Below are positions 1 through 64,000 of a stretch of 64,000 bases of DNA, one piece after another (positions within the stretch are counted from its first letter, which is position 1; each line of letters begins with the position of its first letter). The notes under the pieces are model-generated. The model worked only from the letters and a program-made list of their open reading frames with translations, was not told where the DNA came from and did no database searches. Position numbers and translations under genes: made by a program. Where the stretch lies: positions 1 to 64,000 of the forward strand of contig JANRLT010000027.1 in assembly GCA_033762255.1 (NCBI GenBank), in the 5' to 3' direction. Source of the DNA: Pirellulales bacterium. Lineage in GTDB: Bacteria > Planctomycetota > Planctomycetia > Pirellulales > JALHPA01.

Positions 1-57
1 GCCCCCCCCACCCCGCGGCCCGCGGGCCACCCGGGGGCACCCGGCGCCGGGGGGGGC
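1..57. other. anomalous G/C-only stretch at the window edge
   Basis: The first 57 bases contain no T and only three A, with long C and G runs. The rest of the window is ordinary, moderately GC-rich sequence. It is in frame with the transporter gene but encodes a Pro/Gly/Ala-rich string that does not look like a signal-peptide start. A contig-end artefact is the simplest explanation. Confidence 0.5.
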
Positions 58-78
58 AAAATCGGAATCTGGGTATTA

Positions 79-1563
79 TTGTGCTTGGGGATCGGACTCT
101 GGGGGGGGGGACCGGTTTGCTCCGCCGATCAACTGGCCGAGGTGCTCGCCCGGGGAACAATCGTTTGGGGGGGAGACCAAGAAGGGGGTGGACCGTACGT
201 CTTTCCCGATGAACAGGGAAAACAAATCGGGTTTGAGGTGGAGCTAGCGGGGCTGCTGGCCCAGGAAATCGGCCGTCAACAGCAGGCGCCGCGCGAACTG
301 CGGGCGGTCTTTCAGCAGGGGCAATGGGTCAATCTGCCGCTCATGCTAAATAATCAGATCGACCTGGTGCTGAATGGCTATGAATTGACGCCGGATCGTC
401 AGCGGGATTATCTCTGTTCGCGGCCTTACTATATGTATGGACTGCAACTCATGGCCCGTAAGTCCTTGGCGGAGAGCAGTTGGGAAGAGCTCAAGGCCAG
501 CGGCAAAAAGTACACGGCTGGCGTCTTGGTGGGATCGGCGGCGGCCCAGTATTTGCAGAAAAGCCACGCGGACTATATTACCGTCATCGAGTTCGATGGA
601 AACACCGATGCACTTCAAAAAGTCCAGGATGGACTGTTGGATTTGACATTGTTGGATGATTGTGCAGCTCTGCATTATGCCGACAGATTTACCCAGGTCA
701 AGTTTATCAGCCGGCCGGTGGGACAGGGGTACTTTGTGATCCTGGTCAAACAGGGAGAAGATCGATTATTGAAAGCGGTGAATGCAGCCCTGGACGCCCT
801 ATTAAATAATGGAGAGCTAAAGTCGCTCTATGACCGCTGGGACATGTCGGGCAAGGCGCAGATGCTGGTCCTGCGAGATACGACCCACGTCGCGAGCGCC
901 GCCACGCAAAGCTTGTGGGATATCATCCGCTTGAATCTACCGCTCTTGCTAGAAGGAGCGGGCTATACAGTGCTTTTGGCCTGTGCGTCCATGCCCCTGG
1001 CGATCGCTATGGGAGTCTTGGTGGCATTGGGGCGGCTGTACGGTCCCCGCTGGCTGGCGTGGCTCTGTGCCTGGTATGTCGAGATCATTCGCGGCACGCC
1101 GCTGCTGCTGCAGCTCTATGCCATTTTCTTTTTATTGCCCGAACTAGGAATCAATTTGCACTTTCTGGTCGCGGGGATCGCCGGGCTGGCGCTGAACTAC
1201 TCGGCCTACGAGGCGGAAATTTACCGCGCGGGACTGCAGTCCGTTCCCCGTGGCCAAATGGAAGCGGCACTCGCCCTGGGCCTGACCCGTCAACAGGCGA
1301 TCTGGCGAATCATTCTGCCCCAGGCGATGCGGATTGTCATACCGCCGGTCACGAATGACTTTATCGCGCTCTTTAAGGATACCAGCGTCTGCTCGGCGAT
1401 TACGATCATGGAACTGACCAAGCGGTATACCATTCAGGCCAACAGCACGGGAGCATTTATGGAACTTGCGGCGATCACGGCGATTTTGTATCTGCTGATG
1501 AGCTATCCGCTGTCGCTTTTGGCGCGGTGGAGCGAGGCCAGATTGGGAGCAAATAAGAATTAA
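79..1563 (+). CDS. amino-acid ABC transporter, substrate-binding protein fused to permease (5' end uncertain)
   Basis: Imports a polar amino acid or similar small solute. The first half (about residues 20-260) is a periplasmic binding protein of the SBP_bac_3 type. The second half (about 275-490) is a HisM/GlnP-type permease with several membrane helices and the EAA-loop pattern around ALALGLTRQQAIWRIILPQA. A hydrophobic signal segment ending in VCSA precedes the binding domain. The frame stays open to base 1, and position 79 is only a TTG inside the signal segment, so the true start probably lies upstream or in damaged sequence. The ATPase gene follows at 1722, which completes an importer. 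Fused binding-permease proteins are known in this family. The substrate cannot be read from the sequence. Confidence 0.85.
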   Translation: MCLGIGLWGGGPVCSADQLAEVLARGTIVWGGDQEGGGPYVFPDEQGKQIGFEVELAGLLAQEIGRQQQAPRELRAVFQQGQWVNLPLMLNNQIDLVLNGYELTPDRQRDYLCSRPYYMYGLQLMARKSLAESSWEELKASGKKYTAGVLVGSAAAQYLQKSHADYITVIEFDGNTDALQKVQDGLLDLTLLDDCAALHYADRFTQVKFISRPVGQGYFVILVKQGEDRLLKAVNAALDALLNNGELKSLYDRWDMSGKAQMLVLRDTTHVASAATQSLWDIIRLNLPLLLEGAGYTVLLACASMPLAIAMGVLVALGRLYGPRWLAWLCAWYVEIIRGTPLLLQLYAIFFLLPELGINLHFLVAGIAGLALNYSAYEAEIYRAGLQSVPRGQMEAALALGLTRQQAIWRIILPQAMRIVIPPVTNDFIALFKDTSVCSAITIMELTKRYTIQANSTGAFMELAAITAILYLLMSYPLSLLARWSEARLGANKN

Positions 1564-1565
1564 AA

Positions 1566-1621
1566 ATGAAGAATTCGGAAATTAGAAATTCATGTGTAGT
1601 GACTAGCAACGACAGTCACTA
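1566..1621 (+). repeat. AT-rich block plus CACTAA-type tract of the 7-bp repeat family
   Basis: A purine/AT block (AAAATGAAGAATT, then GAAATTAGAAATTCATG) is followed by a CACTAATCACTA tract. It lies between the transporter gene and its ATPase gene. The same two-part design recurs upstream of ybeY, rsgA, lptE and yjbQ in this window. Confidence 0.45.
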
Positions 1622-1721
1622 ATCACTATTTCGTAATCCCCAACTGTGGACTAGCGGATTTATGTCCACCGCTTGCCGATTGACTGTCCCTTTTCGCCCA
1701 TCTCCCGTTGTCTGCTTCATA

Positions 1722-2465
1722 ATGATCACAGTCACCGACCTGCACAAACGTCACGGCCATTTGCATGTCCTCAAGGGGATCGATTTGTCGGTGCGTGCCG
1801 GCGAAGTGGCCGCGATCATCGGACCTAGCGGCGGCGGTAAAAGCACGTTCCTCCGCTGCCTCAATGGGCTGGAAACGTTCGATCAGGGGAGCGTGCGGAT
1901 TGGTGAACGCCAACTGCTGCCGGGCAGCCACTCCGCGTCGACGCAACCGACTTTGCTGGGAATTCGCCGCACGGTGGGGATGGTCTTTCAACAATTCAAT
2001 CTGTTTCCCCACATGAACGTACTGGAGAATGTGGCGGCTGCTCCGCAAATGGTGCTGGGGGATGAGCGGGAGGCGGCATTGCAGCGCGGGCGGGACTTGC
2101 TGGCGCGGGTCGGCCTGGCGGACAAGTGCCATAACCGTCCAGAGCAACTATCGGGAGGGCAGCAACAGCGGGTAGCCATTGCCCGGGCGTTGGCCATGCG
2201 GCCCGAAGCTATCCTGTTTGACGAGCCGACCAGCGCGCTCGATCCGCGAATGACCGGCGAAGTGCTGGCCGTGATGCAGGATCTGGCCCAGGAGGGGCAA
2301 ACCATGATCGTGGTGACGCACGCGATGAATTTTGCCCGACGGGTGGCCGGGACGGTGCATGTCTTTGCCGAGGGAAAGGTCCTGGAAAGCGGGACACCGG
2401 ACCAAATCTTTGAACATCCCACGCAGGCGGGGACCGCCGCGTTTGTCCGGGAACTAGCGGACTAA
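1722..2465 (+). CDS. polar amino-acid ABC transporter ATP-binding protein (GlnQ type)
   Basis: This is the ATPase that powers the fused binding-permease protein encoded just upstream. It has Walker A GPSGGGKST (about residues 32-40), the Q-loop at VFQQFNLFPH, the ABC signature LSGGQQQRVAIARAL, Walker B ILFDEPTSALDP and the H-loop VTHAM. The length of 247 residues is normal for the GlnQ/HisP family. The ATG at 1722 is preferred because the protein then opens MITVTDLHKRHG, the usual family start; the frame is open about 20 codons further upstream without similarity. A repeat tract of about 160 bp separates it from the permease gene, but same-strand order argues for one transporter. Confidence 0.93.
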   Translation: MITVTDLHKRHGHLHVLKGIDLSVRAGEVAAIIGPSGGGKSTFLRCLNGLETFDQGSVRIGERQLLPGSHSASTQPTLLGIRRTVGMVFQQFNLFPHMNVLENVAAAPQMVLGDEREAALQRGRDLLARVGLADKCHNRPEQLSGGQQQRVAIARALAMRPEAILFDEPTSALDPRMTGEVLAVMQDLAQEGQTMIVVTHAMNFARRVAGTVHVFAEGKVLESGTPDQIFEHPTQAGTAAFVRELAD

Positions 2466-2519
2466 GCAGGAAAAGTCGATATTCCACTTTTTTGTGGAAA
2501 ATATTGCTGCCGTACGGGC

Positions 2520-4805
2520 TTACGCGGTTACGTTAATTTCCAGTTCTTCATCCGCGTCGTTGGCGATCAAATAAGCCTTGATACTGGCCAGGGTTTGTTT
2601 GGCGGACTCTTCCACATCATCGCGGCGGCGGTTGCGATTCCACTTGGGAGCCGCGGATACGTCGATCAGCGTGCACTTGATTAAACGAGCGGGCTTGTCC
2701 CCGCTGGCGGGCGTGGGGAGCTCTTTTTCGGTAAAATTGAGATCCAGGATCATCACTTCGGTCCGATCCGTTCGCCGCCGCAACTGTTGCGGCGTGGTCG
2801 AGACCTCGAGCCGGATTTGATTGTCGTTGGCGTTAAGCACCGTGGCCTTATGATCGGAGATAAATCCCCGCAGTTTTTCTATGGTCATCGGCAGGGGGAC
2901 CGTGGTCATCAGCTTGCGCTGGAATGTCGCGGCCGGAGAGCCCCAGAGCCAACGCCACCAACCCACCTCCCGGCGTTCGCTAACGGGCTGGTCAAAGCCC
3001 ACGCCTAACTGCACAACCCGGTTGCGGCCCGCTTCCTTGGCCATGTAGAGGGCGCGGTCGGCCCGGCGAAGCATGATTTCGGGGGAATCCCCCGCCTGCA
3101 GTTCAGTCACGCCAAAGCTGGCGGTTACTCCGCGGCCCCCCATGCCGGATTGGCGTATTTCGCTTAACATGACCCGTATCCGATCGGCCAGCGCGGCGGC
3201 GGATTGGGCATTGCAATCCGCGCACAATATAACAAATTCCTCTCCACCGTAGCGCGCGGCAAAATATCCCATTTGCGAAATATTTTGCAACACCTGCGCA
3301 TAGCTGATCAGCACCTGGTCGCCGACCTGATGGCCATAAGTGTCATTCACGGACTTGAACCGGTCGATATCGGTGATAATGACGCTGCAGGGGAGGCTGC
3401 GATCAAAGTGTTCCTTGACCAGTTCCTTAAACGCGCGCTCAAATTCCGCGCGATTGGCCAATTGGGTCAGGGGATCGCGGGTGGCGCGAGCTTGCCAAGC
3501 CTGGCATTGCTCCTCCAGGGTGACTTCCCCGGAGGCGTCATGCAGCAGCACCGCCGCGCCGAACAGCACGCCATGATTATCCAGGACGGGAATGGTGTGC
3601 ATATTGACCGATATCTTTTTTTCGCCGCGGCCGCGGATCACCAATCGCCGCATCGACTGCACCCGCGATTTAAGCGCCATGTCCACGGGACATCCCCCGG
3701 GGGGTATTTCCCGGCCATCCTCATCCCGCAAGCGCAATAATTGCGGGCTGTAAATGCGCTGATAGACGCTCGCGGAGGAAATTCCCGTCAACCGCTCCGC
3801 CCCGCGATTCCAAACCATGACCTGCAAATTTGTGTCCAAAAAGATGACCGCGTCGTACATGTTATCCAGCAAGCGTTGCTGAAACAGCATGGTCGGACTG
3901 GCGGATTCACATCGGCAAAAGTTATGGTTAAGCTGCCAATGCGTGTCCAGCGTACGCGGGCCCAGTTCGCTCAACCAACCGTGGATTTCCCCGGCCCGCC
4001 GCGGGTCCGGATCAAATGGCATCAATTCCACAAATTCCGCCACCAGTCGCGGGTCAAACTGGCGGCCCGCCCAGGCGCGCAGCTCTTGTACGGCGCGTTC
4101 GTGGGTGAATGCGCCGCGATAGACTTGCGGATTGACCATGGCGTCATAGGCGTCCACGATGGCGATCATCCGCGCCGCCAGGGGCAATTCTCCACCTTGT
4201 CCCTCTAGCTTCAAGCGGGTGCCGTCATACCAGGCGGGCACATTGCTGGCAATCTCGAGCAATTCATACGACGCGCTGCTGGCGGACATGATTTCGACAC
4301 CCATCAACCGGTGCCGGTCCACCACCGCTTGTTCTTCCGCGGACAGTTGTCCCGGCTTGAGCAGGATTGAGTCCGGCAGTCCAATCTTGCCGATATCGTG
4401 CAAGAGTGCGGCGATTTCCAGTTGGGTTTGCTCTTCCGCGGGCAACCGGCGCCTCAGGCCCCAGGCCGAACAACATAACGCGACCCGCACGCTGTGCGCG
4501 GCTGTTTCGGCATGCTTGCAGCGGAGCGCCGTAAACAGGCTGGCCGCCATCCCCAGCCGGGCGGCGACTAATTCGGCTTGGCTCTTTGCCAGATGGGTTG
4601 ACCCGCTTGAATGGGCCGGGGTGGATGTGTCGCTATTTCCCAACTCGGCCAGCGCGCCCGCCACATCGGCCAATAAATGATCCATTCGCGCGGCCGCGGG
4701 AAAAGACCCTTCCGCCGCCGCGCCGGTAGCGCTAATGCCGCTATTCGGCTCTGGGGCCGCAGGTGACGGCGATGGGCCAACATCAAGGGCGGAGGGAGCA
4801 GCCAC
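2520..4805 (-). CDS. HD-type / PAS / GGDEF signalling protein
   Basis: A 761-residue multidomain protein. It has a variable Ala/Pro-rich N-terminus, then an HD phosphohydrolase-like domain (LLHDIGKIGLPD, about 135-145). In that domain the expected HHE and GYP signatures of HD-GYP enzymes are replaced (VPAW; DGTRLK). A PAS domain follows (about 305-425, VIFLDTNLQVMVWNRGAERLTG), then a GGDEF domain with an intact GGEEF motif. The product-inhibition site RxxD is absent five residues before GGEEF. A C-terminal extension of about 150 residues is not recognised. Likely role: diguanylate cyclase (c-di-GMP synthesis), with a degenerate HD module for sensing or another hydrolysis. The start is a GTG with AGGAA eight bases upstream. 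It converges with the transporter ATPase gene. Confidence 0.85.
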   Translation of the reverse strand: MAAPSALDVGPSPSPAAPEPNSGISATGAAAEGSFPAAARMDHLLADVAGALAELGNSDTSTPAHSSGSTHLAKSQAELVAARLGMAASLFTALRCKHAETAAHSVRVALCCSAWGLRRRLPAEEQTQLEIAALLHDIGKIGLPDSILLKPGQLSAEEQAVVDRHRLMGVEIMSASSASYELLEIASNVPAWYDGTRLKLEGQGGELPLAARMIAIVDAYDAMVNPQVYRGAFTHERAVQELRAWAGRQFDPRLVAEFVELMPFDPDPRRAGEIHGWLSELGPRTLDTHWQLNHNFCRCESASPTMLFQQRLLDNMYDAVIFLDTNLQVMVWNRGAERLTGISSASVYQRIYSPQLLRLRDEDGREIPPGGCPVDMALKSRVQSMRRLVIRGRGEKKISVNMHTIPVLDNHGVLFGAAVLLHDASGEVTLEEQCQAWQARATRDPLTQLANRAEFERAFKELVKEHFDRSLPCSVIITDIDRFKSVNDTYGHQVGDQVLISYAQVLQNISQMGYFAARYGGEEFVILCADCNAQSAAALADRIRVMLSEIRQSGMGGRGVTASFGVTELQAGDSPEIMLRRADRALYMAKEAGRNRVVQLGVGFDQPVSERREVGWWRWLWGSPAATFQRKLMTTVPLPMTIEKLRGFISDHKATVLNANDNQIRLEVSTTPQQLRRRTDRTEVMILDLNFTEKELPTPASGDKPARLIKCTLIDVSAAPKWNRNRRRDDVEESAKQTLASIKAYLIANDADEELEINVTA

Positions 4806-5089
4806 GAACTATTCCTGCAAAATGATCGCTGGGGAGGGGCACGGTTACATCAAATCTAGGTTATCCTTGTGTGGCATCAACTTGCTGCGTTTTTTAACCC
4901 CATTTTGTGCCTGATTTTTCTGATTCCAGGGACATATTTCACCAATTGCGCGGATCACGCGCTTGCCCGGGGGACATGCCGGTTGAGCCGCCACGGACGA
5001 AATGTTAGCTTTAAACCAGATGTAGGGCTTATCCGACGGCCGCGGCACGATTGAACGCAAACCTCTTTTGCGATATTGGAAAATTTATC

Positions 5090-5962
5090 ATGCGTCTTGT
5101 GACATACCTGGATGCCCAAGGAGAACCCCGCGCGGCGGGCGTGCGGGGTGCGGAATTGGTCGATTTGGCCAATGCCGACCCCGGTCTGCCTAGCGGTTTA
5201 CGCGCACTGTTGGCGGGAGGAACGTCATTGTTAGAGCGGGCCGCGGCGGCCATCCGCACGGGGCCGGGTTTGGCCAGATCCAGCGTGCGACTCTTGCCCC
5301 CGATTGTCGATCCCCAAAAGATCTTTGGCATCGGGCTGAATTACGCCGATCATGCGCGTGAAACCGGCAAAGAACCCCCGCCCGAGCCGGTCATTTTTAA
5401 TAAACTGCCCACCGCGCTAGTGGCTCCCGGCCAACCAATTGTTTTGCCGGTTGCTTCACACAAAGTCGATTATGAAGCCGAATTGGTCGCGGTGATCGGC
5501 CAGGGAGGACGCGATATTCCCCGGGAGCGGGCCTACGACCATATCGCCGGGTACTGCTGCGGTAACGATGTCTCCGCCCGCGATTGGCAAACCCAAAAGC
5601 CCGGCGGGCAGTGGCTATTGGGCAAGTCGTTTGACACGTTTGCCCCCTGCGGGCCGGAACTGGTCACCGCGGACGAGGTGGGACCGCCTGAAAACTTGCG
5701 CGTCCAGTGCCGTTTGGATGGCCGCACTATGCAAGATTCCACCACCGCGCAACTCATTTTCAACCTCCCATATTTAATCGAATACCTCTCGCGGGTGGTC
5801 ACGCTGTGCCCCGGCGATTTGATTTTTACTGGCACTCCCCCCGGCGTGGGCGTGGCCCGCCAGCCACCGGTCTATCTGCAGCCAGGCCAAACGGTCGAGG
5901 TGGAAATAGAAAAATTGGGCGTGCTAACCAATCCCATCATCGCGGCGGAGGGCAGGGTTTAG
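5090..5962 (+). CDS. fumarylacetoacetate hydrolase (FAH) family protein
   Basis: A 290-residue enzyme of the FAH superfamily, which covers hydrolases, decarboxylases and isomerases acting on 2-oxo or 1,3-diketo acids from aromatic and sugar catabolism. The family core KIFGIGLNYADHA is followed by a metal-binding E-x-E (DYEAELVAVIG) and the acidic CGNDVSARD motif, then GKSFDTFAPCGP and FTGTPPGVG. These are all the expected active-site blocks. The ATG at 5090 gives MRLVTYLDAQG, a normal family start. It stands alone between a leftward signalling gene and lysA, so the context gives no pathway. The family is certain; the substrate is not. Confidence 0.92.
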   Translation: MRLVTYLDAQGEPRAAGVRGAELVDLANADPGLPSGLRALLAGGTSLLERAAAAIRTGPGLARSSVRLLPPIVDPQKIFGIGLNYADHARETGKEPPPEPVIFNKLPTALVAPGQPIVLPVASHKVDYEAELVAVIGQGGRDIPRERAYDHIAGYCCGNDVSARDWQTQKPGGQWLLGKSFDTFAPCGPELVTADEVGPPENLRVQCRLDGRTMQDSTTAQLIFNLPYLIEYLSRVVTLCPGDLIFTGTPPGVGVARQPPVYLQPGQTVEVEIEKLGVLTNPIIAAEGRV

Positions 5963-6451
5963 CAGGGCGAGTAGCGCGGCTGGGCATAGCGACTGGCCTT
6001 AATCACAGATCGTTCACAAACTGTGGAAAAAGCCCAAATATCCATAAAAAAAGCTTATGGCAGGACGGTCCGTCGTCGTGCCATAAGCTTTATCCTGAAA
6101 CGAGCCGCGACTGCTAGCGGTGCGGGCTCGCCCTTCCGAGTTGTGTCGGTGTCGCAGACTTTCGCCCCGGGGGGACATCCTGTCGCTCACCCGCAAAAGT
6201 CCTTCCGACACGAATATCATCGGCGCAGCGATTTCGCGGGCTGCAATCTATTCACCAGTTCTGGCTGTTGTGTCGAAATTGCCGTAAGTCCCTACCACGC
6301 CTAGTTTGCGGGGCTTGCTAGCACAAAATAGGCCGCGCTTTGCGGATTTCCGCTCAAGCTGGTTACTTGCCGCAAACACAGAAACTGTTTACCTAGTCGT
6401 TAGAACTTATCGGCACATGCACACATTCAGGGGGTTGGCCACGCGACAGGA
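5963..6451. other. intergenic region between convergent genes
   Basis: About 490 bp between the FAH-family gene and the 3' end of lysA. It contains the strong inverted repeat described separately (6050-6091). I found no convincing coding signal, because the short open frames here lack family features or ribosome-binding sites. The long spacer and lone terminator leave room for a small RNA read leftward, but nothing specific supports one. Confidence 0.5.
6043..6091 (-). terminator. probable Rho-independent terminator (bidirectional)
   Basis: A perfect 13-bp inverted repeat (AAAGCTTATGGCA and its complement, 6050-6062 and 6079-6091) has a 16-nt loop. Read on the minus strand, the stem is followed directly by a T run (complement of 6044-6050), the form of an intrinsic terminator for leftward transcripts such as lysA. 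Read on the plus strand it lies 87 bp past the FAH gene stop, with only a weak T stretch. It may serve both. Confidence 0.6.
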
Positions 6452-7726
6452 TCAGAGCGCGGGGATGGTTTCCCCCTTGATGAGATCCTCAAATGTTTGG
6501 CGGGCCCGGACCAGATGCGGGACTTGGTTGTGGATGAGCACCTCGGCGGCCAGGGGCTTGCCGTTATAATTTGATCCCATCACGGCACCGTAGGCCCCGG
6601 CCACCTCCAAGATCAAATAATCGCCGATCGCAGCAGGGGGCAAGGGGCGGCTGCGGACAAACCCGCCATCCTCCTGGGTAAAGATATCGCCCGATTCACA
6701 TAACGGACCACCGACAACTACGGGATGCTCTGTTTGGCCTAATGCGCGGCCTGGCGCGGGGCAGATCGACATGGGATGATACGCGCCGTATAGAATGGGG
6801 CGGGCCAGATTATTAAACCCCGCGTCCAATAAATAAAACAAATTTTGGCCGGACTGCTTGATCGCGCGGATTTCGCTGACCAAATAGCCCGATTCCGCCA
6901 CCAAGTAGCGCCCCGGCTCAATTTCCAGGGAGAGTTTTTTGCCAAAGGCGTCCTCCAATCGCCGCCGGGTGGCGTCCCACAATTGAAAATAGGTAGCCAG
7001 GTCGATGTACCCCTGGTCGGCGCGGTACGGCACCGGTAACCCTCCACCGCAACTAATGGTGGTGAGTGTGCGGCCCACCTCGCGGGCACATTGGTCCATG
7101 GCGTCACAGACATGCCGAAGATGTTCCAAATCGGTCCCGGACCCGATATGCATGTGCAAGCCAGTCACCACGATATTGTGCCGATCCGCCCGCCGCAGAC
7201 AGTCGGTAATTTCGCCGTGCCAAATGCCATGCTTTGACTGTTCTCCGCCGGTGTTGGTCTTTTGGCTGTGGCCATGTCCAAACCCCGGATTAATACGCAA
7301 GGTCACATTGCTGCCCGGGCAAACCTCTCCCAGTTGGTCAAGCATGTCGGGCGATCCGCAATTAACATGTAGGCCCAACTCGCGAACCAATCCCAGCGAC
7401 TCTCGGTCAAAGATATCCGCGGTGTAGACAATTTGGTGCGGCTCCCCCTGGGGCTGGTATCCCGCGGCCAAGGCTCGCCGCACTTCTCCCGCGCTCACCG
7501 CGTCGACCACCACGCCATGCCTTCGCACAAGATCCAAAACGGCCAAGTTGGAACAAGCCTTTTGAGCGTAGCGTATCACATCAAAAGCCCGTAACTCGTT
7601 GATTCTCTCGATGATCTTGGCGGCGTCATATACATACAATGGTGTGCCAAAACTAGCGGCCAAATCTGGCACGGGGACACCGGCAATCTCACTGCGGCGG
7701 GTAGAAAAGGTGGCAACGGCGGGCAT
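6452..7726 (-). CDS. lysA: diaminopimelate decarboxylase
   Basis: Decarboxylates meso-diaminopimelate to L-lysine, the last step of lysine synthesis. It is a PLP enzyme of the alanine-racemase fold. The PLP lysine sits in YAQKACSN (K56), and the family blocks HIGSGTD, GGGLPVPY and the active-site CESGD (C343) are all present. At 424 residues it is the normal length. The ATG start at 7726 gives a typical N-terminus ending in GTPLYVYD. It acts in the cytoplasm. dapL, the aminotransferase that feeds the same pathway, lies about 31 kb away in this window. The gene has a long 3' spacer with a terminator-like hairpin. Confidence 0.96.
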   Translation of the reverse strand: MPAVATFSTRRSEIAGVPVPDLAASFGTPLYVYDAAKIIERINELRAFDVIRYAQKACSNLAVLDLVRRHGVVVDAVSAGEVRRALAAGYQPQGEPHQIVYTADIFDRESLGLVRELGLHVNCGSPDMLDQLGEVCPGSNVTLRINPGFGHGHSQKTNTGGEQSKHGIWHGEITDCLRRADRHNIVVTGLHMHIGSGTDLEHLRHVCDAMDQCAREVGRTLTTISCGGGLPVPYRADQGYIDLATYFQLWDATRRRLEDAFGKKLSLEIEPGRYLVAESGYLVSEIRAIKQSGQNLFYLLDAGFNNLARPILYGAYHPMSICPAPGRALGQTEHPVVVGGPLCESGDIFTQEDGGFVRSRPLPPAAIGDYLILEVAGAYGAVMGSNYNGKPLAAEVLIHNQVPHLVRARQTFEDLIKGETIPAL

Positions 7727-7869
7727 GGGCGATAATTAATGGAAGGTGCGTCGAGTGCGGCGTTTGAGCAATCCGCGCGGTAAAATCACTTTGAGCTAAT
7801 ATAACAGAAGAGGGGGTTCTGGCGGCAGTGGTCACCCCCCGGGGAGGCCCGTATTTCACGTCATAGTTT

Positions 7870-8313
7870 TTATTTTACAGGATCGCAAAAGCTGGCCTCC
7901 TCGTTGGATTGATTGAGAATCTGCGCTACCCTGGCTACATCATCCACGGGTGTCAAAACCAATGGCAGCCAAATCCGCGCTTGCCACGCGGGACCGAGAA
8001 TCTCAATCGAAATCCAATCTGCCGTATCTTCGCTTTCCGAATCAGAAAGCCGATACTCACCCGCCGCGATCCGCCGCACGTTTCCCCGGTCGCCAGAAAT
8101 AGGACCTTCATAATCGAGATACAGCGTCCGATGGTCCGGTAGACGCCGCGCCGGAATATTTTCCCGTCGGCCAGCGCCGCAATCACATGGATTAGACGTC
8201 AGTTCCCACGCCCACATGCCGTCGCCGGCGACAGCTTCCAACAGCAGATCATAATGCGCGCCGGGCTTGTAGGTGGGGGTGCCGATATGTTCCAGCAAGG
8301 CAAACCGTGGCAT
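7870..8313 (-). CDS. LigD 3'-phosphoesterase-like single-domain protein
   Basis: A 147-residue protein resembling the phosphoesterase domain of DNA ligase D (Pfam LigD_N type). In LigD that domain trims 3'-phosphate or 3'-ribonucleotide ends during end joining. The opening MPRFALLEHIG, the H-x-D in GAHYDLLLE and the core LYLDYEGPISGDRGNVRR match stand-alone versions that I recall from planctomycetes. The ATG at 8313 follows the stop of the upstream yjbQ-like gene by two bases (TAA, AG, ATG), so the two are translationally coupled. No ligase or polymerase domain is attached, and no Ku gene is in view. The fold assignment is moderately sure; the reaction is inferred. Confidence 0.6.
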   Translation of the reverse strand: MPRFALLEHIGTPTYKPGAHYDLLLEAVAGDGMWAWELTSNPCDCGAGRRENIPARRLPDHRTLYLDYEGPISGDRGNVRRIAAGEYRLSDSESEDTADWISIEILGPAWQARIWLPLVLTPVDDVARVAQILNQSNEEASFCDPVK

Positions 8314-8315
8314 CT

Positions 8316-8738
8316 TTAGCGGCTTTCTCCCTGGATGGTCAGCACCACCGAGCGCGGGCCGCCGTGGTTGCGATGCTCGCACAAAAATATTCCCTGCCAG
8401 GTCCCCAATTGCAGCTTTCCCCCGCCAATCGGCACGCTCACGGAGTTGCCTATCAGCACGCTTTTAACATGGGCCGGCATATCGTCGGGGCCTTCGCAGG
8501 TATGAACATAGGGAAACTGTTCGCTGGCCAGATGGTTGAAGGAACTTTCCAGGTCGCGTGGCACGTCCGGGTCGGCGTTTTCATTGATGCACAAACTAGC
8601 CGAGGTGTGCAAAATATGCACATGCAACAGACCCACCCCCACTTGGGATAATTCCGGCAATGCGGCCACAATGTCGCGGGTGATCAGCTGAAAACCGCGG
8701 GGAGCCGCGGGAAGTTGCAACGTGCGTTGAAGCCACAT
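8316..8738 (-). CDS. YjbQ (UPF0047) family protein
   Basis: A 140-residue protein of the YjbQ family, for which weak thiamin-phosphate-synthase activity has been reported and whose true role is unsettled. Diagnostic blocks are LLHVHILHTSASLCINENADPDV, which carries the conserved His and Glu residues, and the C-terminal GTWQGIFLCEHR. The ATG at 8738 (MWLQRTLQLP) fits the family. The 17 codons open upstream encode a Ser/Pro-rich string that belongs to the 7-bp repeat tract. The gene is coupled to the LigD-phosphoesterase-like gene downstream. Confidence 0.88.
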   Translation of the reverse strand: MWLQRTLQLPAAPRGFQLITRDIVAALPELSQVGVGLLHVHILHTSASLCINENADPDVPRDLESSFNHLASEQFPYVHTCEGPDDMPAHVKSVLIGNSVSVPIGGGKLQLGTWQGIFLCEHRNHGGPRSVVLTIQGESR

Positions 8739-8789
8739 GGGAGGAATGGAGTCTGGAGAAATGGAGTTTGGAGGATTAAATTTTTCCAC
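8739..8789 (-). repeat. 7-bp-period pyrimidine tract before the yjbQ start
   Basis: Read in the gene's direction, this tract is a G-poor run of units like CCTCCAA, ACTCCAT, TTCTCCA and GACTCCA. It ends directly at the ATG and is preceded by an AT block (AAAAATTTAAT). It has the same design as the tracts before lptE, ybeY and rsgA. Confidence 0.55.
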
Positions 8790-8852
8790 GCGTGGTCTGA
8801 GGCTATTTTTTTTAGGGGCGATTTATTAATAAGTGGGATTCGTGCTTCATTT

Positions 8853-9740
8853 TTAGTGTTTCATCAGGGATTGATACAGCAAGAGCGCCGCACGGACCTC
8901 CGTCACGTCATGCACGCGAATGATTTGCACGCCCGCCGCGGCCAGCGCGCAAGCCACGCCGATTGTTCCTCCCAACACTTGCTCAAGGCTAACCAAGGAG
9001 GCGTCCGCGGGCAATCCCCGAACAGCCCTATCCTGGCGGATGGCCTTGCTAATAAATCCCTTCCGCGAGTGCCCCACCAAGAGGGGACAACCCAGTTCAT
9101 GAAAACGGCTCATGTTTTGCAGGAGGGTCATGTTGTGGCCATGCGTTTTTCCAAAGCCGATTCCCGGATCCAGGCAGATTCGCTGCCAGGCGACGCCCGC
9201 GGCCAACAGCTCGTCCCGCCGCTGCCGCAAATAGTCGTGAATTTCGGCCGTGACATCCATATATTGGGGGTCGTCTTGCATAGTGGCGGGCGTGCCGCGC
9301 ATGTGCATGGCGCAGACGCCAACGCTGGTTGCCACCGCCAGGGGGAGCATGTCCGGATCCCCCGCCAAGCCCGTGACATCGTTAATGATTTCCACGCCTT
9401 GGTCGATTGCCGCCCGGGCGACTAGGGCTTTGCTGGTATCGATGGAAAGGGGGACCGTCACGCGGTCGCGCAATTCCCGCAGCACGGGCAGCACGCGGGA
9501 CAGTTCCTCGGCGGCGGTGACAGGCGTGGCGGCGGGACGGGTGCTTTCACCCCCAATGTCCAGGATGTCCGCTCCGGCGGCGACTAAGCCTAGCGCGTGC
9601 TCGACCGCGTGTGTGGCATCCACATACCGGCCCCCGTCGGAAAAACTGTCGGGCGTGACATTGACGATCCCCATGACCAGCGGACCAGCGGTCAAATCCA
9701 ACGTGCGGGTACGCAAACGCCAATGCGTGGCGGCAAGCAT
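8853..9740 (-). CDS. folP: dihydropteroate synthase
   Basis: Condenses p-aminobenzoate with hydroxymethyl-dihydropterin pyrophosphate to make dihydropteroate in folate synthesis; this is the sulfonamide target. It is a TIM-barrel protein of 295 residues. Signatures: MGIVNVTPDSFSDGG near residue 25, DIGGESTRP, SIDTSKALVA, NDVTGLAGD, and DPGIGFGKTHGHN with GHSRKGFI for pterin and phosphate binding. The ATG at 9740 is preferred over an in-frame TTG three codons upstream. The neighbours on the same strand (yjbQ-like and LigD-like) are 115 bp downstream. No other folate gene is in the window. Confidence 0.96.
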   Translation of the reverse strand: MLAATHWRLRTRTLDLTAGPLVMGIVNVTPDSFSDGGRYVDATHAVEHALGLVAAGADILDIGGESTRPAATPVTAAEELSRVLPVLRELRDRVTVPLSIDTSKALVARAAIDQGVEIINDVTGLAGDPDMLPLAVATSVGVCAMHMRGTPATMQDDPQYMDVTAEIHDYLRQRRDELLAAGVAWQRICLDPGIGFGKTHGHNMTLLQNMSRFHELGCPLLVGHSRKGFISKAIRQDRAVRGLPADASLVSLEQVLGGTIGVACALAAAGVQIIRVHDVTEVRAALLLYQSLMKH

Positions 9741-9888
9741 GGAAATCAATAAAGAACTAAAAAATGTTTATCCACGAATCGCGGATAGGTTGTTCACTAT
9801 TCCCTTAGTATAGCAATTAACAATTTTTGATGACATGACCGCCTGGTGTAAAGTCAATAACTTTGATTACTTTATTATCAAATGATCC

Positions 9889-10419
9889 TTACCACTCTCG
9901 CTCCATCAATCCCGTGATCCGGGCGGCCAGGCTGTCGATGACGGCTTGTTGGGTGGTGGCGATCGAGCGGCCATATTCGGGAATTAGTTCCGCGCTTTGG
10001 CCCAGATCGACTAAATCGGCGGGCAGGGGAATTGTTTGCTCGCGCAGGACTTCTCCCCGGCGATTCACCCAAGTGACCAGCACTTGAAAGTTGACTTCAG
10101 TTTCGCGGGCGTCGCCAAAGAGGTTATTGACCACCAGTCGTTTGGTTTCGTTGACAATTCGGCCCTGCAGGATGCTATCGGCGTTGGGATCGTTGACCAC
10201 TTTATAAGGAGTATTGGTTTCGATTTGCTTGCAGACCTCCTCGGTCAACCGTTCGCCCAAATAACGGCGAAAGCTGTCGGATTCGAACATTGGCACATAG
10301 ACGGTTTGGACGTCGGCGGGAAAGAGCGACGACTGGCCAAAGCGATACGTGGCGCAACCGCACGCTAGCCCGCAGCAGGCAAATAGGATCGCAAATAGGG
10401 CAATCCGCGTGGCGGGCAT
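9889..10419 (-). CDS. lptE: LPS-assembly lipoprotein LptE-like
   Basis: A 176-residue predicted lipoprotein. The hydrophobic signal ends at a Cys near residue 22 (LACGCATYRFG). The following residues (TVYVPMFESDSFRRYLGERLTEEVCKQI, SILQGRIV, and a C-terminal helix starting ATTQQAVIDSLAARI) match the LptE family, which plugs the LptD pore and helps place LPS in the outer membrane. The ATG at 10419 is chosen because it gives a clean lipoprotein signal. The open codons upstream are a 7-bp repeat tract. It lies 100 bp downstream of a BamD-like lipoprotein gene, so two outer-membrane assembly factors are adjacent. Confidence 0.78.
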   Translation of the reverse strand: MPATRIALFAILFACCGLACGCATYRFGQSSLFPADVQTVYVPMFESDSFRRYLGERLTEEVCKQIETNTPYKVVNDPNADSILQGRIVNETKRLVVNNLFGDARETEVNFQVLVTWVNRRGEVLREQTIPLPADLVDLGQSAELIPEYGRSIATTQQAVIDSLAARITGLMEREW

Positions 10420-10518
10420 GGGGGTGGGATTGGGAGAAGTGGAGTTTGGAGTAATGGAGGAGTGGAGAAATACTCTTTCCATTCTTAATTTTTCATTCTT
10501 AATTCTTCATTGACTCGC
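10420..10518 (-). repeat. AT block plus 7-bp-period TCC tract before lptE
   Basis: Read leftward, this is an AT block (GAATTAAGAATGAAAAATT, 14-bp repeats) followed by a G-poor tract of units such as CACTCCT, CCATTAC, TCCAAAC and TCCACTT that runs up to the lptE ATG. It fills the whole spacer between the BamD-like gene and lptE. Confidence 0.6.
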
Positions 10519-11862
10519 TCACCGCGGTCGCTGGCCCGCCTTGCCGCTGGGGGGGCCGAATACATAATCCAAAAACCCAAACCGGTCCGGTGGATTGTCC
10601 GGCAATCCCTCGATCGCCGCCAGCCGTTCCTGCGCCTTGGCCGCGGCGGGCGAGGCGGCAAAATCCTTGAGTATCTTTTGATAGTAAAACCGCGCCGCGC
10701 GGTAATACTGCCCTTCTTCATACTTCTGCGCGATATTCCAGTCGCGCAGCGCTTTTTGGGCGATGGCCTCGGCCCGCACCCGCAATAAATTATCGCGCTC
10801 ATCCCGGGTTTCTTCGGGAAAATTCACAAGGGTCTGCTCCGCCAGCTCATCCGCCTCTAGCAGGGATTTAATGTCATAATCCGGTCCCTGATAAAGCTTC
10901 AACTTGCATTGCAGGCCCAGCAGATGTGCGTTGAGCTGATGCTCGCTTTTGGGGTAATCGGTCCGCAGGACGCCATACAGGTGGTCGGCCTCGTCAAATT
11001 TCCCATTGACAAAGTGGGCGTTGGCCGCGGCCATGACGGCGTCATCGGCCAGGACGCCGCGGGGGTCGTTCAGGCGGATGTTTTCGTAGACGCGAATGGC
11101 GTTGCCGTAGGTGTCAAACCAGGGGCGGGATTTGTCCGTGACGTTAATCATGTATTCCGACACGGGATTGGCCTGCGAAGTCTCTTGCCAAAAGCGGGCG
11201 ATGCTAAACTGCCGCTGGACGGCCTTGTCCAGGTAACGGGAGTTCGTGAATTTTTCCAATAAATTCTGGTATTTGTCCTCGGCGGCGACATATTGGTCGC
11301 TAAAAAAGCAGGACTCGGCCTGCATGAATAAGGCGTCTTCCTCCAGGGCCGATTCGGGCCAGCGATCGGCGGCGATGGCAAATTTGGCCGCCGCCTCCTT
11401 AAACTTGGCATGGGCTCCCGACGCGTTGTTTTGCTTGAGCAATTCCGTGGCTTGGTCAAACAGGGCCAGACCCTCGTCATAGGCGGGCTTGGCGACTTTA
11501 AAATCCGGACCACGCCCCATGGCCTTTTTAAAGGTTTTACCTAAATTTTGGGCGTTAAAGCGCTCCCACCCCTCGGCTTCCGGCGGGCGTATTTCGGAAC
11601 TGATCACCTGGGAATCGGAATTCTCATTGTAGGCGGCGGGCTGCACCGCCGTGTCGCGCGACAGCGTCTGGCCGCGTTGCCGGGCAACTGCCGCTTGGGC
11701 CGCTTGCTGAGCGGCGTTTTCTGCCGCGCGATCCTTGGCCGCTTGCTGCGCAAAAGGGTCAACCGGGGGTTTGCGCCAACTGGCGCAGCCCCCCGCTATC
11801 AGCGGCAATACCAGCCCATAAAGCAGCGCTCCCACCCAAGCTGGCGGGGAGACTGTTGTCAT
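10519..11862 (-). CDS. BamD-like / tetratricopeptide outer-membrane lipoprotein
   Basis: A 447-residue predicted lipoprotein. The signal ends LIAGGC with the lipid Cys near residue 26, followed by an Ala/Gln-rich coiled stretch (about 35-70). Several helical TPR-type repeats follow (FKEAAAKFAIAADRWPES, YQNLLEKFTNSRYLDKA, YGVLRTDYPKSEHQLNAHL, YYQKILKDFAASPAAAKA). This spacing resembles BamD/YfiO, the scaffold of the beta-barrel assembly machine, though the protein is longer than BamD. The ATG at 11862 has AAGGAAC nearby as a Shine-Dalgarno; an in-frame GTG lies seven codons upstream. Its neighbour lptE supports an envelope role. It could be a different TPR lipoprotein. Confidence 0.7.
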   Translation of the reverse strand: MTTVSPPAWVGALLYGLVLPLIAGGCASWRKPPVDPFAQQAAKDRAAENAAQQAAQAAVARQRGQTLSRDTAVQPAAYNENSDSQVISSEIRPPEAEGWERFNAQNLGKTFKKAMGRGPDFKVAKPAYDEGLALFDQATELLKQNNASGAHAKFKEAAAKFAIAADRWPESALEEDALFMQAESCFFSDQYVAAEDKYQNLLEKFTNSRYLDKAVQRQFSIARFWQETSQANPVSEYMINVTDKSRPWFDTYGNAIRVYENIRLNDPRGVLADDAVMAAANAHFVNGKFDEADHLYGVLRTDYPKSEHQLNAHLLGLQCKLKLYQGPDYDIKSLLEADELAEQTLVNFPEETRDERDNLLRVRAEAIAQKALRDWNIAQKYEEGQYYRAARFYYQKILKDFAASPAAAKAQERLAAIEGLPDNPPDRFGFLDYVFGPPSGKAGQRPR

Positions 11863-11918
11863 GTTGCTGTTCCTTTGGCTCACATCGCCCCCCTTGGGCC
11901 TGTTGTAGTATTTCGTAA

Positions 11919-12096
11919 CGGGCTAACGGCCCGACCTAGCCCAGCCTAGGGCAAGCGCAGCGTCGCCCTAGGATTAGAAAAAAACAAAATAGGCAAGGCC
12001 AAAGGCCCGATTCATCTTCAATTTCCCACAAACATTCTCACTTATATTCCATGGATGACATACTCACCGGTTTACGGGATAAAGCCCGTACCACAT
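11919..12096 (+). repeat. multi-hairpin intergenic repeat, copy 1
   Basis: One of four copies in the window (others at 21460, 38662 and 50462). It has three inverted-repeat modules in order: CGGGCTAACGGCCCG, CCTAGGGC...GCCCTAGG (12-nt loop AAGCGCAGCGTC), and ACGGGATAAAGCCCGTACC before CACAT. Between them is AAGGCCAAAGGCCCGATTCA. It sits between the BamD-like gene and the 3' end of recO. Confidence 0.8.
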
Positions 12097-12116
12097 CCTG
12101 TCAATCCCGTGGGTTC

Positions 12117-12899
12117 TCAATGAGTCAATCCGCCCAAGTACGCATGCACGCGGGGCCGTTCGCCCAGGATTTGCCACAAAGTCTGGTTAATCACGCCCCG
12201 CACTTCGCCCCACTGTTCCGCCGGAATGGTCCAATCCCGCCAATCTTCGCTGGCGCCGATCCGGTCGGGATCGGTGCTGGCGGCAAATTCCGCCAGCGTC
12301 CCGGGCACGCCCAGAGCCACCGAAATCAACTGCCGCTGGCCGATTCGGCATTCCGCGCACAACATGCCTCCTGCCGCCACGCCATAGGTTAGCCTGGACT
12401 GGGGAGGCAAAGGGTTGCCGCATTCGGCGCACTGATCCAACGTGGGCAACTGCCCTAATTCCCGCAACAAGGCCAATTCCCACCGCAACACCCAGGCCGC
12501 GGGCAGTCCGCGCGGATGTCGGGCTAGTGTGGCCAGGGTTTCCACACTGGTGTCAAACAGTCGCGGGTGGGGGTCGTATTCGTCGGTCAATCGGTCCAAC
12601 ATTTCGGCGATATAGTAACCGGCATACAAGCGGGACAGGTCCCGCCCGGGGGGGCGAAAACGGCGCTCTAGCTTGGCCTCGGTTAATAAGTCCAAATTGC
12701 CGGACGATTTGCGGAGGAACACTACGCGACAAAGGGCCAGTAGGTCAAGAGCGGATTCAAACGGTCCCTTGGGTCGGCGTGCTCCCTTGGCCAGGGTGGA
12801 AATCTTGCCAAATTCCCGCGTTAGCAGCGTGACCACGCCGCTGGATTCGCTAAAATCCACAAACCGCAGCACCAGGGCTTGGTCTTTTTCGGCGGACAT
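12117..12899 (-). CDS. recO: DNA repair protein RecO
   Basis: Helps load RecA on gapped DNA together with RecF and RecR. It has an N-terminal OB fold (MSAEKDQALVLRFVDFSESSG... LTLLTREFGK-type strand pattern), then a helical domain and a zinc ribbon with CAECG and CAECR (about residues 155-185). At 260 residues it is the normal length. The ATG start at 12899 is supported by the conserved opening. It is the last gene of the phoH-pgpH-ybeY-corC-recO run and starts 69 bp after the corC-like gene across an AT-rich repeat. In many bacteria recO lies in this same neighbourhood (ybeY-era-recO). Confidence 0.93.
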   Translation of the reverse strand: MSAEKDQALVLRFVDFSESSGVVTLLTREFGKISTLAKGARRPKGPFESALDLLALCRVVFLRKSSGNLDLLTEAKLERRFRPPGRDLSRLYAGYYIAEMLDRLTDEYDPHPRLFDTSVETLATLARHPRGLPAAWVLRWELALLRELGQLPTLDQCAECGNPLPPQSRLTYGVAAGGMLCAECRIGQRQLISVALGVPGTLAEFAASTDPDRIGASEDWRDWTIPAEQWGEVRGVINQTLWQILGERPRVHAYLGGLTH

Positions 12900-12950
12900 G
12901 GCGGGAAATACAAATTAAGAATTAAAAATTTACAATTAAAAATTGAGCCG
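12900..12950 (-). repeat. AT-rich repeat block before recO
   Basis: The spacer between the corC-like gene and recO is filled with near-7-bp AT units (AATTAAGAATTAAAAATT, then CAATTAAAAATT). The CAC-type tract seen at the related sites is missing here. Confidence 0.45.
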
Positions 12951-12968
12951 GCATGCTAGCGGGTGCCA

Positions 12969-14384
12969 TCATTCCGCGATTTTTTCGGACGGCGGATCTT
13001 TGCTAGCGGTTGCTTGTGGGACAGGCGCGGATTCGTCCGGCTTGATCAGCTCGATCAGCAGTCGGTCCAGGCGGCGGCGGTTGCCATCCAGCACCTTGAT
13101 CCGCATATTAGGTTTTTCCAAAATCTCTCCCACTGCGGGGATTCGTCCCAATTCGTGAAACACGTATCCGCCAATTGTTTCAAAGGACTCATCCTCGGGC
13201 AAATCCAGTTGTAGGCGGGAATTAAGATCTTCCAAGCGAACGCGGGCCAGGGCCTCAAACGTGGTGTCATCCAGTTGCTTGATGCCGTCCACCAGGGCGT
13301 CGTCATGCTCGTCGGCGATTTCGCCCACGATTTCCTCCAGCACATCCTCGATCGTGACCAGCCCCGAAACGCCGCCATATTCGTCCAATACAATCGCCAA
13401 ATGCGTCCTTCCCCGTTGAAATTCCTGCAGCATTTCGTTGACGGGCTTGGTCTCGGGAACAAAAAACGGCCGTCGCAAGAGTGCTCGCAGGCTGCGGCGG
13501 GCCTGTTGGGGCCGGGCCAGCTCCCCCAGCACATCCTTTAAATGCAGGATCCCCACGATTTCATCGCGGGATTTGCCGTGGACCGGCAGGCGGGTATGCC
13601 CATGCTCGCTGGCAAACCGCAGGACGGCGTCCCAGCCCAGGTCGGCGGCCATGCTGACCATGTCTATTCGGGGAGTCATGATTTGCGCGACGGTGACCTG
13701 ATTAAGCTCCATGACGCTTTCAATCATTTCGCGTTCGTCATTCTCGATCAGTCCCTCGCGCTGGCCGGCATTGACGATTGAGCGAATTTCTTCCTCCAGG
13801 TCTTCTTCCGCCTCGTCTTGGTGCGTGGCGGCGGGCTGCGTGGCCAGCGAATTGCGGGCCGAAACCTGCCACTGCGTCAAGGGAGCCAATAGCAGGTGCC
13901 ATAACCGCCAATAGGGCCACGTGGCCAGCAGGAGCCGTTCACCATGCCAAAAACTAATCATGTACGGCACAAACACGCCAAATAACCAAGAGAGCGCCAG
14001 GCCGATGACCAATGTCCATCCCCAGGCTGGTCCTGGTACCAAAGCTGTCGGGCTGGATTCTTTCACTGTCAAGGATGCGGTCGGTGTCGAGGTTGCTGGT
14101 GATGATGCCGCCGTTGTGTCGGACAGGGGACTGTGCAACTCGCGCGCCAGGGCATACGGAAAGAGCAGCGCCGCCGCCACCAGCGACGCCAGCGCAATCA
14201 GCCGAATCGTGCCGTCCACCTCATCCACGGTCTGCCGTAGACGTTCGGCCTGGTCGGGGGGCATTTTTTGCCGCGACAGCTCTAATAAGCGACTAAGCGA
14301 ACCTTCGGACGTGACATAAACCATGGTGCGCGCCAGCACCCCATGCAAGGCGCACCCCAGCGCCAACCAACCGCAGACGTTCAT
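12969..14384 (-). CDS. CorC/HlyC-type CBS-domain membrane protein
   Basis: A 471-residue protein with a membrane-embedded N-terminal half. Three or four hydrophobic segments lie within residues 1-170, with a Ser/Thr/Pro-rich linker near 90-110. An acidic linker follows (DEAEEDLEEEIRSIVNAGQREGLI), then two CBS domains (IMTPRIDMVSMAAD; TKPVNEMLQEFQRGRTHLAIVLDEYGG) and a C-terminal transporter-associated (CorC_HlyC) domain. Proteins of this type are linked to magnesium or cobalt efflux and resistance. Its ATG abuts the ybeY stop codon (TAA directly followed by ATG), so translation is coupled. The same adjacency (ybeY-corC) is classic in bacteria. The exact ion is unknown. Confidence 0.88.
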   Translation of the reverse strand: MNVCGWLALGCALHGVLARTMVYVTSEGSLSRLLELSRQKMPPDQAERLRQTVDEVDGTIRLIALASLVAAALLFPYALARELHSPLSDTTAASSPATSTPTASLTVKESSPTALVPGPAWGWTLVIGLALSWLFGVFVPYMISFWHGERLLLATWPYWRLWHLLLAPLTQWQVSARNSLATQPAATHQDEAEEDLEEEIRSIVNAGQREGLIENDEREMIESVMELNQVTVAQIMTPRIDMVSMAADLGWDAVLRFASEHGHTRLPVHGKSRDEIVGILHLKDVLGELARPQQARRSLRALLRRPFFVPETKPVNEMLQEFQRGRTHLAIVLDEYGGVSGLVTIEDVLEEIVGEIADEHDDALVDGIKQLDDTTFEALARVRLEDLNSRLQLDLPEDESFETIGGYVFHELGRIPAVGEILEKPNMRIKVLDGNRRRLDRLLIELIKPDESAPVPQATASKDPPSEKIAE

Positions 14385-14894
14385 TTAGCGCTTCCTCCGT
14401 GCTGACGGGGATTTACCGGCTTGGGGGCGTTTTTGTCCCGCTCCACCCGCACGCTGGCCTCCCCCCGTTCCTTCAATCAGCCGCAAATAGTGTTCCTCCC
14501 GCGCTCGCATCGCCGCGGCAAAGCCGGGGTCATGGTCGTCATAGTCAAACAAGTGCAATAGCCCATGGATAACGTACAGCCGCAATTCATGCTGGGCGGA
14601 GGTGCCAAATTCCTCCGCTTGGCGCAGCGCGGTTTCGCTACTAATGACAATTTCGGCCTCCAGGCCGCGGGCCCCGTTTTCCAGGGGAAATGTGAGCACA
14701 TCCGTGGGATAATCATGGTTCAAATAGCGGAGATTCAGCGCCTGAATCGCCGCGTCATCCACGATCGCCACCGAGATTTTGGCCGCGCGGCAGCGTTCAC
14801 CGGCCAACACGGTCAGCACCAGGTTTTTTAGCGCTTGGCGGTCGATCGGCAGGGCGGTTTGCTGGTCGGCAATCTGTATCGCGTGGGGGGGCAT
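14385..14894 (-). CDS. ybeY: endoribonuclease YbeY (rRNA maturation)
   Basis: A zinc-dependent single-strand RNase needed for 16S rRNA 3'-end maturation and ribosome quality control. The signature HGLLHLFDYDDHD holds the three metal-binding His (HxxxHxxxxxH type). Upstream blocks LNLRYLNHDYPTDVLTFPLE are diagnostic. At 169 residues with an Arg/Lys-rich tail it is slightly longer than most. The ATG at 14894 is chosen; the 18 open codons upstream encode repeat-derived residues. It lies between pgpH and the corC-like gene, and its stop touches the next start. Regulation is presumably with the pgpH transcript. Confidence 0.94.
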   Translation of the reverse strand: MPPHAIQIADQQTALPIDRQALKNLVLTVLAGERCRAAKISVAIVDDAAIQALNLRYLNHDYPTDVLTFPLENGARGLEAEIVISSETALRQAEEFGTSAQHELRLYVIHGLLHLFDYDDHDPGFAAAMRAREEHYLRLIEGTGGGQRAGGAGQKRPQAGKSPSARRKR

Positions 14895-14965
14895 GGGGGC
14901 GGTGGATAGTGGATAGTGGTTAGTGAATCTCAAATTAATAATTTTCATTTTTTAATTCTTAATTG
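14895..14965 (-). repeat. AT block plus CAC-type 7-bp repeat before ybeY
   Basis: Read leftward: AATTAAGAATTAAAAAATG, AT-rich sequence, then units TAACCAC, TATCCAC, TATCCAC and CGCCCCC ending at the ybeY ATG. The 7-bp period is exact over four units. It fills the space between the pgpH stop and ybeY. Confidence 0.65.
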
Positions 14966-14972
14966 ATTGATC

Positions 14973-17246
14973 TCACGCCGTTCGCTGGTCCTGGTATTTG
15001 ACCCGGCCGTGGAATACCGCCGTCAGCGACTTGACCAAACTTTCTTCCACACTGGCGAGTTCCCGCAACGTCAGTCCGCATTCGTCAAACTGGCCATCCA
15101 AGAGCCGCTTCATCGCCAAGTCATGCACCAGCCCCTCCAGCCGCGCGGGGGTGGGATCCACCAGGGTGCGGCTGGCGCTTTCGGCCGCGTCGGCCAGCAT
15201 GAGGATGCCGATCTCCTTGGTCTGCGGCTTTGGCCCCGGATAGCGAAAGCTGCTTTCGTCCACGTCCGCGGCGTCGGGGTCGTTCTCGCTTTGCTGACTG
15301 GCCCGGCGAAAGAAAAACTCGACCAGCGTCGTGCCGTGATGCTGCTGGATAAAATCAATCACCGGCTGCGGCAGATGATGTTGCCGCGCCAAGTCCGCCC
15401 CATCCTTGACATGGGCGATAATCACCAGCGTGCTCATCGCGGGATTTAGCGTTTCGTGTTTGTTCCCCTCGCGCCCCTGATTTTCGACAAAGTACTGCGG
15501 CTTGATCATCTTGCCGATGTCATGAAAATACGCCCCCACCCGCACCAACAGTCCCCGGCAGCCGATCGCCTCGGCCGCGGCTTCGGCAATGGCCGCGACA
15601 TTGATCGAATGGTTGTACGTTCCCGGCGCGCGCTGGACCAACTGTTGCAATAACGGATGCGAAGGATCCCCCAGCTCGAGCAAGCTGAGGTCCGTCAGCA
15701 CGCTAAAGACTTGCTCGATAAATGGCAGCATGCCCGATACGATAAAGCAGGCAATCAGCGTGAACAGGGCGTTTTTTCCGCCGGTAATCAGCAGACCCAG
15801 CGACGGGGGCTGATGATTGAGCACGCCCACGCCAATGCTTGTAAAGAACGCGACCAACCCCGCCGCCGCGCCGACGTAAATAAGCTTTCGGCGGGTGCGA
15901 ATGCGGCCAAGGAGCAGGATAGACGTGGCCGCGGCGCTGGACAAAATAACATATTCCGGCAAGCCCTGCCCCAGGGTAAATGTAACAATCAAAGTCAGCG
16001 TGGCGGTCAGCAGCAGCGCTAATTCTTGGTGATAGGCGATGCCGACCGTCATGCCAAAGACGAGCAGCGGCACCATCTCGGCCCGCATGTCGTTCGTGGC
16101 GGCCAAATGACATAGACCCACCGCCACGATAAAGAGCGCCAACAACGTCACAAAGCGGCGAAAATCGGTCAAGAGGGACCGCTCGCGAAAGAAAATATAA
16201 AACCCGCTTAGCGTGTACAGCGCAAAAAACATGCCAAAGTTGGCCAGGCTGCGATACAGCTTTTGCTCCCATGTCAGGCTGTTAACCATGGCGGCATATT
16301 CTTCGCGCAGCAGTTGAAATTCCTCCGGACCGATCGGTTTGCCCCCCAGCGCCAAAGCCCGCTCTTGATCGTTGGCCTTGTACTGGCGATATACCGGGGG
16401 GACGTCCAAGGCGGCTTTTTCCTGGGCGGCGCGGGTGGCGGCGTCGTCATAGGTCAGGGTCCCCACGATTTGCGGGCCGAGCCAATGAAACAGCCGCTGG
16501 GCCGCTTCCGTCCCGATGGCCGGGCTTTCTTGCAGCCGTTTTAACAGTTTGTCGCGGGCCCGCTGCTGCAGCACCTCCGCCACGGTGACGACCTGCGGGA
16601 CATTGGGCGTCTTGAGGATGATTTCGTCCTGGCGGCTGGGGATTTTGGTCTTTTCGCTGGTTTCCAGGACGCCGTCGCGCTCTAGTTCGGCAAAGGCTTC
16701 TTGGATCGCCTTTTCAAATTCTTGAAACGATTTTTCGGGGACCAGTTTCTCGCGAAACCGGTTAAAGCTTTCCACCGCCTCTTGCGGCGTCGGGGTAGCC
16801 ATTTGCATTTCCGGCGGCAGGGAAAATTTTTCCCACAGTCCCTCGGGCAGCTTGTCAAAGGTCTCGGCCGTCGCAATCAACTGCAACAGGTTATTTAACT
16901 CTCCCCGGATTTGCGGAAACTTGGTGTTTTGATGTTGAAAGATCGCCGGCGTTTGCTTGCGGGCTTCTTCTCGTTGGCGATCGGTCGCGGGCTGGTCCAA
17001 CTGGCGAAAATCGACCCGCGGGATGATGTTGCGCAGGGGGACCTGCTCTGTCCGATAGGGAAACGGCGGTTTCCAGCCCCCCACCATCAACCACAAAATG
17101 ACCGCCCCCGCCAGACATAGCACAAACCGCAAGAGCACATCCCCGCGCTTGACATTGTCCAGCGTTTGCTCTATCAACCCCGGAGGCAGCTCAAACGAAC
17201 TGAGCCGGGAAGTGCGCGTTAATTTGCGTAAAGGGCCAGAGGACAT
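14973..17246 (-). CDS. pgpH: 7TM-HD phosphohydrolase, PgpH type
   Basis: A 757-residue membrane protein. It has an N-terminal helix, an extracellular 7TMR-HDED-type domain (about 65-320), then seven closely spaced membrane helices (about 330-510). The cytoplasmic HD domain has HSINVAAIAEAA, the metal-binding FHDIGKM, H-E (NKHETLNP) and IAHVKDG, and IQQHHGT. In Listeria and related bacteria PgpH degrades c-di-AMP. Whether this organism uses c-di-AMP cannot be seen here; the function is inferred from family and from the phoH-pgpH-ybeY gene order, which is conserved in many bacteria. It is read leftward after phoH. Confidence 0.9.
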   Translation of the reverse strand: MSSGPLRKLTRTSRLSSFELPPGLIEQTLDNVKRGDVLLRFVLCLAGAVILWLMVGGWKPPFPYRTEQVPLRNIIPRVDFRQLDQPATDRQREEARKQTPAIFQHQNTKFPQIRGELNNLLQLIATAETFDKLPEGLWEKFSLPPEMQMATPTPQEAVESFNRFREKLVPEKSFQEFEKAIQEAFAELERDGVLETSEKTKIPSRQDEIILKTPNVPQVVTVAEVLQQRARDKLLKRLQESPAIGTEAAQRLFHWLGPQIVGTLTYDDAATRAAQEKAALDVPPVYRQYKANDQERALALGGKPIGPEEFQLLREEYAAMVNSLTWEQKLYRSLANFGMFFALYTLSGFYIFFRERSLLTDFRRFVTLLALFIVAVGLCHLAATNDMRAEMVPLLVFGMTVGIAYHQELALLLTATLTLIVTFTLGQGLPEYVILSSAAATSILLLGRIRTRRKLIYVGAAAGLVAFFTSIGVGVLNHQPPSLGLLITGGKNALFTLIACFIVSGMLPFIEQVFSVLTDLSLLELGDPSHPLLQQLVQRAPGTYNHSINVAAIAEAAAEAIGCRGLLVRVGAYFHDIGKMIKPQYFVENQGREGNKHETLNPAMSTLVIIAHVKDGADLARQHHLPQPVIDFIQQHHGTTLVEFFFRRASQQSENDPDAADVDESSFRYPGPKPQTKEIGILMLADAAESASRTLVDPTPARLEGLVHDLAMKRLLDGQFDECGLTLRELASVEESLVKSLTAVFHGRVKYQDQRTA

Positions 17247-17372
17247 ACAACGTCATGAACAAAAAAGCCAAATGGGATCGCTGATCGTTTATCCGCGCTC
17301 GCCCAGCGGGCAGATCGTCGTCTTTTTCCTAAAAAATCGTAATTAGGACGCTCTTGTGGAAAAAAAGGGGCA

Positions 17373-18344
17373 TCACGCTTTGCGGCGTCGAACCGTCTGA
17401 TGCAGTTGGGCGTCATCCTCCGCGTAGGCCTCGACGATGGCCTGGACCAGTTTATGTCGCACAATGTCAGTCTTTTCCAGGCGTATTTCCGCCACGCCCG
17501 GCAACCCCCGCAAGCGACCCAGGGCGTCGATCAAGCCCGAGGGCGTATGCGGCGGCAAGTCAATCTGTGTGGTGTCGCCGGAAACCACAATTTTGGAGTT
17601 ATTTCCCATCCGAGTTAAAAACATTTTCATCTGCGAGATCGTGGTGTTTTGCGCTTCGTCCAGAATAATAAACGCGTCATTGAGCGTGCGCCCCCGCATG
17701 TAGGCCAGGGGGACCATTTCGATCACATCTTGTTCGCTTAACCGCTTGACCAGGTCATAATCCAAAAGTTCTCGCAGGGCGTCCAATAGCGGCCGCAAAT
17801 AAGGATTAATCTTGGCCTGCAAATCCCCGGGCAGATAGCCCAACGACTCCCCCGCCTCGACTGCGGGGCGGACCAGGACAATCTTGCGGACTTGTTCGCG
17901 GCGAAACGCGGAAACCGCCGTCGCCACTGCCAGATAGGTCTTGCCCGATCCCGCCGGACCGACGCAAAACACCAAATCATGCTCCTGAATCGCCTGCACA
18001 TACGCCGCCTGGCCGGGCGTGCGGGGACGCACCTGCCGACTGGCCGATAACCCCTGGATCGGGGCGTGATCATGCTCGTTGGTCTTGCCCGTGACCGCGG
18101 ATAACGCCGCCGCCACTTCGTGCGAATCCAGTTGCCCCCGCCGCTCCGCCAGACTTTTTAGCTGCTCTAGCACCGCCGTCGCCTGGGCGACCGCCGCGGC
18201 CTCTCCCTCAATATGAATTCGATCCTCGCGGGCGGTAATGGTTACGCCCAGGGCTTTGCGGATGTTACGCAAATACTGATCCCGCGGCCCAAAGAGCGTG
18301 AGCAGGATTTTAGAATCGAGAACGGAGATGGATTGGGTGTTCAT
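17373..18344 (-). CDS. phoH: PhoH-family ATPase (YbeZ type)
   Basis: A cytoplasmic P-loop ATPase, proposed to be an RNA helicase or RNase partner that works with YbeY. An N-terminal KH-like segment (about 20-65, LLTLFGPRDQYLRNIRKALG) precedes the PhoH domain with Walker A VGPAGSGKT (128-136), the SLGYLPGDLQAKINPYLRPL block and Walker B DAFIILDEAQNT, then GDTTQIDLP. The ATG at 18344 opens MNTQSISVLDSK. The 17 upstream codons lack similarity. It is the first gene of the phoH-pgpH-ybeY-corC-recO run, with 127 bp to pgpH. Confidence 0.95.
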   Translation of the reverse strand: MNTQSISVLDSKILLTLFGPRDQYLRNIRKALGVTITAREDRIHIEGEAAAVAQATAVLEQLKSLAERRGQLDSHEVAAALSAVTGKTNEHDHAPIQGLSASRQVRPRTPGQAAYVQAIQEHDLVFCVGPAGSGKTYLAVATAVSAFRREQVRKIVLVRPAVEAGESLGYLPGDLQAKINPYLRPLLDALRELLDYDLVKRLSEQDVIEMVPLAYMRGRTLNDAFIILDEAQNTTISQMKMFLTRMGNNSKIVVSGDTTQIDLPPHTPSGLIDALGRLRGLPGVAEIRLEKTDIVRHKLVQAIVEAYAEDDAQLHQTVRRRKA

Positions 18345-18395
18345 GCAAAGCGGGGCGCATGGGCCCAACGCCAAAGTGGCAAAGCAGAAATGCAC

Positions 18396-18727
18396 TTTAG
18401 AGTATAGCAGATTCGTTGGCGGGGAAGTTAAATTGGCGAAAAATATTTCTGTAAAATCATAGCAGATAATGGTTTAAGTTGATTTTACGGGATGAATTCC
18501 AAGTCCCGCGCGGCAGGAGGGATTACGAGAGAGGAGACGCGAATGCCGGGATGAGGAAGGCGGGGCGAGGGAGCGGGAGACGAGAAGCAGTATTGTTCGA
18601 AAATGCTTACTACAAAGATAACGCACCTCCGGAGCAATACCGCAGGGCAAATCAGCCGTGGCACACTCGCAGTCTCGATGTAGCATCTCTCTACTGCCTT
18701 CTGCATTCAAACTTCTGCATTTCCCCA
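18396..18727. other. intergenic region with 7-bp repeat tract
   Basis: About 330 bp between the ptsI 3' end and phoH. Positions 18690-18727 carry a period-7 tract (CTGCCTT, CTGCATT, CAAACTT, CTGCATT) that stops at the ptsI stop codon. A G/A-rich run (about 18525-18590) made of GGGAGACGAGAAG-like words looks related to the array inside the methyltransferase gene. No gene was found. Confidence 0.5.
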
Positions 18728-20476
18728 TCACCCCGTATCCAGCAATTTCAAATCCGGGGCGATGCTAGCCACAAAGTCCCCCATGTGCTTTTGCACAGCG
18801 CTGGTGGTCTTTAACCGAAGGGCGTGCAGCAGCGACTCGCGGGCTTGTTCGATCGTTACCTTGGCCGCCAGTTCCTTAATTGTGGGAATAAACGCCGGAC
18901 TCATGGAAAAACTGCGCAGCCCCATGCCGAGTAACAATAGAAACGCCCGCGGCGCGCCGGCCATTTCCCCGCAGAGCGTCACGGGTTTATTGGCCTGGTT
19001 GCAGACGGCAATGATTCCCTGCAGGACCCGTAGCACGGCGGGACTGAGGGGCTGGCACAGGTGGCTGACGCGGGGGTTGTCCCTGTCGGCGGCCATCAGG
19101 TATTGCACCAGATCGTTGGAACCAATCGACACAAAGTCGACCACCTCGAGTAAATTATCGATACAGACCGCCGCCGCCGGCACTTCGATCATGATCCCCA
19201 GGGGGACGGGTTCGTACGGTTTTCCCTCGTCATGCAGTTTACGCTGGGCCTTGAGCAATAAACTGCGGACCTTGCGTACTTCCTCCAGCGTGGTAATCAT
19301 GGGAAACATGATCTGCACGCGGACCCCTTTGCCCGCTGCCGCCCGCAGGATCGCCCGCAACTGCGCTGCAAAAAACTCGGGATGTTCAAACGACAGCCGA
19401 ATCGACCGCCAGCCCATGAACGGGTTGGCTTCTTTTTTGCTGCCCAGATACGGCGTGGTTTTATCACCCCCCAGGTCCAAGGTGCGGATGGTGACCCGCC
19501 GCTGGGGACTGGCGGCGATCACTTTTTTATAAGTCGCGTATTGTTCCTCTTCGTCGGGCACATCATGGTGGGACAAAAACAGATACTCGGTCCGGTACAG
19601 CCCCACGCCCGAGGCCCCCATAGCGGTGGCGGCGGCGGCATCGGCGGGATTGTTGATATTTGCCAGCAAATCCAGCAGGACGCCGTCGGCGGTGATCGCC
19701 ACGGCGTCCCGGTTTTCGGCTAGGTGGTCTTTTAAGTGAAAAAACTCCCGCTCCAGCTTGCGGTATGCTTTTTCTGTCTCGGGATCGGGATTGATCAGAA
19801 TGTCCCCCTCCCGCCCATCAATCACCAGCGTGTCGCCGTTTTTTACTTGTTTGAGGATATTGCGCACCCCGGCCACGGCGGGAATCCCCCGGCTGCGGGC
19901 CAAAATGGCGGCGTGGCTGGTCTGGCCCCCGCTTTGCGTGACAATTCCCGCCACTTCGCGGTTACCCAGCGTCACCACGTGGCTGGGGAGCAGTTCATCC
20001 GCAACAATAATCAATGGCCCATGCTCGGCATGTTCGACCGGGCGCAGCACTTCGCTGAGGTAGCTACTCAGGCGGATGATGACATCCCGCACATCGTCCA
20101 GCCGCTGCCGCAGGTAGTCATCTTTGGTCTTGGTAAAGAGCAAGGAGTAATCCGCTAGCACCCGTTCGAGCGCGGCCGCGCTGGTCAGCCGCTGTTCGAC
20201 GATATAATGGCGGATTTTGGCCGTAAAGGCGGGATCCCGCAGAATCGATTGGTGCGTCTGAAAGATCGCCGCTTCTTGCTGGCCCACCTGCGCGGCGACC
20301 TTTTGTCGCATGGCCTGCAAGTCGTTCGCGGTCGATTTACGGGCGTTTTCGTAGCGCTGCAGTTCGGGCAGAACCTCGTTGGGTTCCAATTTGCGTGTTT
20401 CGGGATTAACAAAGATTTCGTGAATACAGTAGGCCGCACCCACGACGACGCCCGGCGATACGCTAATCCCTTTCAT
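18728..20476 (-). CDS. ptsI: phosphoenolpyruvate-protein phosphotransferase (enzyme I)
   Basis: Takes phosphate from phosphoenolpyruvate and passes it to HPr, starting the PTS chain. Domains: N-terminal HPr-binding and phosphohistidine domain with GGQTSHAAILARSRGIPAV (active His 188), then the PEP-binding TIM barrel with GVGLYRTEYLFL, MFPMITTLEEVR, GSNDLVQYLMAADR and the active-site Cys in TLCGEMAG. At 582 residues it is full length. The ATG at 20476 gives the typical opening MKGISVSPGV. No HPr or sugar permease gene is in the window, so it may serve a regulatory (nitrogen-type) PTS. It is divergent from the sigma-factor gene. Confidence 0.95.
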   Translation of the reverse strand: MKGISVSPGVVVGAAYCIHEIFVNPETRKLEPNEVLPELQRYENARKSTANDLQAMRQKVAAQVGQQEAAIFQTHQSILRDPAFTAKIRHYIVEQRLTSAAALERVLADYSLLFTKTKDDYLRQRLDDVRDVIIRLSSYLSEVLRPVEHAEHGPLIIVADELLPSHVVTLGNREVAGIVTQSGGQTSHAAILARSRGIPAVAGVRNILKQVKNGDTLVIDGREGDILINPDPETEKAYRKLEREFFHLKDHLAENRDAVAITADGVLLDLLANINNPADAAAATAMGASGVGLYRTEYLFLSHHDVPDEEEQYATYKKVIAASPQRRVTIRTLDLGGDKTTPYLGSKKEANPFMGWRSIRLSFEHPEFFAAQLRAILRAAAGKGVRVQIMFPMITTLEEVRKVRSLLLKAQRKLHDEGKPYEPVPLGIMIEVPAAAVCIDNLLEVVDFVSIGSNDLVQYLMAADRDNPRVSHLCQPLSPAVLRVLQGIIAVCNQANKPVTLCGEMAGAPRAFLLLLGMGLRSFSMSPAFIPTIKELAAKVTIEQARESLLHALRLKTTSAVQKHMGDFVASIAPDLKLLDTG

Positions 20477-20769
20477 GTAGATTGATGGTAGCAGGCGGGA
20501 AATAGGGGGGCAAGCGGCAATATTTTTTTGCCAAGAATTCTAGCAGTCGAGCGATAAATCATGCAGGGACGCGATTTTATGTAAAGCGGGAAGGTACTCG
20601 CACGCCACCGCCAAAACTGCCGCTGTGAAAATTGCGCGAACTTGGTATCTTGCCTAAATTCGCAAGAGAAAATTCCCCGGCGAAAGTTGTGACGATTGTG
20701 ACACTTACGGCAACAGATCGGTTGTCGCGCGGGCTGGTGGCAACAGACATTCCTTGCGCGAGCGCACGC

Positions 20770-21357
20770 ATGGTGGCGACCACGGATGGGGCGGCACAGC
20801 CAGATTGGACGACGCAGACTGATGAGCAGTTGGCGGCCCTGGCCGCGCGCGAGGAATCCGCTGGGCCGGCGTTCAATGAATTGTTGCGCCGCTTTCAACC
20901 CCGCGTCTGGAGCACCTGTTATCGCCTGATGTCGCATAGCGAGGACGCCGCGGACGCCGCGCAAGAAGTCTGCCTGCGGCTGTTTTTGCAGCGGCAACGG
21001 TTTGCCGGGCGTTCACGGTACTCCACCTGGGTCTACGGGGTGGCGGTGCGGACGTGCCTATTTTTGCGGCGGGGACGGGGCCGTCGTCGCAAGCGCGAGA
21101 CGATTGCCGATAGCGAGGCGGTTTGGTCCGGCGCGACTGAGCGGGAAGGGGCGGCAGCCGGAACGCGACTGGATTTAGAACAAATGCTGGCCATCCTGGA
21201 CGAGGAGGACCGCGCGATTTTGGTCATGAAATACGCCGAGGGGCACAGTCATGAAGAACTGGCGGAGATCTTTGAACTTTCCGAAAGCGCGACCAAGATG
21301 CGCATCAGCCGCGCGCGGGAAAAGCTAAAGCAGCGGTTTGGCGTCGATATGGAGTAA
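20770..21357 (+). CDS. ECF RNA polymerase sigma factor
   Basis: A 195-residue sigma-70 family protein of the extracytoplasmic-function class. Region 2 is seen in FNELLRRFQPRVWSTCYRLM and EDAADAAQEVCLRLFLQ; region 4 in LDEEDRAILVMKYAEGHSHEELAEIF with the helix-turn-helix ESATKMRISRAREKLKQRF. A basic linker (RRGRGRRRKRE) separates them. The ATG at 20770 gives a family-like length; the frame is open 46 codons further upstream, so the start is not certain. A 250-bp spacer with a structured repeat separates it from a small protein gene that could be its partner. No anti-sigma signature was recognised. Confidence 0.9.
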   Translation: MVATTDGAAQPDWTTQTDEQLAALAAREESAGPAFNELLRRFQPRVWSTCYRLMSHSEDAADAAQEVCLRLFLQRQRFAGRSRYSTWVYGVAVRTCLFLRRGRGRRRKRETIADSEAVWSGATEREGAAAGTRLDLEQMLAILDEEDRAILVMKYAEGHSHEELAEIFELSESATKMRISRAREKLKQRFGVDME

Positions 21358-21363
21358 ATGTGT

Positions 21364-21616
21364 GGCACGGGCTTTAGCCCGAAGAAATGTGGCACGGATT
21401 GGCACTTAACTGTGCCATGAACATGAAATTCCCAGTGGGCCAAAGGCATTTTATCCCCTGTGGGCCAATGGCCCAACCTATCCCAGCCTAGGGCAAGCGC
21501 AGCGTCGCCCTAGGTTAATGGGAAAAAAGAACGGAAGGGCCAACGGCCCGATTCATATACTTGTGTACTAATAAAAAGTAAAACCCTTGGGTTACGGGCT
21601 GAAGCCCGTACCACAT
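21364..21616 (+). repeat. multi-hairpin intergenic repeat, copy 2, with an extra hairpin
   Basis: The core copy runs from 21460 to 21616: TGGGCCAATGGCCCAACC, CCTAGGGC...GCCCTAGG, GGGCCAACGGCCCGATTCA, and TACGGGCTGAAGCCCGTA with CCACAT. In front (21361-21400) is another hairpin of the GGGCTTTAGCCC type flanked by TGTGGCACGG. It ends eight bases before the next start codon, so it forms the leader of the following small gene. Confidence 0.8.
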
Positions 21617-21624
21617 TATCCACC

Positions 21625-21894
21625 ATGAGCGCAGCGGACGAACAACCACCGAATCAGCCACAAATATTACTCTGGCCGGAAATTCCCGACCCACCCCCCC
21701 AGCGCGAATTTGGCCAGCGACTGCGGCAGCGGCTCAATCGGGCGTTGGTGACGGAACAAATGATCGACGGCGTGTTGTGCGGCCTGGGGGGAGCGGTGTG
21801 GGAGCTTACCACGGCCCTGGCGGCGGGAGCGCTATTGCCTCAATGGCCCGCGCCCAGCCGGCCGCCTGCGAAAAATCAGCAATCAACGATTTGA
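21625..21894 (+). CDS. small hypothetical protein downstream of the sigma factor
   Basis: An 89-residue protein not recognised. The first half is Pro/Gln-rich and charged (PPQREFGQRLRQRLNRALVTEQMID). The second half has one moderately hydrophobic stretch (GVLCGLGGAVWELTTALAAGALL) that could be a membrane or amphipathic helix, with a Pro-rich end. It is read in the same direction as the ECF sigma gene and 34 bp before the MscS-like gene, so it may be a small membrane partner. No anti-sigma zinc motif is visible. Confidence 0.5.
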   Translation: MSAADEQPPNQPQILLWPEIPDPPPQREFGQRLRQRLNRALVTEQMIDGVLCGLGGAVWELTTALAAGALLPQWPAPSRPPAKNQQSTI

Positions 21895-21927
21895 CCGCTC
21901 TTCCCTTTCTCTTCAATCGTGTTTGTC

Positions 21928-22779
21928 ATGGATGCCATCACCCTCCTCTTCGCCCAAAAATCCGACACGCTACTCACCCCCCTGCAGGACGCCCTACAAA
22001 AAACAATGGGCCAACTGGCCGATTACATCCCCAATGTTACGCGGTTTGTAATCGTGCTGGCCCTGGGGAGCTTGATCTCTTGGGCGTTATCCCGCCTCGC
22101 CCGATTTGTGGGGGAAAAACTAGAACTGCAAACCGTCATGGAACGGAGCGGCCTGGCGGAATCGATGCGCGAAGTCGGTATCAAACAGACCATCCCGCAA
22201 ATTTTGGGACTGGTTGTGTTTTGGGTCTTCTTTGTCTTAACCTGTCTGGTGGCGTTCAATCACATTTTGCCGCAGTTTGACGTCACCATCCAAAAGATTC
22301 TGGACTATATCCCGCGACTATTATTCGCGGTGCTGCTATTGGTCCTGGGGTTGCTGCTGGCCAAGTTCATGCACGGCCTCATCGCCACCAGCGCCGACCG
22401 ACTGGGCCTGAATTACGCCGACACCCTGGCCAATGTCTGCTACTTTGCCCTGGTTATCGTGCTGCTTAACTCCGTCATCACCCAATTGGGGATCGAGATC
22501 AAACTACTGGAAAATTTGATTTTGATCGCCTTTACCGGTTTGATGCTGGGCCTAGGCCTGGCCGTGGGCCTGGGGGGAAAAGATGTCATCGGGGGGATCC
22601 TCGCCGGATATTATGTGCGCCAGCGGTTGCAATCCGGCGACCGCGTGACCGTGGGAGACATCCAAGGAATCGTGCGTGAAGTTGGCCCCGTCAGCACGAT
22701 CCTGGACGTTGGCCAAGGGGCCGCGCAACAACAGCGCATTATCCCCAACACCAAAATGCTGCACGAGGCGGTACGGTGA
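21928..22779 (+). CDS. MscS-like mechanosensitive channel family membrane protein
   Basis: A 283-residue inner-membrane protein. Hydrophobic helices lie at about 30-55, 80-105, 120-145, 165-185 and 195-220. They include the conserved TM-helix repeat of this family (LLFAVLLLVLGLLLAKFMHGLI) and a Gly-rich pore-type segment (GLMLGLGLAVGLGGKDVIGGILAGYYVRQRL). A short beta domain follows, with GDRVTVGDIQGIVREVGPVSTIL and IPNTKMLHEAV as in MscS. The cytoplasmic domain is cut short compared with MscS. It probably acts in osmotic or ion homeostasis. The ATG at 21928 is preferred over the in-frame GTG three codons upstream. Confidence 0.8.
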   Translation: MDAITLLFAQKSDTLLTPLQDALQKTMGQLADYIPNVTRFVIVLALGSLISWALSRLARFVGEKLELQTVMERSGLAESMREVGIKQTIPQILGLVVFWVFFVLTCLVAFNHILPQFDVTIQKILDYIPRLLFAVLLLVLGLLLAKFMHGLIATSADRLGLNYADTLANVCYFALVIVLLNSVITQLGIEIKLLENLILIAFTGLMLGLGLAVGLGGKDVIGGILAGYYVRQRLQSGDRVTVGDIQGIVREVGPVSTILDVGQGAAQQQRIIPNTKMLHEAVR

Positions 22780-23039
22780 GTAGCTCCCCTCCGCCGGAGG
22801 GGAGTGGGGGAGCAGGGGTGGTAAGGAGTTAGCTCCAGCGGAGCGCAATCTTTGTAGTTGGCGACAACAACCCATTCTTAATTTTTAATTATACATTCCT
22901 TCACGTTTAGTCGCGACGCGCAGCGGAGCGCGGCGGGGGCGGGGTTCACCCGGCGAAATACTTTGATTCACGGCGTTATCCTGGTATATTCAGGAGATGC
23001 CCTAACCCTAGTTTTCTCCAGCTACACAGGTCCCACCAC
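22780..23039 (+). repeat. cluster of hairpin repeats after the channel gene
   Basis: A perfect stem CTCCCCTCCG / CGGAGGGGAG (22784-22804) lies just past the stop and could terminate transcription. Next come TTAGCTCCAGCGGAGCGCAA (22829 on; second copy near 24102), an ATTCTTAATTTTTAATT block (about 22873) and a TCGCGACGCGCAGCGGAGCG unit (about 22911; relatives near 24052 and, inverted, 28350). Confidence 0.6.
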
Positions 23040-23939
23040 ATGACGTACATTTCCCGCTTGGCCCGTCGCGATCTCCTCAAATCCACCGCGGTCGCGGTAC
23101 TCTTTAGTGGAGGGATTTCAGCATTGCCAATCCGTGTCCAGGCGGAGGAAGCGAAAAAGTCGCACCTGAAACTCGCGCTCAAATACAGCATGATCGGCGG
23201 CGACGCCCCTATTGACGAAAAAATCGCCCTGATCAAGCGGATAGGCTATGACGGGGTGGAAATCGACAGCCCCAGCAACCTCAACCTGGATGATCTAAAC
23301 GCCGCGTGCAAAAAACATGGGATTGCCGTGCATGGGACGATCGATTCGATCCATTGGGATAAAACGCTGTCCCATCCAGACGAAACCGTCCGTGCCCAGG
23401 GGTTAAAAGGGTTGCTCACCGCGATCGAGGATTGCCACAAGGTCGGCGGGACGACGGCGCTCTTGGTTCCCGGCGTGGTGAATAAAGATGTCACGTATGA
23501 ACAATGCTACGAACGCTCGCAGGCGGAGATCAAAAAGGCGATTCCCCTGGCGGACAAGCTGGGCGTCAAAATCGCCATTGAGGTCGTCTGGAATAATTTC
23601 ATCACCAAGCCGGAGCAGCTTGTCCAATATGTGGACGACTTTGGCACGGACACCGTCGGCGCGTACTTTGATTGCAGCAATATGCTCAAGTATGGCGTCC
23701 CCGCCGCGGAATGGATTCGCAAGCTGGACAAGCGGATGCTCAAGTTTGATTTCAAGGGATACAACGCCGACACGCAAAAATGGGTCGAGATCGGCCAAGG
23801 GACCGAGGATTGGCCCGAGGTGCTCAAGGCCCTGGACGAGATCGGCTACACCGGCTGGGCGACATCCGAAGTCGGCGGCGGCGACGAGGCCCACCTGACC
23901 AAGGTCTATCAGCAAATGCAAAAAGTGCTGACGAAGTAA
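23040..23939 (+). CDS. Tat-exported sugar phosphate isomerase/epimerase-like TIM-barrel protein
   Basis: A 299-residue protein with a twin-arginine signal (LARRDLLKSTAVAVLFSGG) cleaved after about residue 35. It is followed by an AP-endonuclease-2 / xylose-isomerase-like TIM barrel: IDEKIALIKRIGYDGVEID, AIEDCHKVGGTTALLVPG, AIEVVWNNF, GAYFDCSNMLKYG, MLKFDFKGYN, EIGQGTEDWPEVLKALDEIGYTGW. Acidic and His residues typical of metal binding in this fold (IEVVW, FDCSN) are partly retained. Secreted members are abundant in planctomycetes and are thought to act on sugars. The substrate is unknown. It stands alone between repeat-rich spacers. Confidence 0.86.
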   Translation: MTYISRLARRDLLKSTAVAVLFSGGISALPIRVQAEEAKKSHLKLALKYSMIGGDAPIDEKIALIKRIGYDGVEIDSPSNLNLDDLNAACKKHGIAVHGTIDSIHWDKTLSHPDETVRAQGLKGLLTAIEDCHKVGGTTALLVPGVVNKDVTYEQCYERSQAEIKKAIPLADKLGVKIAIEVVWNNFITKPEQLVQYVDDFGTDTVGAYFDCSNMLKYGVPAAEWIRKLDKRMLKFDFKGYNADTQKWVEIGQGTEDWPEVLKALDEIGYTGWATSEVGGGDEAHLTKVYQQMQKVLTK

Positions 23940-24480
23940 GTAGCAGCCACCGCAAAAGTAGCAGGCACCGTCCCGCTGCCGATAAAGTTGTAGGCATCGT
24001 CCCGATGCCGATAAAGTAGTAGGCATCGTCCCGATGCCGTGAATTCGTTTAACCGCGACGCGCAACGGAGCGCGTTGCGGGGATGCTAGGGTGCGAAGGC
24101 ATTAGCTCCAGCGGAGCACAATCTTTGTAGCTGGCTATTTCGCAAAAATGATAGCAATTAGCCAGTGGTTGAACGCAGCGTTAACACCAGAAGGCGATTC
24201 AACGAAAAACCAGTTCGGCGAGTAAAACTCGCCGCTACGGGAGGAAAAACGCGAGTAAAACTCGCCGCTACGAACAGTTCGGCGACGGAGTCGCCTCCTA
24301 CAATTTCTCGTCTACCGCTAATTGCCACTCATGACACCTGCGCCCCGCCTCCGCCGATACCAGCGGCGGCTTTGTGCGCGTTGCAAAATTCACGCAATCA
24401 AATACTTCAGCCATCATGGGCTAGTTGATTTCCCAACTCAGCTTTAGACTAGTGCTATCCTTTGTCAATCAGGAACGCCC
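23940..24480. repeat. repeat-rich intergenic region
   Basis: About 540 bp without a gene. It holds three tandem units of the form TAGGCATCGTCCCGATGCCG (23957-24040; stem GGCATCG/CGATGCC) spaced by ATAAAGTAG, a GCGACGCGCAACGGAGCGCG unit (24051 on), TTAGCTCCAGCGGAGCACAA (24102 on), and two units of GGCGAGTAAAACTCGCCGCT (about 24217-24275). Last comes GGCGACGGAGTCGCCTCCTA (about 24283-24302). Related units recur near 28167 and 28391-28478. Confidence 0.75.
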
Positions 24481-25581
24481 ATGAACGCCTGGTCCACCGC
24501 CCCGCTTACCGGCACGTTGCACATGTTTGTGGCGTGGGATTGGGGGGAAGAAGTCCAGTTGGATGCCGCACGGCGATTGCTCCCGGCCGAGCCGCAAACC
24601 CTTCCCCGCCGCCCCCGCACGCCACCCAGCGTCGCCTACAGCCCCCCTCCCCTATTGTTCCCCTTAACCCCCCTGCGGCTGGATTTGCCGGTGTTGGGCC
24701 AGGTTGCCGCAGTGGCCAAACTAGCGGTGTTTGATTTTGGCGGGGCCAGTTTATCCCTGGAAATTCCGCTGACGGCCACGCCTCCGCAACTGCTCGAGAT
24801 CGCCCGCGCGCTGGCGGATTCGCGCGGGTTGGTCGCGACGGCCCGGACAGCCGTAGAGCCCACCTTTCAGACCCTGCAACCGGCAATCGAACATCCAAAC
24901 TGGTCCCCGTTGGCTGAGGAATATTTGGTCTTTGAAATCCAGCCCGCCAGTTGCCCGCTGTCGGTCGAGGAACTGCTGCGCGACCAGTCGCAGTGGCTGG
25001 CGCAACTGACCCGGCTGGAAAGTGCCACACTGTGCGCCGCCGAAGTGGGACTGATCACGCAATCGCGGCTCTGTTATACACCGGGGGATTTGTTTCTGCC
25101 CGAATGGCCCGCCGCGCTGCTGCTCGACACCGACTGCGAGGAGACCCTGCAAACGATCGAGTTCGCCAATTTACAACTGCTGGAATACCGCTCCTTGGAT
25201 CAACTGCTGGATGCGCGCCTGGCCGAGGCGTATCGCTCGATCCATCCCTTGACGCGCTGGCGTTGGCCGTTTTTACGCACGCACGACCAGCCGCTGCGCG
25301 TGTTGGGCGAGCTGCGGGTCACGGCGCACACCCTGTTCGAGCGGACGGGAAACGCGTTTAAGCTAATGGGAGATCAATATCTAGCGCGGGTCTATCGGCT
25401 ACTGGCCGAGCGGTTTCACCTGGGGGAATGGAGCCACAGCATTCAACAGAGCCTGGACACCGTGGAAAGCGCGTACCAGGTGGTTTCCGACCAGGCGGCG
25501 GTGTACCGAATCGAGCTATTGGAGATCATCGTGATCGTGCTGATTTTTATCGAGATCGTGCTGACGCTCGTGGGACACTGA
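24481..25581 (+). CDS. RMD1/DUF155-like membrane-anchored protein
   Basis: A 366-residue protein. The N-terminal third is Pro-rich (about 35-60). The C-terminal 100 residues (RVYRLLAERFHLGEWSHSI, SLDTVESAYQVV, then YRIELLEIIVIVLIFIEIVLTLVG) match the pattern of the RMD1/YagE (DUF155) family: a helical region followed by one C-terminal membrane anchor. In yeast RMD1-type proteins are mitochondrial; bacterial members have no settled function. The call rests on that C-terminal pattern only. The ATG at 24481 follows AGGAACGCCC, a usable ribosome-binding site. Confidence 0.6.
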   Translation: MNAWSTAPLTGTLHMFVAWDWGEEVQLDAARRLLPAEPQTLPRRPRTPPSVAYSPPPLLFPLTPLRLDLPVLGQVAAVAKLAVFDFGGASLSLEIPLTATPPQLLEIARALADSRGLVATARTAVEPTFQTLQPAIEHPNWSPLAEEYLVFEIQPASCPLSVEELLRDQSQWLAQLTRLESATLCAAEVGLITQSRLCYTPGDLFLPEWPAALLLDTDCEETLQTIEFANLQLLEYRSLDQLLDARLAEAYRSIHPLTRWRWPFLRTHDQPLRVLGELRVTAHTLFERTGNAFKLMGDQYLARVYRLLAERFHLGEWSHSIQQSLDTVESAYQVVSDQAAVYRIELLEIIVIVLIFIEIVLTLVGH

Positions 25582-25600
25582 GGGGGAAAATAATACGTAG

Positions 25601-25686
25601 GGCGGAACGTGTTCCGCCGTTCGCGGTCGGACTGCATTTTTTGGAGGGAAATGACACGGTGTGAATTTGTCGGATCACGATCCGAC
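25601..25686. repeat. two short hairpin repeats
   Basis: Two perfect palindromic units: GGCGGAACGTGTTCCGCC (25601-25618) and GTCGGATCACGATCCGAC (25669-25686). They lie between the convergent RMD1-like and VOC genes. They resemble the other X-NN-X' hairpin units of the 21-28 kb zone and could also act as a bidirectional terminator. Confidence 0.55.
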
Positions 25687-25716
25687 CTACAGTACTTGAC
25701 TCGGTCGGTCCGCGAC

Positions 25717-26184
25717 TCAACCACGCACCGCCGCTTCAATTGCGGCGATGTCGATTTTCGTCTGTTTCATCATCTCCGCCATCGCCTTGGCCGACACATT
25801 TTTGTCGGCGTTCATCGTCAATTCCGAAAGCCGTCGCGGGTAAATCTGCCATGACACGCCGTAGCGGTCCTTGAGCCAGCCGCAGGCGCTGACCTCTCCC
25901 CCATTGGTGGTCAAGGCCCCCCACAGCCGATCGGTCTCGGCCTGGTCGACCGTCGCGACCGAAATAGAGACCGCTTCGGTCAATGTGAACATCGGCCCGG
26001 CATCGAGGATCTGATAGGGGACCCCGCCCAGCGAAAAGTCGATGACCGAGAAAGTGCCATACCCGTTATCACCGACAAAAACCGTCTCGACGCGGCTTTC
26101 CGGGATCAAAGAGCAGTAGAATTCCGCGGCCTCGCGCCCCCGCCCATCGCGGAACCACAAGCAGGTGCGAATCGTGCTGGCCAT
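25717..26184 (-). CDS. VOC-family (PhnB/3-demethylubiquinone methyltransferase-like) protein
   Basis: A 155-residue protein with the vicinal-oxygen-chelate fold of the PhnB type. The N-terminus TIRTCLWFRDGRGREAAEFYCSLIPES and the core SLGGVPYQILDAGPMFTLTEAVSISV, with the C-terminal CGWLKDRYGVSWQIYPRRL, are the family blocks. Such proteins bind small substrates; most are of unknown function. The ATG at 26184 has AAAGGATTATT upstream. The 5' leader starts 63 bp after an attC-like palindrome (26248-26344), so the gene may be the second cassette behind the amide hydrolase. Confidence 0.85.
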   Translation of the reverse strand: MASTIRTCLWFRDGRGREAAEFYCSLIPESRVETVFVGDNGYGTFSVIDFSLGGVPYQILDAGPMFTLTEAVSISVATVDQAETDRLWGALTTNGGEVSACGWLKDRYGVSWQIYPRRLSELTMNADKNVSAKAMAEMMKQTKIDIAAIEAAVRG

Positions 26185-26247
26185 TGTAATAATCCTTTTG
26201 GAAATATGTGGGTTGATAGGTTTTCAGGCTTCTACGTTTTGGGGCTC

Positions 26248-26344
26248 GGCGAACGACAAAGCTCGCCTGCTGCGGCGGCTGGAGAGCCGTGGAACCTCGA
26301 AAAACCGTAATGCCCCCACGGTCAGGTGCAGCGCCTAGTTCGGC
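26248..26344 (-). other. attC-like recombination site behind the amide hydrolase gene
   Basis: Read leftward, this 97-bp imperfect palindrome opens GCCGAACTAGGCGCTGCACC and closes GCAGCAGGCGAGCTTTGTC then GTTCGCC. Inner pairing pieces are GCTGC/GCAGC and CCGTGG/CCACGG. The outer boxes pair as GCCGAAC/GTTCGCC apart from one position. It starts 29 bases past the hydrolase stop. This is the layout of integron attC sites, and I recall similar sites in planctomycete genomes. No integrase is visible. Confidence 0.6.
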
Positions 26345-26372
26345 GTGCCTTCGGTGTCGGTCGCCCCGATTG

Positions 26373-27413
26373 TCAGAACGGGGACTTGTCCACTTTCTTA
26401 AACTTGCCGCTCACGTCCCCGGACAACTCAATGTCATCCGGATTCAGGGACATCACTGGGGAGCCGGCGTCGAGCTTGAACTTGGTCAGGTCGGCCCACA
26501 TCACGTTCGGGCTGGTGGTGAGTTCGAAGAAGTAGCGGCCCTTGGTCACGTTGATGGCCGTCCGGTACTCGGTGTTGTACACGCCGAACCCGCCGTACGG
26601 AGCCCCGAACGGGACGGACACGTTCCGGATCACCGACAGCACGTTGGCGATCGCCTCCCGCTCGTTCTTCGGCTCAGGGAGGACCGCACCGAAGTACGAT
26701 GCCCGTTGGAAGCGGTGGACCGACCGCACGTTCCCCGGCAAGGGGGTGTCGCTGCTCGGCTTGGAGAAGTCCTGCTCCTTCAGCAGCCGGAGTTGTTCGC
26801 CGTACGCTGGCTCGTTGGTCATCACCCGGTAATCCTTGCTGTGGTGAATCTCGACCTTCCCCTTCACGTACTCGATGATGGCTGAATCGCCGGACGCGTC
26901 CTCGATAGCCCAGTGGACGGTGGCTTTCTCGCCGCGAGCCTTGCACATCACCGGCTGGATGTCCTTGAGCAGTTGGAGGGCCTCCTTCACGTCGGCCGCG
27001 TTGTCGAGCATGTACTGGAGCAGAATCACCGCGTTCACGCCGGGCTTGTTGACGTCTCGCTCACCGAAGTCGGCGGGAGTGAAGTGGAGCATGTGGCCGG
27101 CCAACCCCTTCTCGTTCACCCCATCGGCCGCCCCGAGATTCCAGATGGAGGTAACCATACTGCTGTACTTGGACGTCCACTTGACCGCGTTCTCCTTCAC
27201 GACGACCTCATCGCCCAACTTGCCGCCGTCTCGCATCACCCCGCGGGGGAACACCCAAAGGGTCGGCTCGGTTGTACCCGGCCAGTCCATGGTGCGGGCG
27301 GCGAACACCCCGAGCTTGATATTGTTCGACAGATATCGCGAACACGGGTAGGCCGGGGTCGCCACCAGCGCGGCACCCAGAACGAATAGGCAGATGATCG
27401 CGTAACGAGGCAT
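26373..27413 (-). CDS. secreted linear amide C-N hydrolase (choloylglycine hydrolase / penicillin V acylase family)
   Basis: A 346-residue Ntn-hydrolase. The signal peptide (IICLFVLGAALVATPAYP) is followed immediately by the catalytic nucleophile Cys24 in CSRYLSNN, exposed when the signal is removed. Further family blocks are FAARTMDWPG, DGVNEKGLAGHMLHF, VHWAIEDASGDSAIIEYV, RVMTNEPAY and RGRY-type strands near the end. Relatives cleave bile-salt, penicillin V or acyl-homoserine-lactone amides; the substrate here is unknown. Codon choice (many GTC, GTG, CCG and TTC codons) reads differently from its neighbours. A GTTCGGC box lies 29 bp before the ATG and an attC-like palindrome 29 bp after the stop, so it looks like a mobile gene cassette. 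Confidence 0.88.
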   Translation of the reverse strand: MPRYAIICLFVLGAALVATPAYPCSRYLSNNIKLGVFAARTMDWPGTTEPTLWVFPRGVMRDGGKLGDEVVVKENAVKWTSKYSSMVTSIWNLGAADGVNEKGLAGHMLHFTPADFGERDVNKPGVNAVILLQYMLDNAADVKEALQLLKDIQPVMCKARGEKATVHWAIEDASGDSAIIEYVKGKVEIHHSKDYRVMTNEPAYGEQLRLLKEQDFSKPSSDTPLPGNVRSVHRFQRASYFGAVLPEPKNEREAIANVLSVIRNVSVPFGAPYGGFGVYNTEYRTAINVTKGRYFFELTTSPNVMWADLTKFKLDAGSPVMSLNPDDIELSGDVSGKFKKVDKSPF

Positions 27414-27441
27414 TGCACCGCTCCTATCAGTAATGTGTGCC

Positions 27442-27448
27442 GCCGAAC
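27442..27448 (-). other. possible cassette boundary box upstream of the amide hydrolase
   Basis: GTTCGGC (read leftward) is followed by a short 28-bp leader and the hydrolase ATG at 27413, as expected where a cassette begins. It matches the outer box of the downstream attC-like site. No matching left half is visible upstream, so it could be a secondary insertion point. Confidence 0.35.
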
Positions 27449-27488
27449 ATTGTATGATCCAAGCTTTTCACTGGGGTATTTGTCATAT

Positions 27489-27610
27489 CTAGTGTAGTGT
27501 CTCTTAATTAAGGGAACCACAAATCATCACCGAAAACTAATTTTTCTTAGTATTGGACCGGGATTTTCAAATTTCTAAAAAGTTGCCATCAGTGTGAGAC
27601 TCTACACTAG
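27489..27610. mobile_element. MITE-like 122-bp element with terminal inverted repeats
   Basis: The ends CTAGTGTAGTGTCTC (27489-27503) and GAGACTCTACACTAG (27596-27610) are inverted repeats with one mismatch in 15. They enclose about 92 bp of AT-rich, non-coding DNA. This is the shape of a miniature element or IS remnant. No target-site duplication is clear, and no second copy is seen in the window. Confidence 0.5.
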
Positions 27611-28535
27611 GACAGCTATACAGCGATTTTCACGTATAGTACAGTCTTAATATACGCCTGTCAATCAGTGCATATTCCTTATGACACAGTAGTGAAATCC
27701 ATTCTGGAAAGTTCGCCAACACGTCATATCCAGTAATATGCTTTCTAGCTAAACAATTCACGGCTAGTACTTTTTTTTGAAGACAGCCAACAGTTTTAGG
27801 CTATTGGTCCGGATGACGCAACCGCGTTGCGGCAGGAATTTTGGCTTGCCATATTCCCAGGGTAACCGCTGCGCGGCAACCCAGGGCTGAGTTTCTTAAC
27901 CGCGATGCGGTAGATTCCCTCTTCCAGAGCTCTCCCGCTGGATGATTGATTCAAATGGGACGCACGATCAGGAAAAGGGAGGGGGCGAATTCAGAAGCAG
28001 GAATGTCGAAAGCAAAATTTCACCGCGAAGCGGTTTCGTATCGTAGCCGTGGGCCCAAGCCCACGGTTCGGGTAAGCAAATTATCATCTCGCCGCGTCGC
28101 GGCGACGTCGTGTCTGGTTGGCGTTTATTTGTAGGTAGAAGAAAGTGCATCCGTCGCCGCCATGAATGTAGCAGGCACCGTCTCCGGTGCCGTGTCATTC
28201 CGTCGCCGATGCGCGGCTAAAGGAGAGGTAGGACAGTTTTGCATCCCCCGGATAGTCGCTGCGCGGTAACCCGGGGCTAAGGGCTGTAACTGCTTCGCGG
28301 TAGAAAGGCATTTAACCAAAATCCAAATTCCAGTAACCAAAATCTAACAGGCCCCGCGCTCCGCTGCGCGTCGCGGCTAAACAAATACTAGATCGGCGAG
28401 TAAAACTTGCCACTACGAATACGGCGACGAAACGTCACCGCTACGGACAGTTCGGCGACGGAGTCGCCTCCTACAATTCATTCTCACCCCATATCCCGCG
28501 TCCCACACCTCGCGTCCCACAAGCCTCCCGCCGGC
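27611..28535. repeat. AT-rich then repeat-rich non-coding region
   Basis: The first part (to about 27790) is AT-rich with no features recognised. Then come GACGCAACCGCGTTGCGG (about 27815; also 49141), CGCTGCGCGGCAACCCAGGG (about 27870) with a relative at 28250-28290, GGCACCGTCTCCGGTGCC (about 28170), an inverted CCGCGCTCCGCTGCGCGTCG unit (28353 on), GGCGAGTAAAACTTGCC and GGCGACGGAGTCGCCTCCTA (28392-28475). A period-7 tract (CGCGTCC, CACACCT, CGCGTCC) runs up to the rhodanese stop. No gene is supported. Confidence 0.65.
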
Positions 28536-28871
28536 CTAATACCGCGGCACAGACGGATCGACTTGCAGCGACCAGTCCTCAATTCCGCCAGCCAGATTTT
28601 GCGCTTGCGCGTATCCCTGTTCCCGCAGCCATTTGGTCGCCCGCATACTCCGTCCGCCGTGGTGGCAATGGACAATGATCGGCCGGTGGCGGTGCGGCTC
28701 CAGCTCCGCGACCCGGTTGGGCAATTCCCCCAACGGGATCAAGATCGATCCGGCGATGCTGGCCGTGGCGTACTCGTCCGGCTCGCGCACATCCAAAATC
28801 ACCAAATCCTGCCCCCCCTGCCGCATCTGGCGCAAGGTATGCACGTCAATTTCTAGCGGTAAATCGGACAT
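28536..28871 (-). CDS. rhodanese-like domain protein
   Basis: A single-domain rhodanese of about 111 residues, a putative sulfur or thiol transfer enzyme of the cytoplasm. The domain has VILDVREPDEY, the active-site loop CHHGGRS (Cys in the CxxGxR pattern) and the terminal NLAGGIEDWSLQVD, which is typical of the GlpE/ThiF-associated type. The ATG is chosen because it gives MSDLPLEIDVHTL; the open codons upstream lack similarity. It stands alone and divergent from the TlpA-like gene. The partner protein is not evident. Confidence 0.9.
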   Translation of the reverse strand: MSDLPLEIDVHTLRQMRQGGQDLVILDVREPDEYATASIAGSILIPLGELPNRVAELEPHRHRPIIVHCHHGGRSMRATKWLREQGYAQAQNLAGGIEDWSLQVDPSVPRY

Positions 28872-29201
28872 GGTTCTCGACTGGAAAAGAGGTTCCGGGG
28901 GGGAGAGTCTGACTACACTAGGGGGCAAAACGATCTCGCGCTCAACTTAACATATTATCCCTTCCGGGGCAAAGCACGGCCACCCCCGCTTGCCCGTAAA
29001 AAACCCACAAAAAATCGCTGTCAGTCCCCTGGCAAATGGGATACAATAAGGCCACGGGGCAATTTTTATCCTGGAGATTGAACGGGTTGTTTGCTCCGCG
29101 CCCCTCCGCGGAATTGGCGGCAGCCTGCATGCCGCCAATCTATCAGCAAACAGGGTCAGTTCCCGCGCGGCGTATCACTTTTTTTTGCAAGAGTCAATTT
29201 T

Positions 29202-30449
29202 ATGAAGCGATCAATTTGGGTTGTGGGGCATTCCGGACCGCGGGTAAGCTTGGGCCTGGCTGTGGCCGTGTCGCTCACGTTTGTTTTCACCTCCGCAGCT
29301 TTGCGGGCAGCGGAAGATTCCCCTCCCGCGGCGCAAGCCCAGCAGGAAAAGCCCGCCAGCGAAGATCCCGCCGCCAAAGGCGGATTTGATCCCTTTAATG
29401 TTCCCAACGTCATGGGGGAGGAACTGCGCGGCTACTTTGAAAAGCTGAGCGCCTGGCAACCGGCGTTTGACCCCGCCGCCCGCCGCGATAAAGAATTACA
29501 AATGAAACTGCGGGACGAATATCTTCGCTCGCGCAAAAATCTGGTGGCAGTCGCGGATAAACTGTTGGCCGAAAAGCCCGAGGAAGCTGTGCGCATCCAG
29601 GTCACCCAGGCCAAATGGATGTCGCTGCGGCTGCTCAGTAACTTTGAAGACTCGTACACCGCCCCTTATGAAAAGCTGACCCAGGAATTAATGACCGATT
29701 CCAATCCCGAGTTAGCCCAAATGGCGCAGCGGATGCACTTGATGAATCGGATTTCCGGTTTGGTCGAGGAAACATCCAAGGAATCACCCCAGCAAGTTTA
29801 CGCCGACGTGATGAAGCTGGCCAACGCCAGCAAAGAAGTCAATCCAGAAACACTGGGCCTGCTGGACAACACCGCATATATCATGGAAATGATCGGCCAA
29901 TATCCCCTGGCCACGGAAATTCATAACTGGGTGATCAAGGCGGCCCAACAACAACCCAGCCCGCAATTAGAACAAGCCAAGGGACAATCGGAAAAAGCGC
30001 TCAAACGCATTGGCCTGATCGGTCAACCGCTGGACCTCAAGGGACACTTGCTGGACGGGAGCGAGATTGATCTAAGCAACTACAAAGGCAAAGTCGTGTT
30101 GGTCGATTTTTGGGCCACGTGGTGCGGCCCGTGCATTGCGGAGTTGCCCAATGTCCAGGAAAACTACAAAAAGTACCATGACGAGGGGTTTGAGGTGATC
30201 GGGATCAGCCTGGACGAAACGGTGGAACCATTGGTCGAATTTATCAAGGAAAAGAACCTCCCCTGGTCGCAAATTTTTAGCAAGGACGAGTCCACCCGCG
30301 GCTTTAGCGATCCCCGTGTGGATCAATTTGGCGTGAACGGCATCCCGGCCACGTTCCTCGTGGGCAAGGATGGCAAGATCGTCCATGTCAACGTGCGCGG
30401 TCATCGCCTGGGCAAATTGCTCGAGGAAATGCTGGGCCCGCAAAAGTAA
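29202..30449 (+). CDS. TlpA-like thiol-disulfide oxidoreductase with helical N-domain
   Basis: A 415-residue exported protein. The signal peptide (about 1-35, LGLAVAVSLTFVFTSAALRA) precedes an Ala/Pro/Lys-rich linker, then a helical region of about 170 residues. The thioredoxin domain (from about 275) has KVVLVDFWATWCGPC (redox pair C308/C311), VIGISLDE and the cis-Pro loop NGIPATFLV. Planctomycetes carry many such TlpA/ResA-like proteins. It probably reduces or oxidises cysteines of envelope proteins. The ATG at 29202 is chosen because the signal peptide starts there (MKRSIWVVG). No cytochrome-maturation genes are nearby. Confidence 0.9.
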   Translation: MKRSIWVVGHSGPRVSLGLAVAVSLTFVFTSAALRAAEDSPPAAQAQQEKPASEDPAAKGGFDPFNVPNVMGEELRGYFEKLSAWQPAFDPAARRDKELQMKLRDEYLRSRKNLVAVADKLLAEKPEEAVRIQVTQAKWMSLRLLSNFEDSYTAPYEKLTQELMTDSNPELAQMAQRMHLMNRISGLVEETSKESPQQVYADVMKLANASKEVNPETLGLLDNTAYIMEMIGQYPLATEIHNWVIKAAQQQPSPQLEQAKGQSEKALKRIGLIGQPLDLKGHLLDGSEIDLSNYKGKVVLVDFWATWCGPCIAELPNVQENYKKYHDEGFEVIGISLDETVEPLVEFIKEKNLPWSQIFSKDESTRGFSDPRVDQFGVNGIPATFLVGKDGKIVHVNVRGHRLGKLLEEMLGPQK

Positions 30450-30636
30450 CAAAGCCGACGATGGCATTATCGGTGGAGAGCAGGGGGGACAAAACTGGTT
30501 TTGCCCCCTATCGTCCAACAACCCGGGGATTGGCGATTACGCGAGAGCGGCACATTACTAGCGATGCTGTTGGCATCGCGATCAAATGCGGCATGCGTAA
30601 AAAGTGATTCCCGGCATTACTTCTTTAATGCGCTCT

Positions 30637-31725
30637 CTAGGCCGCGCGGCGCAATTGAGATTCGGTAGAACCAGCCGTCGTGGGTTGACCCGCATTGCCG
30701 CGTGACGGACCGATGGGCCTTCCCGCCGAGGATTCGCCCAGTGTCGCCGGATCGATCCGCATGTGGACCGCGCGGTTTGCCCTCAGCAGAGCCGCGCAGG
30801 CCAAACGTGTGTCACGTAGTTTTTCACGATGGAGGCGGCCCGCCTGATATTGGGCGGAGGCGCGCATTCTTCCGGCTAGTTGCAGCCAGGCGGCAGGCCG
30901 CCAACATTGGCCCGCCCATTCCAACAGACAGTCCAGGGGATGCCGCGCGAGCGCGTCCAACCAGCTTTCGAACAGGCAATTGCGCTGGTAAAGCTGTTCG
31001 GCGCGATAGCCGCGGGTGTAACCTGGATTCGAGGCGGCGGCAAGATCGCGATCAAATTGCGCGGCATCGGCCAGGACGACGGAATTTGGCTCGTGGATGT
31101 GATCATAACCCACCGCCGCGAGCATCAGGCCTAGATCCACGCTGGCCCAGGCGGGACCAACTTTGTCGCAAAATTTGGCCCCCAGCAGTTCGAGCGCCAT
31201 GGTGCGGTAAAAACCCGCTTGCAATAGCGGCCCGGCGCTGGCGGGGGCCATTCCAGGGGTTTTGCCGATGGCGGTAGGATCATCGCCGGTGTTGGCAAAT
31301 CCGCTGGATGTGTTCAGGATGACAGGCCCCCGCCGCGGGTCATAACCCCACCCGCTGGCCAAGAGGCGTTGTGGTTGAGCTTGGCTGACAAGCTGCGGGG
31401 CGATGGTCGCCACGCGGGGATCTTGAAAATGGGCCAGTGGCAAATCCGCCCAGCCCGCGGTGACCTGGATACCGGCGGTGCCAATAAACAGGTACGGGGA
31501 TTGGACTTGTTCCAGGGCAAAGTTGAGGCAGTCCAGCACATTTCCGCGGGGGGGCGCTTGTAAAAAAGTCACTTCCCCGGCGAGTTGGTACGGGTCGTCA
31601 TAAGGGCGATTAAAGACCGCCAAAATTTCGCAGTCCGGGGGGCGGTGCTCCAGGAACGAGACCAACGTCGGCTCCATCGCGTCCGTTGGCCCTGGCACGG
31701 GCAATATGCACGTTAATCTCGGCAC
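30637..31725 (-). CDS. family-2-type glycosyltransferase-like protein
   Basis: A 362-residue protein with a GT-A-like N-terminal fold: RLTCILPVPGPTDAMEPTLVSFLEHR, EILAVFNRPYDDP, a conserved-type NVLDCLNFALEQVQSPYLFIG block and a later AGPLLQAGFYRTMALELLGAKF (the acceptor-side block of GT2 enzymes). The classic D-x-D is replaced (GTAGIQV), so the metal site is doubtful. The C-terminal region is Arg/Ala-rich and not recognised. Start: a GTG at 31725 preceded by AAGGAAGG six bases away, far better than the in-frame TTG upstream. A role in polysaccharide synthesis is inferred; there are no sugar genes beside it. Confidence 0.65.
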   Translation of the reverse strand: MPRLTCILPVPGPTDAMEPTLVSFLEHRPPDCEILAVFNRPYDDPYQLAGEVTFLQAPPRGNVLDCLNFALEQVQSPYLFIGTAGIQVTAGWADLPLAHFQDPRVATIAPQLVSQAQPQRLLASGWGYDPRRGPVILNTSSGFANTGDDPTAIGKTPGMAPASAGPLLQAGFYRTMALELLGAKFCDKVGPAWASVDLGLMLAAVGYDHIHEPNSVVLADAAQFDRDLAAASNPGYTRGYRAEQLYQRNCLFESWLDALARHPLDCLLEWAGQCWRPAAWLQLAGRMRASAQYQAGRLHREKLRDTRLACAALLRANRAVHMRIDPATLGESSAGRPIGPSRGNAGQPTTAGSTESQLRRAA

Positions 31726-32236
31726 GGTGAACCTTCCTTGGTTAACCGCCAAAGGCGTCGCGCCCTGGTGTCAAAAAACTACGGTTGGCGGGAATGCCGC
31801 TGGGAAATCTGGCCAGCAACCGCGATTTTTTCGCGGTGGGTGCCGCCTGTTCCCGCTGGTCAGGTCAAAGACCGCTGGGTTGCTGGCGGCCAACAAGCAA
31901 AAGATGATCCACGATTGTTAATTTCGGCAAGGAACGGATCGCAAATTCAGCTTCAAACAAAAAAAACAACAATCCGGCCTGTTCCGCCGGGAACCTGCCC
32001 GTGAATCCCCATGTCCCTTGAATCTGACCAAATCGTCGTCGCTAAAATTAGCAAATCAGGGGAATTTTTCGATATTGATTGCCATCGGTGTAAAGATGTG
32101 GAATGGGTGTGGGGGCTTGCGAGAGCCGGGATTTCGCAGTAATTTTAGAGATTGAGCAAATTTTGCCGCAATCAGCCCCAGCGTGGGCAAATAGCCAAAA
32201 AACGGAATGAAGGGGAGTTTTGCTGCCTGGGAAAAT
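31726..32236. other. intergenic region, nothing recognised
   Basis: About 510 bp between the divergent glycosyltransferase-like gene and tRNA-Met. No plausible coding frame, repeat or strong hairpin was seen. Promoters for both flanking transcripts must lie here, but no clear -35/-10 pair could be chosen. Confidence 0.5.
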
Positions 32237-32310
32237 GGCGACGTAGCTCAGTCGGTTAGAGCAACGGCTTCATAAGCCGTGTGTCGGCGGTTCGAATCCG
32301 CCCGTCGCTA
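32237..32310 (+). tRNA. tRNA-Met (CAU), elongator type
   Basis: A 74-nt cloverleaf. The acceptor stem GGCGACG pairs with CGTCGCT (one G-T), discriminator A. The D-arm region is AGCTCAGTCGGTTAGAGCA, the anticodon stem-loop ACGGC-TTCATAA-GCCGT has anticodon CAT, and the T-arm is GGCGG-TTCGAAT-CCGCC. It resembles elongator tRNA-Met, with a paired first base as expected. CCA is not encoded. A decayed methyltransferase lies directly downstream. Confidence 0.95.
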
Positions 32311-32340
32311 GTTGAACTTATCCAGAAGGCGCGCCCCATG

Positions 32341-32771
32341 CCAAAACCGCGGTCAAACCCAAGCTAGCACCCATTAAACCGATGCTAAAATCATCGGGCA
32401 TAGCTTTTCAGGGATCTATTTTCAGGAAAAAAATCTTAGCCACAAAATCCAGTAGACTCATGGCAATTAACTGGAGTTTAATTTCAGTCCTCATTATGGG
32501 TAGATGGATTGAGTGTTCGTGGATGGGGCACATCCCTATGCGTCGGTCGTGTCCGATACCCGACACGCGCTCAAAATGCTGCGTCACCGGAGGAGTGGTT
32601 TTGTGGTATGATTTTGCCAATTACGGCGACTCCAACGATGAGACGCGGGCGATCGCCGATGAACAAGAGACGTAGTCTTTATGGCCAATTGGCAACACAC
32701 AACTAGTGATTCATCAAGCAGCCCCAGAATCTCTCTGGAAATTGAGTATAAAGACTAGCCAGGCAAAATGA
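32341..32771 (+). pseudogene. decayed class I SAM-dependent methyltransferase
   Basis: The frame starting at 32342 reads DAKIIGHSFSGIYFQEKNL, then HKIQ*THGN*LEFNF, SPHYG*MD*, then VFVDGAHPYASVVSDTRHA, LKMLRH. The block FVDGAHxYxxVxxDT is the core of Methyltransf_24-type methyltransferases. A one-base shift near 32590 moves the match to another frame (GGVVLWYDFANYGD, TRAIADEQET), followed by a stop at 32673 and then NTQLVIH. In all there are stops at 32375, 32453, 32468, 32501, 32510 and 32673 plus a frameshift, so it is clearly dead. It begins just 30 bp after tRNA-Met, a common island insertion point. Confidence 0.75.
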
Positions 32772-32928
32772 GAAAAAGGTACCGGCATTCCGCTCGCGAA
32801 AGGAATTGTTAAATATCGATTAGAAAATTCACAAAAAAATGAAATAGCGCTGCCTCCTAACATGAATCTAACAATTGGTCTTTATACTGTTATGTTCTCT
32901 TAACGGATACTCAGAGCAGAGCGGTATT

Positions 32929-33921
32929 ATGAAGTCACCTTACGCGCGGCAGCGCGGATTTACTCTAGTGGAATTACTGGTCGTCATCGGAATCATTGGG
33001 ATTCTGGTGGCGCTCTTGCTACCCGCCATCCAAATGGCGCGCGAGGCCGCCCGCCGTACGCAGTGCAAAAACAATCTGCGGCAAATCGCGCTGGGCCTGA
33101 ACAACTATCTTTCCACGCGCAAAAAGTTTCCCCCCGGGCAAAAGATTTTTCACGAAACATTAGAAGATCGCAATCTGCGTTTCGCCTGGTCCACCTTTAT
33201 GCTGGGATATATAGAGGAAGACACCGTTTATAAAAAATTGGACCTCAAGAAAGGGATCACCCATCCGGCCAATCTAGAACTAGGTCGGCAAAAGGTAAAC
33301 GTCTATCTGTGCCCCAGCACCAATATTATTGATCGGACACGGGAAGCGGATGGTTTTCTTAAGCGGGACTTGGATGTTCCGCAGGATGGCAATGACGACC
33401 CCAACCAGGGAGGGGGCCTGGCCTGTATTGATTATGGTGGCGTCGGCGGTCCGACCAGCCAGGACGCCAAGGACCTCAAGGGTCAATCTTATGGCGAAAA
33501 TCGCGGTATTTTGTGCAATATTGACATCAAAAAGAATCCCAAATCCGCCATCGAGGTCGCCCCACGCATGATTACGGACGGCATGACCAAAACCATGTGC
33601 CTGGCCGAATGCACCGGCCGCGGACTGGGTGATCCCGGACGCAAGGTTACCACCAATCTGCGCCTGGATGGCGCCTGGGCTAGCGGCGATAACACCTTTC
33701 GCGTGGGAGAGACCCCAGTGAATACGGCCCATGGCAATAGTTACTTGGCGGGGGGCAATCAATGGACGAACGAGGATATCGTGTCGGATCATGTCAGCGG
33801 GGCGCACATCGCCATGTGCGACGCGTCAGTCCATTATCTCAATGCCGAGACCGCGCTGAATGTCATTTGGTATTTGGCCTCGCGCAATGGGGACGAGACG
33901 ATCCCCAGCGGCTGGGAATAA
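32929..33921 (+). CDS. DUF1559 (SBP_bac_10) protein with prepilin-type N-terminus
   Basis: A 330-residue member of the DUF1559 family, which is greatly expanded in planctomycetes. The N-terminus carries a type IV prepilin/pseudopilin signal (RQRG then [24 protein letters not shown], cut after G). Next is the family block [25 protein letters not shown], then a Gly/Asp-rich globular domain ending [18 protein letters not shown], the C-terminal H-x-G motif of the family. It probably assembles in the envelope or as a pilin-like fibre; the function is unknown. The ATG at 32929 fits the prepilin leader. The large PEP-CTERM gene follows 340 bp downstream. Confidence 0.93.
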
Positions 33922-34261
33922 TCCGCTTGACGGAATTGCCGGTGGGGAGCCTCTCTTTTTTTGATTGTGATTCCGGTCAAAACCTGTCTCATGCGCAGGG
34001 CATCCCGACAAAAAAATTGTCGAAAATAACATCCTTGCGCTAACCGCAGGGGAGATACCGGCGACCAAAGGTTGTTCATGGATATCGTAACAGCGGCTTA
34101 ATGCAATTCTAACAAATCTCTAACACCCGATTAAAAATTATTCGCGCGGCAATGATTATATTAGGTGTTTAATCAAGTTTTTTCGTGCGCGGGGCGGTTT
34201 TCGTTTTCTATTAAAATTCACCGTTCTTTTTGGTTTCTACTTCTTTTTGTGTCGAGCATCC

Positions 34262-37200
34262 ATGTCAAAAATTCACGCGCGGCGGTTGTTGGCGGGCAGT
34301 ATCGGGTTGTCTTTTGGTTTGGCGGCGGTTGGGTCCGCTTATGGGCTGGACACGATTTCTTATAGTGGCGGAATTTACACCCAAAATTTTAACACCCTGC
34401 CTAAGGTTATCTCTGAGACCAACCCGGCGGTGATGTATGACATTGACCCCACGCTGGGGGGCGGGCCAATCCCCAGCTTGAACGGTGTAAGCGATGACAT
34501 GCTGGGAACGGGGACTTTTGAATTAACAAATGTAAGCTTGGTTGACCCCAGCCAGTTGCTCCGCGGCTGGCAATTGTACTTGGCCAATGGAGATGGCGGG
34601 TTTAATCCTGGAGGTGGACCCAATATGCGCTGGAAGGTCAATAATGGATCTGTCAGCGGGGGAACGGCGACGAGCTTTGGTTCTAACGGTAGCTCGGAAC
34701 GGGCCTTTGGCACCCTGGGCAGTAGCACCGTGGGGTCGGGGATTGGCGCGGTATTTACAAATACTTCTGACATCACACTCACCCAAGCCACGATCACCTT
34801 TACGATGGAACAGTGGCGGGAAGGGGACGTGGGCGCGGACACGGTGACCTTTGCCTATGACGAGGGGTTGGCCAGCGACAATATTAACACCACGCTCAGC
34901 AATAATTTTGCCGCGCTGAATTTAACTAGCATCAGCCCGACACCGGGCATCAACATGAATCTGGATGGCAATCTGCCGGTGAATCAGGCGGTGCGCACCG
35001 CGACGCTGGTGGGGCTAAATTGGATACCGGGGACGAATTTGATCCTCCGCTGGACTGACACGAACAGCGCCGGACAGGATGATGGCTTTGGAATTGATAA
35101 TTTTAGCTTTAGCGCGGTCGGTGGTGGAGCAACCGTTACCTGGACCGGAGCGGCTAACACCAACTGGAACACCACGGACATCAATTGGCTCAACACCTCG
35201 AGCGCGCCGAGCGCCTTTGCCGCAAATAACGCGGTAGTCTTTGGCAATACCGGCATCGGCACGGTAAATGTCGATCCGGCGGGCGTCACACCCAGCTTTA
35301 CCACGGTGGCCAACGACAGCGGGACCTATACGTTTACCGGCGGGTCGATTGGCGGCCCGGGAACACTGATCAAATCGGGCGCGGGAACGCTGATTATTAA
35401 TAATAGCAACACGTTCCAAGGAGGGATCAATATTACCGGCGGCGTGGTGCAAATTAGCAGCGACGCGGCCCTGGGAAATAGCGTGGGCGGGGTACAACTG
35501 AACGGCGGCGAATTGCGGCTGGGAGCCAACGTCACGACGGCTCGCGTCACCACGGTTTCGGCCATTGGGGGGACGCTAAACACGAACGGCTTTAACCTGG
35601 CCAGTTCCGGCTTTTTGTCGATTGACGGTCCGTTGGTCAAGCAAGGGACCGGCGACCTCGTGCTGTCGGGGGTGGTCTCTTCCACCGAGACGTTCTCTTT
35701 GTTGGGGGGTAATCTGTTCTTGAATCAACTGGCGGGGACGCAAAATTTTATCGCGCCCAACGCCCCCAACCAGTACGTGGGAAACATCACCATCACCAAT
35801 CCCGCGCGGCTGAACTTTGGCGGCGGCGAAGTGAGCGGCGGTGGCGAAATTCGCACGCTGACTCCGGGATCGTCCGTGGTGGGGCATAACCGGACCGGCC
35901 AGAATAATAACACGGTCATTAACAACAATATTCGCCTTAATTTCAATAACGTGGCCGGGCCGTTCTTTACTTATCTGGGTGCCAGCGGCGCGAACACACT
36001 GACCATCAATGGCAATATCTCGGGCAATGCCGATGTCAACATTCAGGTCGATGTGGACGCCTTTGGTCCGGGGACCGTGACCTTTGCCGGGAACAACTCA
36101 TTTACGGGCGACGTCTACATCAACAACGATTTTAATGGTGTCTTTCGGATTAATTCGGCCACGGCGTACCCCGCCTCCGCCAAGTTGTTTTATGGCCTCC
36201 CGGCCGGCACCCGCAAGGCCGGGGGTATTGACCTGAACGGCTTTACCGTCACGGTCGATGGCCTGCACCAAAACACGTCAAGCACGGACGTGCTGGGAAT
36301 CAATAACACCAACGGATCGGGGCACTTGATCATCAACCAGCCCGGCGGGGGCAACGACAGCTTTAATGGTTTTATCGGGATCCCGACCATTACCACCGGC
36401 TTTATCTTTGGTATCCCGAATGATGACATCACGCTGACATTGGCCTCTACCAACACCGGCACGCTGAAAATAGGGGGCGTGGACAAAACCTACACCGGCG
36501 CCACCACCATCAACGGCGGCGCGCTGTTGGCCAACGCCATTTTTAATTCCACAGCTTTCGTGGTAAATAATGGCGGCACCCTGGGGGGAACGGGGACCAT
36601 CGTCAACTCCGCCACGATCAACGCCGGCGGCACGCTGGCTCCGGGGGAGGGACTAGGAACTTTGACCGTGGGTAGCTTGAGTTTAGATCAGGCAAACCTC
36701 TCCTTTGACCTGGATGCCCCCGGGACGAACGACCTGGTAAATATCGGGGGGTTGCTAACCGCCACCGGGACCAATACGTTCACTTTTACCAATAGCGGTG
36801 GGTTGGCCACGGGGACTTACACGCTGCTGGATTACAGCAGCTTTACCGGCTCCCTGGCTAACTTTGGTCTCGCTTCGTCCGTGTTGGGGGCTTTTCAATT
36901 GTCCCTAGCCAATGACACCACCAACGGCGCCATCGTCCTCAATGTCACCCCCGACACCAACCAATGGATCGGCGCCACCGGAGCTAATTGGACCGCGCCC
37001 GGCAGTTGGTCCAGCGGCAATGTCCCCAACAGCGCTTCCGCCGAAGCCCGCTTTTTAGGAATGGGCGGCAGTCCCGCAAACTTAGACGCCAGTCAGACGG
37101 TAAATAAACTAACCTTTAACACCAACTCCAGCTACACCCTCAGCGGACCAGTGGCAAATGTCCTTAGTCTGGCCGGGACCAACCCCACGATCAACGTCAC

Positions 37201-38308
37201 GGGGAATGGCACCCAAACGCTGGCCACCAGTCTGAACCTGGGCGCTGGCACCGTGCTAAATGTCAATAGCGGTCAACTGACGCTGGCCCTCCCCGCGGGC
37301 GCCACTAGCTCCATAGGGACCAACGTCACCGCCAATGTGGCCGCCGGGGCCAGCCTAAATCTGAGTGGCGCGCTGAGCGCCTTGGGGAGTACTTCTGGCA
37401 ACAAAGCCGCCATCCTAACCAACGCCGCCACCAGCCAACTACAGGTCGCCAGCGGCGCCCACGTCGTCGGCCACATCAGCGGCCCGGGCCCCGGTGCGGG
37501 GACCGCCATCGGCCAGATCACCGTCGCCAGCCAGGCTAGCCTGACGGCCAACGGCCTACGACAGAACAAACTGACCCTAGCCGCGGGGACCGCTAGCGCC
37601 TTTACCCGCGTCAACGCGGCGACCGTGGATGGGGGGGCAAATGGCCTGGTCGTCCTAAATAACACCGTGGAAAATGGCGGGACCGGCTCGCTGGGACTCT
37701 CCCTAGCGAACGAATCCTACCTCGACCTGAACGACAACGACCTGGTGGTTTACTACAACTCTGAGGAAAACCCCCTCTCGACCATCACCCAATACCTGGA
37801 CAACTATTACAGCTTTGGCTCGGCTCCGGGTAATAACCTTCCCATGATCGGCAGCACCGTGGTGGATAACTCGGGCGGTTCGCGCGTCATCGTGGCGGTG
37901 GACAACGCCAATAGCCAGTTCGGCGATATGGGAAATCCATTTTACGACCTGACCCTGGGTAATAGCACGCTGGGGACCGGCTTTAACCAGGTAATCATTC
38001 GCTTTACTTATCCCGGGGATTACAACCTGGATGGCCAAGTCGATGGCGCGGACTATACCGTGGTTGACTCCAACCTGGGGGCGGTGACACCGGGCTTGTC
38101 CGGCGGCTGGACCCTGGGGGACGGCGACTTTGACGGCCTGATCACACCCGCCGACTACCTGCCCATCGACAGCAACTTTGGCAGTGGCGTGGGGAACCCC
38201 CTGGGCGGTAACCCCGCCATTAGCGCCATTCCCGAACCCAGTGTCTGGGTGCTGGGGGGTCTGGCGGCTGTCGCGTGGGGCGCATTTGGATGGCGTCGCC
38301 GGAGCTAG
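34262..38308 (+). CDS. giant PEP-CTERM protein with autotransporter-associated beta-strand repeats and dockerin-like tail
   Basis: A 1349-residue secreted protein. The signal peptide is residues 1-27 (RRLLAGSIGLSFGLAAVGSAYG). Several autotransporter-associated beta-strand (PATR) repeats occur, e.g. GGPGTLIKSGAGTLIINNSN plus GGINITGGVVQIS, and TNTGTLKIGGVDKTYTGATT plus GGALLANA. Two W-G-A-x-x-x-W modules (TWTGAANTNWNTTDINWLN; QWIGATGANWTAPGSW) are present. Near the end is a dockerin-like calcium-binding pair (GDYNLDGQVDGADYTVVD; GDGDFDGLITPADYLPID). The C-terminus is a PEP-CTERM anchor (IPEPSVWVLGGLAAVAWGAF, then GWRRRS). It is predicted to be sorted by an exosortase; none is in the window. 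The role may be surface adhesion or matrix. Confidence 0.93.
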   Translation: MSKIHARRLLAGSIGLSFGLAAVGSAYGLDTISYSGGIYTQNFNTLPKVISETNPAVMYDIDPTLGGGPIPSLNGVSDDMLGTGTFELTNVSLVDPSQLLRGWQLYLANGDGGFNPGGGPNMRWKVNNGSVSGGTATSFGSNGSSERAFGTLGSSTVGSGIGAVFTNTSDITLTQATITFTMEQWREGDVGADTVTFAYDEGLASDNINTTLSNNFAALNLTSISPTPGINMNLDGNLPVNQAVRTATLVGLNWIPGTNLILRWTDTNSAGQDDGFGIDNFSFSAVGGGATVTWTGAANTNWNTTDINWLNTSSAPSAFAANNAVVFGNTGIGTVNVDPAGVTPSFTTVANDSGTYTFTGGSIGGPGTLIKSGAGTLIINNSNTFQGGINITGGVVQISSDAALGNSVGGVQLNGGELRLGANVTTARVTTVSAIGGTLNTNGFNLASSGFLSIDGPLVKQGTGDLVLSGVVSSTETFSLLGGNLFLNQLAGTQNFIAPNAPNQYVGNITITNPARLNFGGGEVSGGGEIRTLTPGSSVVGHNRTGQNNNTVINNNIRLNFNNVAGPFFTYLGASGANTLTINGNISGNADVNIQVDVDAFGPGTVTFAGNNSFTGDVYINNDFNGVFRINSATAYPASAKLFYGLPAGTRKAGGIDLNGFTVTVDGLHQNTSSTDVLGINNTNGSGHLIINQPGGGNDSFNGFIGIPTITTGFIFGIPNDDITLTLASTNTGTLKIGGVDKTYTGATTINGGALLANAIFNSTAFVVNNGGTLGGTGTIVNSATINAGGTLAPGEGLGTLTVGSLSLDQANLSFDLDAPGTNDLVNIGGLLTATGTNTFTFTNSGGLATGTYTLLDYSSFTGSLANFGLASSVLGAFQLSLANDTTNGAIVLNVTPDTNQWIGATGANWTAPGSWSSGNVPNSASAEARFLGMGGSPANLDASQTVNKLTFNTNSSYTLSGPVANVLSLAGTNPTINVTGNGTQTLATSLNLGAGTVLNVNSGQLTLALPAGATSSIGTNVTANVAAGASLNLSGALSALGSTSGNKAAILTNAATSQLQVASGAHVVGHISGPGPGAGTAIGQITVASQASLTANGLRQNKLTLAAGTASAFTRVNAATVDGGANGLVVLNNTVENGGTGSLGLSLANESYLDLNDNDLVVYYNSEENPLSTITQYLDNYYSFGSAPGNNLPMIGSTVVDNSGGSRVIVAVDNANSQFGDMGNPFYDLTLGNSTLGTGFNQVIIRFTYPGDYNLDGQVDGADYTVVDSNLGAVTPGLSGGWTLGDGDFDGLITPADYLPIDSNFGSGVGNPLGGNPAISAIPEPSVWVLGGLAAVAWGAFGWRRRS

Positions 38309-38445
38309 CCGACGTCGCCGCAAAGGTTTAGCCACGAAGGGGTGTCTGGGCTTTGAAGGGGTGTCTGGATTTTCAAGGGATGGCGGGGGTCGAGCCTCGG
38401 CAAGCCCCCAGTGATTAGGATTTAGAAGTACGAATGCAGAAAAGC

Positions 38446-38490
38446 CACAACCCAGGTCGCAGCGCGGCCTGGGTTGTGTTGTATTTTAGA
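38446..38490 (+). terminator. Rho-independent terminator after the PEP-CTERM gene
   Basis: The inverted repeat CACAACCCAGG (38446-38456) / CCTGGGTTGTG (38468-38478), with an 11-nt loop, is followed by TTGTATTTTAG. It lies 138 bp past the stop of the large gene. The stem is a perfect 11 bp, so termination for rightward transcripts is likely. Confidence 0.7.
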
Positions 38491-38661
38491 TAATACCGCG
38501 TGGGGTTAAAACAGAACGTTGCCCATGGCAATCCACGGTATTCAGTCCCTACCGCATTATCAGCGTTCACATGAAATTCTACCGCCGATTGAGCATGTTT
38601 AGTTAGCACCAGCATTGTTCGTAAACTTGGGGACTACCAGCAACAGTACTATTGTTTCAAA

Positions 38662-38763
38662 CGGATGAATCGGGCCGTTGGCCCTTCCCTAAATTCCTTC
38701 CCATAAACCTAGGACGACGCTGCGCTTGCCCTAGGCTGGGATAGGTTGGGCCTTTGGCCCATA
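38662..38763 (-). repeat. multi-hairpin intergenic repeat, copy 3 (inverted)
   Basis: The same element as at 11919, 21460 and 50462, in the opposite orientation: GAATCGGGCCGTTGGCCC, then CCTAGG...CCTAGG with loop-side GCGCTTGCCCTAGG, then GGTTGGGCCTTTGGCCC. The TACGGGCT module is absent here. One stem base differs (CCTAGGAC), so the central stem is imperfect. Confidence 0.75.
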
Positions 38764-38930
38764 AATAGCCTTTGGCTGCAAGGGCCAAGAAAACGCAAAA
38801 TTCTCGCACGATGCGAATTGGCAGTTTAGTTGTACGAGTGCACTCAATACCCCAAACCGCTTGCCAGGAAGTAAAGCAACCGGATAAATTGAAAGGAACT
38901 TTTACACACCCTTTGCCTACTACCTAGCCC

Positions 38931-40163
38931 ATGAGCGACCCTTACTTTCAAAAACTGTTTGCCGAACGGATTGGCGGGTCCAATTACGGCAAAGGGACCG
39001 AAATCTACAAATTTGAAAAGATCAAACGGGCCAAGCGGCAGGCCCTGGCTGATTTTCCCGATCGCAAGCTGATCGACTTTGGGATTGGCGAAAATGATGA
39101 AATGGCGCCGGAGAGCGTGCGCCGCGTCATGCATGTCGAACTGGACAAACTGGAAAACCGGGGTTATGCCGACAATGGAATCCTGGAATACAAAGCGGCC
39201 GCCGCGCGGTTCATGCGGCGGCAATTTGGCGTGGAGCTAGACCCCGCGACAGAGATCAACCACTGCATCGGCAGCAAGCCCGCCTACGCCATGCTTCCCG
39301 CCGCGTTTATCAATCCCGGCGATATCACGCTGCTCACCGTCCCCGGTTATCCCGTGGCGGGGACGCACACGCGGTATTATGGCGGCACGGTCTATCGGCT
39401 GCCGCTGCTGGCGCAACATGACTTTTTTCCCGATCTGGACGCCATTCCCGCCGAAGTCTGCCAACGGGCCAAATTGCTGGTGATCTGCTATCCGAACAGT
39501 CCCACGGGCAAGACCGCGACGGTCGATTTCTACAAGCGGGTGGTGGAATTTGCCCGCCGGCACGAGATTGTCGTGGTGCAGGACGCGGCGCATATTTTGT
39601 TATCGTATGATTCCCCTCCGCTCAGCTTTCTGAGCGTCCCCGGCGCGCGCGATGTCGGCGTCGAGGTGCACAGCATGTCCAAGGGGTACCACATGATCGG
39701 CTGGCGGCTAGGGTTTGTGGCGGGACATCCGCTGTTGGTTCGGGCCTTTGCCGATATCAAGGATAACAGCGACTCCGGCCAGTTCATGGCCATCCAAAAA
39801 GCCGGCGCGGCCGCCTTGGATGATGCATCCATCCCTGCGCAAGTCAGGGCCAAATATCAACGTCGCCTGCAAAAACTGGTTGCCATGCTGTCGCGCTGCG
39901 GTTTTAGCTGCCAAATGCCCGGCGGCACGTACTTTCTGTACACGCCCGCGCCGCGGGGTCTGGCCAATGGCACGGTCTTTGAAAATGCCGAAGCCGCCAG
40001 CCAGTACCTAATCACCCGACATTCCATTGTCACTGTCCCCTGGGACGACGCGGGGGCGTATCTGCGATTTAGCGTTACCTACGAGGCCCCCACCGAAGCC
40101 GCCGAGGATGAACTGATGGCCCTGACCGAGGCGCAGTTGCGGCAAATCCAACCAACATTTTGA
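38931..40163 (+). CDS. dapL: LL-diaminopimelate aminotransferase
   Basis: Converts tetrahydrodipicolinate directly to LL-diaminopimelate using glutamate, a one-step bypass in lysine and peptidoglycan synthesis. A 410-residue class I/II PLP aminotransferase. The opening YGKGTEIYKFEKIKRAKR and LIDFGIGENDEM are DapL-type substrate and fold blocks; CYPNSPTGK holds the substrate-binding Asn; HSMSKGYHMIGWRLGF holds the PLP lysine. The ATG at 38931 fits the family start. lysA lies about 31 kb away. The DapL route is reported for several bacteria of the PVC group. The next gene begins about 90 bp downstream. Confidence 0.92.
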   Translation: MSDPYFQKLFAERIGGSNYGKGTEIYKFEKIKRAKRQALADFPDRKLIDFGIGENDEMAPESVRRVMHVELDKLENRGYADNGILEYKAAAARFMRRQFGVELDPATEINHCIGSKPAYAMLPAAFINPGDITLLTVPGYPVAGTHTRYYGGTVYRLPLLAQHDFFPDLDAIPAEVCQRAKLLVICYPNSPTGKTATVDFYKRVVEFARRHEIVVVQDAAHILLSYDSPPLSFLSVPGARDVGVEVHSMSKGYHMIGWRLGFVAGHPLLVRAFADIKDNSDSGQFMAIQKAGAAALDDASIPAQVRAKYQRRLQKLVAMLSRCGFSCQMPGGTYFLYTPAPRGLANGTVFENAEAASQYLITRHSIVTVPWDDAGAYLRFSVTYEAPTEAAEDELMALTEAQLRQIQPTF

Positions 40164-40252
40164 TCGCTGGCAATATCACGGAACTGCTTTATCCGCGTTG
40201 GCCGCCTTCCCGGGGGATCGCGGCTTTTCGCGTTTTTTTCAGGTGCAATGGA

Positions 40253-41197
40253 ATGTTTTTACGCTTTAAATTCAAAAGCATCCCCTGGTTGTCCTGCGCG
40301 CTGGTGGTCGCTAGCATACTGGGGGGCGGGTGCGGAGAATCCTCCTCTCCCCCGGCGCCGACAGTCTCCCTGGCGGACAAACTCGCCCGCGCGCTGAAAA
40401 TCTCAGACCCAAAAGCACGGGCTGACAACCTCTTGCGCCTGGTTAATGAACTATTGGCGGCGGCCGACCAGCCCGCCGCCGACCGGGCATTGACCGCCAT
40501 TAAGGAAATCATCCCCAAAGTGGATGATCCCGTCGAGCAGGCCCGACTTTGGGCGGACCTGGCCGAACGACAAGCCCGCGCCAGCCAAAAAGGAGCAGCG
40601 CGGGAATCGCTGCTGTTGGCCAAAAGTGGACAAGAAAAGCTTGCCGCAAACCCTTTTGGCCGGGTCCGGGTGCTGACCCGCATGGCGTACGCCCACGCGG
40701 CGTTGGGGGCGCAAAACACCGTGGCGGACACATTAGCCACCGCCGAGGGATTGGCCAAGGGACTGACAGATCCCGAGGAACTGACGCGGGCCTGGTTGGA
40801 ACTGGCCCGCGCGCGGCATTTTTTAGATCAACATGGCCCGCGGGACGAGGCCTACACGGCGGCGCGGACAGCGGCCATGTCCGCCCCGGAGGCGCGACTC
40901 AAATGCGAATTGCTATTGGACATTGCCGACGCTCAACTCAAAGTCAAGCAAATCGAGCCAGCCCAACAATTACTAGGGGAGGCTCGGCGACTGGCGGGGG
41001 AGATTGTCGAACCGTTATCGCGGGGCTATGTGTTGCTGAAACTAGCGGAAAAATACAGTTTGGCGGGTCTGGCGGATGACAGTGTGCAACTTTTTGCCCA
41101 GGTCGAGGGATTGATCAAACAGATTCCCGAACGGGATTTGCAAAAAGAACTGAGTGACAAGCTAGCGGAAACCAAGAAAAAATACGGGGGAAAATAG
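40253..41197 (+). CDS. helical-repeat (TPR-like) lipoprotein
   Basis: A 314-residue predicted lipoprotein: signal ending SILGGGC with the lipid Cys near residue 27, then a Ser/Pro linker. A long run of antiparallel helices follows with the pattern LADLAERQARASQKGAARESLLLAK, VRVLTRMAYAHAALG, TRAWLELARARHFLDQHGP and LLLDIADAQLKVKQIEPAQQLLGEA. This spacing is TPR-like but I cannot name a family. It probably sits on the envelope as a protein-binding scaffold. The ATG at 40253 gives a clean lipoprotein signal. It may be co-transcribed with dapL. Confidence 0.65.
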   Translation: MFLRFKFKSIPWLSCALVVASILGGGCGESSSPPAPTVSLADKLARALKISDPKARADNLLRLVNELLAAADQPAADRALTAIKEIIPKVDDPVEQARLWADLAERQARASQKGAARESLLLAKSGQEKLAANPFGRVRVLTRMAYAHAALGAQNTVADTLATAEGLAKGLTDPEELTRAWLELARARHFLDQHGPRDEAYTAARTAAMSAPEARLKCELLLDIADAQLKVKQIEPAQQLLGEARRLAGEIVEPLSRGYVLLKLAEKYSLAGLADDSVQLFAQVEGLIKQIPERDLQKELSDKLAETKKKYGGK

Positions 41198-41204
41198 GAG
41201 GGGG

Positions 41205-41345
41205 GAAGTGTGAAGGATGAATGCAGAAGGCAGAATAATGAATGCAGAATTAATACCAGAAGGGTATAGCTGCGCTGCACGCTGTCACTATACGGCTAAT
41301 ATTCCTCTAAACTCCATTCCTCCAGCCTCCCTAACCCTCAATCCA
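41205..41345 (+). repeat. long 7-bp-period repeat tract at the mnmA 3' end
   Basis: Purine units (GGATGAA, TGCAGAA, GGCAGAA, TAATGAA, TGCAGAA; 41217-41252) are followed by a GCGCTGCACGC spacer and pyrimidine units (CTCCATT, CCTCCAG, CCTCCCT, AACCCTC, AATCCAG; about 41311-41347). It fills the gap between two convergent genes and runs into the last codons of mnmA. Confidence 0.6.
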
Positions 41346-42530
41346 GCCCCCGCCCAGCACTTGATCCCCCTCATAAATCACCGCCGCTTGTCCGGGGGCG
41401 ACTCCGTGGACCGGCTGCAAAAACGAAACTTCAAAACGGCGGGGCACGCCACTTGATTCGTCATGATCCGTGGGTGTGACAATTGCCGGTTGGGCCGAGC
41501 TGTTGTAGCGAATCTGTACCGCGGCGGAAAAAGCCCGTCGGGGGGGATCCGCCAGCCAGTTAGCCCCATTTGCGGTTAATGTTGTCCGGGCCAAATCCTC
41601 TCGCCGACCCAGGACCACTTGGCGCGAATCCGCGTCAATCCGCACGACATAGTACGGTTCCCCCAGGGCCACGCCCAATCCCTTTCGTTGGCCGATGGTG
41701 TACCCCTCGATGCCGTCATGGCGGCCCAGGACGCGTCCCTCGACACTGACGATCTCTCCGCTAGTATCCAGGCTGTCGCCAGCCAAGGCGCGGCGACGGC
41801 GGACAAATTCCGCTTGCTTTCCAGCGCTGACAAAACAGATTTCCTGGCTATCTTTTTTGTCGGCGACGCGCAGGCCCAGTTCCGCGGCCAGGGCGCGGAT
41901 GTGTGGCTTGCGAAAATTCCCCAGGGGCAACAGCATTTTGGATAGCAACGGCCGCTCCACGCCAAACAGGACGTAGGATTGATCCTTGTCATCGTCCAAT
42001 CCCCGCAGCAACCGGGGATAGCTGCCGGTAGCGTCAGCCCCTTCCAGTCGGGCGTAATGCCCCGTCGCCACATACTGGGCATCGACGCTGGCGGCGTAGT
42101 CAAACAACCGGCCAAATTTGATCCAATTATTGCACATCACGCAGGGATTGGGCGTGCGGGCAGCGCTGTACTCTTCCACAAAATAATCAATGATGCGGTC
42201 AAACGCGTCCGTAAAATCCAGCGCATAAAAAGGAATACCCAGTTGCGTCGCCACGCGGCGGGCGTCGGCGGCGTCGCTGGCGGTGCAACAGCCTTGCTTA
42301 TGGTCGGATCGGACTGAGACAATGGGCAAGGTCGCCAGCCCGGATGTTTTATCCCACGACTCCGACGGGGATTTTGACGAGGTCCCCTGGCCCGGTGCCG
42401 CACACGCCATTTCCAGCGTCTGCCCATGGCGCATGAAAATACCGATCACCTCGTGCCCCTCTTGGCACAGGAGATGGGCGGCGACGCTGCTATCCACGCC
42501 GCCGGACATGGCTAAAACCACGCGGGCCAT
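41331..42530 (-). CDS. mnmA: tRNA-specific 2-thiouridylase MnmA
   Basis: Thiolates U34 of tRNA for Lys, Glu and Gln. It has an N-type ATP pyrophosphatase domain with the P-loop SGGVDSS (near residue 10), catalytic Cys in NPCVMCN, tRNA-binding GHYARLE, DKDQSYVLFGV, and the second catalytic Cys in DSQEICFV. A C-terminal beta-barrel includes GYTIGQRKGLGVALG and YNSSAQPA. At 399 residues it has an insertion after residue 40 (about 30 residues, Ser/Gly-rich) compared with short homologues. The ATG at 42530 is preferred to the TTG two codons upstream. The sulfur donor is not in the window. Divergent from the GlsB-like gene. Confidence 0.94.
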   Translation of the reverse strand: MARVVLAMSGGVDSSVAAHLLCQEGHEVIGIFMRHGQTLEMACAAPGQGTSSKSPSESWDKTSGLATLPIVSVRSDHKQGCCTASDAADARRVATQLGIPFYALDFTDAFDRIIDYFVEEYSAARTPNPCVMCNNWIKFGRLFDYAASVDAQYVATGHYARLEGADATGSYPRLLRGLDDDKDQSYVLFGVERPLLSKMLLPLGNFRKPHIRALAAELGLRVADKKDSQEICFVSAGKQAEFVRRRRALAGDSLDTSGEIVSVEGRVLGRHDGIEGYTIGQRKGLGVALGEPYYVVRIDADSRQVVLGRREDLARTTLTANGANWLADPPRRAFSAAVQIRYNSSAQPAIVTPTDHDESSGVPRRFEVSFLQPVHGVAPGQAAVIYEGDQVLGGGWIEG

Positions 42531-42754
42531 AATCAACGCACACCGGCAAAAAAACCGCTGGGAACTAACATATAATAGAGATCAAACCGATCCCCGCTGG
42601 TTCATTATAACAGGCCGTGCCCTATTTTGCCGACAGGCCCCGCTATCGCCACGTTCACGGGCTTCTATAATAATTGATGGGGAACGGGTTTTTGGGGGAT
42701 GGCTTCGTCATGATTTGCGGTGGGCAGTAATTTAACGGGAAAGTTCGTGCTGTG

Positions 42755-43006
42755 ATGGAATTTCTCTGGTTTATGTTGATCGGATTGGCGGCGGGTTGGT
42801 TGGCCGGACAGATCATGAAAGGGGGCGGCTACGGACTCTTGGGCGATTTGCTCTTGGGCGTGGTGGGGGCGATTTTGGGTGGATGGCTGTTTGGATTGCT
42901 GGGTTTAACTGCCACGGGTCTGATTGGCAAATTGGTGGTGGCCACCGTGGGAGCAGTAACGCTGATTGCCCTGCTACGCATGTTACGCAACCGGCGCGCG
43001 CTGTAA
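42755..43006 (+). CDS. GlsB/YeaQ/YmgE-type small membrane stress protein
   Basis: An 83-residue membrane protein of the transglycosylase-associated (GlsB/YeaQ/YmgE) family, general-stress proteins of unknown action. Three hydrophobic helices are linked by Gly-rich turns: FLWFMLIGLAAGWLAGQIMKGGG, YGLLGDLLLGVVGAILGGWLFG, and TATGLIGKLVVATVGAVTLI with a basic end (LRMLRNRRAL). A GTG lies one codon upstream; the ATG at 42755 is the better start. It stands between mnmA and rsmA. Confidence 0.88.
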   Translation: MEFLWFMLIGLAAGWLAGQIMKGGGYGLLGDLLLGVVGAILGGWLFGLLGLTATGLIGKLVVATVGAVTLIALLRMLRNRRAL

Positions 43007-43132
43007 ATCGCGCGATCAATAAGCTCGCCCGCTCTTGTTTTTAGATGACGGCTTTACATTTTCAAGCAAACCACTTTTTGGGCCATCCTTTCGTCAAGCT
43101 ATTACCCTTACGAATGTACCGCCCCCCTTGTC

Positions 43133-44035
43133 ATGACACCCACCCGCCAGACTCAATCATTTTTGCGCCGCCGATTTGCCGAAGTGGGACTCGAACCGGT
43201 CAAAAAACATGGGCAGAATTTTCTGATTGACCTGAATTTGATGGAGCTGCTGGCCAAAAGCGCGGACCTGCAACCGACGGACGTCGTGCTGGAGGTGGGG
43301 ACCGGGACAGGCGCTCTCACGGGAATCATGGCCCAGCAGGCGGCGCACGTGATCAGCGTGGAAATTGATCCCCGGTTGCATCAATTAGCCAGCGAGGAAT
43401 TGATCGACCAGCCCAATGTGACTTTGCTTTGCCAGGATGCCCTGCAAGACAAGAACCACTTGGCTCCTAATATTTTGGAATTGGTCCAAAGCGAATTAAC
43501 CGCGGGGCCTGACCGCCAATTCAAGGTCGCGGCCAACTTGCCGTACTGTGTGGCGACGCCGATCATATCCAACCTGCTGTTGGATCCGCCGCTGCCCGTC
43601 TCATTGACCGTGACCATTCAATTAGAGCTTGCGCAGCGAATAACCGCCGTCCCCCAAACGAAGGATTATTCCGCGCTGTCGATTTGGGTGCAGTGTCAGG
43701 CGAATGCTGAAATTTTGCGTGTGCTGCCCCCCAGCGCGTTTTGGCCGCGCCCCCAGGTGGAGTCCGCCATCCTGAAAATCACGCCCGATCCCGCGTTACG
43801 CCGTCAAATCCCCGATCTTCGCGGTTTTCACGAATTCATCCGCGCGCTGTTTTTGTATCGTCGCAAGCATTTGCGGGGGGTTCTGATTCATGCCCTCAAA
43901 AAGCAACTACCCAAATCAGATGTTGACACCCTGTTGGCGGGATTATCATTTGCTGAAAATGCCCGCGTCGAAGAGTTGTCAGTTCCAGAGTTGTTGATGC
44001 TGCATGGGGCGGTAACAGTTTTTCTGCGCCGGTAG
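43133..44035 (+). CDS. rsmA: 16S rRNA dimethyladenosine transferase
   Basis: Dimethylates A1518 and A1519 of 16S rRNA late in small-subunit assembly. A class I SAM methyltransferase with KKHGQNFLID (near 24), the SAM-binding EVGTGTGALTGIMA, the acidic SVEIDP, and the diagnostic catalytic motif NLPYCVATPII. The C-terminal helical domain has PSAFWPRPQVESAILKI and FLYRRKHLRGVL. At 300 residues it is full length. The ATG start at 43133 is well placed. The neighbours are unrelated, although rsgA, another 30S assembly factor, lies 7 kb downstream. Confidence 0.95.
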   Translation: MTPTRQTQSFLRRRFAEVGLEPVKKHGQNFLIDLNLMELLAKSADLQPTDVVLEVGTGTGALTGIMAQQAAHVISVEIDPRLHQLASEELIDQPNVTLLCQDALQDKNHLAPNILELVQSELTAGPDRQFKVAANLPYCVATPIISNLLLDPPLPVSLTVTIQLELAQRITAVPQTKDYSALSIWVQCQANAEILRVLPPSAFWPRPQVESAILKITPDPALRRQIPDLRGFHEFIRALFLYRRKHLRGVLIHALKKQLPKSDVDTLLAGLSFAENARVEELSVPELLMLHGAVTVFLRR

Positions 44036-44153
44036 CCGGCAAACTGGCCGTTATTCGCCAAACTACCTAAAATAATTCATTCTCAAAAAAAATCCCCGCC
44101 ATACCCCGTCGCCTGACGATTTAGTAAATACTGACTAAAACAGTGAACATGCC

Positions 44154-44537
44154 ATGAAAAAAAAGCCAATCGTGCTCTGCGTGGGTAATTGTTTTGCCGA
44201 TCAATCCAGCCTGGAATGGTTGCTAACCCGTGAATTTGACGTGCAGTTGCAACATTGCGACACGACCGCAGAGGTCATGGCCAATCTCGACCAGGAATCG
44301 ACCGCGCTAGTGCTGGTTAATCGCATTTTTGACCGGGATGGCGCTGCCGGGCTGGATTTGATTGCCCATATAAAGGCTGATTCGCGATATAACTCTATAC
44401 CAATTATGATGTTAAGCAACTATGCGCAATATCAAGAAGAGGCCGTCCGACTGGGGGCGGAGCCGGGCTTTGGCAAAAGTGAGATACATTCGGCCAGCAC
44501 AGTGACCAAGCTTGCTAATTATTTGCCACGAAACTAG
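44154..44537 (+). CDS. receiver-like domain lacking the phospho-acceptor Asp
   Basis: A 127-residue single receiver-type domain. The fold pattern is right: KPIVLCVGNCFADQSSLEWLL (beta1-alpha1), TALVLVNRIFDRDGAAGLDLIAHI (beta3-alpha3), IPIMMLSNYAQYQEEAVRLGAEPGFGK (beta4, Thr/Ser position, Lys). The normal acceptor Asp at the end of beta3 is Asn (LVNRIF), and the beta1 acidic pair is missing (CVGNC). It should not be phosphorylated in the usual way. It could act as a constitutive or redox-sensing partner. It stands alone, with a 118-bp spacer upstream. Confidence 0.7.
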   Translation: MKKKPIVLCVGNCFADQSSLEWLLTREFDVQLQHCDTTAEVMANLDQESTALVLVNRIFDRDGAAGLDLIAHIKADSRYNSIPIMMLSNYAQYQEEAVRLGAEPGFGKSEIHSASTVTKLANYLPRN

Positions 44538-44774
44538 CTATCGTATGTAGAAATTATTTACATTATCAACTTACATTCATGCATATATAGTATCGTGATA
44601 TTTATTTTGCGGGCTTTAAAAGCGAGTAAAATTCTGTCTTTTTGCGGCATTTTCTGGTGTGGGCGGTTGATTTTTGTCGTGATATGAAGTGTAATGCTGC
44701 TATCACACACACGCGATACTTTGCCTATATTGCCCATTTTACATTCATTGCTTCACTTCCTTTGGTCCTATTTC
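44538..44774. promoter_or_regulatory. AT-rich leader and promoter region before the PQQ dehydrogenase
   Basis: About 240 bp, AT-rich near 44540-44660, between the pseudo-receiver gene and the dehydrogenase start. It must contain the promoter, but no single -35/-10 pair stands out. An in-frame ATG at 44694 lies within it; the downstream ATG at 44775 is preferred because it gives the export motif near the N-terminus. Confidence 0.3.
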
Positions 44775-47700
44775 ATGTGGCAGAATTTCTTTTCGGCTAA
44801 GTTTTTTGGTATCCGCCCTCGTTCTTCCAATCGCTCCACTCGTCCCTCCCGCCGCCGCTTCACCGGCATTGAGCCTTTGGAAACTCGGATCGCCCTGGCG
44901 GTTCTGCCCGCTGGTTTTCAAGAAACACGCATCGCCGGCGGACTCAACCCCACCAGCGCCGACTTTGCCCCCGATGGGCGGTTATTCTTGGCCGAAAAAG
45001 GGGGACGGGTCCGCATCATCCAAAATGATGTGCTCCTTTCCGAAAACTTTTACACCGTCCCCGTCGATACGTACCGCGAACGGGGATTGGATTCTATTGT
45101 CCTGGATCCTAACTTTGCCCAAAACGGCTACGTTTATATCTATTACACTCCCGAAGTGCCGGGAAATCCTAACGTGGCGGATAATGGCACCCAGGCGCAA
45201 TTAGTCCGCATTACCGCCGACCCCAACAATCCCAATCGCGCGTTGGCCGGAAGCGAAGTGGTGATATTTGGGGGAATCCCCTCTCCATCGGGGATTCACA
45301 TTGGCGGGGGGATGTTTTTTGGCAATGACGGCTATTTGTACATCGGCGTGGGGGATGGTCTGCAATCGGAAATTGCCCAAGATCAAAACTCCCTCCGGGG
45401 TAAAGTTTTGCGGCTGGATGTCTCTACTCTGCCCTACCAGATTCCACCTGACAATCCCTACGTGGGCCAGCCCAACAAGCGCCCGGAAATCTACTCCAGC
45501 GGCGTGCGGAACCCCTTTACCCTGGCCAATGATCCCGTGACGGGGTTGAAGTTTGTCAATGATGTGGGGGGGGGACGTTTTGAGGAAGTAAATCAAATCC
45601 AGCCGGGGGCAAACTTTGGCTGGCCGGTTGTGGAGGGTCCGTCGACCAATCCGTTGTATGTCAATCCGACATACGCGTATCCGCATGGCGATGGTGGTGC
45701 GGCGGTCACGGGGGGGGCCTTTTATAACGGGACGCAATTTCCGGCCAGCTATCGGGGGACTTATTTCTTTCCCGATTTTGTGCAAAATGTCATCCGCAAC
45801 CTGGACCCCGACACGGGCAATGTGACGATCTTTGCTACCGACGCCCGCGCGCTGGTGGATGTCGATATTAGCGCAAATGGCAGCATGTATGTCCTGACGA
45901 AGGAATCCAACAATCAGGGCGTGCTAAAGTATACCTATACCCTGGGCAACCGCACGCCCACGGCGGCCTTTACCGCCAATCCCACCAGCGGCGGAGTCCC
46001 GTTGACGGTGCAGTTTAACGGCTCGGGGAGTAGCGATCCCGATGGGGACGCGCTGACCTACACCTGGAACTTTGGCGATGGAACCACGGGGACCGGGGTT
46101 ACCACCAGCCACACATATAACACGCTAGGTACTTATAACGTCACGCTGACGGTTAACGACCGTCCTGGCGGCACGGGCCTGTCCAACACCAGCGCTCCGC
46201 AAGCAATCAGCGTGGGAAATAACATGCCGGTGGTTAGCATAAACACCCCCGCGCCGACATTTCGTTATACCGCCGGCTCGACAGTCAGCTTTTCCGGCAG
46301 CGCGGTCGACGCCGAAGACGGGGTGATGCCCGCCAGTTCGTTCACTTGGTCATTTTTGTTTGGACATAACACGCATTTCCATGATTTTATTCCGCCAATC
46401 GAAGGGGTCTCGAGCGCTTCCTTTGAAATCCCCACCATCGGCGAGCAAGACCCTGATCAATATTACCGGATCATTCTGACGGTGACGGATTCCAGCGGAC
46501 TGACCGGATTTAAGATTTTGGACATTCGTCCCGCCACGGCCGATCTGACCCTGGCGGCTCAGCCCAGCGGATTGACCTTGTCCCTAGACGGTGAAACCCG
46601 GACCACTCCGGGCACCTTTACCAGCGTGGTAGGCGCGGAACGGACGGTTGCCGCCCCCGCCACCCAAGTCCTGGGCGGAAACACTTACGAGTTTGTGCAG
46701 TGGTCAGATGGCGTTACGGCACTATCGCGGACATTAAATATCGCGGCGGCCGGCAATAGCCTGACAGCGCAGTATCGTTCTTTAGGGACGGTGCAGGCGA
46801 CGATTACTAGCAATCGCCCCTCCACCTGGGGCACAGGCGCCACCAAGAATTACAACATTACCCTAACTAACACCGGCACGATCAACTGGACTAACAGCGG
46901 TCCCGACCGTGTCCAAGTCGCCGTGGGCTTTGGCGGGTTTGACGACAATCCCTCCACCTGGACCGGCACGCCGCAACTATTTGACGTCCCCGCCACCGCA
47001 GTTGGCCAAACAGTCGTGGTCAATGTGAATGTGGTGGCCCCGAACGTGCCAAATGGTTACATCCTGCGGCATCGTTTGGTGCGGGCCAGTGGCGAATACC
47101 TTTCTTCGATGGAACGGCGAAACGCCACGGTGACGATTCCCACGCTGGCGGCCACCTACGCCGGTACCGTCCCCACCGTGTGGAGTAATCTGCAATCCCC
47201 CAGCTATAACGTTACCGTGACCAACACCGGTACCGAGACGTGGCTAGCCACCGGGACCAATCGCGTCCGGCTGGGCGTCTATTTTGGCGGATATAGCGAC
47301 GCGCCAAATGCCTGGAATACCGAACCCCAGCGCGTCGTCCTGCCAAATAACGTGGCTCCCGGTCAATCGGTAACATTGACGGTGCGGCCCAATGTTCCCA
47401 CCAGCGGCGGAATTTCGCCCGCGACGGGGAGCCCCGGGGGAGAAAACTTTATCCTCCGCGCGCGCCTGGTCAAGGAAGGCGTGGGCTGGTTCGACTACCT
47501 GCAAAAGACTGATGTCGTGGTGCAAACTTTTATCGCCGCGCACAGTAGTTCCGCGCCGACATCCGTTCCCCTGGGCCAAAGCGTGACGTACCCGGTCACC
47601 ATTACCAACACCGGCAAGTCACTCTGGAACGCCACCGGGGCAAATCCCGTGAAGTTGGGCGTGTATCTGGGGGGGATCGATGATAATCCCGACCTGGCCA

Positions 47701-48950
47701 TTGGCGGCGTGCAGCGGATCACCCTGCCGGCGGATGTCCCGGCGGGGCAGTCGATCACGATCAATGTCACGTTACCCGCCACCACGATGGCCAATGGCTA
47801 CGTGCTGCGGCACCGCATGGTGCGCGAGGGGATAAGCTGGTTTAAAGAGATGGAGCGGTTGAATTTTTCAGTCACCACCGTCGGCACCTCGTCCGCTAGC
47901 TACACCAACACCGCGACTGGCGTCTGGGGGACCGGCTCTACCCGCAGTTATACCGTGACCGTGACAAATACCGGCACCACGTCCTGGTCCGCGGGCGGGG
48001 CCAATCCCACCCGTCTGGGGGCGTACTTTGGAGGGTTGAATGAAGACCCCGCCGCGGCCATTGGTGACGTGCAGTATTTCTCCTTGCCCAATAACGTGGC
48101 CCCCGGACAGTCCGCGACCATTACGGTCAATATGGTCGGCCCTTCGATTGCCAATGGTTACATCCTGCGGCATCGGATGATCACCGGCGCAAGCATGTGG
48201 TTTGACCAAATCCAGGCGCTCAACGCCACCGTCAATGTCCCCACCCTGGCGGCCACGTATGCCGGTTCCGTGCCAGCAACATGGACCAACCTCCAAGGCC
48301 AATCCTACTCCGTGACCCTGACCAACACCGGCACCCAAACCTGGAATGCGACGGGGAATAACCCTGTCCGTTTGGGGGTCTATTTTGCCGGTGAAAGCGA
48401 CGCTCCAAATAGCTGGCCGATTGAGCCAAAGCGCATTAGCCTGCCAAATGACGTGGCCCCCGGCCAAAGCGTAACCGTCACCGTCCAGCCCAATGTTCCG
48501 GGCACGGTTGGCAATTATCCATTCCTGCGGACGCGTCTGGTTAAGGAAGGGGTGAGCTGGTTTGACTACCTGCAAAAGACGCCGGTAACGGTGCAAATCA
48601 ACACCGCCGCTTATGGCGGTACCACCCCGACCACCTGGGCCCCTAACCAAGCGCGGACGTACGCCGTTTCGCTAACAAATACCGGCAATACGACCTGGAA
48701 CGCCACCGGGACCAATCCGTATCGTCTGGGGGTCTATTTTGGCGGGGCCAGCGATGCCGTGGGAGCCTGGACGGCGGAACCCGTCCGCATCACGCTACCG
48801 CGTGACGTCCTGCCGGGGGAGACAATTAGCGTCAACGTCACGCACGCCGCCCCCGCCACTCCGGGCAGTTATACCATTCGCCAACGGATGGTGCGGGATG
48901 GGATTGGCTGGTTTGGTCAAATGCAGCGAACAAACGTGACCGTGCAGTAG
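44775..48950 (+). CDS. secreted PQQ-dependent sugar dehydrogenase-like protein with PKD and six Ig-like repeats
   Basis: A 1391-residue exported protein. A basic N-terminus leads to IEPLETRIALA, the export motif frequent in planctomycete surface proteins. Residues about 45-390 form a glucose/sorbosone dehydrogenase beta-propeller with GRLFLAEKGGRVRI, GIHIGGGMFFGNDGYLYIGV plus GDG (catalytic-type His) and GVRNPFTL. Then comes a PKD domain (AAFTANPTSGGVPLTVQF; YTWNFGDGTTG), a second immunoglobulin-like section, a bacterial repeat (AQPSGLTLSLDGE) and six tandem repeats of about 115-120 residues (from about 670) with the motif TNTGTxxWxATGxN, RLGVYFGG. The role is probably extracellular sugar oxidation tied to a surface scaffold. 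Confidence 0.87.
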   Translation: MWQNFFSAKFFGIRPRSSNRSTRPSRRRFTGIEPLETRIALAVLPAGFQETRIAGGLNPTSADFAPDGRLFLAEKGGRVRIIQNDVLLSENFYTVPVDTYRERGLDSIVLDPNFAQNGYVYIYYTPEVPGNPNVADNGTQAQLVRITADPNNPNRALAGSEVVIFGGIPSPSGIHIGGGMFFGNDGYLYIGVGDGLQSEIAQDQNSLRGKVLRLDVSTLPYQIPPDNPYVGQPNKRPEIYSSGVRNPFTLANDPVTGLKFVNDVGGGRFEEVNQIQPGANFGWPVVEGPSTNPLYVNPTYAYPHGDGGAAVTGGAFYNGTQFPASYRGTYFFPDFVQNVIRNLDPDTGNVTIFATDARALVDVDISANGSMYVLTKESNNQGVLKYTYTLGNRTPTAAFTANPTSGGVPLTVQFNGSGSSDPDGDALTYTWNFGDGTTGTGVTTSHTYNTLGTYNVTLTVNDRPGGTGLSNTSAPQAISVGNNMPVVSINTPAPTFRYTAGSTVSFSGSAVDAEDGVMPASSFTWSFLFGHNTHFHDFIPPIEGVSSASFEIPTIGEQDPDQYYRIILTVTDSSGLTGFKILDIRPATADLTLAAQPSGLTLSLDGETRTTPGTFTSVVGAERTVAAPATQVLGGNTYEFVQWSDGVTALSRTLNIAAAGNSLTAQYRSLGTVQATITSNRPSTWGTGATKNYNITLTNTGTINWTNSGPDRVQVAVGFGGFDDNPSTWTGTPQLFDVPATAVGQTVVVNVNVVAPNVPNGYILRHRLVRASGEYLSSMERRNATVTIPTLAATYAGTVPTVWSNLQSPSYNVTVTNTGTETWLATGTNRVRLGVYFGGYSDAPNAWNTEPQRVVLPNNVAPGQSVTLTVRPNVPTSGGISPATGSPGGENFILRARLVKEGVGWFDYLQKTDVVVQTFIAAHSSSAPTSVPLGQSVTYPVTITNTGKSLWNATGANPVKLGVYLGGIDDNPDLAIGGVQRITLPADVPAGQSITINVTLPATTMANGYVLRHRMVREGISWFKEMERLNFSVTTVGTSSASYTNTATGVWGTGSTRSYTVTVTNTGTTSWSAGGANPTRLGAYFGGLNEDPAAAIGDVQYFSLPNNVAPGQSATITVNMVGPSIANGYILRHRMITGASMWFDQIQALNATVNVPTLAATYAGSVPATWTNLQGQSYSVTLTNTGTQTWNATGNNPVRLGVYFAGESDAPNSWPIEPKRISLPNDVAPGQSVTVTVQPNVPGTVGNYPFLRTRLVKEGVSWFDYLQKTPVTVQINTAAYGGTTPTTWAPNQARTYAVSLTNTGNTTWNATGTNPYRLGVYFGGASDAVGAWTAEPVRITLPRDVLPGETISVNVTHAAPATPGSYTIRQRMVRDGIGWFGQMQRTNVTVQ

Positions 48951-49223
48951 AACACATCGTAAACGGAACTAAACGCGTAGCGGAACTTGCACAAAGTTCC
49001 GTGCCCAAACGCATTTACGGCTCTATGGCTGTATTGAGTTTTGCCAAAAGCTCGATATTTGTGTTAATACGCTTTCTAGCTAAATGTAGCGCGGTTAGCA
49101 ATTTGTGAAGGCACCCAGTATTACTGGGTTATTTCCGCATGACGCAACCGCGTTGCGGTAGATTTCCTCACCCCGGCCCACTGCCAGAGGAAACGAGCCG
49201 GGGTGAGGGGATTTACCGTCTTG
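48951..49223. repeat. spacer with small hairpin repeats
   Basis: Holds GCGGAACTTGCACAAAGTTC (inverted halves of GGAACTT, about 48980-49000), ACCCAGTATTACTGGGTT (about 49113-49130), and GACGCAACCGCGTTGCGG (49141-49158), the last matching a unit near 27815. They lie between the convergent dehydrogenase and ABC ATPase genes. Confidence 0.5.
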
Positions 49224-50285
49224 TTAGACCGCTGGCACCGTGGCCATCCGTCCGGCGATTTCCCGGCTAATTTGCGCTGCCGCGGCGGGATCATTTTTAT
49301 TCGGCAGTTCGCGCGCCAATTCCTCCACTCGATGGCAGCGGTATTGGTGGTCTCCCAGGTTGAGTAAGTACGGTTCTTCGGTTTGGCAGCGTTCATTGGC
49401 CAACGGGCAGCGGGGATGAAACCTACAGCCGCGCGGAGGATTGGCCGGACTGGGAACATCGCCAGTCAAGGGAATTCGTTCTTGTCCGGGTTCCGCTCGC
49501 ACCCGCGGAATGGCCGACAGCAGCGCGTGCGTGTAGGGATGCAGCGCCGCGCGGTACAGTTCGGCGCTGGGGGCCAGTTCCACGATCTGGCCCAAATACA
49601 TCACCGCCACCCGGTCGCTAATGTACTCAACCATACTTAAATCGTGGGAGATGAACAAATAGGTCAGGCCCAACTGTTGTTTGAGTTCCACCAGCAGATT
49701 CACCACCTGCGCTTGAATGGAAACATCCAGGGCGGAGATGGGCTCGTCCAGGACCAAAAATTTTGGCTTGACCGCCAATGCCCGCGCCAGGCTGATCCGT
49801 TGCCGCTGTCCTCCGGAAAACTCGTGCGGATAGCGGGTTAAGTATTCGGGGTCCAGGCCCACGCGCGACAATGTCTGTTTGACAATCTCCAGCCGCTTTT
49901 CCGGCGGGTGGTTCTCGTGCAGGATCAGTCCTTCCTCGACAATGCCGCGGACCGTATGCCGCGGATTGAGCGAGCTGTAGGGATCTTGAAAGACGATTTG
50001 CATTTCGCTGCGCAGGGCGCGGAGTTCTCCCTCGGGCAGGTTGGTCAGGTCCCGCCCCTGAAAGACCACCTGCCCCCCCGTGGGGGGGATGAGCCGCAGA
50101 ATCGCCCGGCCGGTGGTGGTTTTGCCGCAGCCGCTTTCCCCCACCAGGCCCAGCGTTTCCCCCGGTTTGATGGCAAAAGTGACGCCGTCGACCGCCCGCA
50201 CATGGCCGGCGGTGGTTTGCAGCACTCCCCGGCGAATGGGAAAGTGCACCCGCAGGTCGTTGACGGTTAGGAGGGGTTCGGTCAT
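49224..50285 (-). CDS. oligopeptide/dipeptide ABC transporter ATP-binding protein (OppF/DppF type)
   Basis: A 353-residue ATPase of the peptide/nickel importer family. Walker A is GESGCGKTT (near 48-56), the Q-loop [13 protein letters not shown], signature [15 protein letters not shown], Walker [16 protein letters not shown], and the H-loop FISHDL. The C-terminal oligo_HPY region has the Cys cluster [19 protein letters not shown] and YRCH, reported in some members to bind an iron-sulfur cluster. Normally it pairs with OppD, OppB, OppC and OppA; none is in the window, so it either completes a distant set or sits at the end of an operon reaching beyond this stretch. The ATG at 50285 is clear. 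Confidence 0.92.
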
Positions 50286-50461
50286 GGAAGATTAGCGGTG
50301 CAATGGAGGAAAAACAGTTGCGACAACACCCTACGTTTTTTGAATCAGATCAGTGCTGCTAACCTTTCATAACTTCCCACTACAAAAAATAGAAGCGTTG
50401 CCTAAACATTTTTGTGCCAAAAAGCAGTTGATTGTTTGTGGGCCAAAGGAATTTGATTCTT

Positions 50462-50619
50462 CGTGGGCCAAAGGCCCAACCTATCCCAGCCTAGGGCAAG
50501 CGCAGCGTCGCCCTAGGATATTTGACAAATTCAATGGAAGGGCCAACGGCCCGATTCATCATTCTGTCCACAAATAAAAGTAAAACTCATGGGGTACGGG
50601 CTGAAGCCCATACCACATA
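50462..50619 (+). repeat. multi-hairpin intergenic repeat, copy 4
   Basis: Modules in order: GGGCCAAAGGCCCAACC, CCTAGGGC...GCCCTAGG, GGGCCAACGGCCCGATTCA, TACGGGCTGAAGCCCATA with CCACAT. It is nearly identical to copy 2 over long stretches, including AAATAAAAGTAAAACTC-like filler. It separates two leftward genes (rsgA and the OppF-type ATPase). Confidence 0.8.
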
Positions 50620-50691
50620 AATCTGTTCTTTCAGCGTTATCTGTATTCTCATCCGCTGTCTTTCGCGCTCGCTGATGAAATTCGCTTTTAT

Positions 50692-51828
50692 CTAATCCCA
50701 ATCCGCAAACGGTTCGTTATTTTCCACCAGCGCGCAGTAGCTTTCGTACCGCCGCGCGTCTAAAAAGCCATCCGCCACGCCATCCTTTACCGCGCAGTGC
50801 GCCTCGTGGGTGTGCGTGCAATTGGGATATTTGCACAAATTGGCATAGGGTCGCAAATCGCGAAAATGGCCAGCGACTTCCTCGGGAATAATATCCCAAA
50901 GCTGAAATTGCCGGATTCCCGGCGTATCGACCACATAACCGCCGCTATCGAGCTTGAGCAATTTGGCGGTAGTGGTGGTATGCCGTCCTTTTTGATTATC
51001 GGCGCTCACATGACTAGTGCGCAGATTCCAGTCCGGCTGCACCGCGTTGAGGAGTGAGGATTTGCCCACGCCGCTTTGACCGACAATCACGGTCGAATAC
51101 CCCCCCAGCCATTGCCGCAGCCGCGCGATTCCCATATTTTGCCGGGCGGATAGCAGCAGCACCCGATAACCCATGCGGGCGTACACGCCGACCAGCGGCT
51201 GCAGGTCGGCGGGATCGGCCAAATCGACTTTGTTAATGCCGATGATGGGGCGCAAACCGGCTTGTTCGGCGGAGACTAAAAAGCGATCAATGAGGTTGGG
51301 CTTGAGGTACGGCTCGGCGGCGCTGCCAATGACCAGCAGTTGATCGACGTTGGTGACCATGATATGCCGCCGCCCCTTGCTCATGCGGCTAAGGACGCCA
51401 TGCCGCCGTTCAACGCGCTCGATGATCCCTTCTTGTTCGGCGGCAGGGCGAAAGTACACATAATCCCCCGCCGCCACCACATGCCGCTGGTCGGTGGCCA
51501 GTGTTTTTAACAGTCGCCGGGTCGCGCACTGATAGTGCGCTCCGGTTTCGTCCTCGACCAGGCTGGTTAAGCCAAACACCGACAGTACCCGCCCCCGGCG
51601 GCAGACCGACAGGTCGATTCCGGGTTGCGCGGTCAGTCCCGCGTCATCGGCCGCCACATCGCCGATGATCGTGCGCTTGCGGGTCAGTTCCCCCTTGCCA
51701 CTGATCCGTTCATCGCGGGTGTGGTCCTCATTATGGCGATCCGCCTGAAAATCGCGCGTCAGGTCGTTTTCCCGCTGGCGAGAGCCGCGGTTTTTCCGAA
51801 ATTCAGCGCGAAATTTTTTGCGTGCCAT
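50692..51828 (-). CDS. rsgA: ribosome small-subunit-dependent GTPase A
   Basis: A GTPase that checks late 30S assembly. The order is circularly permuted, as expected: OB-fold N-domain (VLSVFGLTSLVEDETGAHYQ), then G4 IGINKVDLADP, then G1 VGQSGVGKSSLLNAV, G3 DTPGIRQFQL, and a C-terminal zinc knuckle CKYPNCTHTHEAHCAV. A long basic N-terminal extension (about 70 residues, KKFRAEFRKNRGSRQREND) comes first. The ATG at 51828 is chosen; the 20 codons open upstream encode a repeat tract. 378 residues. rsmA (30S methylation) is 7 kb away. Confidence 0.94.
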   Translation of the reverse strand: MARKKFRAEFRKNRGSRQRENDLTRDFQADRHNEDHTRDERISGKGELTRKRTIIGDVAADDAGLTAQPGIDLSVCRRGRVLSVFGLTSLVEDETGAHYQCATRRLLKTLATDQRHVVAAGDYVYFRPAAEQEGIIERVERRHGVLSRMSKGRRHIMVTNVDQLLVIGSAAEPYLKPNLIDRFLVSAEQAGLRPIIGINKVDLADPADLQPLVGVYARMGYRVLLLSARQNMGIARLRQWLGGYSTVIVGQSGVGKSSLLNAVQPDWNLRTSHVSADNQKGRHTTTTAKLLKLDSGGYVVDTPGIRQFQLWDIIPEEVAGHFRDLRPYANLCKYPNCTHTHEAHCAVKDGVADGFLDARRYESYCALVENNEPFADWD

Positions 51829-51924
51829 GAGGGAGAGGGGGGTGGGCAGTGGAGGGTGGGAAGTGGTTAGTGAGGAGTGGATAAGCACAATTTTTAATTT
51901 TTAATTATTCATTCTTAATTGTTA
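51829..51924 (-). repeat. AT block plus CAC-type 7-bp repeat before rsgA
   Basis: Read leftward: AT units (AATTAAAAATTAAAAATTG) followed by six 7-bp units each ending CAC (TATCCAC, TCCTCAC, TAACCAC, TTCCCAC, CCTCCAC, TGCCCAC), then a C/T run ending at the rsgA ATG. This is the clearest example of the family. It fills the whole aroE-rsgA spacer. Confidence 0.75.
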
Positions 51925-52770
51925 TCACAGGCTAAGATACTCTTCCAGCGCCTCGCGCATCGTCGCGGCATTCGGCGTAACGCCCGTCCAGATTTGAAAG
52001 CCGATTACCGCCTGGTTGACCAGCATGCCCAGGCCATCCAGCGTGGTCGCTCCGGCGGCCTTGGCTTCTTGTAAAAATCGGGTCTCCGGGGGGCTAAAAA
52101 CCACATCCGCCACGACCAGATTCGGCCGCAAGGTCTCGCGCTTGACCGGCACGCGGGTCTCTTCGGCAAACAGGCCAATACTGGTCCCATTGATCAAAAT
52201 TTCGGTCTCGGGGGGAATTTCGTATTCTTTTTCCCAACCCACCGCTTCCGCCGCCACATGCACTTTTTCCCGCAAGACCGCCGCCAGTTCTTCGCCGCGC
52301 GACGGCGTGCGGTTCACAATGGTGATCTTACCCGCCTGGGCGAGTGCCAGCTCGACCGCGATCGCCCGAGCGGCGCCCCCCGCCCCCAGGATCGTGACCT
52401 GGGTCCCGGCGGGATCCCGCACCTCCCGCAGCGATTGCAAAAATCCCTTGCCGTCGGTGTTTTCGCCCAGTAGCCGCCCCTGGTGGTGGTGGATACAGTT
52501 GACCGCCTGCATCAGTTGGGCGGCCTGGCTTAGTTCATCCAAATGCTCAATCACGGCCACTTTGTGGGGCATGGTGATATTGCCCCCGCGAAAGTTCATC
52601 GCCCGCGCGCCGCGGATGGCATCGGCCAGTTTTTCGGCGGGGACCTCCAGCGTCAAATAGCGCCAATCAAGATTGGCCTCGGCCAAGGCCCGCTCCATCA
52701 TGAATTGGGTGGGGTTACCGGCGACGGGCTGGCCGAACACAAACAGAATTTCTTGCAAAGAGTTGGACAC
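51925..52770 (-). CDS. aroE: shikimate dehydrogenase family protein
   Basis: Reduces 3-dehydroshikimate to shikimate with NADPH. N-terminal catalytic domain: FGQPVAGNPTQFMMERA replaces the usual Ser-x-Ser pattern (family SLSPxMHN); the catalytic Lys is in GGNITMPHKVAVIEHLDE and the Asp in GENTDGKGFL. The NADP-binding domain has ILGAGGAARAIAVELAL and IVNRTPSR. C-terminal block DGLGMLVNQAVIGFQIWTG. The variant substrate loop may mean a divergent planctomycete type or altered specificity. The start is uncertain: a GTG at 52770 gives SNSLQEILFVFGQ, while the frame is open to 52833. It precedes rsgA on the same strand. Confidence 0.85.
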   Translation of the reverse strand: MSNSLQEILFVFGQPVAGNPTQFMMERALAEANLDWRYLTLEVPAEKLADAIRGARAMNFRGGNITMPHKVAVIEHLDELSQAAQLMQAVNCIHHHQGRLLGENTDGKGFLQSLREVRDPAGTQVTILGAGGAARAIAVELALAQAGKITIVNRTPSRGEELAAVLREKVHVAAEAVGWEKEYEIPPETEILINGTSIGLFAEETRVPVKRETLRPNLVVADVVFSPPETRFLQEAKAAGATTLDGLGMLVNQAVIGFQIWTGVTPNAATMREALEEYLSL

Positions 52771-52909
52771 GAGATTGGCGAGGGGGAAAAGGCGGGTGAC
52801 AAAAAACTGGATGGAATAACGCTTGCCGGGCAAAGCCGCCAGAGGTTACTCTACGCAAAATGACCGCCGTTTACCACAGAAATTCCCCTCTTCCGTGATT
52901 GCGCCAGGG

Positions 52910-55009
52910 TTATTCGGCTTCGGCAATATCGAGTTTAAAGTCCGCTTTATCGCCGACGTGACCACCCGCCACCGGGCCTCCGGCGACCTGAGTGCCGGGG
53001 GAGGGGGTTCCATCGGCGCGGGGCTTGCGCGGGCTGGTGGTGCCCGGCACGATACTGGGACTTTGGCTGAATTTTTCGATGACGGCGCGCATTTCCTCGC
53101 CGTCGATAACTTCCTTTTCCATTAGGCGGGCGGTGAGGGCCTCTAGCGCTCCTTTGCGGGCCTGAAGAATTTGGCGTACTTTTTCGATCGCTTCCTCGAT
53201 GATGCGCTTGACCTCGATATCGATCTCGCGGCTGGTATGCTCGCTAAAATTGCGGTTGGTAAAGCCTTCCCCACCACCGGGCAAAAACGCCGAGCGCGGG
53301 CTTTCGCGGTAAGAGATGCGCCCCAGCTTGCTCATTCCATAATCCATCACCATCGACCGGGCCATTTCGCTGGCTCGTTCGAGGTCGTTTTGCGCTCCGG
53401 TAGAAATATCGTCGTAAATCATTTCCTCCACCAGGGTCCCCGCCAAGAGCACCTGAATGCGGGCCTCTAGCTCGCTTTGCGTCATCAGATAACGCTCGTC
53501 CTCCGGACGTTGCAGCGTGTAACCCAGGGCCGCCAGACCGCGGGGAATGATCGAGACCTTGTGCACGGGATCGGTATTAGGCAGGGAAAACGCGACCAGG
53601 GCGTGTCCCGCCTCGTGGTAGGCGACGCGCTGTTTTTCCTCGGGTTGGATGACCCGCTTTTTCTTTTCTAGACCGGCGGTGACACGCTCGATCCCTTCGT
53701 TAAATTCGGCCATGCCGACGGCGGTTTTACCCTTGCGCGCGGCGAGCAGCGCGGCCTCGTTGACCAAATTGGCCAAATCCGCCCCCACAAAGCCCGGCGT
53801 CAACGAAGCGATTTCCTTAAGCTGGACGGTATTATCCAGTTTTACATTTTGGATGTGTACTTTGAGGATGTCTTCCCGTCCACGAATGTCGGGCCGATCC
53901 ACCAGCACATGGCGATCAAATCTACCGGGACGCAACAGCGCGGGATCGAGCGTTTCGGGACGGTTGGTGGCCGCCATGACGATCACGCCATTATTACTGC
54001 TAAAGCCGTCCATTTCGACCAAGAGCGCGTTGAGGGTTTGCTCACGCTCGTCATGGCCGCCGACCACGCTGCTGCCACGGGTTTTGCCCAGGGCGTCCAG
54101 TTCATCGATAAAAATAATGCAGGGGGCTTTGGCCTCGGCCTGTTGAAACATGTCCCGCACGCGAGCGGCCCCCACGCCGACAAACATCTCCACAAAGTCC
54201 GACCCCGATAACGAAAAGAACGGCACATCCGCCTCGCCGGCGATCGCCTTGGCCAAAAGGGTCTTGCCGGTGCCGGGGGGACCAACCAGCAGCACTCCCT
54301 TGGGGATGCGCCCTCCCAGGGCCTGAAACTTTTCCGGATGCTTCAAAAATTCCACGACTTCCCGCAGTTCCTCCACCGCTTCGTCAATGCCCGCCACATC
54401 GTCAAAGGAAATTTCCAAATCCTCTTGCGCGTACATTTTTCCCCGGCTGCGGCCAAACGCCATCGGCGAACCCGCGCCGCTCAGCGATTTTAGCATGTAA
54501 TAAATAAAGCCCATGATGAGCAAGGTGCAGACCACAATCGGCACATAGTTCATCCAACCGTTGGGACCCTTGGGATAGCGAAAGTCCAGGCCTTTTTTAT
54601 CAAGAAGCTCGATCAGGCGGGTTTCGTTGGCATCGCTATACAGCCGATCCACGGCAAAGTTGACTTTCTTTTCCACGGGCTTTTCACCGGTGGTTTTGCG
54701 CTTGAGCGTGCCCGAGATCTTTTGTGCCTCGATAATGATCTCGCGCGGATCAGACAAAGTCACCTCTTGCTCGGCCCCCGCCAGCTTCAACGTATGCGAA
54801 CCGGTCTGCGTTTGGGGATCAATTTTTTCTAGCAATGCCACCAGTTGCGAAAAACTTAGCTCCACGGTCTCGCCAGCGGGATTCAGCAGATAAACCGCCA
54901 ATACCAACACGCCGGTCCCCCCCAGGACCATAAGCAGCGTATTCACCCACAAATTGGGGCGGCGTTCGGGCGTCTTGGTCCGGGGAAGGTTGTTTGAGTC
55001 TTGATCCAT
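52910..55009 (-). CDS. ftsH: ATP-dependent zinc metalloprotease FtsH
   Basis: A membrane-anchored AAA+ protease that degrades misfolded and short-lived membrane and cytosolic proteins. Two membrane helices (about 20-42 and 154-174) flank the periplasmic domain. The AAA domain has Walker A GPPGTGKT (243-250), Walker [13 protein letters not shown], the second region of homology [20 protein letters not shown], and the pore motif [13 protein letters not shown]. The protease domain has the zinc site HEAGH (about 467-471) and a distal Asp/Glu region. The C-terminal tail is Pro/Gly-rich. 699 residues. Divergent from dxr across 650 bp. It probably forms hexamers in the inner membrane. Confidence 0.96.
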
Positions 55010-55662
55010 AATCGATTATTAAAAAATGAAAGTTCATTTCGGCCTGGGAGAGACCTCCGCGGGGGGCTCCCCCACCACGCCAATCTTTCCCCTAACCACT
55101 TAGATGCGTCGCGGGATAAAACAGATCGCCGCTCATTCCCCTGTGATTTATCCTAGGCAGCCGCGCGCGGCCCCACAACCAACCGACCCCTTTTTGACAA
55201 AAGTGTCAATAAATTCCTGGCTCCGACGCATCCCCTGGTGCCGGATTTGCGGGTTGTGATGTCCGAAGTCATTCTATAGAATCCAGTTACGAAAAAAAAC
55301 TGGCGTCCTCAACCCCAGACCCGGCTGCTGCGTACGAATGCAAGGGGGGTTGCAGTCGTTCAACGGCCTTGGGCCGATCCCTTCCGCGGAGAACCGGGAA
55401 TGGCGGTCTTTTTTGATAAGCAGGTCGTTTTGGCTGGCGGCGGGCCTAAAATTGCCATTCCCCCCGGGGGTTTTGTCGGATTATTTTAGGCGGTGCGGTT
55501 ATTTCCTTAACTTCTGCTTGATTTTGTTGCTCGTTACCCCACCTTTACCCCATTGTCGCCGGGGACATACCAAATAGTACGAATTTCCCAAGATTAAGTT
55601 CCGCGCCATTCTCCCCTAGCTTGCCCCTTTCCCCAAAATAACTTCCGCTTGGCCCGCCCGGC
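55010..55662. other. long divergent intergenic region
   Basis: About 650 bp between the divergent ftsH and dxr genes. Short open frames (e.g. 55338-55577) have no family features or convincing ribosome-binding sites. No repeat of the families found elsewhere was seen. Promoters for both genes should be here; none could be assigned with confidence. TTTTTGACAAAAGTGTCAATAA near 55191-55213 contains the small palindrome TTGACAAAAGTGTCAA, possibly an operator. Confidence 0.4.
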
Positions 55663-56823
55663 ATGTCCCGCATTCAATCTATCGCTGTCTTTGGCTCCAC
55701 AGGCAGCATTGGGCAGAACACCCTGGCTGTGGCGACTGCCCTGCGGTCGGAGCTACGCATTGTGGCCCTTTCCGCCCATCGGGGGACGGCGCAGGCACTA
55801 GCCCAGGCCAGGCAGATTTTGCCTCGTTGGCTCGTCATTACCGACCAGGAAGCCGCACGCGCCCAGGATTGGAGTTCCCTGCCGCCGCAGACAGAGTTGT
55901 TGGTCGGGCCGGAGCATTTGGAGGAGCTGGCCGCCCATCCGGAAATTGATTGCGTGGTTGCCGCGATCGTCGGGAGCGCGGGACTGCCCAGCACCTGGGG
56001 GGCGATATCCGCCGGCAAGCGCGTGGCCTTGGCCAATAAAGAAACGCTGGTGATGGCGGGACCGCTGGTCATGGAATTGGCCAGGCAAACCGGTGCCGCG
56101 CTGTTGCCGGTGGATAGCGAACATTCGGCCATTTTTCAGGCAATGCAAGCGGGCCGCCCGCACGAGGTCGCGCGATTGATTTTGACCGCCAGCGGGGGGC
56201 CGTTTCGCAATTTGCCGCTGGACGAACTGGCTCGCGTCACCGTTGATCAAGCGCTGTGCCATCCTAACTGGTCGATGGGCAAAAAAATAACGATTGATTC
56301 CGCCACGATGCTCAATAAAGCGCTCGAGATTATCGAAGCGCGCTGGTTGTTTGGCGTCTCGCCAGCACAAATCGAGGTGGTAGTTCACCCGCAATCGGTG
56401 ATTCATTCGCTGGTGGAATTTTGTGATGGCGGCGTCATGGCGCAGCTTAGCCCGCCGGACATGAAGCTGCCAATCCAGTATGCCCTGACTTATCCCGCGC
56501 GGGTCCCCGGCCCCGCCAAAAAAATGAATTGGCAAACCGCCTGCCAACTCGATTTTTCCCCCGTTGATACGCGGCGGTTTCCCGCGATAGAGCTAGGCTT
56601 TGAGGCGGCCCGCGCCGGAGGCACCGCGGGGGCCGTGCTCAACGCCGCCAACGAAGCGGCCGTCGCCGAATTCTTAGCGGGGGAAATACCCTTTACCGAA
56701 ATTGCCGCGGTTTGCCGCCGCGTCCTTAACGCTCATACTTTTGAATCCCAACCCACGCTCGAACGGCTGCTAGCCGTCGATCGCTGGGCCCGTCAGGAGG
56801 TCACCGCGCGCGTATGTTCTTGA
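55663..56823 (+). CDS. dxr: 1-deoxy-D-xylulose-5-phosphate reductoisomerase
   Basis: The first committed step of the non-mevalonate isoprenoid pathway: NADPH-dependent conversion of DXP to MEP. NADPH site VFGSTGSIGQNTL (9-21); ANKETLVMAG; metal-binding and substrate blocks PVDSEHSAIFQ, ILTASGGPFR, HPNWSMGKKITIDSATMLNKALE, and HPQSVIHSLVEF. At 386 residues it is typical. The ATG at 55663 opens MSRIQSIAVFG. It overlaps the rseP start by 10 bp, so translation is coupled. The dxr-rseP order is widespread in bacteria (through ispC-cdsA-rseP clusters). Confidence 0.96.
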   Translation: MSRIQSIAVFGSTGSIGQNTLAVATALRSELRIVALSAHRGTAQALAQARQILPRWLVITDQEAARAQDWSSLPPQTELLVGPEHLEELAAHPEIDCVVAAIVGSAGLPSTWGAISAGKRVALANKETLVMAGPLVMELARQTGAALLPVDSEHSAIFQAMQAGRPHEVARLILTASGGPFRNLPLDELARVTVDQALCHPNWSMGKKITIDSATMLNKALEIIEARWLFGVSPAQIEVVVHPQSVIHSLVEFCDGGVMAQLSPPDMKLPIQYALTYPARVPGPAKKMNWQTACQLDFSPVDTRRFPAIELGFEAARAGGTAGAVLNAANEAAVAEFLAGEIPFTEIAAVCRRVLNAHTFESQPTLERLLAVDRWARQEVTARVCS

Positions 56824-59087
56824 TTTATAATTTTATTGAAACCGTCTGGTGGTTTTTGCAGCCGGGGAACTGGCTAACCATTCTTACCGTGGCCGCCGGG
56901 CTGGGGTTTGTGATCTTTGTCCATGAACTGGGGCACTTTTTGGTCGCCAAGGCCTGCGGCGTCCGCTGTGACAAGTTTTACCTGGGCTTTGACGTCCCCT
57001 TTGGCTTGATGTTGGACGGCCTGGGGAACCGGCTGCGGAGGTTGTTCAACAAAAACGCCGCCGAGTCCAAGTTTTTTAGCCGAATCGTACCCGCCAGCCT
57101 GGTTAAGTTTTCCTACGGTGAAACCACCTACGGCATCGGCCTGGTTCCCCTGGGGGGCTACGTCAAAATGCTGGGCCAAGAAGACAATCCCGCCACCGCG
57201 TTTGCGGAGCTAAAGGAGCTTTCCGATTTACAAGAGCTGATCCGCGCCGGCAAAACCGATCAAATTCGGCTGGCCAAGGGAGAGCAACTGCCGACCGAGG
57301 CGGAAATCACCCAGCGGATCGTGCATCTGCAATCCAGCCTGAATGACCCCCGCAGCTATCTGTCAAAGTCGGTCCCGCAACGCGCGGCGATCATCTCCGC
57401 CGGCGTGATCATGAATGTTATTTTTGCGTTTCTCATGGCGACTTTGGCATTTATGCTGGGCGTGCAAGAAACCGCCCCCATCTTGGGCCAAGTTATTCCC
57501 GGGGGCGCGGGTTGGGAGGCGGGTCTACAGGCCCAGGACAAAATCCTGAGCATCAATGACTTGCCCGTGGAAAGTTTTGAAAACATGCGGGAACTGGTCA
57601 CGCTTTCCAGCCATGACGCCGAGTTGGGGGCAAAGGTGGAAGTTCGCCGCGGAGAAGAATCGCTGGAATTGCGGGTCAAACCCCAATCCGATGTGGGCAT
57701 CCCGTTGTTGCGCGTGGCCGCCGCCTACACGCTGGAACTCATCAAAGACCCCGTCCCCCACTATGGGCCGCTGGCGGTGTTGACCAAGAAGGACTTGCCC
57801 GAGGAATCCCGCTTGCAGAAAGGGGATAAGGTCATTGCCGTGGAGGGGCAGCCGATCGGTAGTCACGCCGAATTTGCCGCCGCACTGGCCAAAAATCCCG
57901 CCAAGCCCATCAAGATCACCATCGAGCGGCAGGACAAAAATATCCCCGCCGACTCCCCCTCTCCCCCCGCGCCTAAACAACTTGACTTTACCATTCCGCC
58001 CGTCCCGGTGCGGGGCTTTGGCTTGGTGATGACGCTCGGGCCTATTACCGGTGTGCAGCCGAACTCTCCCGCCAAAGCCGCGGGCCTGCAAATCGGCGAC
58101 CAGATTTTGACCATCGCGGGGCAGCCACCGGGAGACCCCTTGCGACTGGATGAATTGTTGCGGGAAAAGGCGGGGCAGGATGTCTCCCTGACCGTCAAAC
58201 GGGGTGAAAAAACCGTGGATATCTCCATTAAACCCCGACCCGTCAATTGGGTGGAGTTTGATCCCAGCAACAATCAACCGCTTTCATTACCCAGCTTGGG
58301 AGTCGTTTGTAAGCTGAGCACCAAAGTAGCGTCCGTGCGACCCAATAGTCCCGCGGACAAAGCGGGCATTTTGCCCGGGAGTATCGTGGAACGGATTTTA
58401 CCGCTGGCTCCGCCGGAACCCCCGCCGGGAAGATTGTTCGCCCGTCCGGGTGAACCGTATGTGTTTGTCTTGCCCGAAAACTCGATCAGAAAATCAGCGC
58501 CTGACAGCTGGTCCGGTTTTTTGCTGGGATTGATGCTGGCCCATCCCGAGCGTGAATATCAGTTGTTTTTACGCGATCCCGCGGGCAATGAAAAAGACGT
58601 AACCCTACTTGCCACGGATGAACCAGAGAATTACTGGCATTTTCGCATGCTGGAGTTTGCGCAAGCGCGGCTTCCGCTAACGCCGCTGGAATTACCCGCC
58701 GCGGCCGCCAAGGGGTGGGAAGAAACCAGCAACGGCCTGATGATGGTGGTGGCGTTTTTGCGGAAGCTGTTTACGGGGGAGATCTCGGTCAAAATGCTGG
58801 GGGGACCGGGTACGATTGCCGGGGCCGCCGGTGCCCAGGCGAGCCAGGGCTTTTCCACGTTTTTGCTTTTTTTAACCATGCTCAGCGCGAACTTGGCGGT
58901 GATGAATATCTTGCCGATACCCGTGCTGGACGGGGGGCATTTGGTCTTTTTAGCCTATGAGGGGATTACCGGCCGCCCCCCCAATCCCCGCATGATGGAA
59001 TACCTGACCATTACCGGACTGTTGCTGCTGCTCGGCTTGATGCTCTTTGTCATCAGCCTGGATATTGGGCTGATCTCGCGGTTTTAG
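56814..59087 (+). CDS. rseP: site-2 membrane metalloprotease RseP, enlarged with several PDZ domains
   Basis: An intramembrane zinc protease that cuts anti-sigma factors or signal-peptide remnants. Zinc site in FVIFVHELGHFLVAK (HExxH) and the second metal motif PIPVLDGGHLVFL in the C-terminal helix. Between them are PDZ-type domains: GQVIPGGAGWEAGLQAQDKI, LQKGDKVIAVEGQPIGS, VQPNSPAKAAGLQIGDQI, VRPNSPADKAGILPGSIVER. At 757 residues it is clearly longer than the 420-450 residues usual for RseP, because of three or four PDZ-like units and inserts (NKNAAESKF; a cytoplasmic loop from about 120 to 185). The ATG at 56814 lies within the dxr 3' end. Confidence 0.92.
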   Translation: MFLIYNFIETVWWFLQPGNWLTILTVAAGLGFVIFVHELGHFLVAKACGVRCDKFYLGFDVPFGLMLDGLGNRLRRLFNKNAAESKFFSRIVPASLVKFSYGETTYGIGLVPLGGYVKMLGQEDNPATAFAELKELSDLQELIRAGKTDQIRLAKGEQLPTEAEITQRIVHLQSSLNDPRSYLSKSVPQRAAIISAGVIMNVIFAFLMATLAFMLGVQETAPILGQVIPGGAGWEAGLQAQDKILSINDLPVESFENMRELVTLSSHDAELGAKVEVRRGEESLELRVKPQSDVGIPLLRVAAAYTLELIKDPVPHYGPLAVLTKKDLPEESRLQKGDKVIAVEGQPIGSHAEFAAALAKNPAKPIKITIERQDKNIPADSPSPPAPKQLDFTIPPVPVRGFGLVMTLGPITGVQPNSPAKAAGLQIGDQILTIAGQPPGDPLRLDELLREKAGQDVSLTVKRGEKTVDISIKPRPVNWVEFDPSNNQPLSLPSLGVVCKLSTKVASVRPNSPADKAGILPGSIVERILPLAPPEPPPGRLFARPGEPYVFVLPENSIRKSAPDSWSGFLLGLMLAHPEREYQLFLRDPAGNEKDVTLLATDEPENYWHFRMLEFAQARLPLTPLELPAAAAKGWEETSNGLMMVVAFLRKLFTGEISVKMLGGPGTIAGAAGAQASQGFSTFLLFLTMLSANLAVMNILPIPVLDGGHLVFLAYEGITGRPPNPRMMEYLTITGLLLLLGLMLFVISLDIGLISRF

Positions 59088-59301
59088 CCGCGCGGCATAA
59101 CTCGACCAGAGATGGATGGTCCTACCAATCACCAGTAAACAGAGCGCGGTTTTTTATCCAACTTATCAAGTGTTGCCCCAACTCCGTGAGAGCGGAGTTC
59201 ATGGGTTTTGCCCGTTTACCTACGGTTTGACCTTTTACCCACGGTTGTTCGCTGTGCTCCAACCCGCGGGCTACGATCCCCCCCATCCTCATTTTCACGC
59301 G

Positions 59302-60498
59302 CTACTTTTGTTCGTCCATCAACCGGCGAAACTCTCCAAATAGATACTGGCTGTCATGCGGGCCAGCGGACGCTTCGGGGTGGTATTGGACGCTAAAGGC
59401 GGGATAACGCGTGTGTCGGACACCTTCGATCGTGCCGTCGTTCAAATTGGTGTGCGTCACCGCCAATTCCGCTGGCAAGGTCGCGGGGTCTACGGCAAAC
59501 CCATGATTTTGCGACGTGATCTCCACGCGTTGGGTGGCATGATTAAGCACCGGTTGATTTGCTCCCCGATGCCCGAATTTTAATTTAAAAGTTTTGGCCC
59601 CGCAGGCCAAACTGAGCAATTGATGGCCCAGGCAAATGCCAAAAATCGGGGTTTTTCCCAGGAGATCGCGAATGGTACCCGCCGCGTAGGCCAGCGGTTC
59701 GGGGTCGCCGGGTCCATTTGACAAAAAGACCCCATCCGGCTGATGCGCCAGAATCTCGGCGGCGGTGCTGGTCCCCGGCACAACCGTGACGCGAAAGCCC
59801 TGCTCCGCCAAATGCCGAGGGATATTCCACTTCATGCCGTAATCCACGGCGACCACATGCCGCGGGGGAGTCGCGGGATCTCTTGAACCCGTTCCCCCCG
59901 ACCCTTCGTGAGAACTTGTTCCCTCACCCAACCAATTCTCCACGATCGCGTTGGTCATGGGGGACGTCATTAACGGATGCAGCTTTTCGTCCCAGGACTT
60001 GGCCGCGGTGGGCATGACCTCTTTGACCAAATCCCGCCCCACCAGCCCCGCTGACTGCCGCGCCTTGGCAATAAGGCTGGCATCGTCCATGTCCACGCTA
60101 GACAATACCCCCCGCAACGCCCCCGCCGAGCGGATTCGCCGGACCAAGGCCCGGGTGTCGATCTCCGCCAGTCCGGGGATATTCCAGTGTCGCAAGTATT
60201 CGTGCAAACTGCCCGTCGCGCGATAATTGCTAACCCGGCGGCTATTTTGGCGAACAACAAAACCCGCCAGATGTGGTTTTTCGCTTTCTAGATCTTCGGT
60301 GTTGATGCCGTAATTGCCGATCTCGGGATAGGTCATCGTGACGATCTGCCCGCGGTAGCTGGGATCGGTCAAGATCTCTTGGTAGCCGGTCATGCTGGTG
60401 TTGAAGCAGACTTCTCCTGCCACTTCACCGATAGCGCCAAATTGCGTGCCGGTGTAAACGGTCCCGTCTTCGAGGGCAAGTTTTGCGGGTTGTGTCAT
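59302..60498 (-). CDS. carA: carbamoyl-phosphate synthase small subunit
   Basis: The glutaminase subunit that supplies ammonia to CarB for carbamoyl phosphate (arginine and pyrimidine synthesis). The N-terminal domain has ALEDGTVYTGTQFGA, FNTSMTGYQEILTDPSYRGQIV and IDTRALVRRIR. The glutamine amidotransferase domain has FLSNGPGDPEP, the nucleophile in FGICLGHQLLSLA, and the His/Glu pair in FSVQYHPEASAGPHD. 398 residues; the ATG at 60498 matches the family. carB is not in the window. A structured-RNA candidate lies upstream (60588-60735), but on the opposite strand. A linker of about 20 residues (SHEGSGGTGSRD) precedes the amidotransferase domain. Confidence 0.96.
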   Translation of the reverse strand: MTQPAKLALEDGTVYTGTQFGAIGEVAGEVCFNTSMTGYQEILTDPSYRGQIVTMTYPEIGNYGINTEDLESEKPHLAGFVVRQNSRRVSNYRATGSLHEYLRHWNIPGLAEIDTRALVRRIRSAGALRGVLSSVDMDDASLIAKARQSAGLVGRDLVKEVMPTAAKSWDEKLHPLMTSPMTNAIVENWLGEGTSSHEGSGGTGSRDPATPPRHVVAVDYGMKWNIPRHLAEQGFRVTVVPGTSTAAEILAHQPDGVFLSNGPGDPEPLAYAAGTIRDLLGKTPIFGICLGHQLLSLACGAKTFKLKFGHRGANQPVLNHATQRVEITSQNHGFAVDPATLPAELAVTHTNLNDGTIEGVRHTRYPAFSVQYHPEASAGPHDSQYLFGEFRRLMDEQK

Positions 60499-60587
60499 GG
60501 GCGCGGAGAGATAGTAATGTTATTCGATAAATTATACGGATTGTGCGGACATCCCGGGGTGATTCCCCCGGTCGCTACGAAAAAAAA

Positions 60588-60735
60588 GGCTTGTCCGCTG
60601 GAGTTCCACGGCACGGCGACCCGAAGTTTCTCATTAGGCTGTGGGTCTCCGCAAGACGCGCTTGCACGCCAAGGGCGCTTGAGGACAGCCAACCAAGGGG
60701 ATTCTTGTCCGGCGAGCAAGAGTCCTCTTTTTTTA
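60588..60735 (+). ncRNA. candidate structured small RNA of unknown class
   Basis: About 148 bp with no coding support. The 5' part CTTGTCCGCTGG (60590-60601) pairs with CCGGCGAGCAAG (60709-60720), a 12-position closing stem with one mismatch and two G-U. GGCTGT (60637-60642) pairs with ACAGCC (60685-60690), with CGCC-AAG-GGCG inside. An alternative 3' hairpin GGATTCTTG/CAAGAGTCC (60699-60725) leads into TCTTTTTTT, an intrinsic terminator. G-U pairs on this strand would be A-C mismatches on the other, which favours plus-strand RNA. An eight-A run precedes it, so the other strand also ends in T. A long rod closed by its ends recalls 6S RNA, but no 6S motif was recognised. Confidence 0.4.
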
Positions 60736-60925
60736 TGCGCTGGGGGGCGACATATCCTGCATGACAAACATGGCTAATCTAGCAAAATCCGTGGAATTCC
60801 GCGAGGGGCCAGCAGGTAGAAGCGAACCGCCGGGAAAGAAATAGAAAAAAGCGGAAAAAACGCCGGGAGCGGATACAAAGGGGCGGCATGTGCCGGGCGG
60901 TTTTTAAAACTATTCATTCATGTAA

Positions 60926-62005
60926 TTAATTGACATAAACGTTTCGCTCGGGATCATAGTAATCCCGCTCTAACGACACCGGTTTGCCGCGGGCCTGTAT
61001 TTCTCCCGGTAAACGCTCGAGCACGGCCAACAGACTGGCGCCCCGGGCATAACCCCGCCGCCTTCCGCGCAAGGCCGACAACAGCACAGCGGATTCACCC
61101 GCAAAAATATGTTCCAATGCCTGATTGACCGGCCCAAACGGCACGGCAAAGTCGGTCCCCGCCGCGCCCGCCGACCGACCACGCCAACGATTGACCTGCC
61201 GAATGGTCCGAATGACGGGATACAGGCGCGTGTTAAAGTGGGTCAGCAGCCGCGTTTTGACCGGCAGGTCCGCCCATAGCTGTTCTAATCGGGGGGTGGT
61301 GTAGCGTCTAAAATGGCCAAAGCTTTCATCGTGACGACTCCACAGCGCCAAATCCGCGGGGACGGTGATCAGTACGAACCCCCCCGGCTGCAATTCCGCC
61401 AGAATGCGTGAAAGCAGCAAAAAGTCGTCCCGGACATGCTCTAGCACATCATTAAGCATGACCAGATCTGCCCTTCGCGCGGTCTCGCCTAGGTCATCGG
61501 GGGCAAACCCTCGCACAAATTCCACGCCCGGAAATCTGGCCTGGGCGAGTGCGATAGCCTCGGCGCTCGAATCGATCCCCACGCAATGATACCGGTTGGC
61601 CAGCGCGGCCAGATTGGCCCCCGTGCCGCAACCGACATCCACGATGAGTGGCTTTGAAAGTTTGCAGTTTGAAATTTGCAGGCCAGAAGATCTGAGATGG
61701 TTGCAGGTCGCGTCATCCACATGCCTGCCCCCTAGCCCCTGTCCTCTTACCCCTGCCTTTCCTCCCGTCTCCCGCCTCCCGTCTCCCGCCTCTCCTCTGT
61801 TCCCTGCCTTTCCTCCCGCCTCCCGCCTCCCATCTCCCGCCTCTCCCCTGTTCCCTGCCTTTCCTCCCGTCTCCCAGCTCCCGTCTCCCGCCTCTCCCTG
61901 TCCCAGCAGTTCATCAACCAACCGACCCACAATTCGCCGCCGGGCGGTAAACCACCAATGGGATTGTTCGATATTGGCATGCAACTGGAACTGGGCGGAA
62001 TTCAT
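60926..62005 (-). CDS. class I SAM-dependent methyltransferase carrying a repeat-array insertion
   Basis: A 359-residue protein. Residues 1-35 (HANIEQSHWWFTARRRIVG) are a normal start for this methyltransferase group. Residues 36-108 are an insertion: three 17-residue units (GEAGDGRREAGGKAGNR type) and then a unique stretch, encoded by period-7 repeats. The SAM domain resumes with PLIVDVGCGTGANLAALA, the acidic GIDSSAEAI, and LVMLNDVLEHVRDD, followed by LQPGGFVLITVPA and FGHFRRYT. The C-terminal part has a hydrophobic region with NRWRGRS and DYYDPERNVYVN. It probably methylates a sugar or lipid intermediate; the substrate is unknown. Whether the insertion tolerates folding cannot be told from sequence. 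Confidence 0.85.
   Translation of the reverse strand: MNSAQFQLHANIEQSHWWFTARRRIVGRLVDELLGQGEAGDGSWETGGKAGNRGEAGDGRREAGGKAGNRGEAGDGRRETGGKAGVRGQGLGGRHVDDATCNHLRSSGLQISNCKLSKPLIVDVGCGTGANLAALANRYHCVGIDSSAEAIALAQARFPGVEFVRGFAPDDLGETARRADLVMLNDVLEHVRDDFLLLSRILAELQPGGFVLITVPADLALWSRHDESFGHFRRYTTPRLEQLWADLPVKTRLLTHFNTRLYPVIRTIRQVNRWRGRSAGAAGTDFAVPFGPVNQALEHIFAGESAVLLSALRGRRRGYARGASLLAVLERLPGEIQARGKPVSLERDYYDPERNVYVN
61642..61910 (-). repeat. period-7 repeat array inside the methyltransferase gene
   Basis: Units such as CTCCCGT, CTCCCGC and CTCCCGC on the plus strand run through about 61745-61905, with a 51-bp higher-order repeat present three times (17 residues each). The adjoining stretch 61645-61675 is a second period-7 tract (CAAATTT, CAAACTG, CAAACTT on the minus strand). 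Both preserve the reading frame. Confidence 0.8.
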
Positions 62006-62123
62006 CGAAACGCAACCTCGTATTTTCTTGACAGGGTAACATCACGAAAAGTCTAGGTTGCGGTAAGGGAAAAAGAGGCATTCACCCGCGTAAAGACCAG
62101 GGGAGCACGACCGTTCCCGCCCC

Positions 62124-62524
62124 GTGAATCAAACGAAATCACTTATAATCATCATAAGTCTTACAATTGGTGTGCGTGGAAGCCCAGAAAAAATCCTTCC
62201 TCATAATGAGTGTTATTTACGCTGCATTGTCACCAACACCCGCTCGCGCAACTATTTCGGCAAGCTGATCAGACTGACGATCAAGGGCGAGACGCTGCGG
62301 GCGACGGCCCATCACCCTGTTTGGATTGTCCGGGGAGAGGAATTAAACCGTTGGCCAGCGCGGGAGCATTGTCCGGCATTGCCAGAGGGAGCCTCCGTTA
62401 CCAGCCGCAGGGTCGACGCGGCGCATTTGAATGCGTGAGATGTCCTGCTGACCCGTCGCGTTGTAGCTGCTTGCAGGCGATTGATTTGAACCGCACCGTC
62501 AGCGACGTAAGTCTAGTCGCAGTC
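62124..62524 (+). pseudogene. decayed Hint-domain (intein/hedgehog-type) gene fragment
   Basis: Residues from about 62170 read ILPHNECYLRCIVTNTRS, then LIRLTIKGETLRATAHHP and VWIVRGEEL, EHCPALPEGASVTSRRVDAAHL. The T-x-x-H block (LRATAHHPVW) is Hint block B, and the rest matches planctomycete pretoxin-Hint proteins as I recall them. An in-frame TGA (62436) follows NA, after which the same frame gives DVLLTRRVVA. A frameshift near 62470 then leads to LQAIDLNRTVSDV. Both toxin and N-terminal parts are missing. It is likely a relic of a polymorphic toxin or Rhs-like gene. Confidence 0.6.
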
Positions 62525-62638
62525 ATGAGAAAGCCCTTCGACGTGCTCGCCGAAGGGCTGAAAATCAAACAAACTCGGAGCGACAAGACACCGTTAGAAC
62601 TTTTTTTCAGCGGCATCGGCGTTGGTCGAATTCGGTAG
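62525..62638 (+). CDS. very short open frame after the Hint relic, possibly a truncated gene
   Basis: ATG at 62525 encodes 37 residues: RKPFDVLAEGLKIKQTRSD, then KTPLELFFSGIGVGRIR. The block (K/R)PFDVLAEGL...TPLELF looks like a conserved small protein of planctomycetes, but I cannot name it. It ends soon after the conserved part, so a frameshift may have cut it. The hairpin CCCTTCG/CGAAGGG lies inside. It directly follows the Hint relic, where an immunity-like or partner gene could sit. Confidence 0.3.
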   Translation: MRKPFDVLAEGLKIKQTRSDKTPLELFFSGIGVGRIR

Positions 62639-62654
62639 GGCGGTTGCTGGGCAA

Positions 62655-62683
62655 CCTGCTTCGGTCGATGTGACCGAAGCAGG
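62655..62683. other. strong 12-bp perfect hairpin
   Basis: CCTGCTTCGGTC (62655-62666) and GACCGAAGCAGG (62672-62683) with a 5-nt loop. No T run follows on either strand. It lies between the short open frame and the attC-like array and may be part of a degraded recombination site. Confidence 0.5.
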
Positions 62684-62787
62684 CGAGTTGGTCCGCCGTC
62701 ATTCCGGGAAATCAGTCGCAACTCGGCCCGTCCAAGAAGGCCAGATACCTGATGAAACGCTATGCGGAGAAAGACACAGCTCAGCAG

Positions 62788-62862
62788 CCGGGGCCGCCGC
62801 CAAAAAAACCTTGACTTCAAAACCCGCGTCATCGGCGGCTCCGGTTCACCGCTTTGTTCGCT
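62788..62862 (-). other. attC-like site, left half clear, right half degenerate
   Basis: Read leftward it opens AGCGAACAAAGCGGTGAACC, then CCGGAGCCGCC. The partner side is only GGCGGCGGCCCCGG. The outer box AGCGAAC overlaps the stop codon of the 94-residue gene at 62861, as is common for cassettes. The right-hand box is not found, so this end of the array is decayed. Confidence 0.45.
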
Positions 62863-63145
62863 AGTTTGAATTCATTCGAGTTGGTTTCGACCAAGCTTCG
62901 GGAAGCACGCCAAATATTTCCCTCGCCGCGTCCAGGGCTTCCTGTCTAGTTTGATGCCATGAGTCGGCCGTGAAGAACCCGTGTGGGCTCATCACCAAGT
63001 GGTACCCGTTCCGGTCGTCTCCTTGGATTTCCAATTCAACATCACATTCCTGATTCGGCTCATCGGCAGTTCGAACCGGAGACAGGCTCCACGCGTTCTT
63101 CGTGCCCCAGACGCGAGCCCTCGTCGTTGTCGTAGTTGAGAGCAT
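62861..63145 (-). CDS. small cassette-type hypothetical protein (94 residues)
   Basis: A 94-residue protein. The conserved-looking core is ECDVELEIQGDDRNGYHLVM, SPHGFFTADSWHQTRQEALD and AAREIFGVLPEAWS: a small alpha/beta protein with an acidic strand and one amphipathic helix. I recall similar proteins in planctomycetes but no function. It starts at the ATG 11 bases after the box GTTCGCT (63162-63156), and its stop overlaps the next site, so the gene exactly fills one cassette. The other frame on this strand (62992-63261) runs through the attC-like site and is rejected. Confidence 0.65.
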   Translation of the reverse strand: MLSTTTTTRARVWGTKNAWSLSPVRTADEPNQECDVELEIQGDDRNGYHLVMSPHGFFTADSWHQTRQEALDAAREIFGVLPEAWSKPTRMNSN

Positions 63146-63155
63146 CTTGTATACC

Positions 63156-63245
63156 AGCGAACGCCAATGTTGACCGAGCCCCCGGCAACAAAGCTTCCAT
63201 TACGAAACAGACCGTCGGGGGCTTCGGTCCAACATATTGTTCGTG
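63156..63245 (-). other. attC-like recombination site, best example
   Basis: Read leftward: CACGAAC, then CAATATGTTGGACCGAAGCC and CCCG on the left; CGGGGGCTCGGTCAACATTG and GCGTTCGCT on the right. The halves pair over about 22 positions with single unpaired bases on one side (extrahelical, as in attC) and a loop of about 31 nt. The outer boxes CGAAC/GTTCG pair. It separates two small genes read leftward. Confidence 0.7.
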
Positions 63246-63419
63246 CTAAAATTTGCATCAACTACGCTGACCACTAAGTCAGCGATCCCGCGTTTGTACA
63301 ATCCGAGAGTCAGTCATTTTGATGATTGTGGAATAGACATTGAATGTAAGTGCGACACTGATTGTAGCCCGTATTTGCCATCGTAGACCAACCTTTGAAA
63401 AGCAATTTTTGCAAAGTAG

Positions 63420-63623
63420 TCACCGCGATAATAGCTGAGCAATGTTTGCCATGCCGAGAAGCCCATCGAAGACAAGAAACAGCCCGAACAAAATGCAAAG
63501 CACGCCGCAGATCTTTCCACCGGTACCTTTGAGTTTCTTTGTTCGTGTCAACGGTATCCCATCCTTCGTGAAGGTTTTCGCTCCTAATACGAATACAAAG
63601 ATTGCCAGAATCCAGCTCAGCAT
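63420..63623 (-). CDS. small two-helix membrane protein, cassette gene
   Basis: A 67-residue protein with two membrane helices: LSWILAIFVFVLGA and GKICGVLCILFGLFLVFDGLLG, separated by a charged loop (KDGIPLTRTKKLKGTGG). Start ATG at 63623 with GGAG seven bases before; a longer open frame upstream crosses an attC-like site and is rejected. No family recognised. The gene lies between attC-like sites at 63156-63245 and 63697-63822 with a 5' leader of about 74 bp. Confidence 0.6.
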   Translation of the reverse strand: MLSWILAIFVFVLGAKTFTKDGIPLTRTKKLKGTGGKICGVLCILFGLFLVFDGLLGMANIAQLLSR

Positions 63624-63696
63624 TGATTGACTCCTACGATTCTTTGGGGGCAATGTGTAAAGGAATGTCATGTAGCACGTACCTGTCCGTTTGATG

Positions 63697-63822
63697 CACG
63701 AACGACCAAGCTCAGCGACCGCCGCCGGAAACGCCCGGTCGGCTGCAACAGTCGCGAACAAATTATCCGAACCGTCCGCCTGCCCAGCGGGGCGGCGGTT
63801 CGCTGCAGCGCTCTGGTTAGGC
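63697..63822 (-). other. two overlapping attC-like palindromes
   Basis: Read leftward: GCCTAAC (63822-63816), AGCGAACCGCCGCC paired with GGCGGACGGTTCGG, closing at GTTCGCG (63759-63753). Then GCAGCCGACCG pairs with CGGTCGCTGAGC, ending at GGTCGTTCGTG (63707-63697). Two recombination sites back to back suggest that a cassette between them was lost. GCCTAAC is also the usual attC R'' box. Confidence 0.55.
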
Positions 63823-63826
63823 CACG

Positions 63827-64000
63827 TCATAAATCAACTCGAACCTCTTTTGAGTTCGGGTCAGATGCCTCGCCGTAACGTTTGATCGCGTGACCGCCTT
63901 TAGAATGCGCCGAGGCAACCAACGGCTTCTTGATGGCGTCGAAAAGCTTGTCGGCGTCCGGGCCATACATGAAGAGCCGACAGATACCGCCACCGAACTC
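63827..64000 (-). CDS. partial small protein gene running off the window edge
   Basis: A frame read leftward from the window edge to TGA at 63827-63829. It encodes EFGGGICRLFMYGPDADKLF, DAIKKPLVASAHSKGG, HAIKRYGEASDPNSKEVRVDL. The block FGGGxCxLFMYGPDAD...RYG resembles small proteins I recall from planctomycetes; no function is known. Its stop lies four bases before the next attC-like box (GCCTAAC), consistent with a cassette. The start lies beyond the window. Confidence 0.6.
   Translation of the reverse strand, partial: EFGGGICRLFMYGPDADKLFDAIKKPLVASAHSKGGHAIKRYGEASDPNSKEVRVDL

Follow-up and report, generated by a model that had tools for sequence, protein, structure and literature searches.

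The 96-bp gap between a shikimate dehydrogenase-like (aroE) gene and rsgA, both on the minus strand, is entirely occupied by a composite tract of 7-bp units that runs from the aroE-like stop (51925) to the rsgA ATG (51828). The window analysed here, a stretch of 64,000 nucleotides, is taken from contig JANRLT010000027.1 of a Pirellulales bacterium. On the sense strand, the order is stop-TAAC-AATTAAG and further AT heptads, followed by pyrimidine-form heptads (...CCACTCC TCACTAA CCACTTC...-tc-ATG). The preliminary description of this DNA had reported an AT block and then G-poor 7-bp units before rsgA, and this was borne out over the full length of the gap. In about 30 relatives, the homologues of rsgA begin to align at residues 1-3, and the ATG is thus correct. 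Pfam matches support the assignments of rsgA, the aroE-like gene, ybeY, lptE, recO, the mnmA-type gene and UPF0047/yjbQ. The only Rfam match in the window was a tRNA.

Table 1. Heptad tracts, companion repeats and bordering genes. Positions are those of the window unless a contig is named.
Feature	Position	Strand	Remarks
Composite heptad tract, whole aroE-like/rsgA gap	51829..51924	(-)	96 bp; sense strand is minus
AT-heptad block, purine form	51889..51924	(-)	AATTAAG AATGAAT AATTAAA AATTAAA AATT; touches upstream stop
Pyrimidine-form heptads CCACTCC/TCACTAA/CCACTTC	51831..51888	(-)	end 2 nt before rsgA ATG
rsgA (PF03193)	50692..51828	(-)	start backed by homologue alignments
Shikimate dehydrogenase-like (aroE) gene	51925..52701	(-)	stop borders tract
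Composite tract, HD-domain gene stop (14973) to ybeY ATG (14894)	14902..14964	(-)	AATTAAG block, then CACTAAC CACTATC CACTATC CAC
Pyrimidine-form AT heptads before recO ATG (12899)	12905..12944	(-)	end 5 nt before ATG
Purine-form AT heptads past stop (10519) of gene upstream of lptE	10476..10511	(-)	7 nt past stop
Period-15 (7+8) CTCCA-type pyrimidine tract before lptE ATG (10419)	10424..10459	(-)	
Period-15 CTCCAAA/CTCCATTT tract adjoining ATG (8738) of UPF0047/yjbQ	8740..8773	(-)	
Purine-form AT heptads overlapping stop (1563) of permease/solute-binding gene	1547..1593	(+)	upstream of ABC ATPase, not at ATPase start
Purine-form heptads GAATGCA/GAAGGCA over stop (41197) of plus-strand gene	41176..41250	(+)	convergent gap facing mnmA
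Short AATGCAGAAGTTTGAATGCAGAAG repeat directly past stop (18728)	18698..18721	(-)	gene matches the 'ptsI' of the preliminary description by position
GTAG-headed REP-like hairpins GTAGGTCCCGTCCGCCGGACGGGAC and GTAGGAGGCGACTC...	e.g. C17:10830, C21:188682, C41:108586		own genome; beside gene borders

The tract reported before ybeY has the same composite architecture as that at rsgA, and the scan yielded a further good example before recO, which was absent from the earlier list. Other assignments had to be revised. At lptE, the heptad AT block is present but belongs to the stop of the upstream gene and lies 56 nt from the ATG; what occupies the start side is the 15-bp CTCCA type. The supposed 7-bp tract before yjbQ is likewise a 15-bp repeat (7+8), and the one placed at the start of the ABC ATPase overlaps the stop of the preceding gene. 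At the mnmA end of the convergent gap, the units are of the CTCCA type. A 51-bp repeat in three copies, made of CCTCCCG heptads, was observed at 61751-61901 within the 5' part of ORF 60926-62005. The methyltransferase domain of this ORF begins only at residue 120, and its start may therefore be further downstream; in that case the repeat would place a purine tract on the sense strand ahead of a start, contrary to the polarity rule described below.

Period 7 was examined in 1.65 Mb (~30% of the genome), taken as stretches and partly picked for contigs with an AATTAAG match, a choice that could raise the apparent tract density and should leave position and polarity untouched. Gene borders were taken from our own simple gene-calling script. 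The scan returned 101 arrays at lag 7, compared to 0-12 at each of the remaining lags between 4 and 13, and local shuffles gave no lag-7 arrays. Lags 14 and 21 partake in the lag-7 signal, and lag 15 has 40 arrays of its own. Global autocorrelation averages of the window displayed no lag-7 excess, showing that the signal is local and confined to arrays. Thus, head-to-tail 7-bp units occur far above chance, as in the STRR-like heptameric intergenic repeats. The arrays contain many unrelated heptads, including AATTAAR, AATTACR, GATTTGA, GAATGMA, GTGGATA, GGGAGAC, GACGCGG, AGGGAACA, TGGTTTT and relatives of these. Some families (GGGAGAC, AGGGAACA) have at least four G-runs.

The tracts are intergenic, with 145 of 158 (~92%) being less than 30% genic, and were found in co-directional (102), convergent (38) and rarely divergent (5) contexts. 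Among gaps of 60-600 bp, a tract was present in 66 of 524 co-directional, 23 of 123 convergent and 3 of 134 divergent gaps, which corresponds to a depletion of divergent gaps with an odds ratio of 0.16 relative to co-directional (p=1e-4) and 0.10 relative to convergent gaps (p=1e-5). When the tracts were placed at random within the same gaps, 12.1+-2.5 were expected to begin within 10 nt of a stop and 15.1+-2.9 to have their end at most 14 nt from a start; the observed numbers were 33 and 30, respectively. The tracts on the start side stop 2-14 nt short of the start codon. The preliminary description had named the absence of any genome-wide bias to start or stop codons or to strand as the outcome that would speak against it, and the scan revealed such a bias. 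Its suggestion of preferential insertion at gene borders agrees with the abutment beyond random placement, although this is not sufficient alone.

To describe orientation, we define the outward strand as the strand that runs 5' to 3' out of the gene, and polarity as the excess of GR versus YC on that strand. Of the 94 oriented tracts within 40 nt of a border, 85 had more GR than YC on the outward strand, with outward to inward ratios of 33:1 at starts and 52:8 at stops. Thus, contrary to the preliminary description, the orientation is not always that of the gene, and the polarity is strong without being absolute. Stops in convergent gaps were also polar (20:3), and beyond 40 nt there was no significant bias (8:3 and 15:11). 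Tract-free gaps were outward in only 62% (starts) and 55% (stops) of the cases, and the tracts differ from these (p=3e-6 and 2e-7). We compared the purine, G-C, A-T and GR-YC descriptors on the same tracts and kept GR-YC as the best fit, so that its counts are slightly optimistic; within 40 nt, purine content gave 82 of 95 and G minus C 78 of 94. For co-directional gaps, purine content alone, fixed beforehand, gave 29:2 (starts) and 28:3 (stops).

The general base composition upstream of starts is mildly pyrimidine-rich, and sequence after stops in general showed no R bias, for which reason a generic composition preference fails to account for the polarity at stops. A supply of stop codons was considered as its source and is unsupported (in-tract stops outward 25, inward 16, p=0.21). 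Unit phase relative to the border showed no clear preference modulo 7. Tracts composed of AT only (GC<25%) follow the polarity by 37:5, based on purine content. As in the repeats of Rehm et al. (2015), the G-rich strand within about 50 bp of a border is the antisense strand if the border is a start and the sense strand if it is a stop, and divergent gaps are avoided, while quadruplex-capable G-runs are found in the units of only some families. The polarity, a little-known rule so far described only in G-quadruplex-forming repeats, thus extends to AT-rich repeats that are unable to form quadruplexes.

We compared the leaders of 30 ATG genes in which a tract runs up to the start with those of 865 other genes. 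Shine-Dalgarno motifs were present in 7% of the tract leaders and 23% of the others (p=0.028), and the G fraction was 0.06 as compared to 0.20. The predicted folding energy of the region -35..+30 was -4.6 kcal/mol with a tract and -10.7 kcal/mol in a random 300 of the others (p=1e-10). Flipping the tracts in silico changed the folding to -11.5 kcal/mol and introduced an ATG or GTG in 80% of the leaders, compared to 0% as found. Since flipped tracts bring hairpins and ATG/GTG into the leaders, the start-side orientation is the one compatible with translation. On these predictions, the cost of flipping would be a sufficient selective reason for the rule at starts, and would not imply that the tract benefits translation. 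The low G content, weak folding and few Shine-Dalgarno motifs agree with the earlier proposal of unstructured, G-free leaders that help ribosome access. However, the orthologous rsgA, ybeY and recO genes use other leaders, and the proposal leaves the stop side unaccounted for: polarity is equally strong after stop codons, including convergent pairs, which makes the leader idea insufficient.

The comparison of orthologous leaders that the preliminary description had called for showed that rsgA, ybeY and recO have other leaders in the relatives, mostly without tracts. No tract was present before ybeY or recO in the relatives inspected, and before rsgA one was found only in genome G019, with a decayed form in its congener G035. 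In G019, a purine tract of AGCNNTT units past the upstream stop is paired with a pyrimidine counterpart before rsgA; in this pair of unrelated heptads, the architecture seen in the study genome has been gained independently. A TATAAT-like sequence was observed upstream of rsgA in G035, in the spacer of the AGCNNTT pair (L102 and L109 are the G019 and G035 loci).

Within the order, the CCACTAY array pattern was found in 12 of 197 genomes, ranging from zero to more than 300 matches per genome. Among the matches listed were Planctomycetota, Chloroflexota, cyanobacteria, Bacteroidota, Gammaproteobacteria, spirochaetes, Patescibacteria and others. In 80 listed loci, for which the ORF calls were crude, polarity was 10:0 at starts and 16:2 at stops in planctomycetes, and 12:4 and 28:6 in other phyla. 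The cyanobacteria within this set gave 4:1 and 7:2, which is weak and too few to judge.

Turnover was visible between two genomes, G094 and G198, that are ~94-97% identical over aligned pieces and are both polar (starts 12:2 and stops 11:6 in G094; starts 10:2 and stops 22:2 in G198). The differences include an indel of one unit (7 bp) in an orthologous gap, wholly replaced gap contents with both flanks intact, and, in one case, an inverted 35-bp spacer that separates a purine tract from the pyrimidine tract paired with it (L231 19182-19321 versus L282). The inversion in near-identical genomes shows that heptad inverted pairs can flip their spacer. In the study genome, AT tracts nearly always begin, at their gene side, in one phase of the unit, AATT, and an identical 31-mer, AATTAAGAATTAAAAATTAAGAATTAAGAAT, recurs in several of them. 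Unit order is only weakly non-random (permutation p=0.057), and a test for the direction of growth, based on a gradient of homogeneity along the tracts, found nothing. Of the hallmarks of mobile dispersed repeats, identical 31-mers at several sites and tract-free orthologous gaps are present, whereas no clean heptad insertion with an empty site or target duplication was seen in the G094/G198 gaps. Copying and slippage probably both act on the tracts.

Other repeats accompany the heptads. The GTAG-headed REP-like hairpins occur in the same gaps and were outward without exception within 40 nt of a border (26:0), and the genome has ten Y1_Tnp (HUH) hits. The period-15 family (7+8: GGAGTTT GGAGGAAT), to which the repeat at yjbQ belongs, was outward in 7 cases and inward in 1 within the same distance. 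MITE-like double-hairpin elements of ~115-160 bp, some with dozens of copies, were observed as well (L231:15315-15479, L230:16252-16411, L288:15150-15253, L282:2448-2576) and have clean empty sites in the sister genome of the G094/G198 pair. The polymorphic inserts of 115-160 bp in these two genomes were considered as heptads and rejected, being such separate elements.

The heptad tracts are real, strongly non-random and partly explained, namely at starts. With somewhat better than even confidence, we favour a fast-turnover mix of intergenic heptads under one border polarity rule, rather than dedicated regulators, since most orthologous gene pairs do without tracts. Heptameric repeats would accumulate and turn over fast in co-directional and convergent gaps, and the rule they share is independent of the heptad, with the outward strand GR- or purine-rich and YC-poor within about 40 nt of the border. 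At starts, polarity would be kept by purifying selection on translation initiation: a tract turned the wrong way would produce folding across the start region and introduce ATG/GTG as well as Shine-Dalgarno-like motifs, and a correctly oriented one may simply act as an unstructured leader. More tentatively, tracts at stops may be tolerated as lying outside coding and promoter sequence, with their polarity stemming from some further filter or from an insertion step that is itself polar. The polarity at stops is nearly as strong as at starts and is without a good selective explanation.

Selection for the tracts as G-poor, unstructured leaders that raise the translation of genes without Shine-Dalgarno sites would account for the weak folding, the low G, the few Shine-Dalgarno motifs and the tract ends 2-14 nt before the start. 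Against this, orthologues in relatives do without such a leader, tracts are equally common and polar past stops, and different heptads or contents swap at the same border between near-identical genomes, so that we consider such selection quite improbable. Nor do we expect, except as a very unlikely case, that the tracts guard gene borders against transcription. Polymerase entering a gene would then transcribe a YC-rich, G-poor Rho-loading tract, and untranslated or antisense transcripts would be stopped at the border. The strength of GR minus YC as the best single descriptor, the symmetry of the rule for entry at the start and at the 3' end and the occurrence of rho in the genome are consistent with this, whereas polarity is gone beyond 40 nt, a distance at which Rho loading should still be of consequence, and AT heptads have only one C per unit. 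To our knowledge, cyanobacteria are without Rho. The rule is nevertheless present in cyanobacteria (Rehm et al., 2015; weakly in our small sample, 7:2 and 4:1), and Trichormus plasmid A, taken as a Rho-free test, displayed no clear rule among its too few tracts. G-quadruplex or i-motif elements, as Rehm et al. proposed for GGGNATC, would fit the G-run families and a position rule identical to theirs; the polarity of AT-only tracts, which cannot form quadruplexes, refutes them as a general cause and leaves this reading highly improbable, although quadruplexes could still modulate the G-rich families. An artefact of start calling or composition is hardly credible: the gene calls do come from a simple script and composition before starts is mildly pyrimidine-rich, but the rsgA start is backed by homologues, stops are unambiguous and yet polar, and the background-corrected tests are significant.

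Under polar insertion, a machinery or an end-repair process would copy the repeats, and the REP-like hairpins with them, into gene borders, in each case attaching the purine-rich 5' end to the gene-leaving strand, with selection secondary. Unrelated heptads, AT-only heptads and GTAG hairpins share the outward polarity, the hairpins in particular hinting that insertion itself is polar for both and speaking less for selection, and polarity persists past stops in convergent gaps. The AATT phase on the gene side, the shared 31-mer and the ten Y1_Tnp hits point the same way. The clean empty sites, however, are those of MITE-like elements and not of heptads, unit order is only weakly non-random, the homogeneity gradient is absent and the heptads have no linked enzyme; on balance we regard polar insertion as unlikely, if a serious candidate. 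That purine and pyrimidine pairs are in general one element, inserted as a whole, was rejected, since different heptads are often found on the two sides and polarity ends beyond 40 nt. A broader conjecture, which we think rather doubtful, is that a common polar process acts on heptads and REP-like hairpins across phyla, adding the 5' end of the purine-rich strand to the gene-leaving strand, with selection merely trimming the result. By analogy, and with the same doubt, it would decorate both sides of a gap outward, somewhat as if two ends had been capped with telomere repeats before being joined.

Short tandemly repeated repetitive (STRR) sequences are heptamers of heterocystous cyanobacteria, and the preliminary description was right to name cyanobacterial heptads as a known comparison. 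We know of no mention of border polarity or gap-type bias in the original STRR description. The present tracts resemble STRR in being heptameric, intergenic and of several families per genome. Heptanucleotides of Calothrix PCC 7601 are cited by Rehm et al. (PMC4692102). TAACTGA direct repeats lie just upstream of starts in Beggiatoaceae, cyanobacteria and Bacteroidetes (MacGregor, 2015; PMC4679880); they also end a few nt before starts, go with few ribosome-binding sites, are spread sporadically across phyla and vary by 7-nt indels. Unlike the tracts described here, they consist of a single motif in 2-6 units on the sense strand, with opposite polarity by GR/YC, and no TAACTGA-type units were found among the listed tract units of the genome. 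GTAG-tagged REP elements are located downstream of genes, among unidirectional or convergent ORFs, and their termini often supply the stop codon (Di Nocera et al., 2013; PMC3733652). The gap preference is the same here, and GTAG hairpins share the gaps and the outward polarity of the heptads. However, these elements are palindromic hairpins mobilised by RAYT transposases, whereas a heptad tract has no hairpin body and consists of units in tandem.

According to Rehm et al. (PMC4692102), the over-representation of heptameric repeats in genomes of bacteria has been known at least since 2007, so far without an accepted explanation. The motif-independent polarity, with AT-only tracts included, removes the quadruplex as a general explanation and narrows the question to selection on gene borders versus a polar insertion process. 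The effect at starts also illustrates how conserved genes such as rsgA, ybeY and recO can acquire, by repeat gain, new leaders without Shine-Dalgarno sites. As far as our literature searches reached, it is new that the rule holds for unrelated heptads, AT-only ones among them, and so are the composite tracts that fill gaps, the quantified leader effect, the spacer inversion and the occurrence in planctomycetes; in agreement with the preliminary description, no account from planctomycetes was found in the open-licence PMC literature.

A closer precedent than the one named in that description is the study by Rehm et al. (2015; PMC4692102) of GGGNATC / GGGGA(C/T)T heptads in Xanthomonas and Nostoc, which have the same polarity and avoid divergent gaps. 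Those repeats, too, are intergenic heptads between aligned genes; their G-rich strand is the antisense one where they precede a start and the sense one where they follow a stop, for the most part at distances of up to 50 bp, and they form inverted pairs and vary in unit number. They represent one G-rich, quadruplex-forming motif, whereas at least eight unrelated heptads, some AT-only, occur here, composite purine-then-pyrimidine tracts fill whole gaps and the evidence speaks against a quadruplex cause. Furthermore, the repeats of Rehm et al. are conserved between species, with 83% in the same context, while turnover here looks fast. We judge the planctomycete tracts to be fast-turning-over, tolerated border repeats, a variant of the known heptameric repeats rather than a dedicated regulator.

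What the first reader, a model, noticed from the sequence alone, without database searches (positions are those of the whole stretch)
61642..61910. Period-7 repeat array has invaded a methyltransferase reading frame
Seen: about 73 residues (36-108) separate the N-terminal helix from the SAM-binding domain and are encoded by two period-7 tracts, one with a 51-bp unit repeated three times. The protein segment is Gly/Arg/Glu/Lys-rich. The frame is kept on both sides, and the catalytic domain is intact. Inference: a mobile or slippage-generated non-coding repeat became a tolerated linker, or the gene is on its way to decay.
Basis: partly seen in the sequence, partly recalled or inferred. Interest (0 to 1): 0.7.

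Follow-up and report, generated by a model that had tools for sequence, protein, structure and literature searches.

The report
Heptamer repeats inserted inside methyltransferase gene
A seven-base repeat that this planctomycete bacterium carries at about 40 places, nearly always between genes, has also ended up inside a methyltransferase gene without shifting its reading frame, where it now encodes a floppy linker; two other conserved genes of the same genome carry the same kind of insert.

Summary
The methyltransferase gene (60926-62005, minus strand, 359 aa) carries about 79 extra residues between its N-terminal helix and its SAM-binding domain. None of 21 homologues has them. The insert is coded by a (TCTCCCG)-type heptamer array (a 51-bp unit, three copies) plus a short TTTGAAA-type tract. 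The frame and 78 of 81 near-invariant residues are kept, so decay is unlikely. AlphaFold2 gives the linker pLDDT below 50 and the catalytic core above 90.

The array belongs to a dispersed family: 118 pattern hits in this genome against none for the reversed control, and few or none in most of 392 planctomycete genomes sampled. Of 38 arrays examined, 34 are intergenic. The other four lie in frame in three conserved genes: this one, an IscS-type cysteine desulfurase and a THUMP-like methyltransferase.

Intergenic arrays are polar: the 5' end of the G-rich strand lies near a gene edge (median 30 against 270 bp; 29 of 30). This is the rule published for GGGNATC heptamers in Xanthomonas and Nostoc. 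I read the finding as a tolerated linker made by a spreading, slippage-prone G-rich heptamer repeat: a new member of a known kind, with a cross-phylum polarity worth testing.

The parts
60926..62005 (-). Class I SAM-dependent methyltransferase ORF, 359 aa, with the HWWF..RR N-terminal motif of its family
   Evidence: ORF; Pfam Methyltransf_23 at residues 120-244, E 3e-16; 17 homologues in Pirellulales at 47-59% identity over the catalytic part; fold matches to class I methyltransferases in the PDB
61907..62005 (-). Conserved N-terminal helical segment, residues 1-33
   Evidence: aligned in all homologues; helices 3-15 and 17-33 in the AlphaFold2 model
61655..61903 (-). Extra segment, residues 35-117 (83 aa, against mostly 4 aa in homologues)
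   Evidence: residues 37-95 have pLDDT below 50
61751..61901 (+). (T/C)CTCCC(G/A) heptamer array, C-rich on the + strand, organised as a 51-bp unit x3; G-rich on the coding strand, with three G3N1-7 quadruplex motifs
61723..61750 (+). Degenerate C-rich heptamer-like lead-in to the array (TGCCCCC TAGCCCC TGTCCTC TTACCCC)
   Evidence: read; direct-repeat family
61653..61681 (+). Short TTTGAAA/TTTGCAG heptamer tract of a second heptamer family (TTTGMAR pattern: 9 places in this genome, reversed control 0)
60929..61654 (-). Intact catalytic domain, residues 118-359

Best explanation
The insert is a member of a lineage-specific family of G/C-rich heptameric tandem repeats (unit GGGAGRY on the G strand) that spread through the intergenic DNA of this planctomycete. 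Shown: the insert is absent from homologues; the same repeat family lies at about 40 loci; the frame and catalytic residues are kept; two other conserved genes carry the same kind of insert. Inferred: a short heptamer run was seeded in a permissive loop between the N-terminal helix and the SAM fold, then grew by local slippage or duplication (the 51-bp block copied to three). The perfect unit and its common variants contain no stop codon in any of the six frames, so any array whose length fits the frame is readable. Selection removed frame-breaking outcomes and kept a disordered Gly/Arg/Glu-rich linker that the enzyme tolerates. No positive function of the linker is needed.
For: Homologue spacing HWW to DVGCG is 24-53 aa against 105 aa here. 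Insert stretch 83 aa against 2-31 aa in 21 homologues; 78 of 81 near-invariant columns kept. Dispersed family: 45 BLAST matches and 118 pattern hits with reversed control 0. Four of 56 other Pirellulales genomes searched have 1-2 hits; 19 of 392 genomes drawn from the phylum, this one included, have any, and this genome has by far the most. Thirty-four of 38 arrays lie outside conserved coding sequence although the coding density is 0.81 (binomial P 2e-20). In-frame inserts also in an IscS-type cysteine desulfurase (77 aa against 2-5; 179 of 200 columns kept) and a THUMP-like methyltransferase (51 aa against 0-12; 77 of 104); E. coli IscS (1p3w) resumes after a 3-residue gap where this protein has 83 residues. 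The perfect units TCTCCCG, CCTCCCG, TCTCCCA and CCTCCCA are stop-free in six frames, as are 27 of 38 real array cores. Linker pLDDT below 50, core above 90. Locus-specific 14-bp and 51-bp higher-order units point to local duplication.
Against: No genome of the same genus was available, so the empty site is seen only in proteins about 50-60% identical and no DNA-level junction or target duplication can be read. The loop varies in length in other lineages too (up to 31 aa), so part of the non-repeat stretch may be older linker. Seeding by copying is inferred from the distribution, not observed. Expression and activity are untested.
Confidence: 0.75

Rival explanations
1. The gene is decaying; the insert disabled it and it is a pseudogene in the making.
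For: The insert is long (about a quarter of the protein), and long G-rich coding RNA could hinder translation (G-quadruplex motifs).
Against: No stop or frameshift; 78 of 81 near-invariant residues kept; catalytic core modelled with pLDDT above 90; two further conserved genes with such inserts are also intact.
Confidence: 0.07
2. The array was not copied from elsewhere but grew in place by polymerase slippage from a chance heptamer.
For: Heptamers are the main short-period tandem repeats in an unbiased sample of this genome, with several unrelated units. Locus-specific 14-bp and 51-bp units show local expansion. A slippage cause tied to the polymerase footprint has been proposed for heptamers (PMC4692102 discussion).
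Against: The same unit family occurs at about 40 loci in this genome and almost none in other Pirellulales; independent slippage would not choose the same unit each time.
Confidence: 0.2
3. The linker or its G-rich mRNA has been given a job: a length-variable switch (phase variation by frame), a quadruplex that tunes translation, or a charged tether.
For: The coding strand is G-rich with three quadruplex motifs. Array length change by one heptamer would shift the frame. The array position next to genes is non-random elsewhere in the genome.
Against: The insert is confined to this lineage. In the desulfurase the C-rich strand is coding instead, so no common RNA structure is kept across the three genes. 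The genes are housekeeping-like enzymes rather than surface structures.
Confidence: 0.1
4. Assembly or sequencing artefact: the repeat was wrongly joined or its copy number is wrong.
For: The genome is a 72-contig draft and two contigs end in such arrays (C10, C49), so long arrays do break the assembly.
Against: The three 51-bp copies differ from each other and the frame is kept exactly on both sides, which a random join would achieve one time in three; three genes show it.
Confidence: 0.04

Closest known systems
G-rich heptameric repeats GGGAATC / GGGGA(C/T)T of Xanthomonas and Nostoc (Rehm et al. 2015, PMC4692102)
   Same: Seven-base tandem unit with a run of three or more G, dispersed over the genome, mostly intergenic, variable copy number, able to form the four G-tract quadruplex motif. 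Same polarity: near the 5' neighbouring ORF on the G strand (28 against 160 nt on average there; median 30 against 270 bp here), whatever the ORF direction. A minority lie inside ORFs there too.
   Different: The unit here is GGGAGRY, not GGGNATC; different phylum. In-frame inserts were checked against homologues here; I did not see such a check in the sections of that paper that I read.
TAACTGA heptamer repeats of Beggiatoaceae and cyanobacteria (MacGregor 2015, PMC4679880)
   Same: Dispersed intergenic heptamer arrays with a minority inside ORFs, mostly at the edges of proteins.
   Different: TAACTGA carries stop codons in one orientation, so it ends ORFs; the unit here is stop-free in all six frames and sits in the middle of proteins.
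Rickettsia palindromic elements (RPEs) inserted in frame in genes (reviewed in PMC10969869)
   Same: A non-coding repeat of a genome becomes part of conserved proteins in frame, repeatedly, as an added segment.
   Different: RPEs are discrete elements of about 150 bp that code a conserved peptide; the thing here is an open-ended tandem array with no common ends and no inverted repeat.

Membership tests
GGGNATC-type G-rich heptamer repeats (Rehm 2015) | Unit sequence GGGNATC / GGGGA(C/T)T | tested here: not met
   The unit is TCTCCCG/CCTCCCA and variants, that is GGGAGRY on the G strand
GGGNATC-type G-rich heptamer repeats (Rehm 2015) | Heptameric G-tract tandem arrays dispersed over the genome, mainly intergenic | tested here: met
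   38 arrays examined, 34 outside conserved coding sequence
GGGNATC-type G-rich heptamer repeats (Rehm 2015) | Array closer to the ORF at the 5' end of the G strand, whatever the ORF direction | tested here: met
   29 of 30, median 30 against 270 bp, sign test P 6e-8; in two other planctomycete families 12 of 15 by my count
GGGNATC-type G-rich heptamer repeats (Rehm 2015) | Forms G-quadruplexes in K+ (CD spectroscopy) | not testable with these tools
   Only the sequence motif was tested: 22 of 38 arrays hold four G-tracts with loops of 1-7
Rickettsia-type palindromic element / MITE | Discrete element with inverted repeats and fixed ends | tested here: not met
   0 inverted repeats in 61600-61950; arrays of 3 to 29 CTCCC units with no common flanks
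TAACTGA repeats | TAACTGA unit | tested here: not met
   Unit differs
Class I SAM-dependent methyltransferase (Methyltransf_23/25) | SAM-binding motif and Rossmann-like fold | tested here: met
   Pfam matches above cut-off, DVGCGTG motif, PDB fold matches

The most novel reading that the evidence does not exclude
G-rich heptamer arrays in unrelated phyla (Planctomycetota, Xanthomonas, Nostoc) are products of one strand-polar generating process that anchors the 5' end of the G strand at gene edges, and that now and then lands inside genes and supplies ready-made, stop-free linkers to conserved enzymes. The polarity holds whatever the gene direction, so it would reflect how the arrays are made or pruned (for example directional growth or deletion up to the gene edge) rather than transcription.
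Probability: 0.2. Interest if true: 0.7.

Novelty: new member of a known kind. Interest (0 to 1): 0.42.

Why it matters
Heptamer repeats are over-represented in many bacteria and nobody knows how they arise or spread. This genome adds a new unit family in another phylum that obeys the same polarity rule as the Xanthomonas and Nostoc repeats, and it shows a route by which non-coding tandem DNA becomes protein: stop-free arrays that settle in permissive loops of conserved enzymes. If the polarity is general, it is a testable clue to the mechanism.

Tried and rejected
Pattern YTTTGMARTTTGMARTTTG gave nothing because of a wrong leading base; corrected. Gradient of pyrimidine-rich or degenerate units on one side of the arrays: no difference between the two flanks. 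Discrete mobile element with terminal repeats: no inverted repeats, no common ends. A hairpin in the linker of the G049 homologue (L011) looked like an independent repeat invasion of the same loop, but the sequence occurs once in that genome, so I make no claim. Other ORFs overlapping arrays (20 tested): most have no Pfam family, and those of L097, L108 and L110 overlap arrays only at their 5' ends. The DNA glycosylase of G286 (L197) reads through an array without net gain in length against a solved relative, so not every array inside an ORF is an added segment. Search for close relatives in the GTDB contigs found only proteins of about 55% identity.

Full report
What is there. The window is contig C27 of a 5.47-Mb, 72-contig draft genome. 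Its relatives with known titles are Pirellulales and other Planctomycetes. ORF 60926-62005 (-) codes a class I SAM-dependent methyltransferase of 359 aa. The N-terminal 33 residues and everything from residue 118 on align with homologues. In between lie 83 residues where 21 homologues have 2-31, mostly 4. The extra DNA holds, read on the + strand: a TTTGAAA/TTTGCAG heptamer tract (61653-61681), a non-repeat stretch of about 40 bp, a degenerate C-rich lead-in, and a (T/C)CTCCC(G/A) heptamer array organised as a 51-bp unit in three non-identical copies (61751-61901). The lag-7 identity of the array is beyond all of 2000 dinucleotide shuffles.

A genome-wide family. The array sequence matches 45 places in the genome. 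A strict three-unit pattern has 118 hits while the reversed pattern has none. Four of 56 other Pirellulales genomes searched have 1-2 hits. Of 392 genomes drawn from the phylum, 19 (this one included) have any hit, and only two others have more than ten (G171 and G286, one genus of a distant family). I fetched the surroundings of about 40 arrays. Of 38 arrays with three or more units, 34 lie outside conserved coding sequence although about 81% of sampled DNA is coding by my own hexamer gene caller (P 2e-20).

Inside genes. The other four arrays lie in three genes, all in frame, all with homology resuming on both sides. They are the window methyltransferase; an IscS-type cysteine desulfurase (L076:2758-4179, two arrays with the palindrome CACTACTGGCTTGACCAGCAGTG between them; 77 aa against 2-5 in 11 homologues; E. 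coli IscS has a 3-residue gap there); and a THUMP-like methyltransferase (L079:1896-3374, 51 aa against 0-12). Near-invariant residues kept: 78/81, 179/200 and 77/104. The G-rich strand is coding in the two methyltransferases, the C-rich strand in the desulfurase. The perfect units TCTCCCG, CCTCCCG, TCTCCCA and CCTCCCA have no stop codon in any frame of either strand; AATTAAG- and TAACTGA-type units do. That explains why this family can survive inside genes. In other planctomycetes with the same heptamers, arrays also lie inside ORFs, among them a leucyl-tRNA synthetase (about 6 extra residues in a loop against the Thermus enzyme 1h3n), a protein kinase, a sigma factor and a DNA glycosylase. 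These were not compared with close homologues.

Structure. AlphaFold2 with five sequences: residues 37-95 pLDDT below 50, most of the catalytic core above 90, mean 74. The linker is predicted to be disordered.

Polarity. For 31 intergenic arrays with genes called on both sides, the gene at the 5' end of the G strand is the nearer one in 29 of 30 untied cases (median 30 against 270 bp; two-sided sign test P 6e-8). In 21 of 31 this neighbour's stop codon faces the array, in 10 its start. Some arrays sit in the same intergenic region, so not all are independent. Fifteen intergenic arrays of two other planctomycete families give 12 of 15 by my count. Rehm et al. report the same rule for Xanthomonas and Nostoc heptamers: average 28 nt to the 5' ORF against 160 nt, irrespective of ORF orientation (PMC4692102). 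I know of no explanation.

Interpretation. The simplest account is a spreading G/C-rich heptamer family, expanded locally by slippage or duplication, that became a tolerated linker in a permissive loop. Decay is unlikely. How the units spread is inferred only. Membership: it is not the GGGNATC family (unit differs) but behaves like it in every tested respect; it is not a palindromic element. The finding is a new member of a known kind; the in-frame inserts in three conserved enzymes and the shared polarity make it more than routine.

Limits. No same-genus genome was available; gene calls near arrays are my own; quadruplex formation, expression and activity are untested.

Noticed in passing
window 28357, 24049(-), 22907(-), 24281, 28454, 23958(-), 24016(-), 24354, 11950, 21492, 50495, 38708(-): At least eight families of short hairpin repeats, absent from 625 kb of relatives. 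Several read GTAG at one end on the opposite strand, like GTAG-tagged REPs (PMC3733652); they often flank the heptamer arrays in a fixed order and orientation.
   Followed up: partly
window 51888-51925, 12903-12947, 10476-10511: AT-rich tracts with period 7 or 14 (AATTAAG/AAAAATT type). Period 7 is the leading short tandem period in an unbiased 464-kb sample of this genome and, with other units, in a complete relative.
   Followed up: partly
L076:2758-4179: Cysteine desulfurase of the IscS type with a 77-aa in-frame insert made of two heptamer arrays and a palindrome between them, catalytic cysteine segment kept.
   Followed up: yes
L206:3061-5718 (G300), L197:4314-4982 (G286), L202:3768-6482 (G171), L196:3396-5411 (G286): Leucyl-tRNA synthetase, DNA glycosylase, protein kinase and sigma factor of other planctomycetes whose ORFs read through the same heptamers.
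   Followed up: partly
window 62124-62438: Short ORF with an ATAHHPVWIV stretch that resembles, from memory, an intein-like (HINT) fragment; likely a remnant.
   Followed up: no
G000 contigs C10:1-190 and C49:1-210 (L110, L111): Two contigs end in long arrays (24 and 29 units), so the longest arrays probably break the assembly and are under-counted.
   Followed up: no
genomes G012, G054, G196, G200: The reversed control pattern itself has several hits in these genomes, which suggests another C-rich heptamer family (CCCTC type) there.
   Followed up: no
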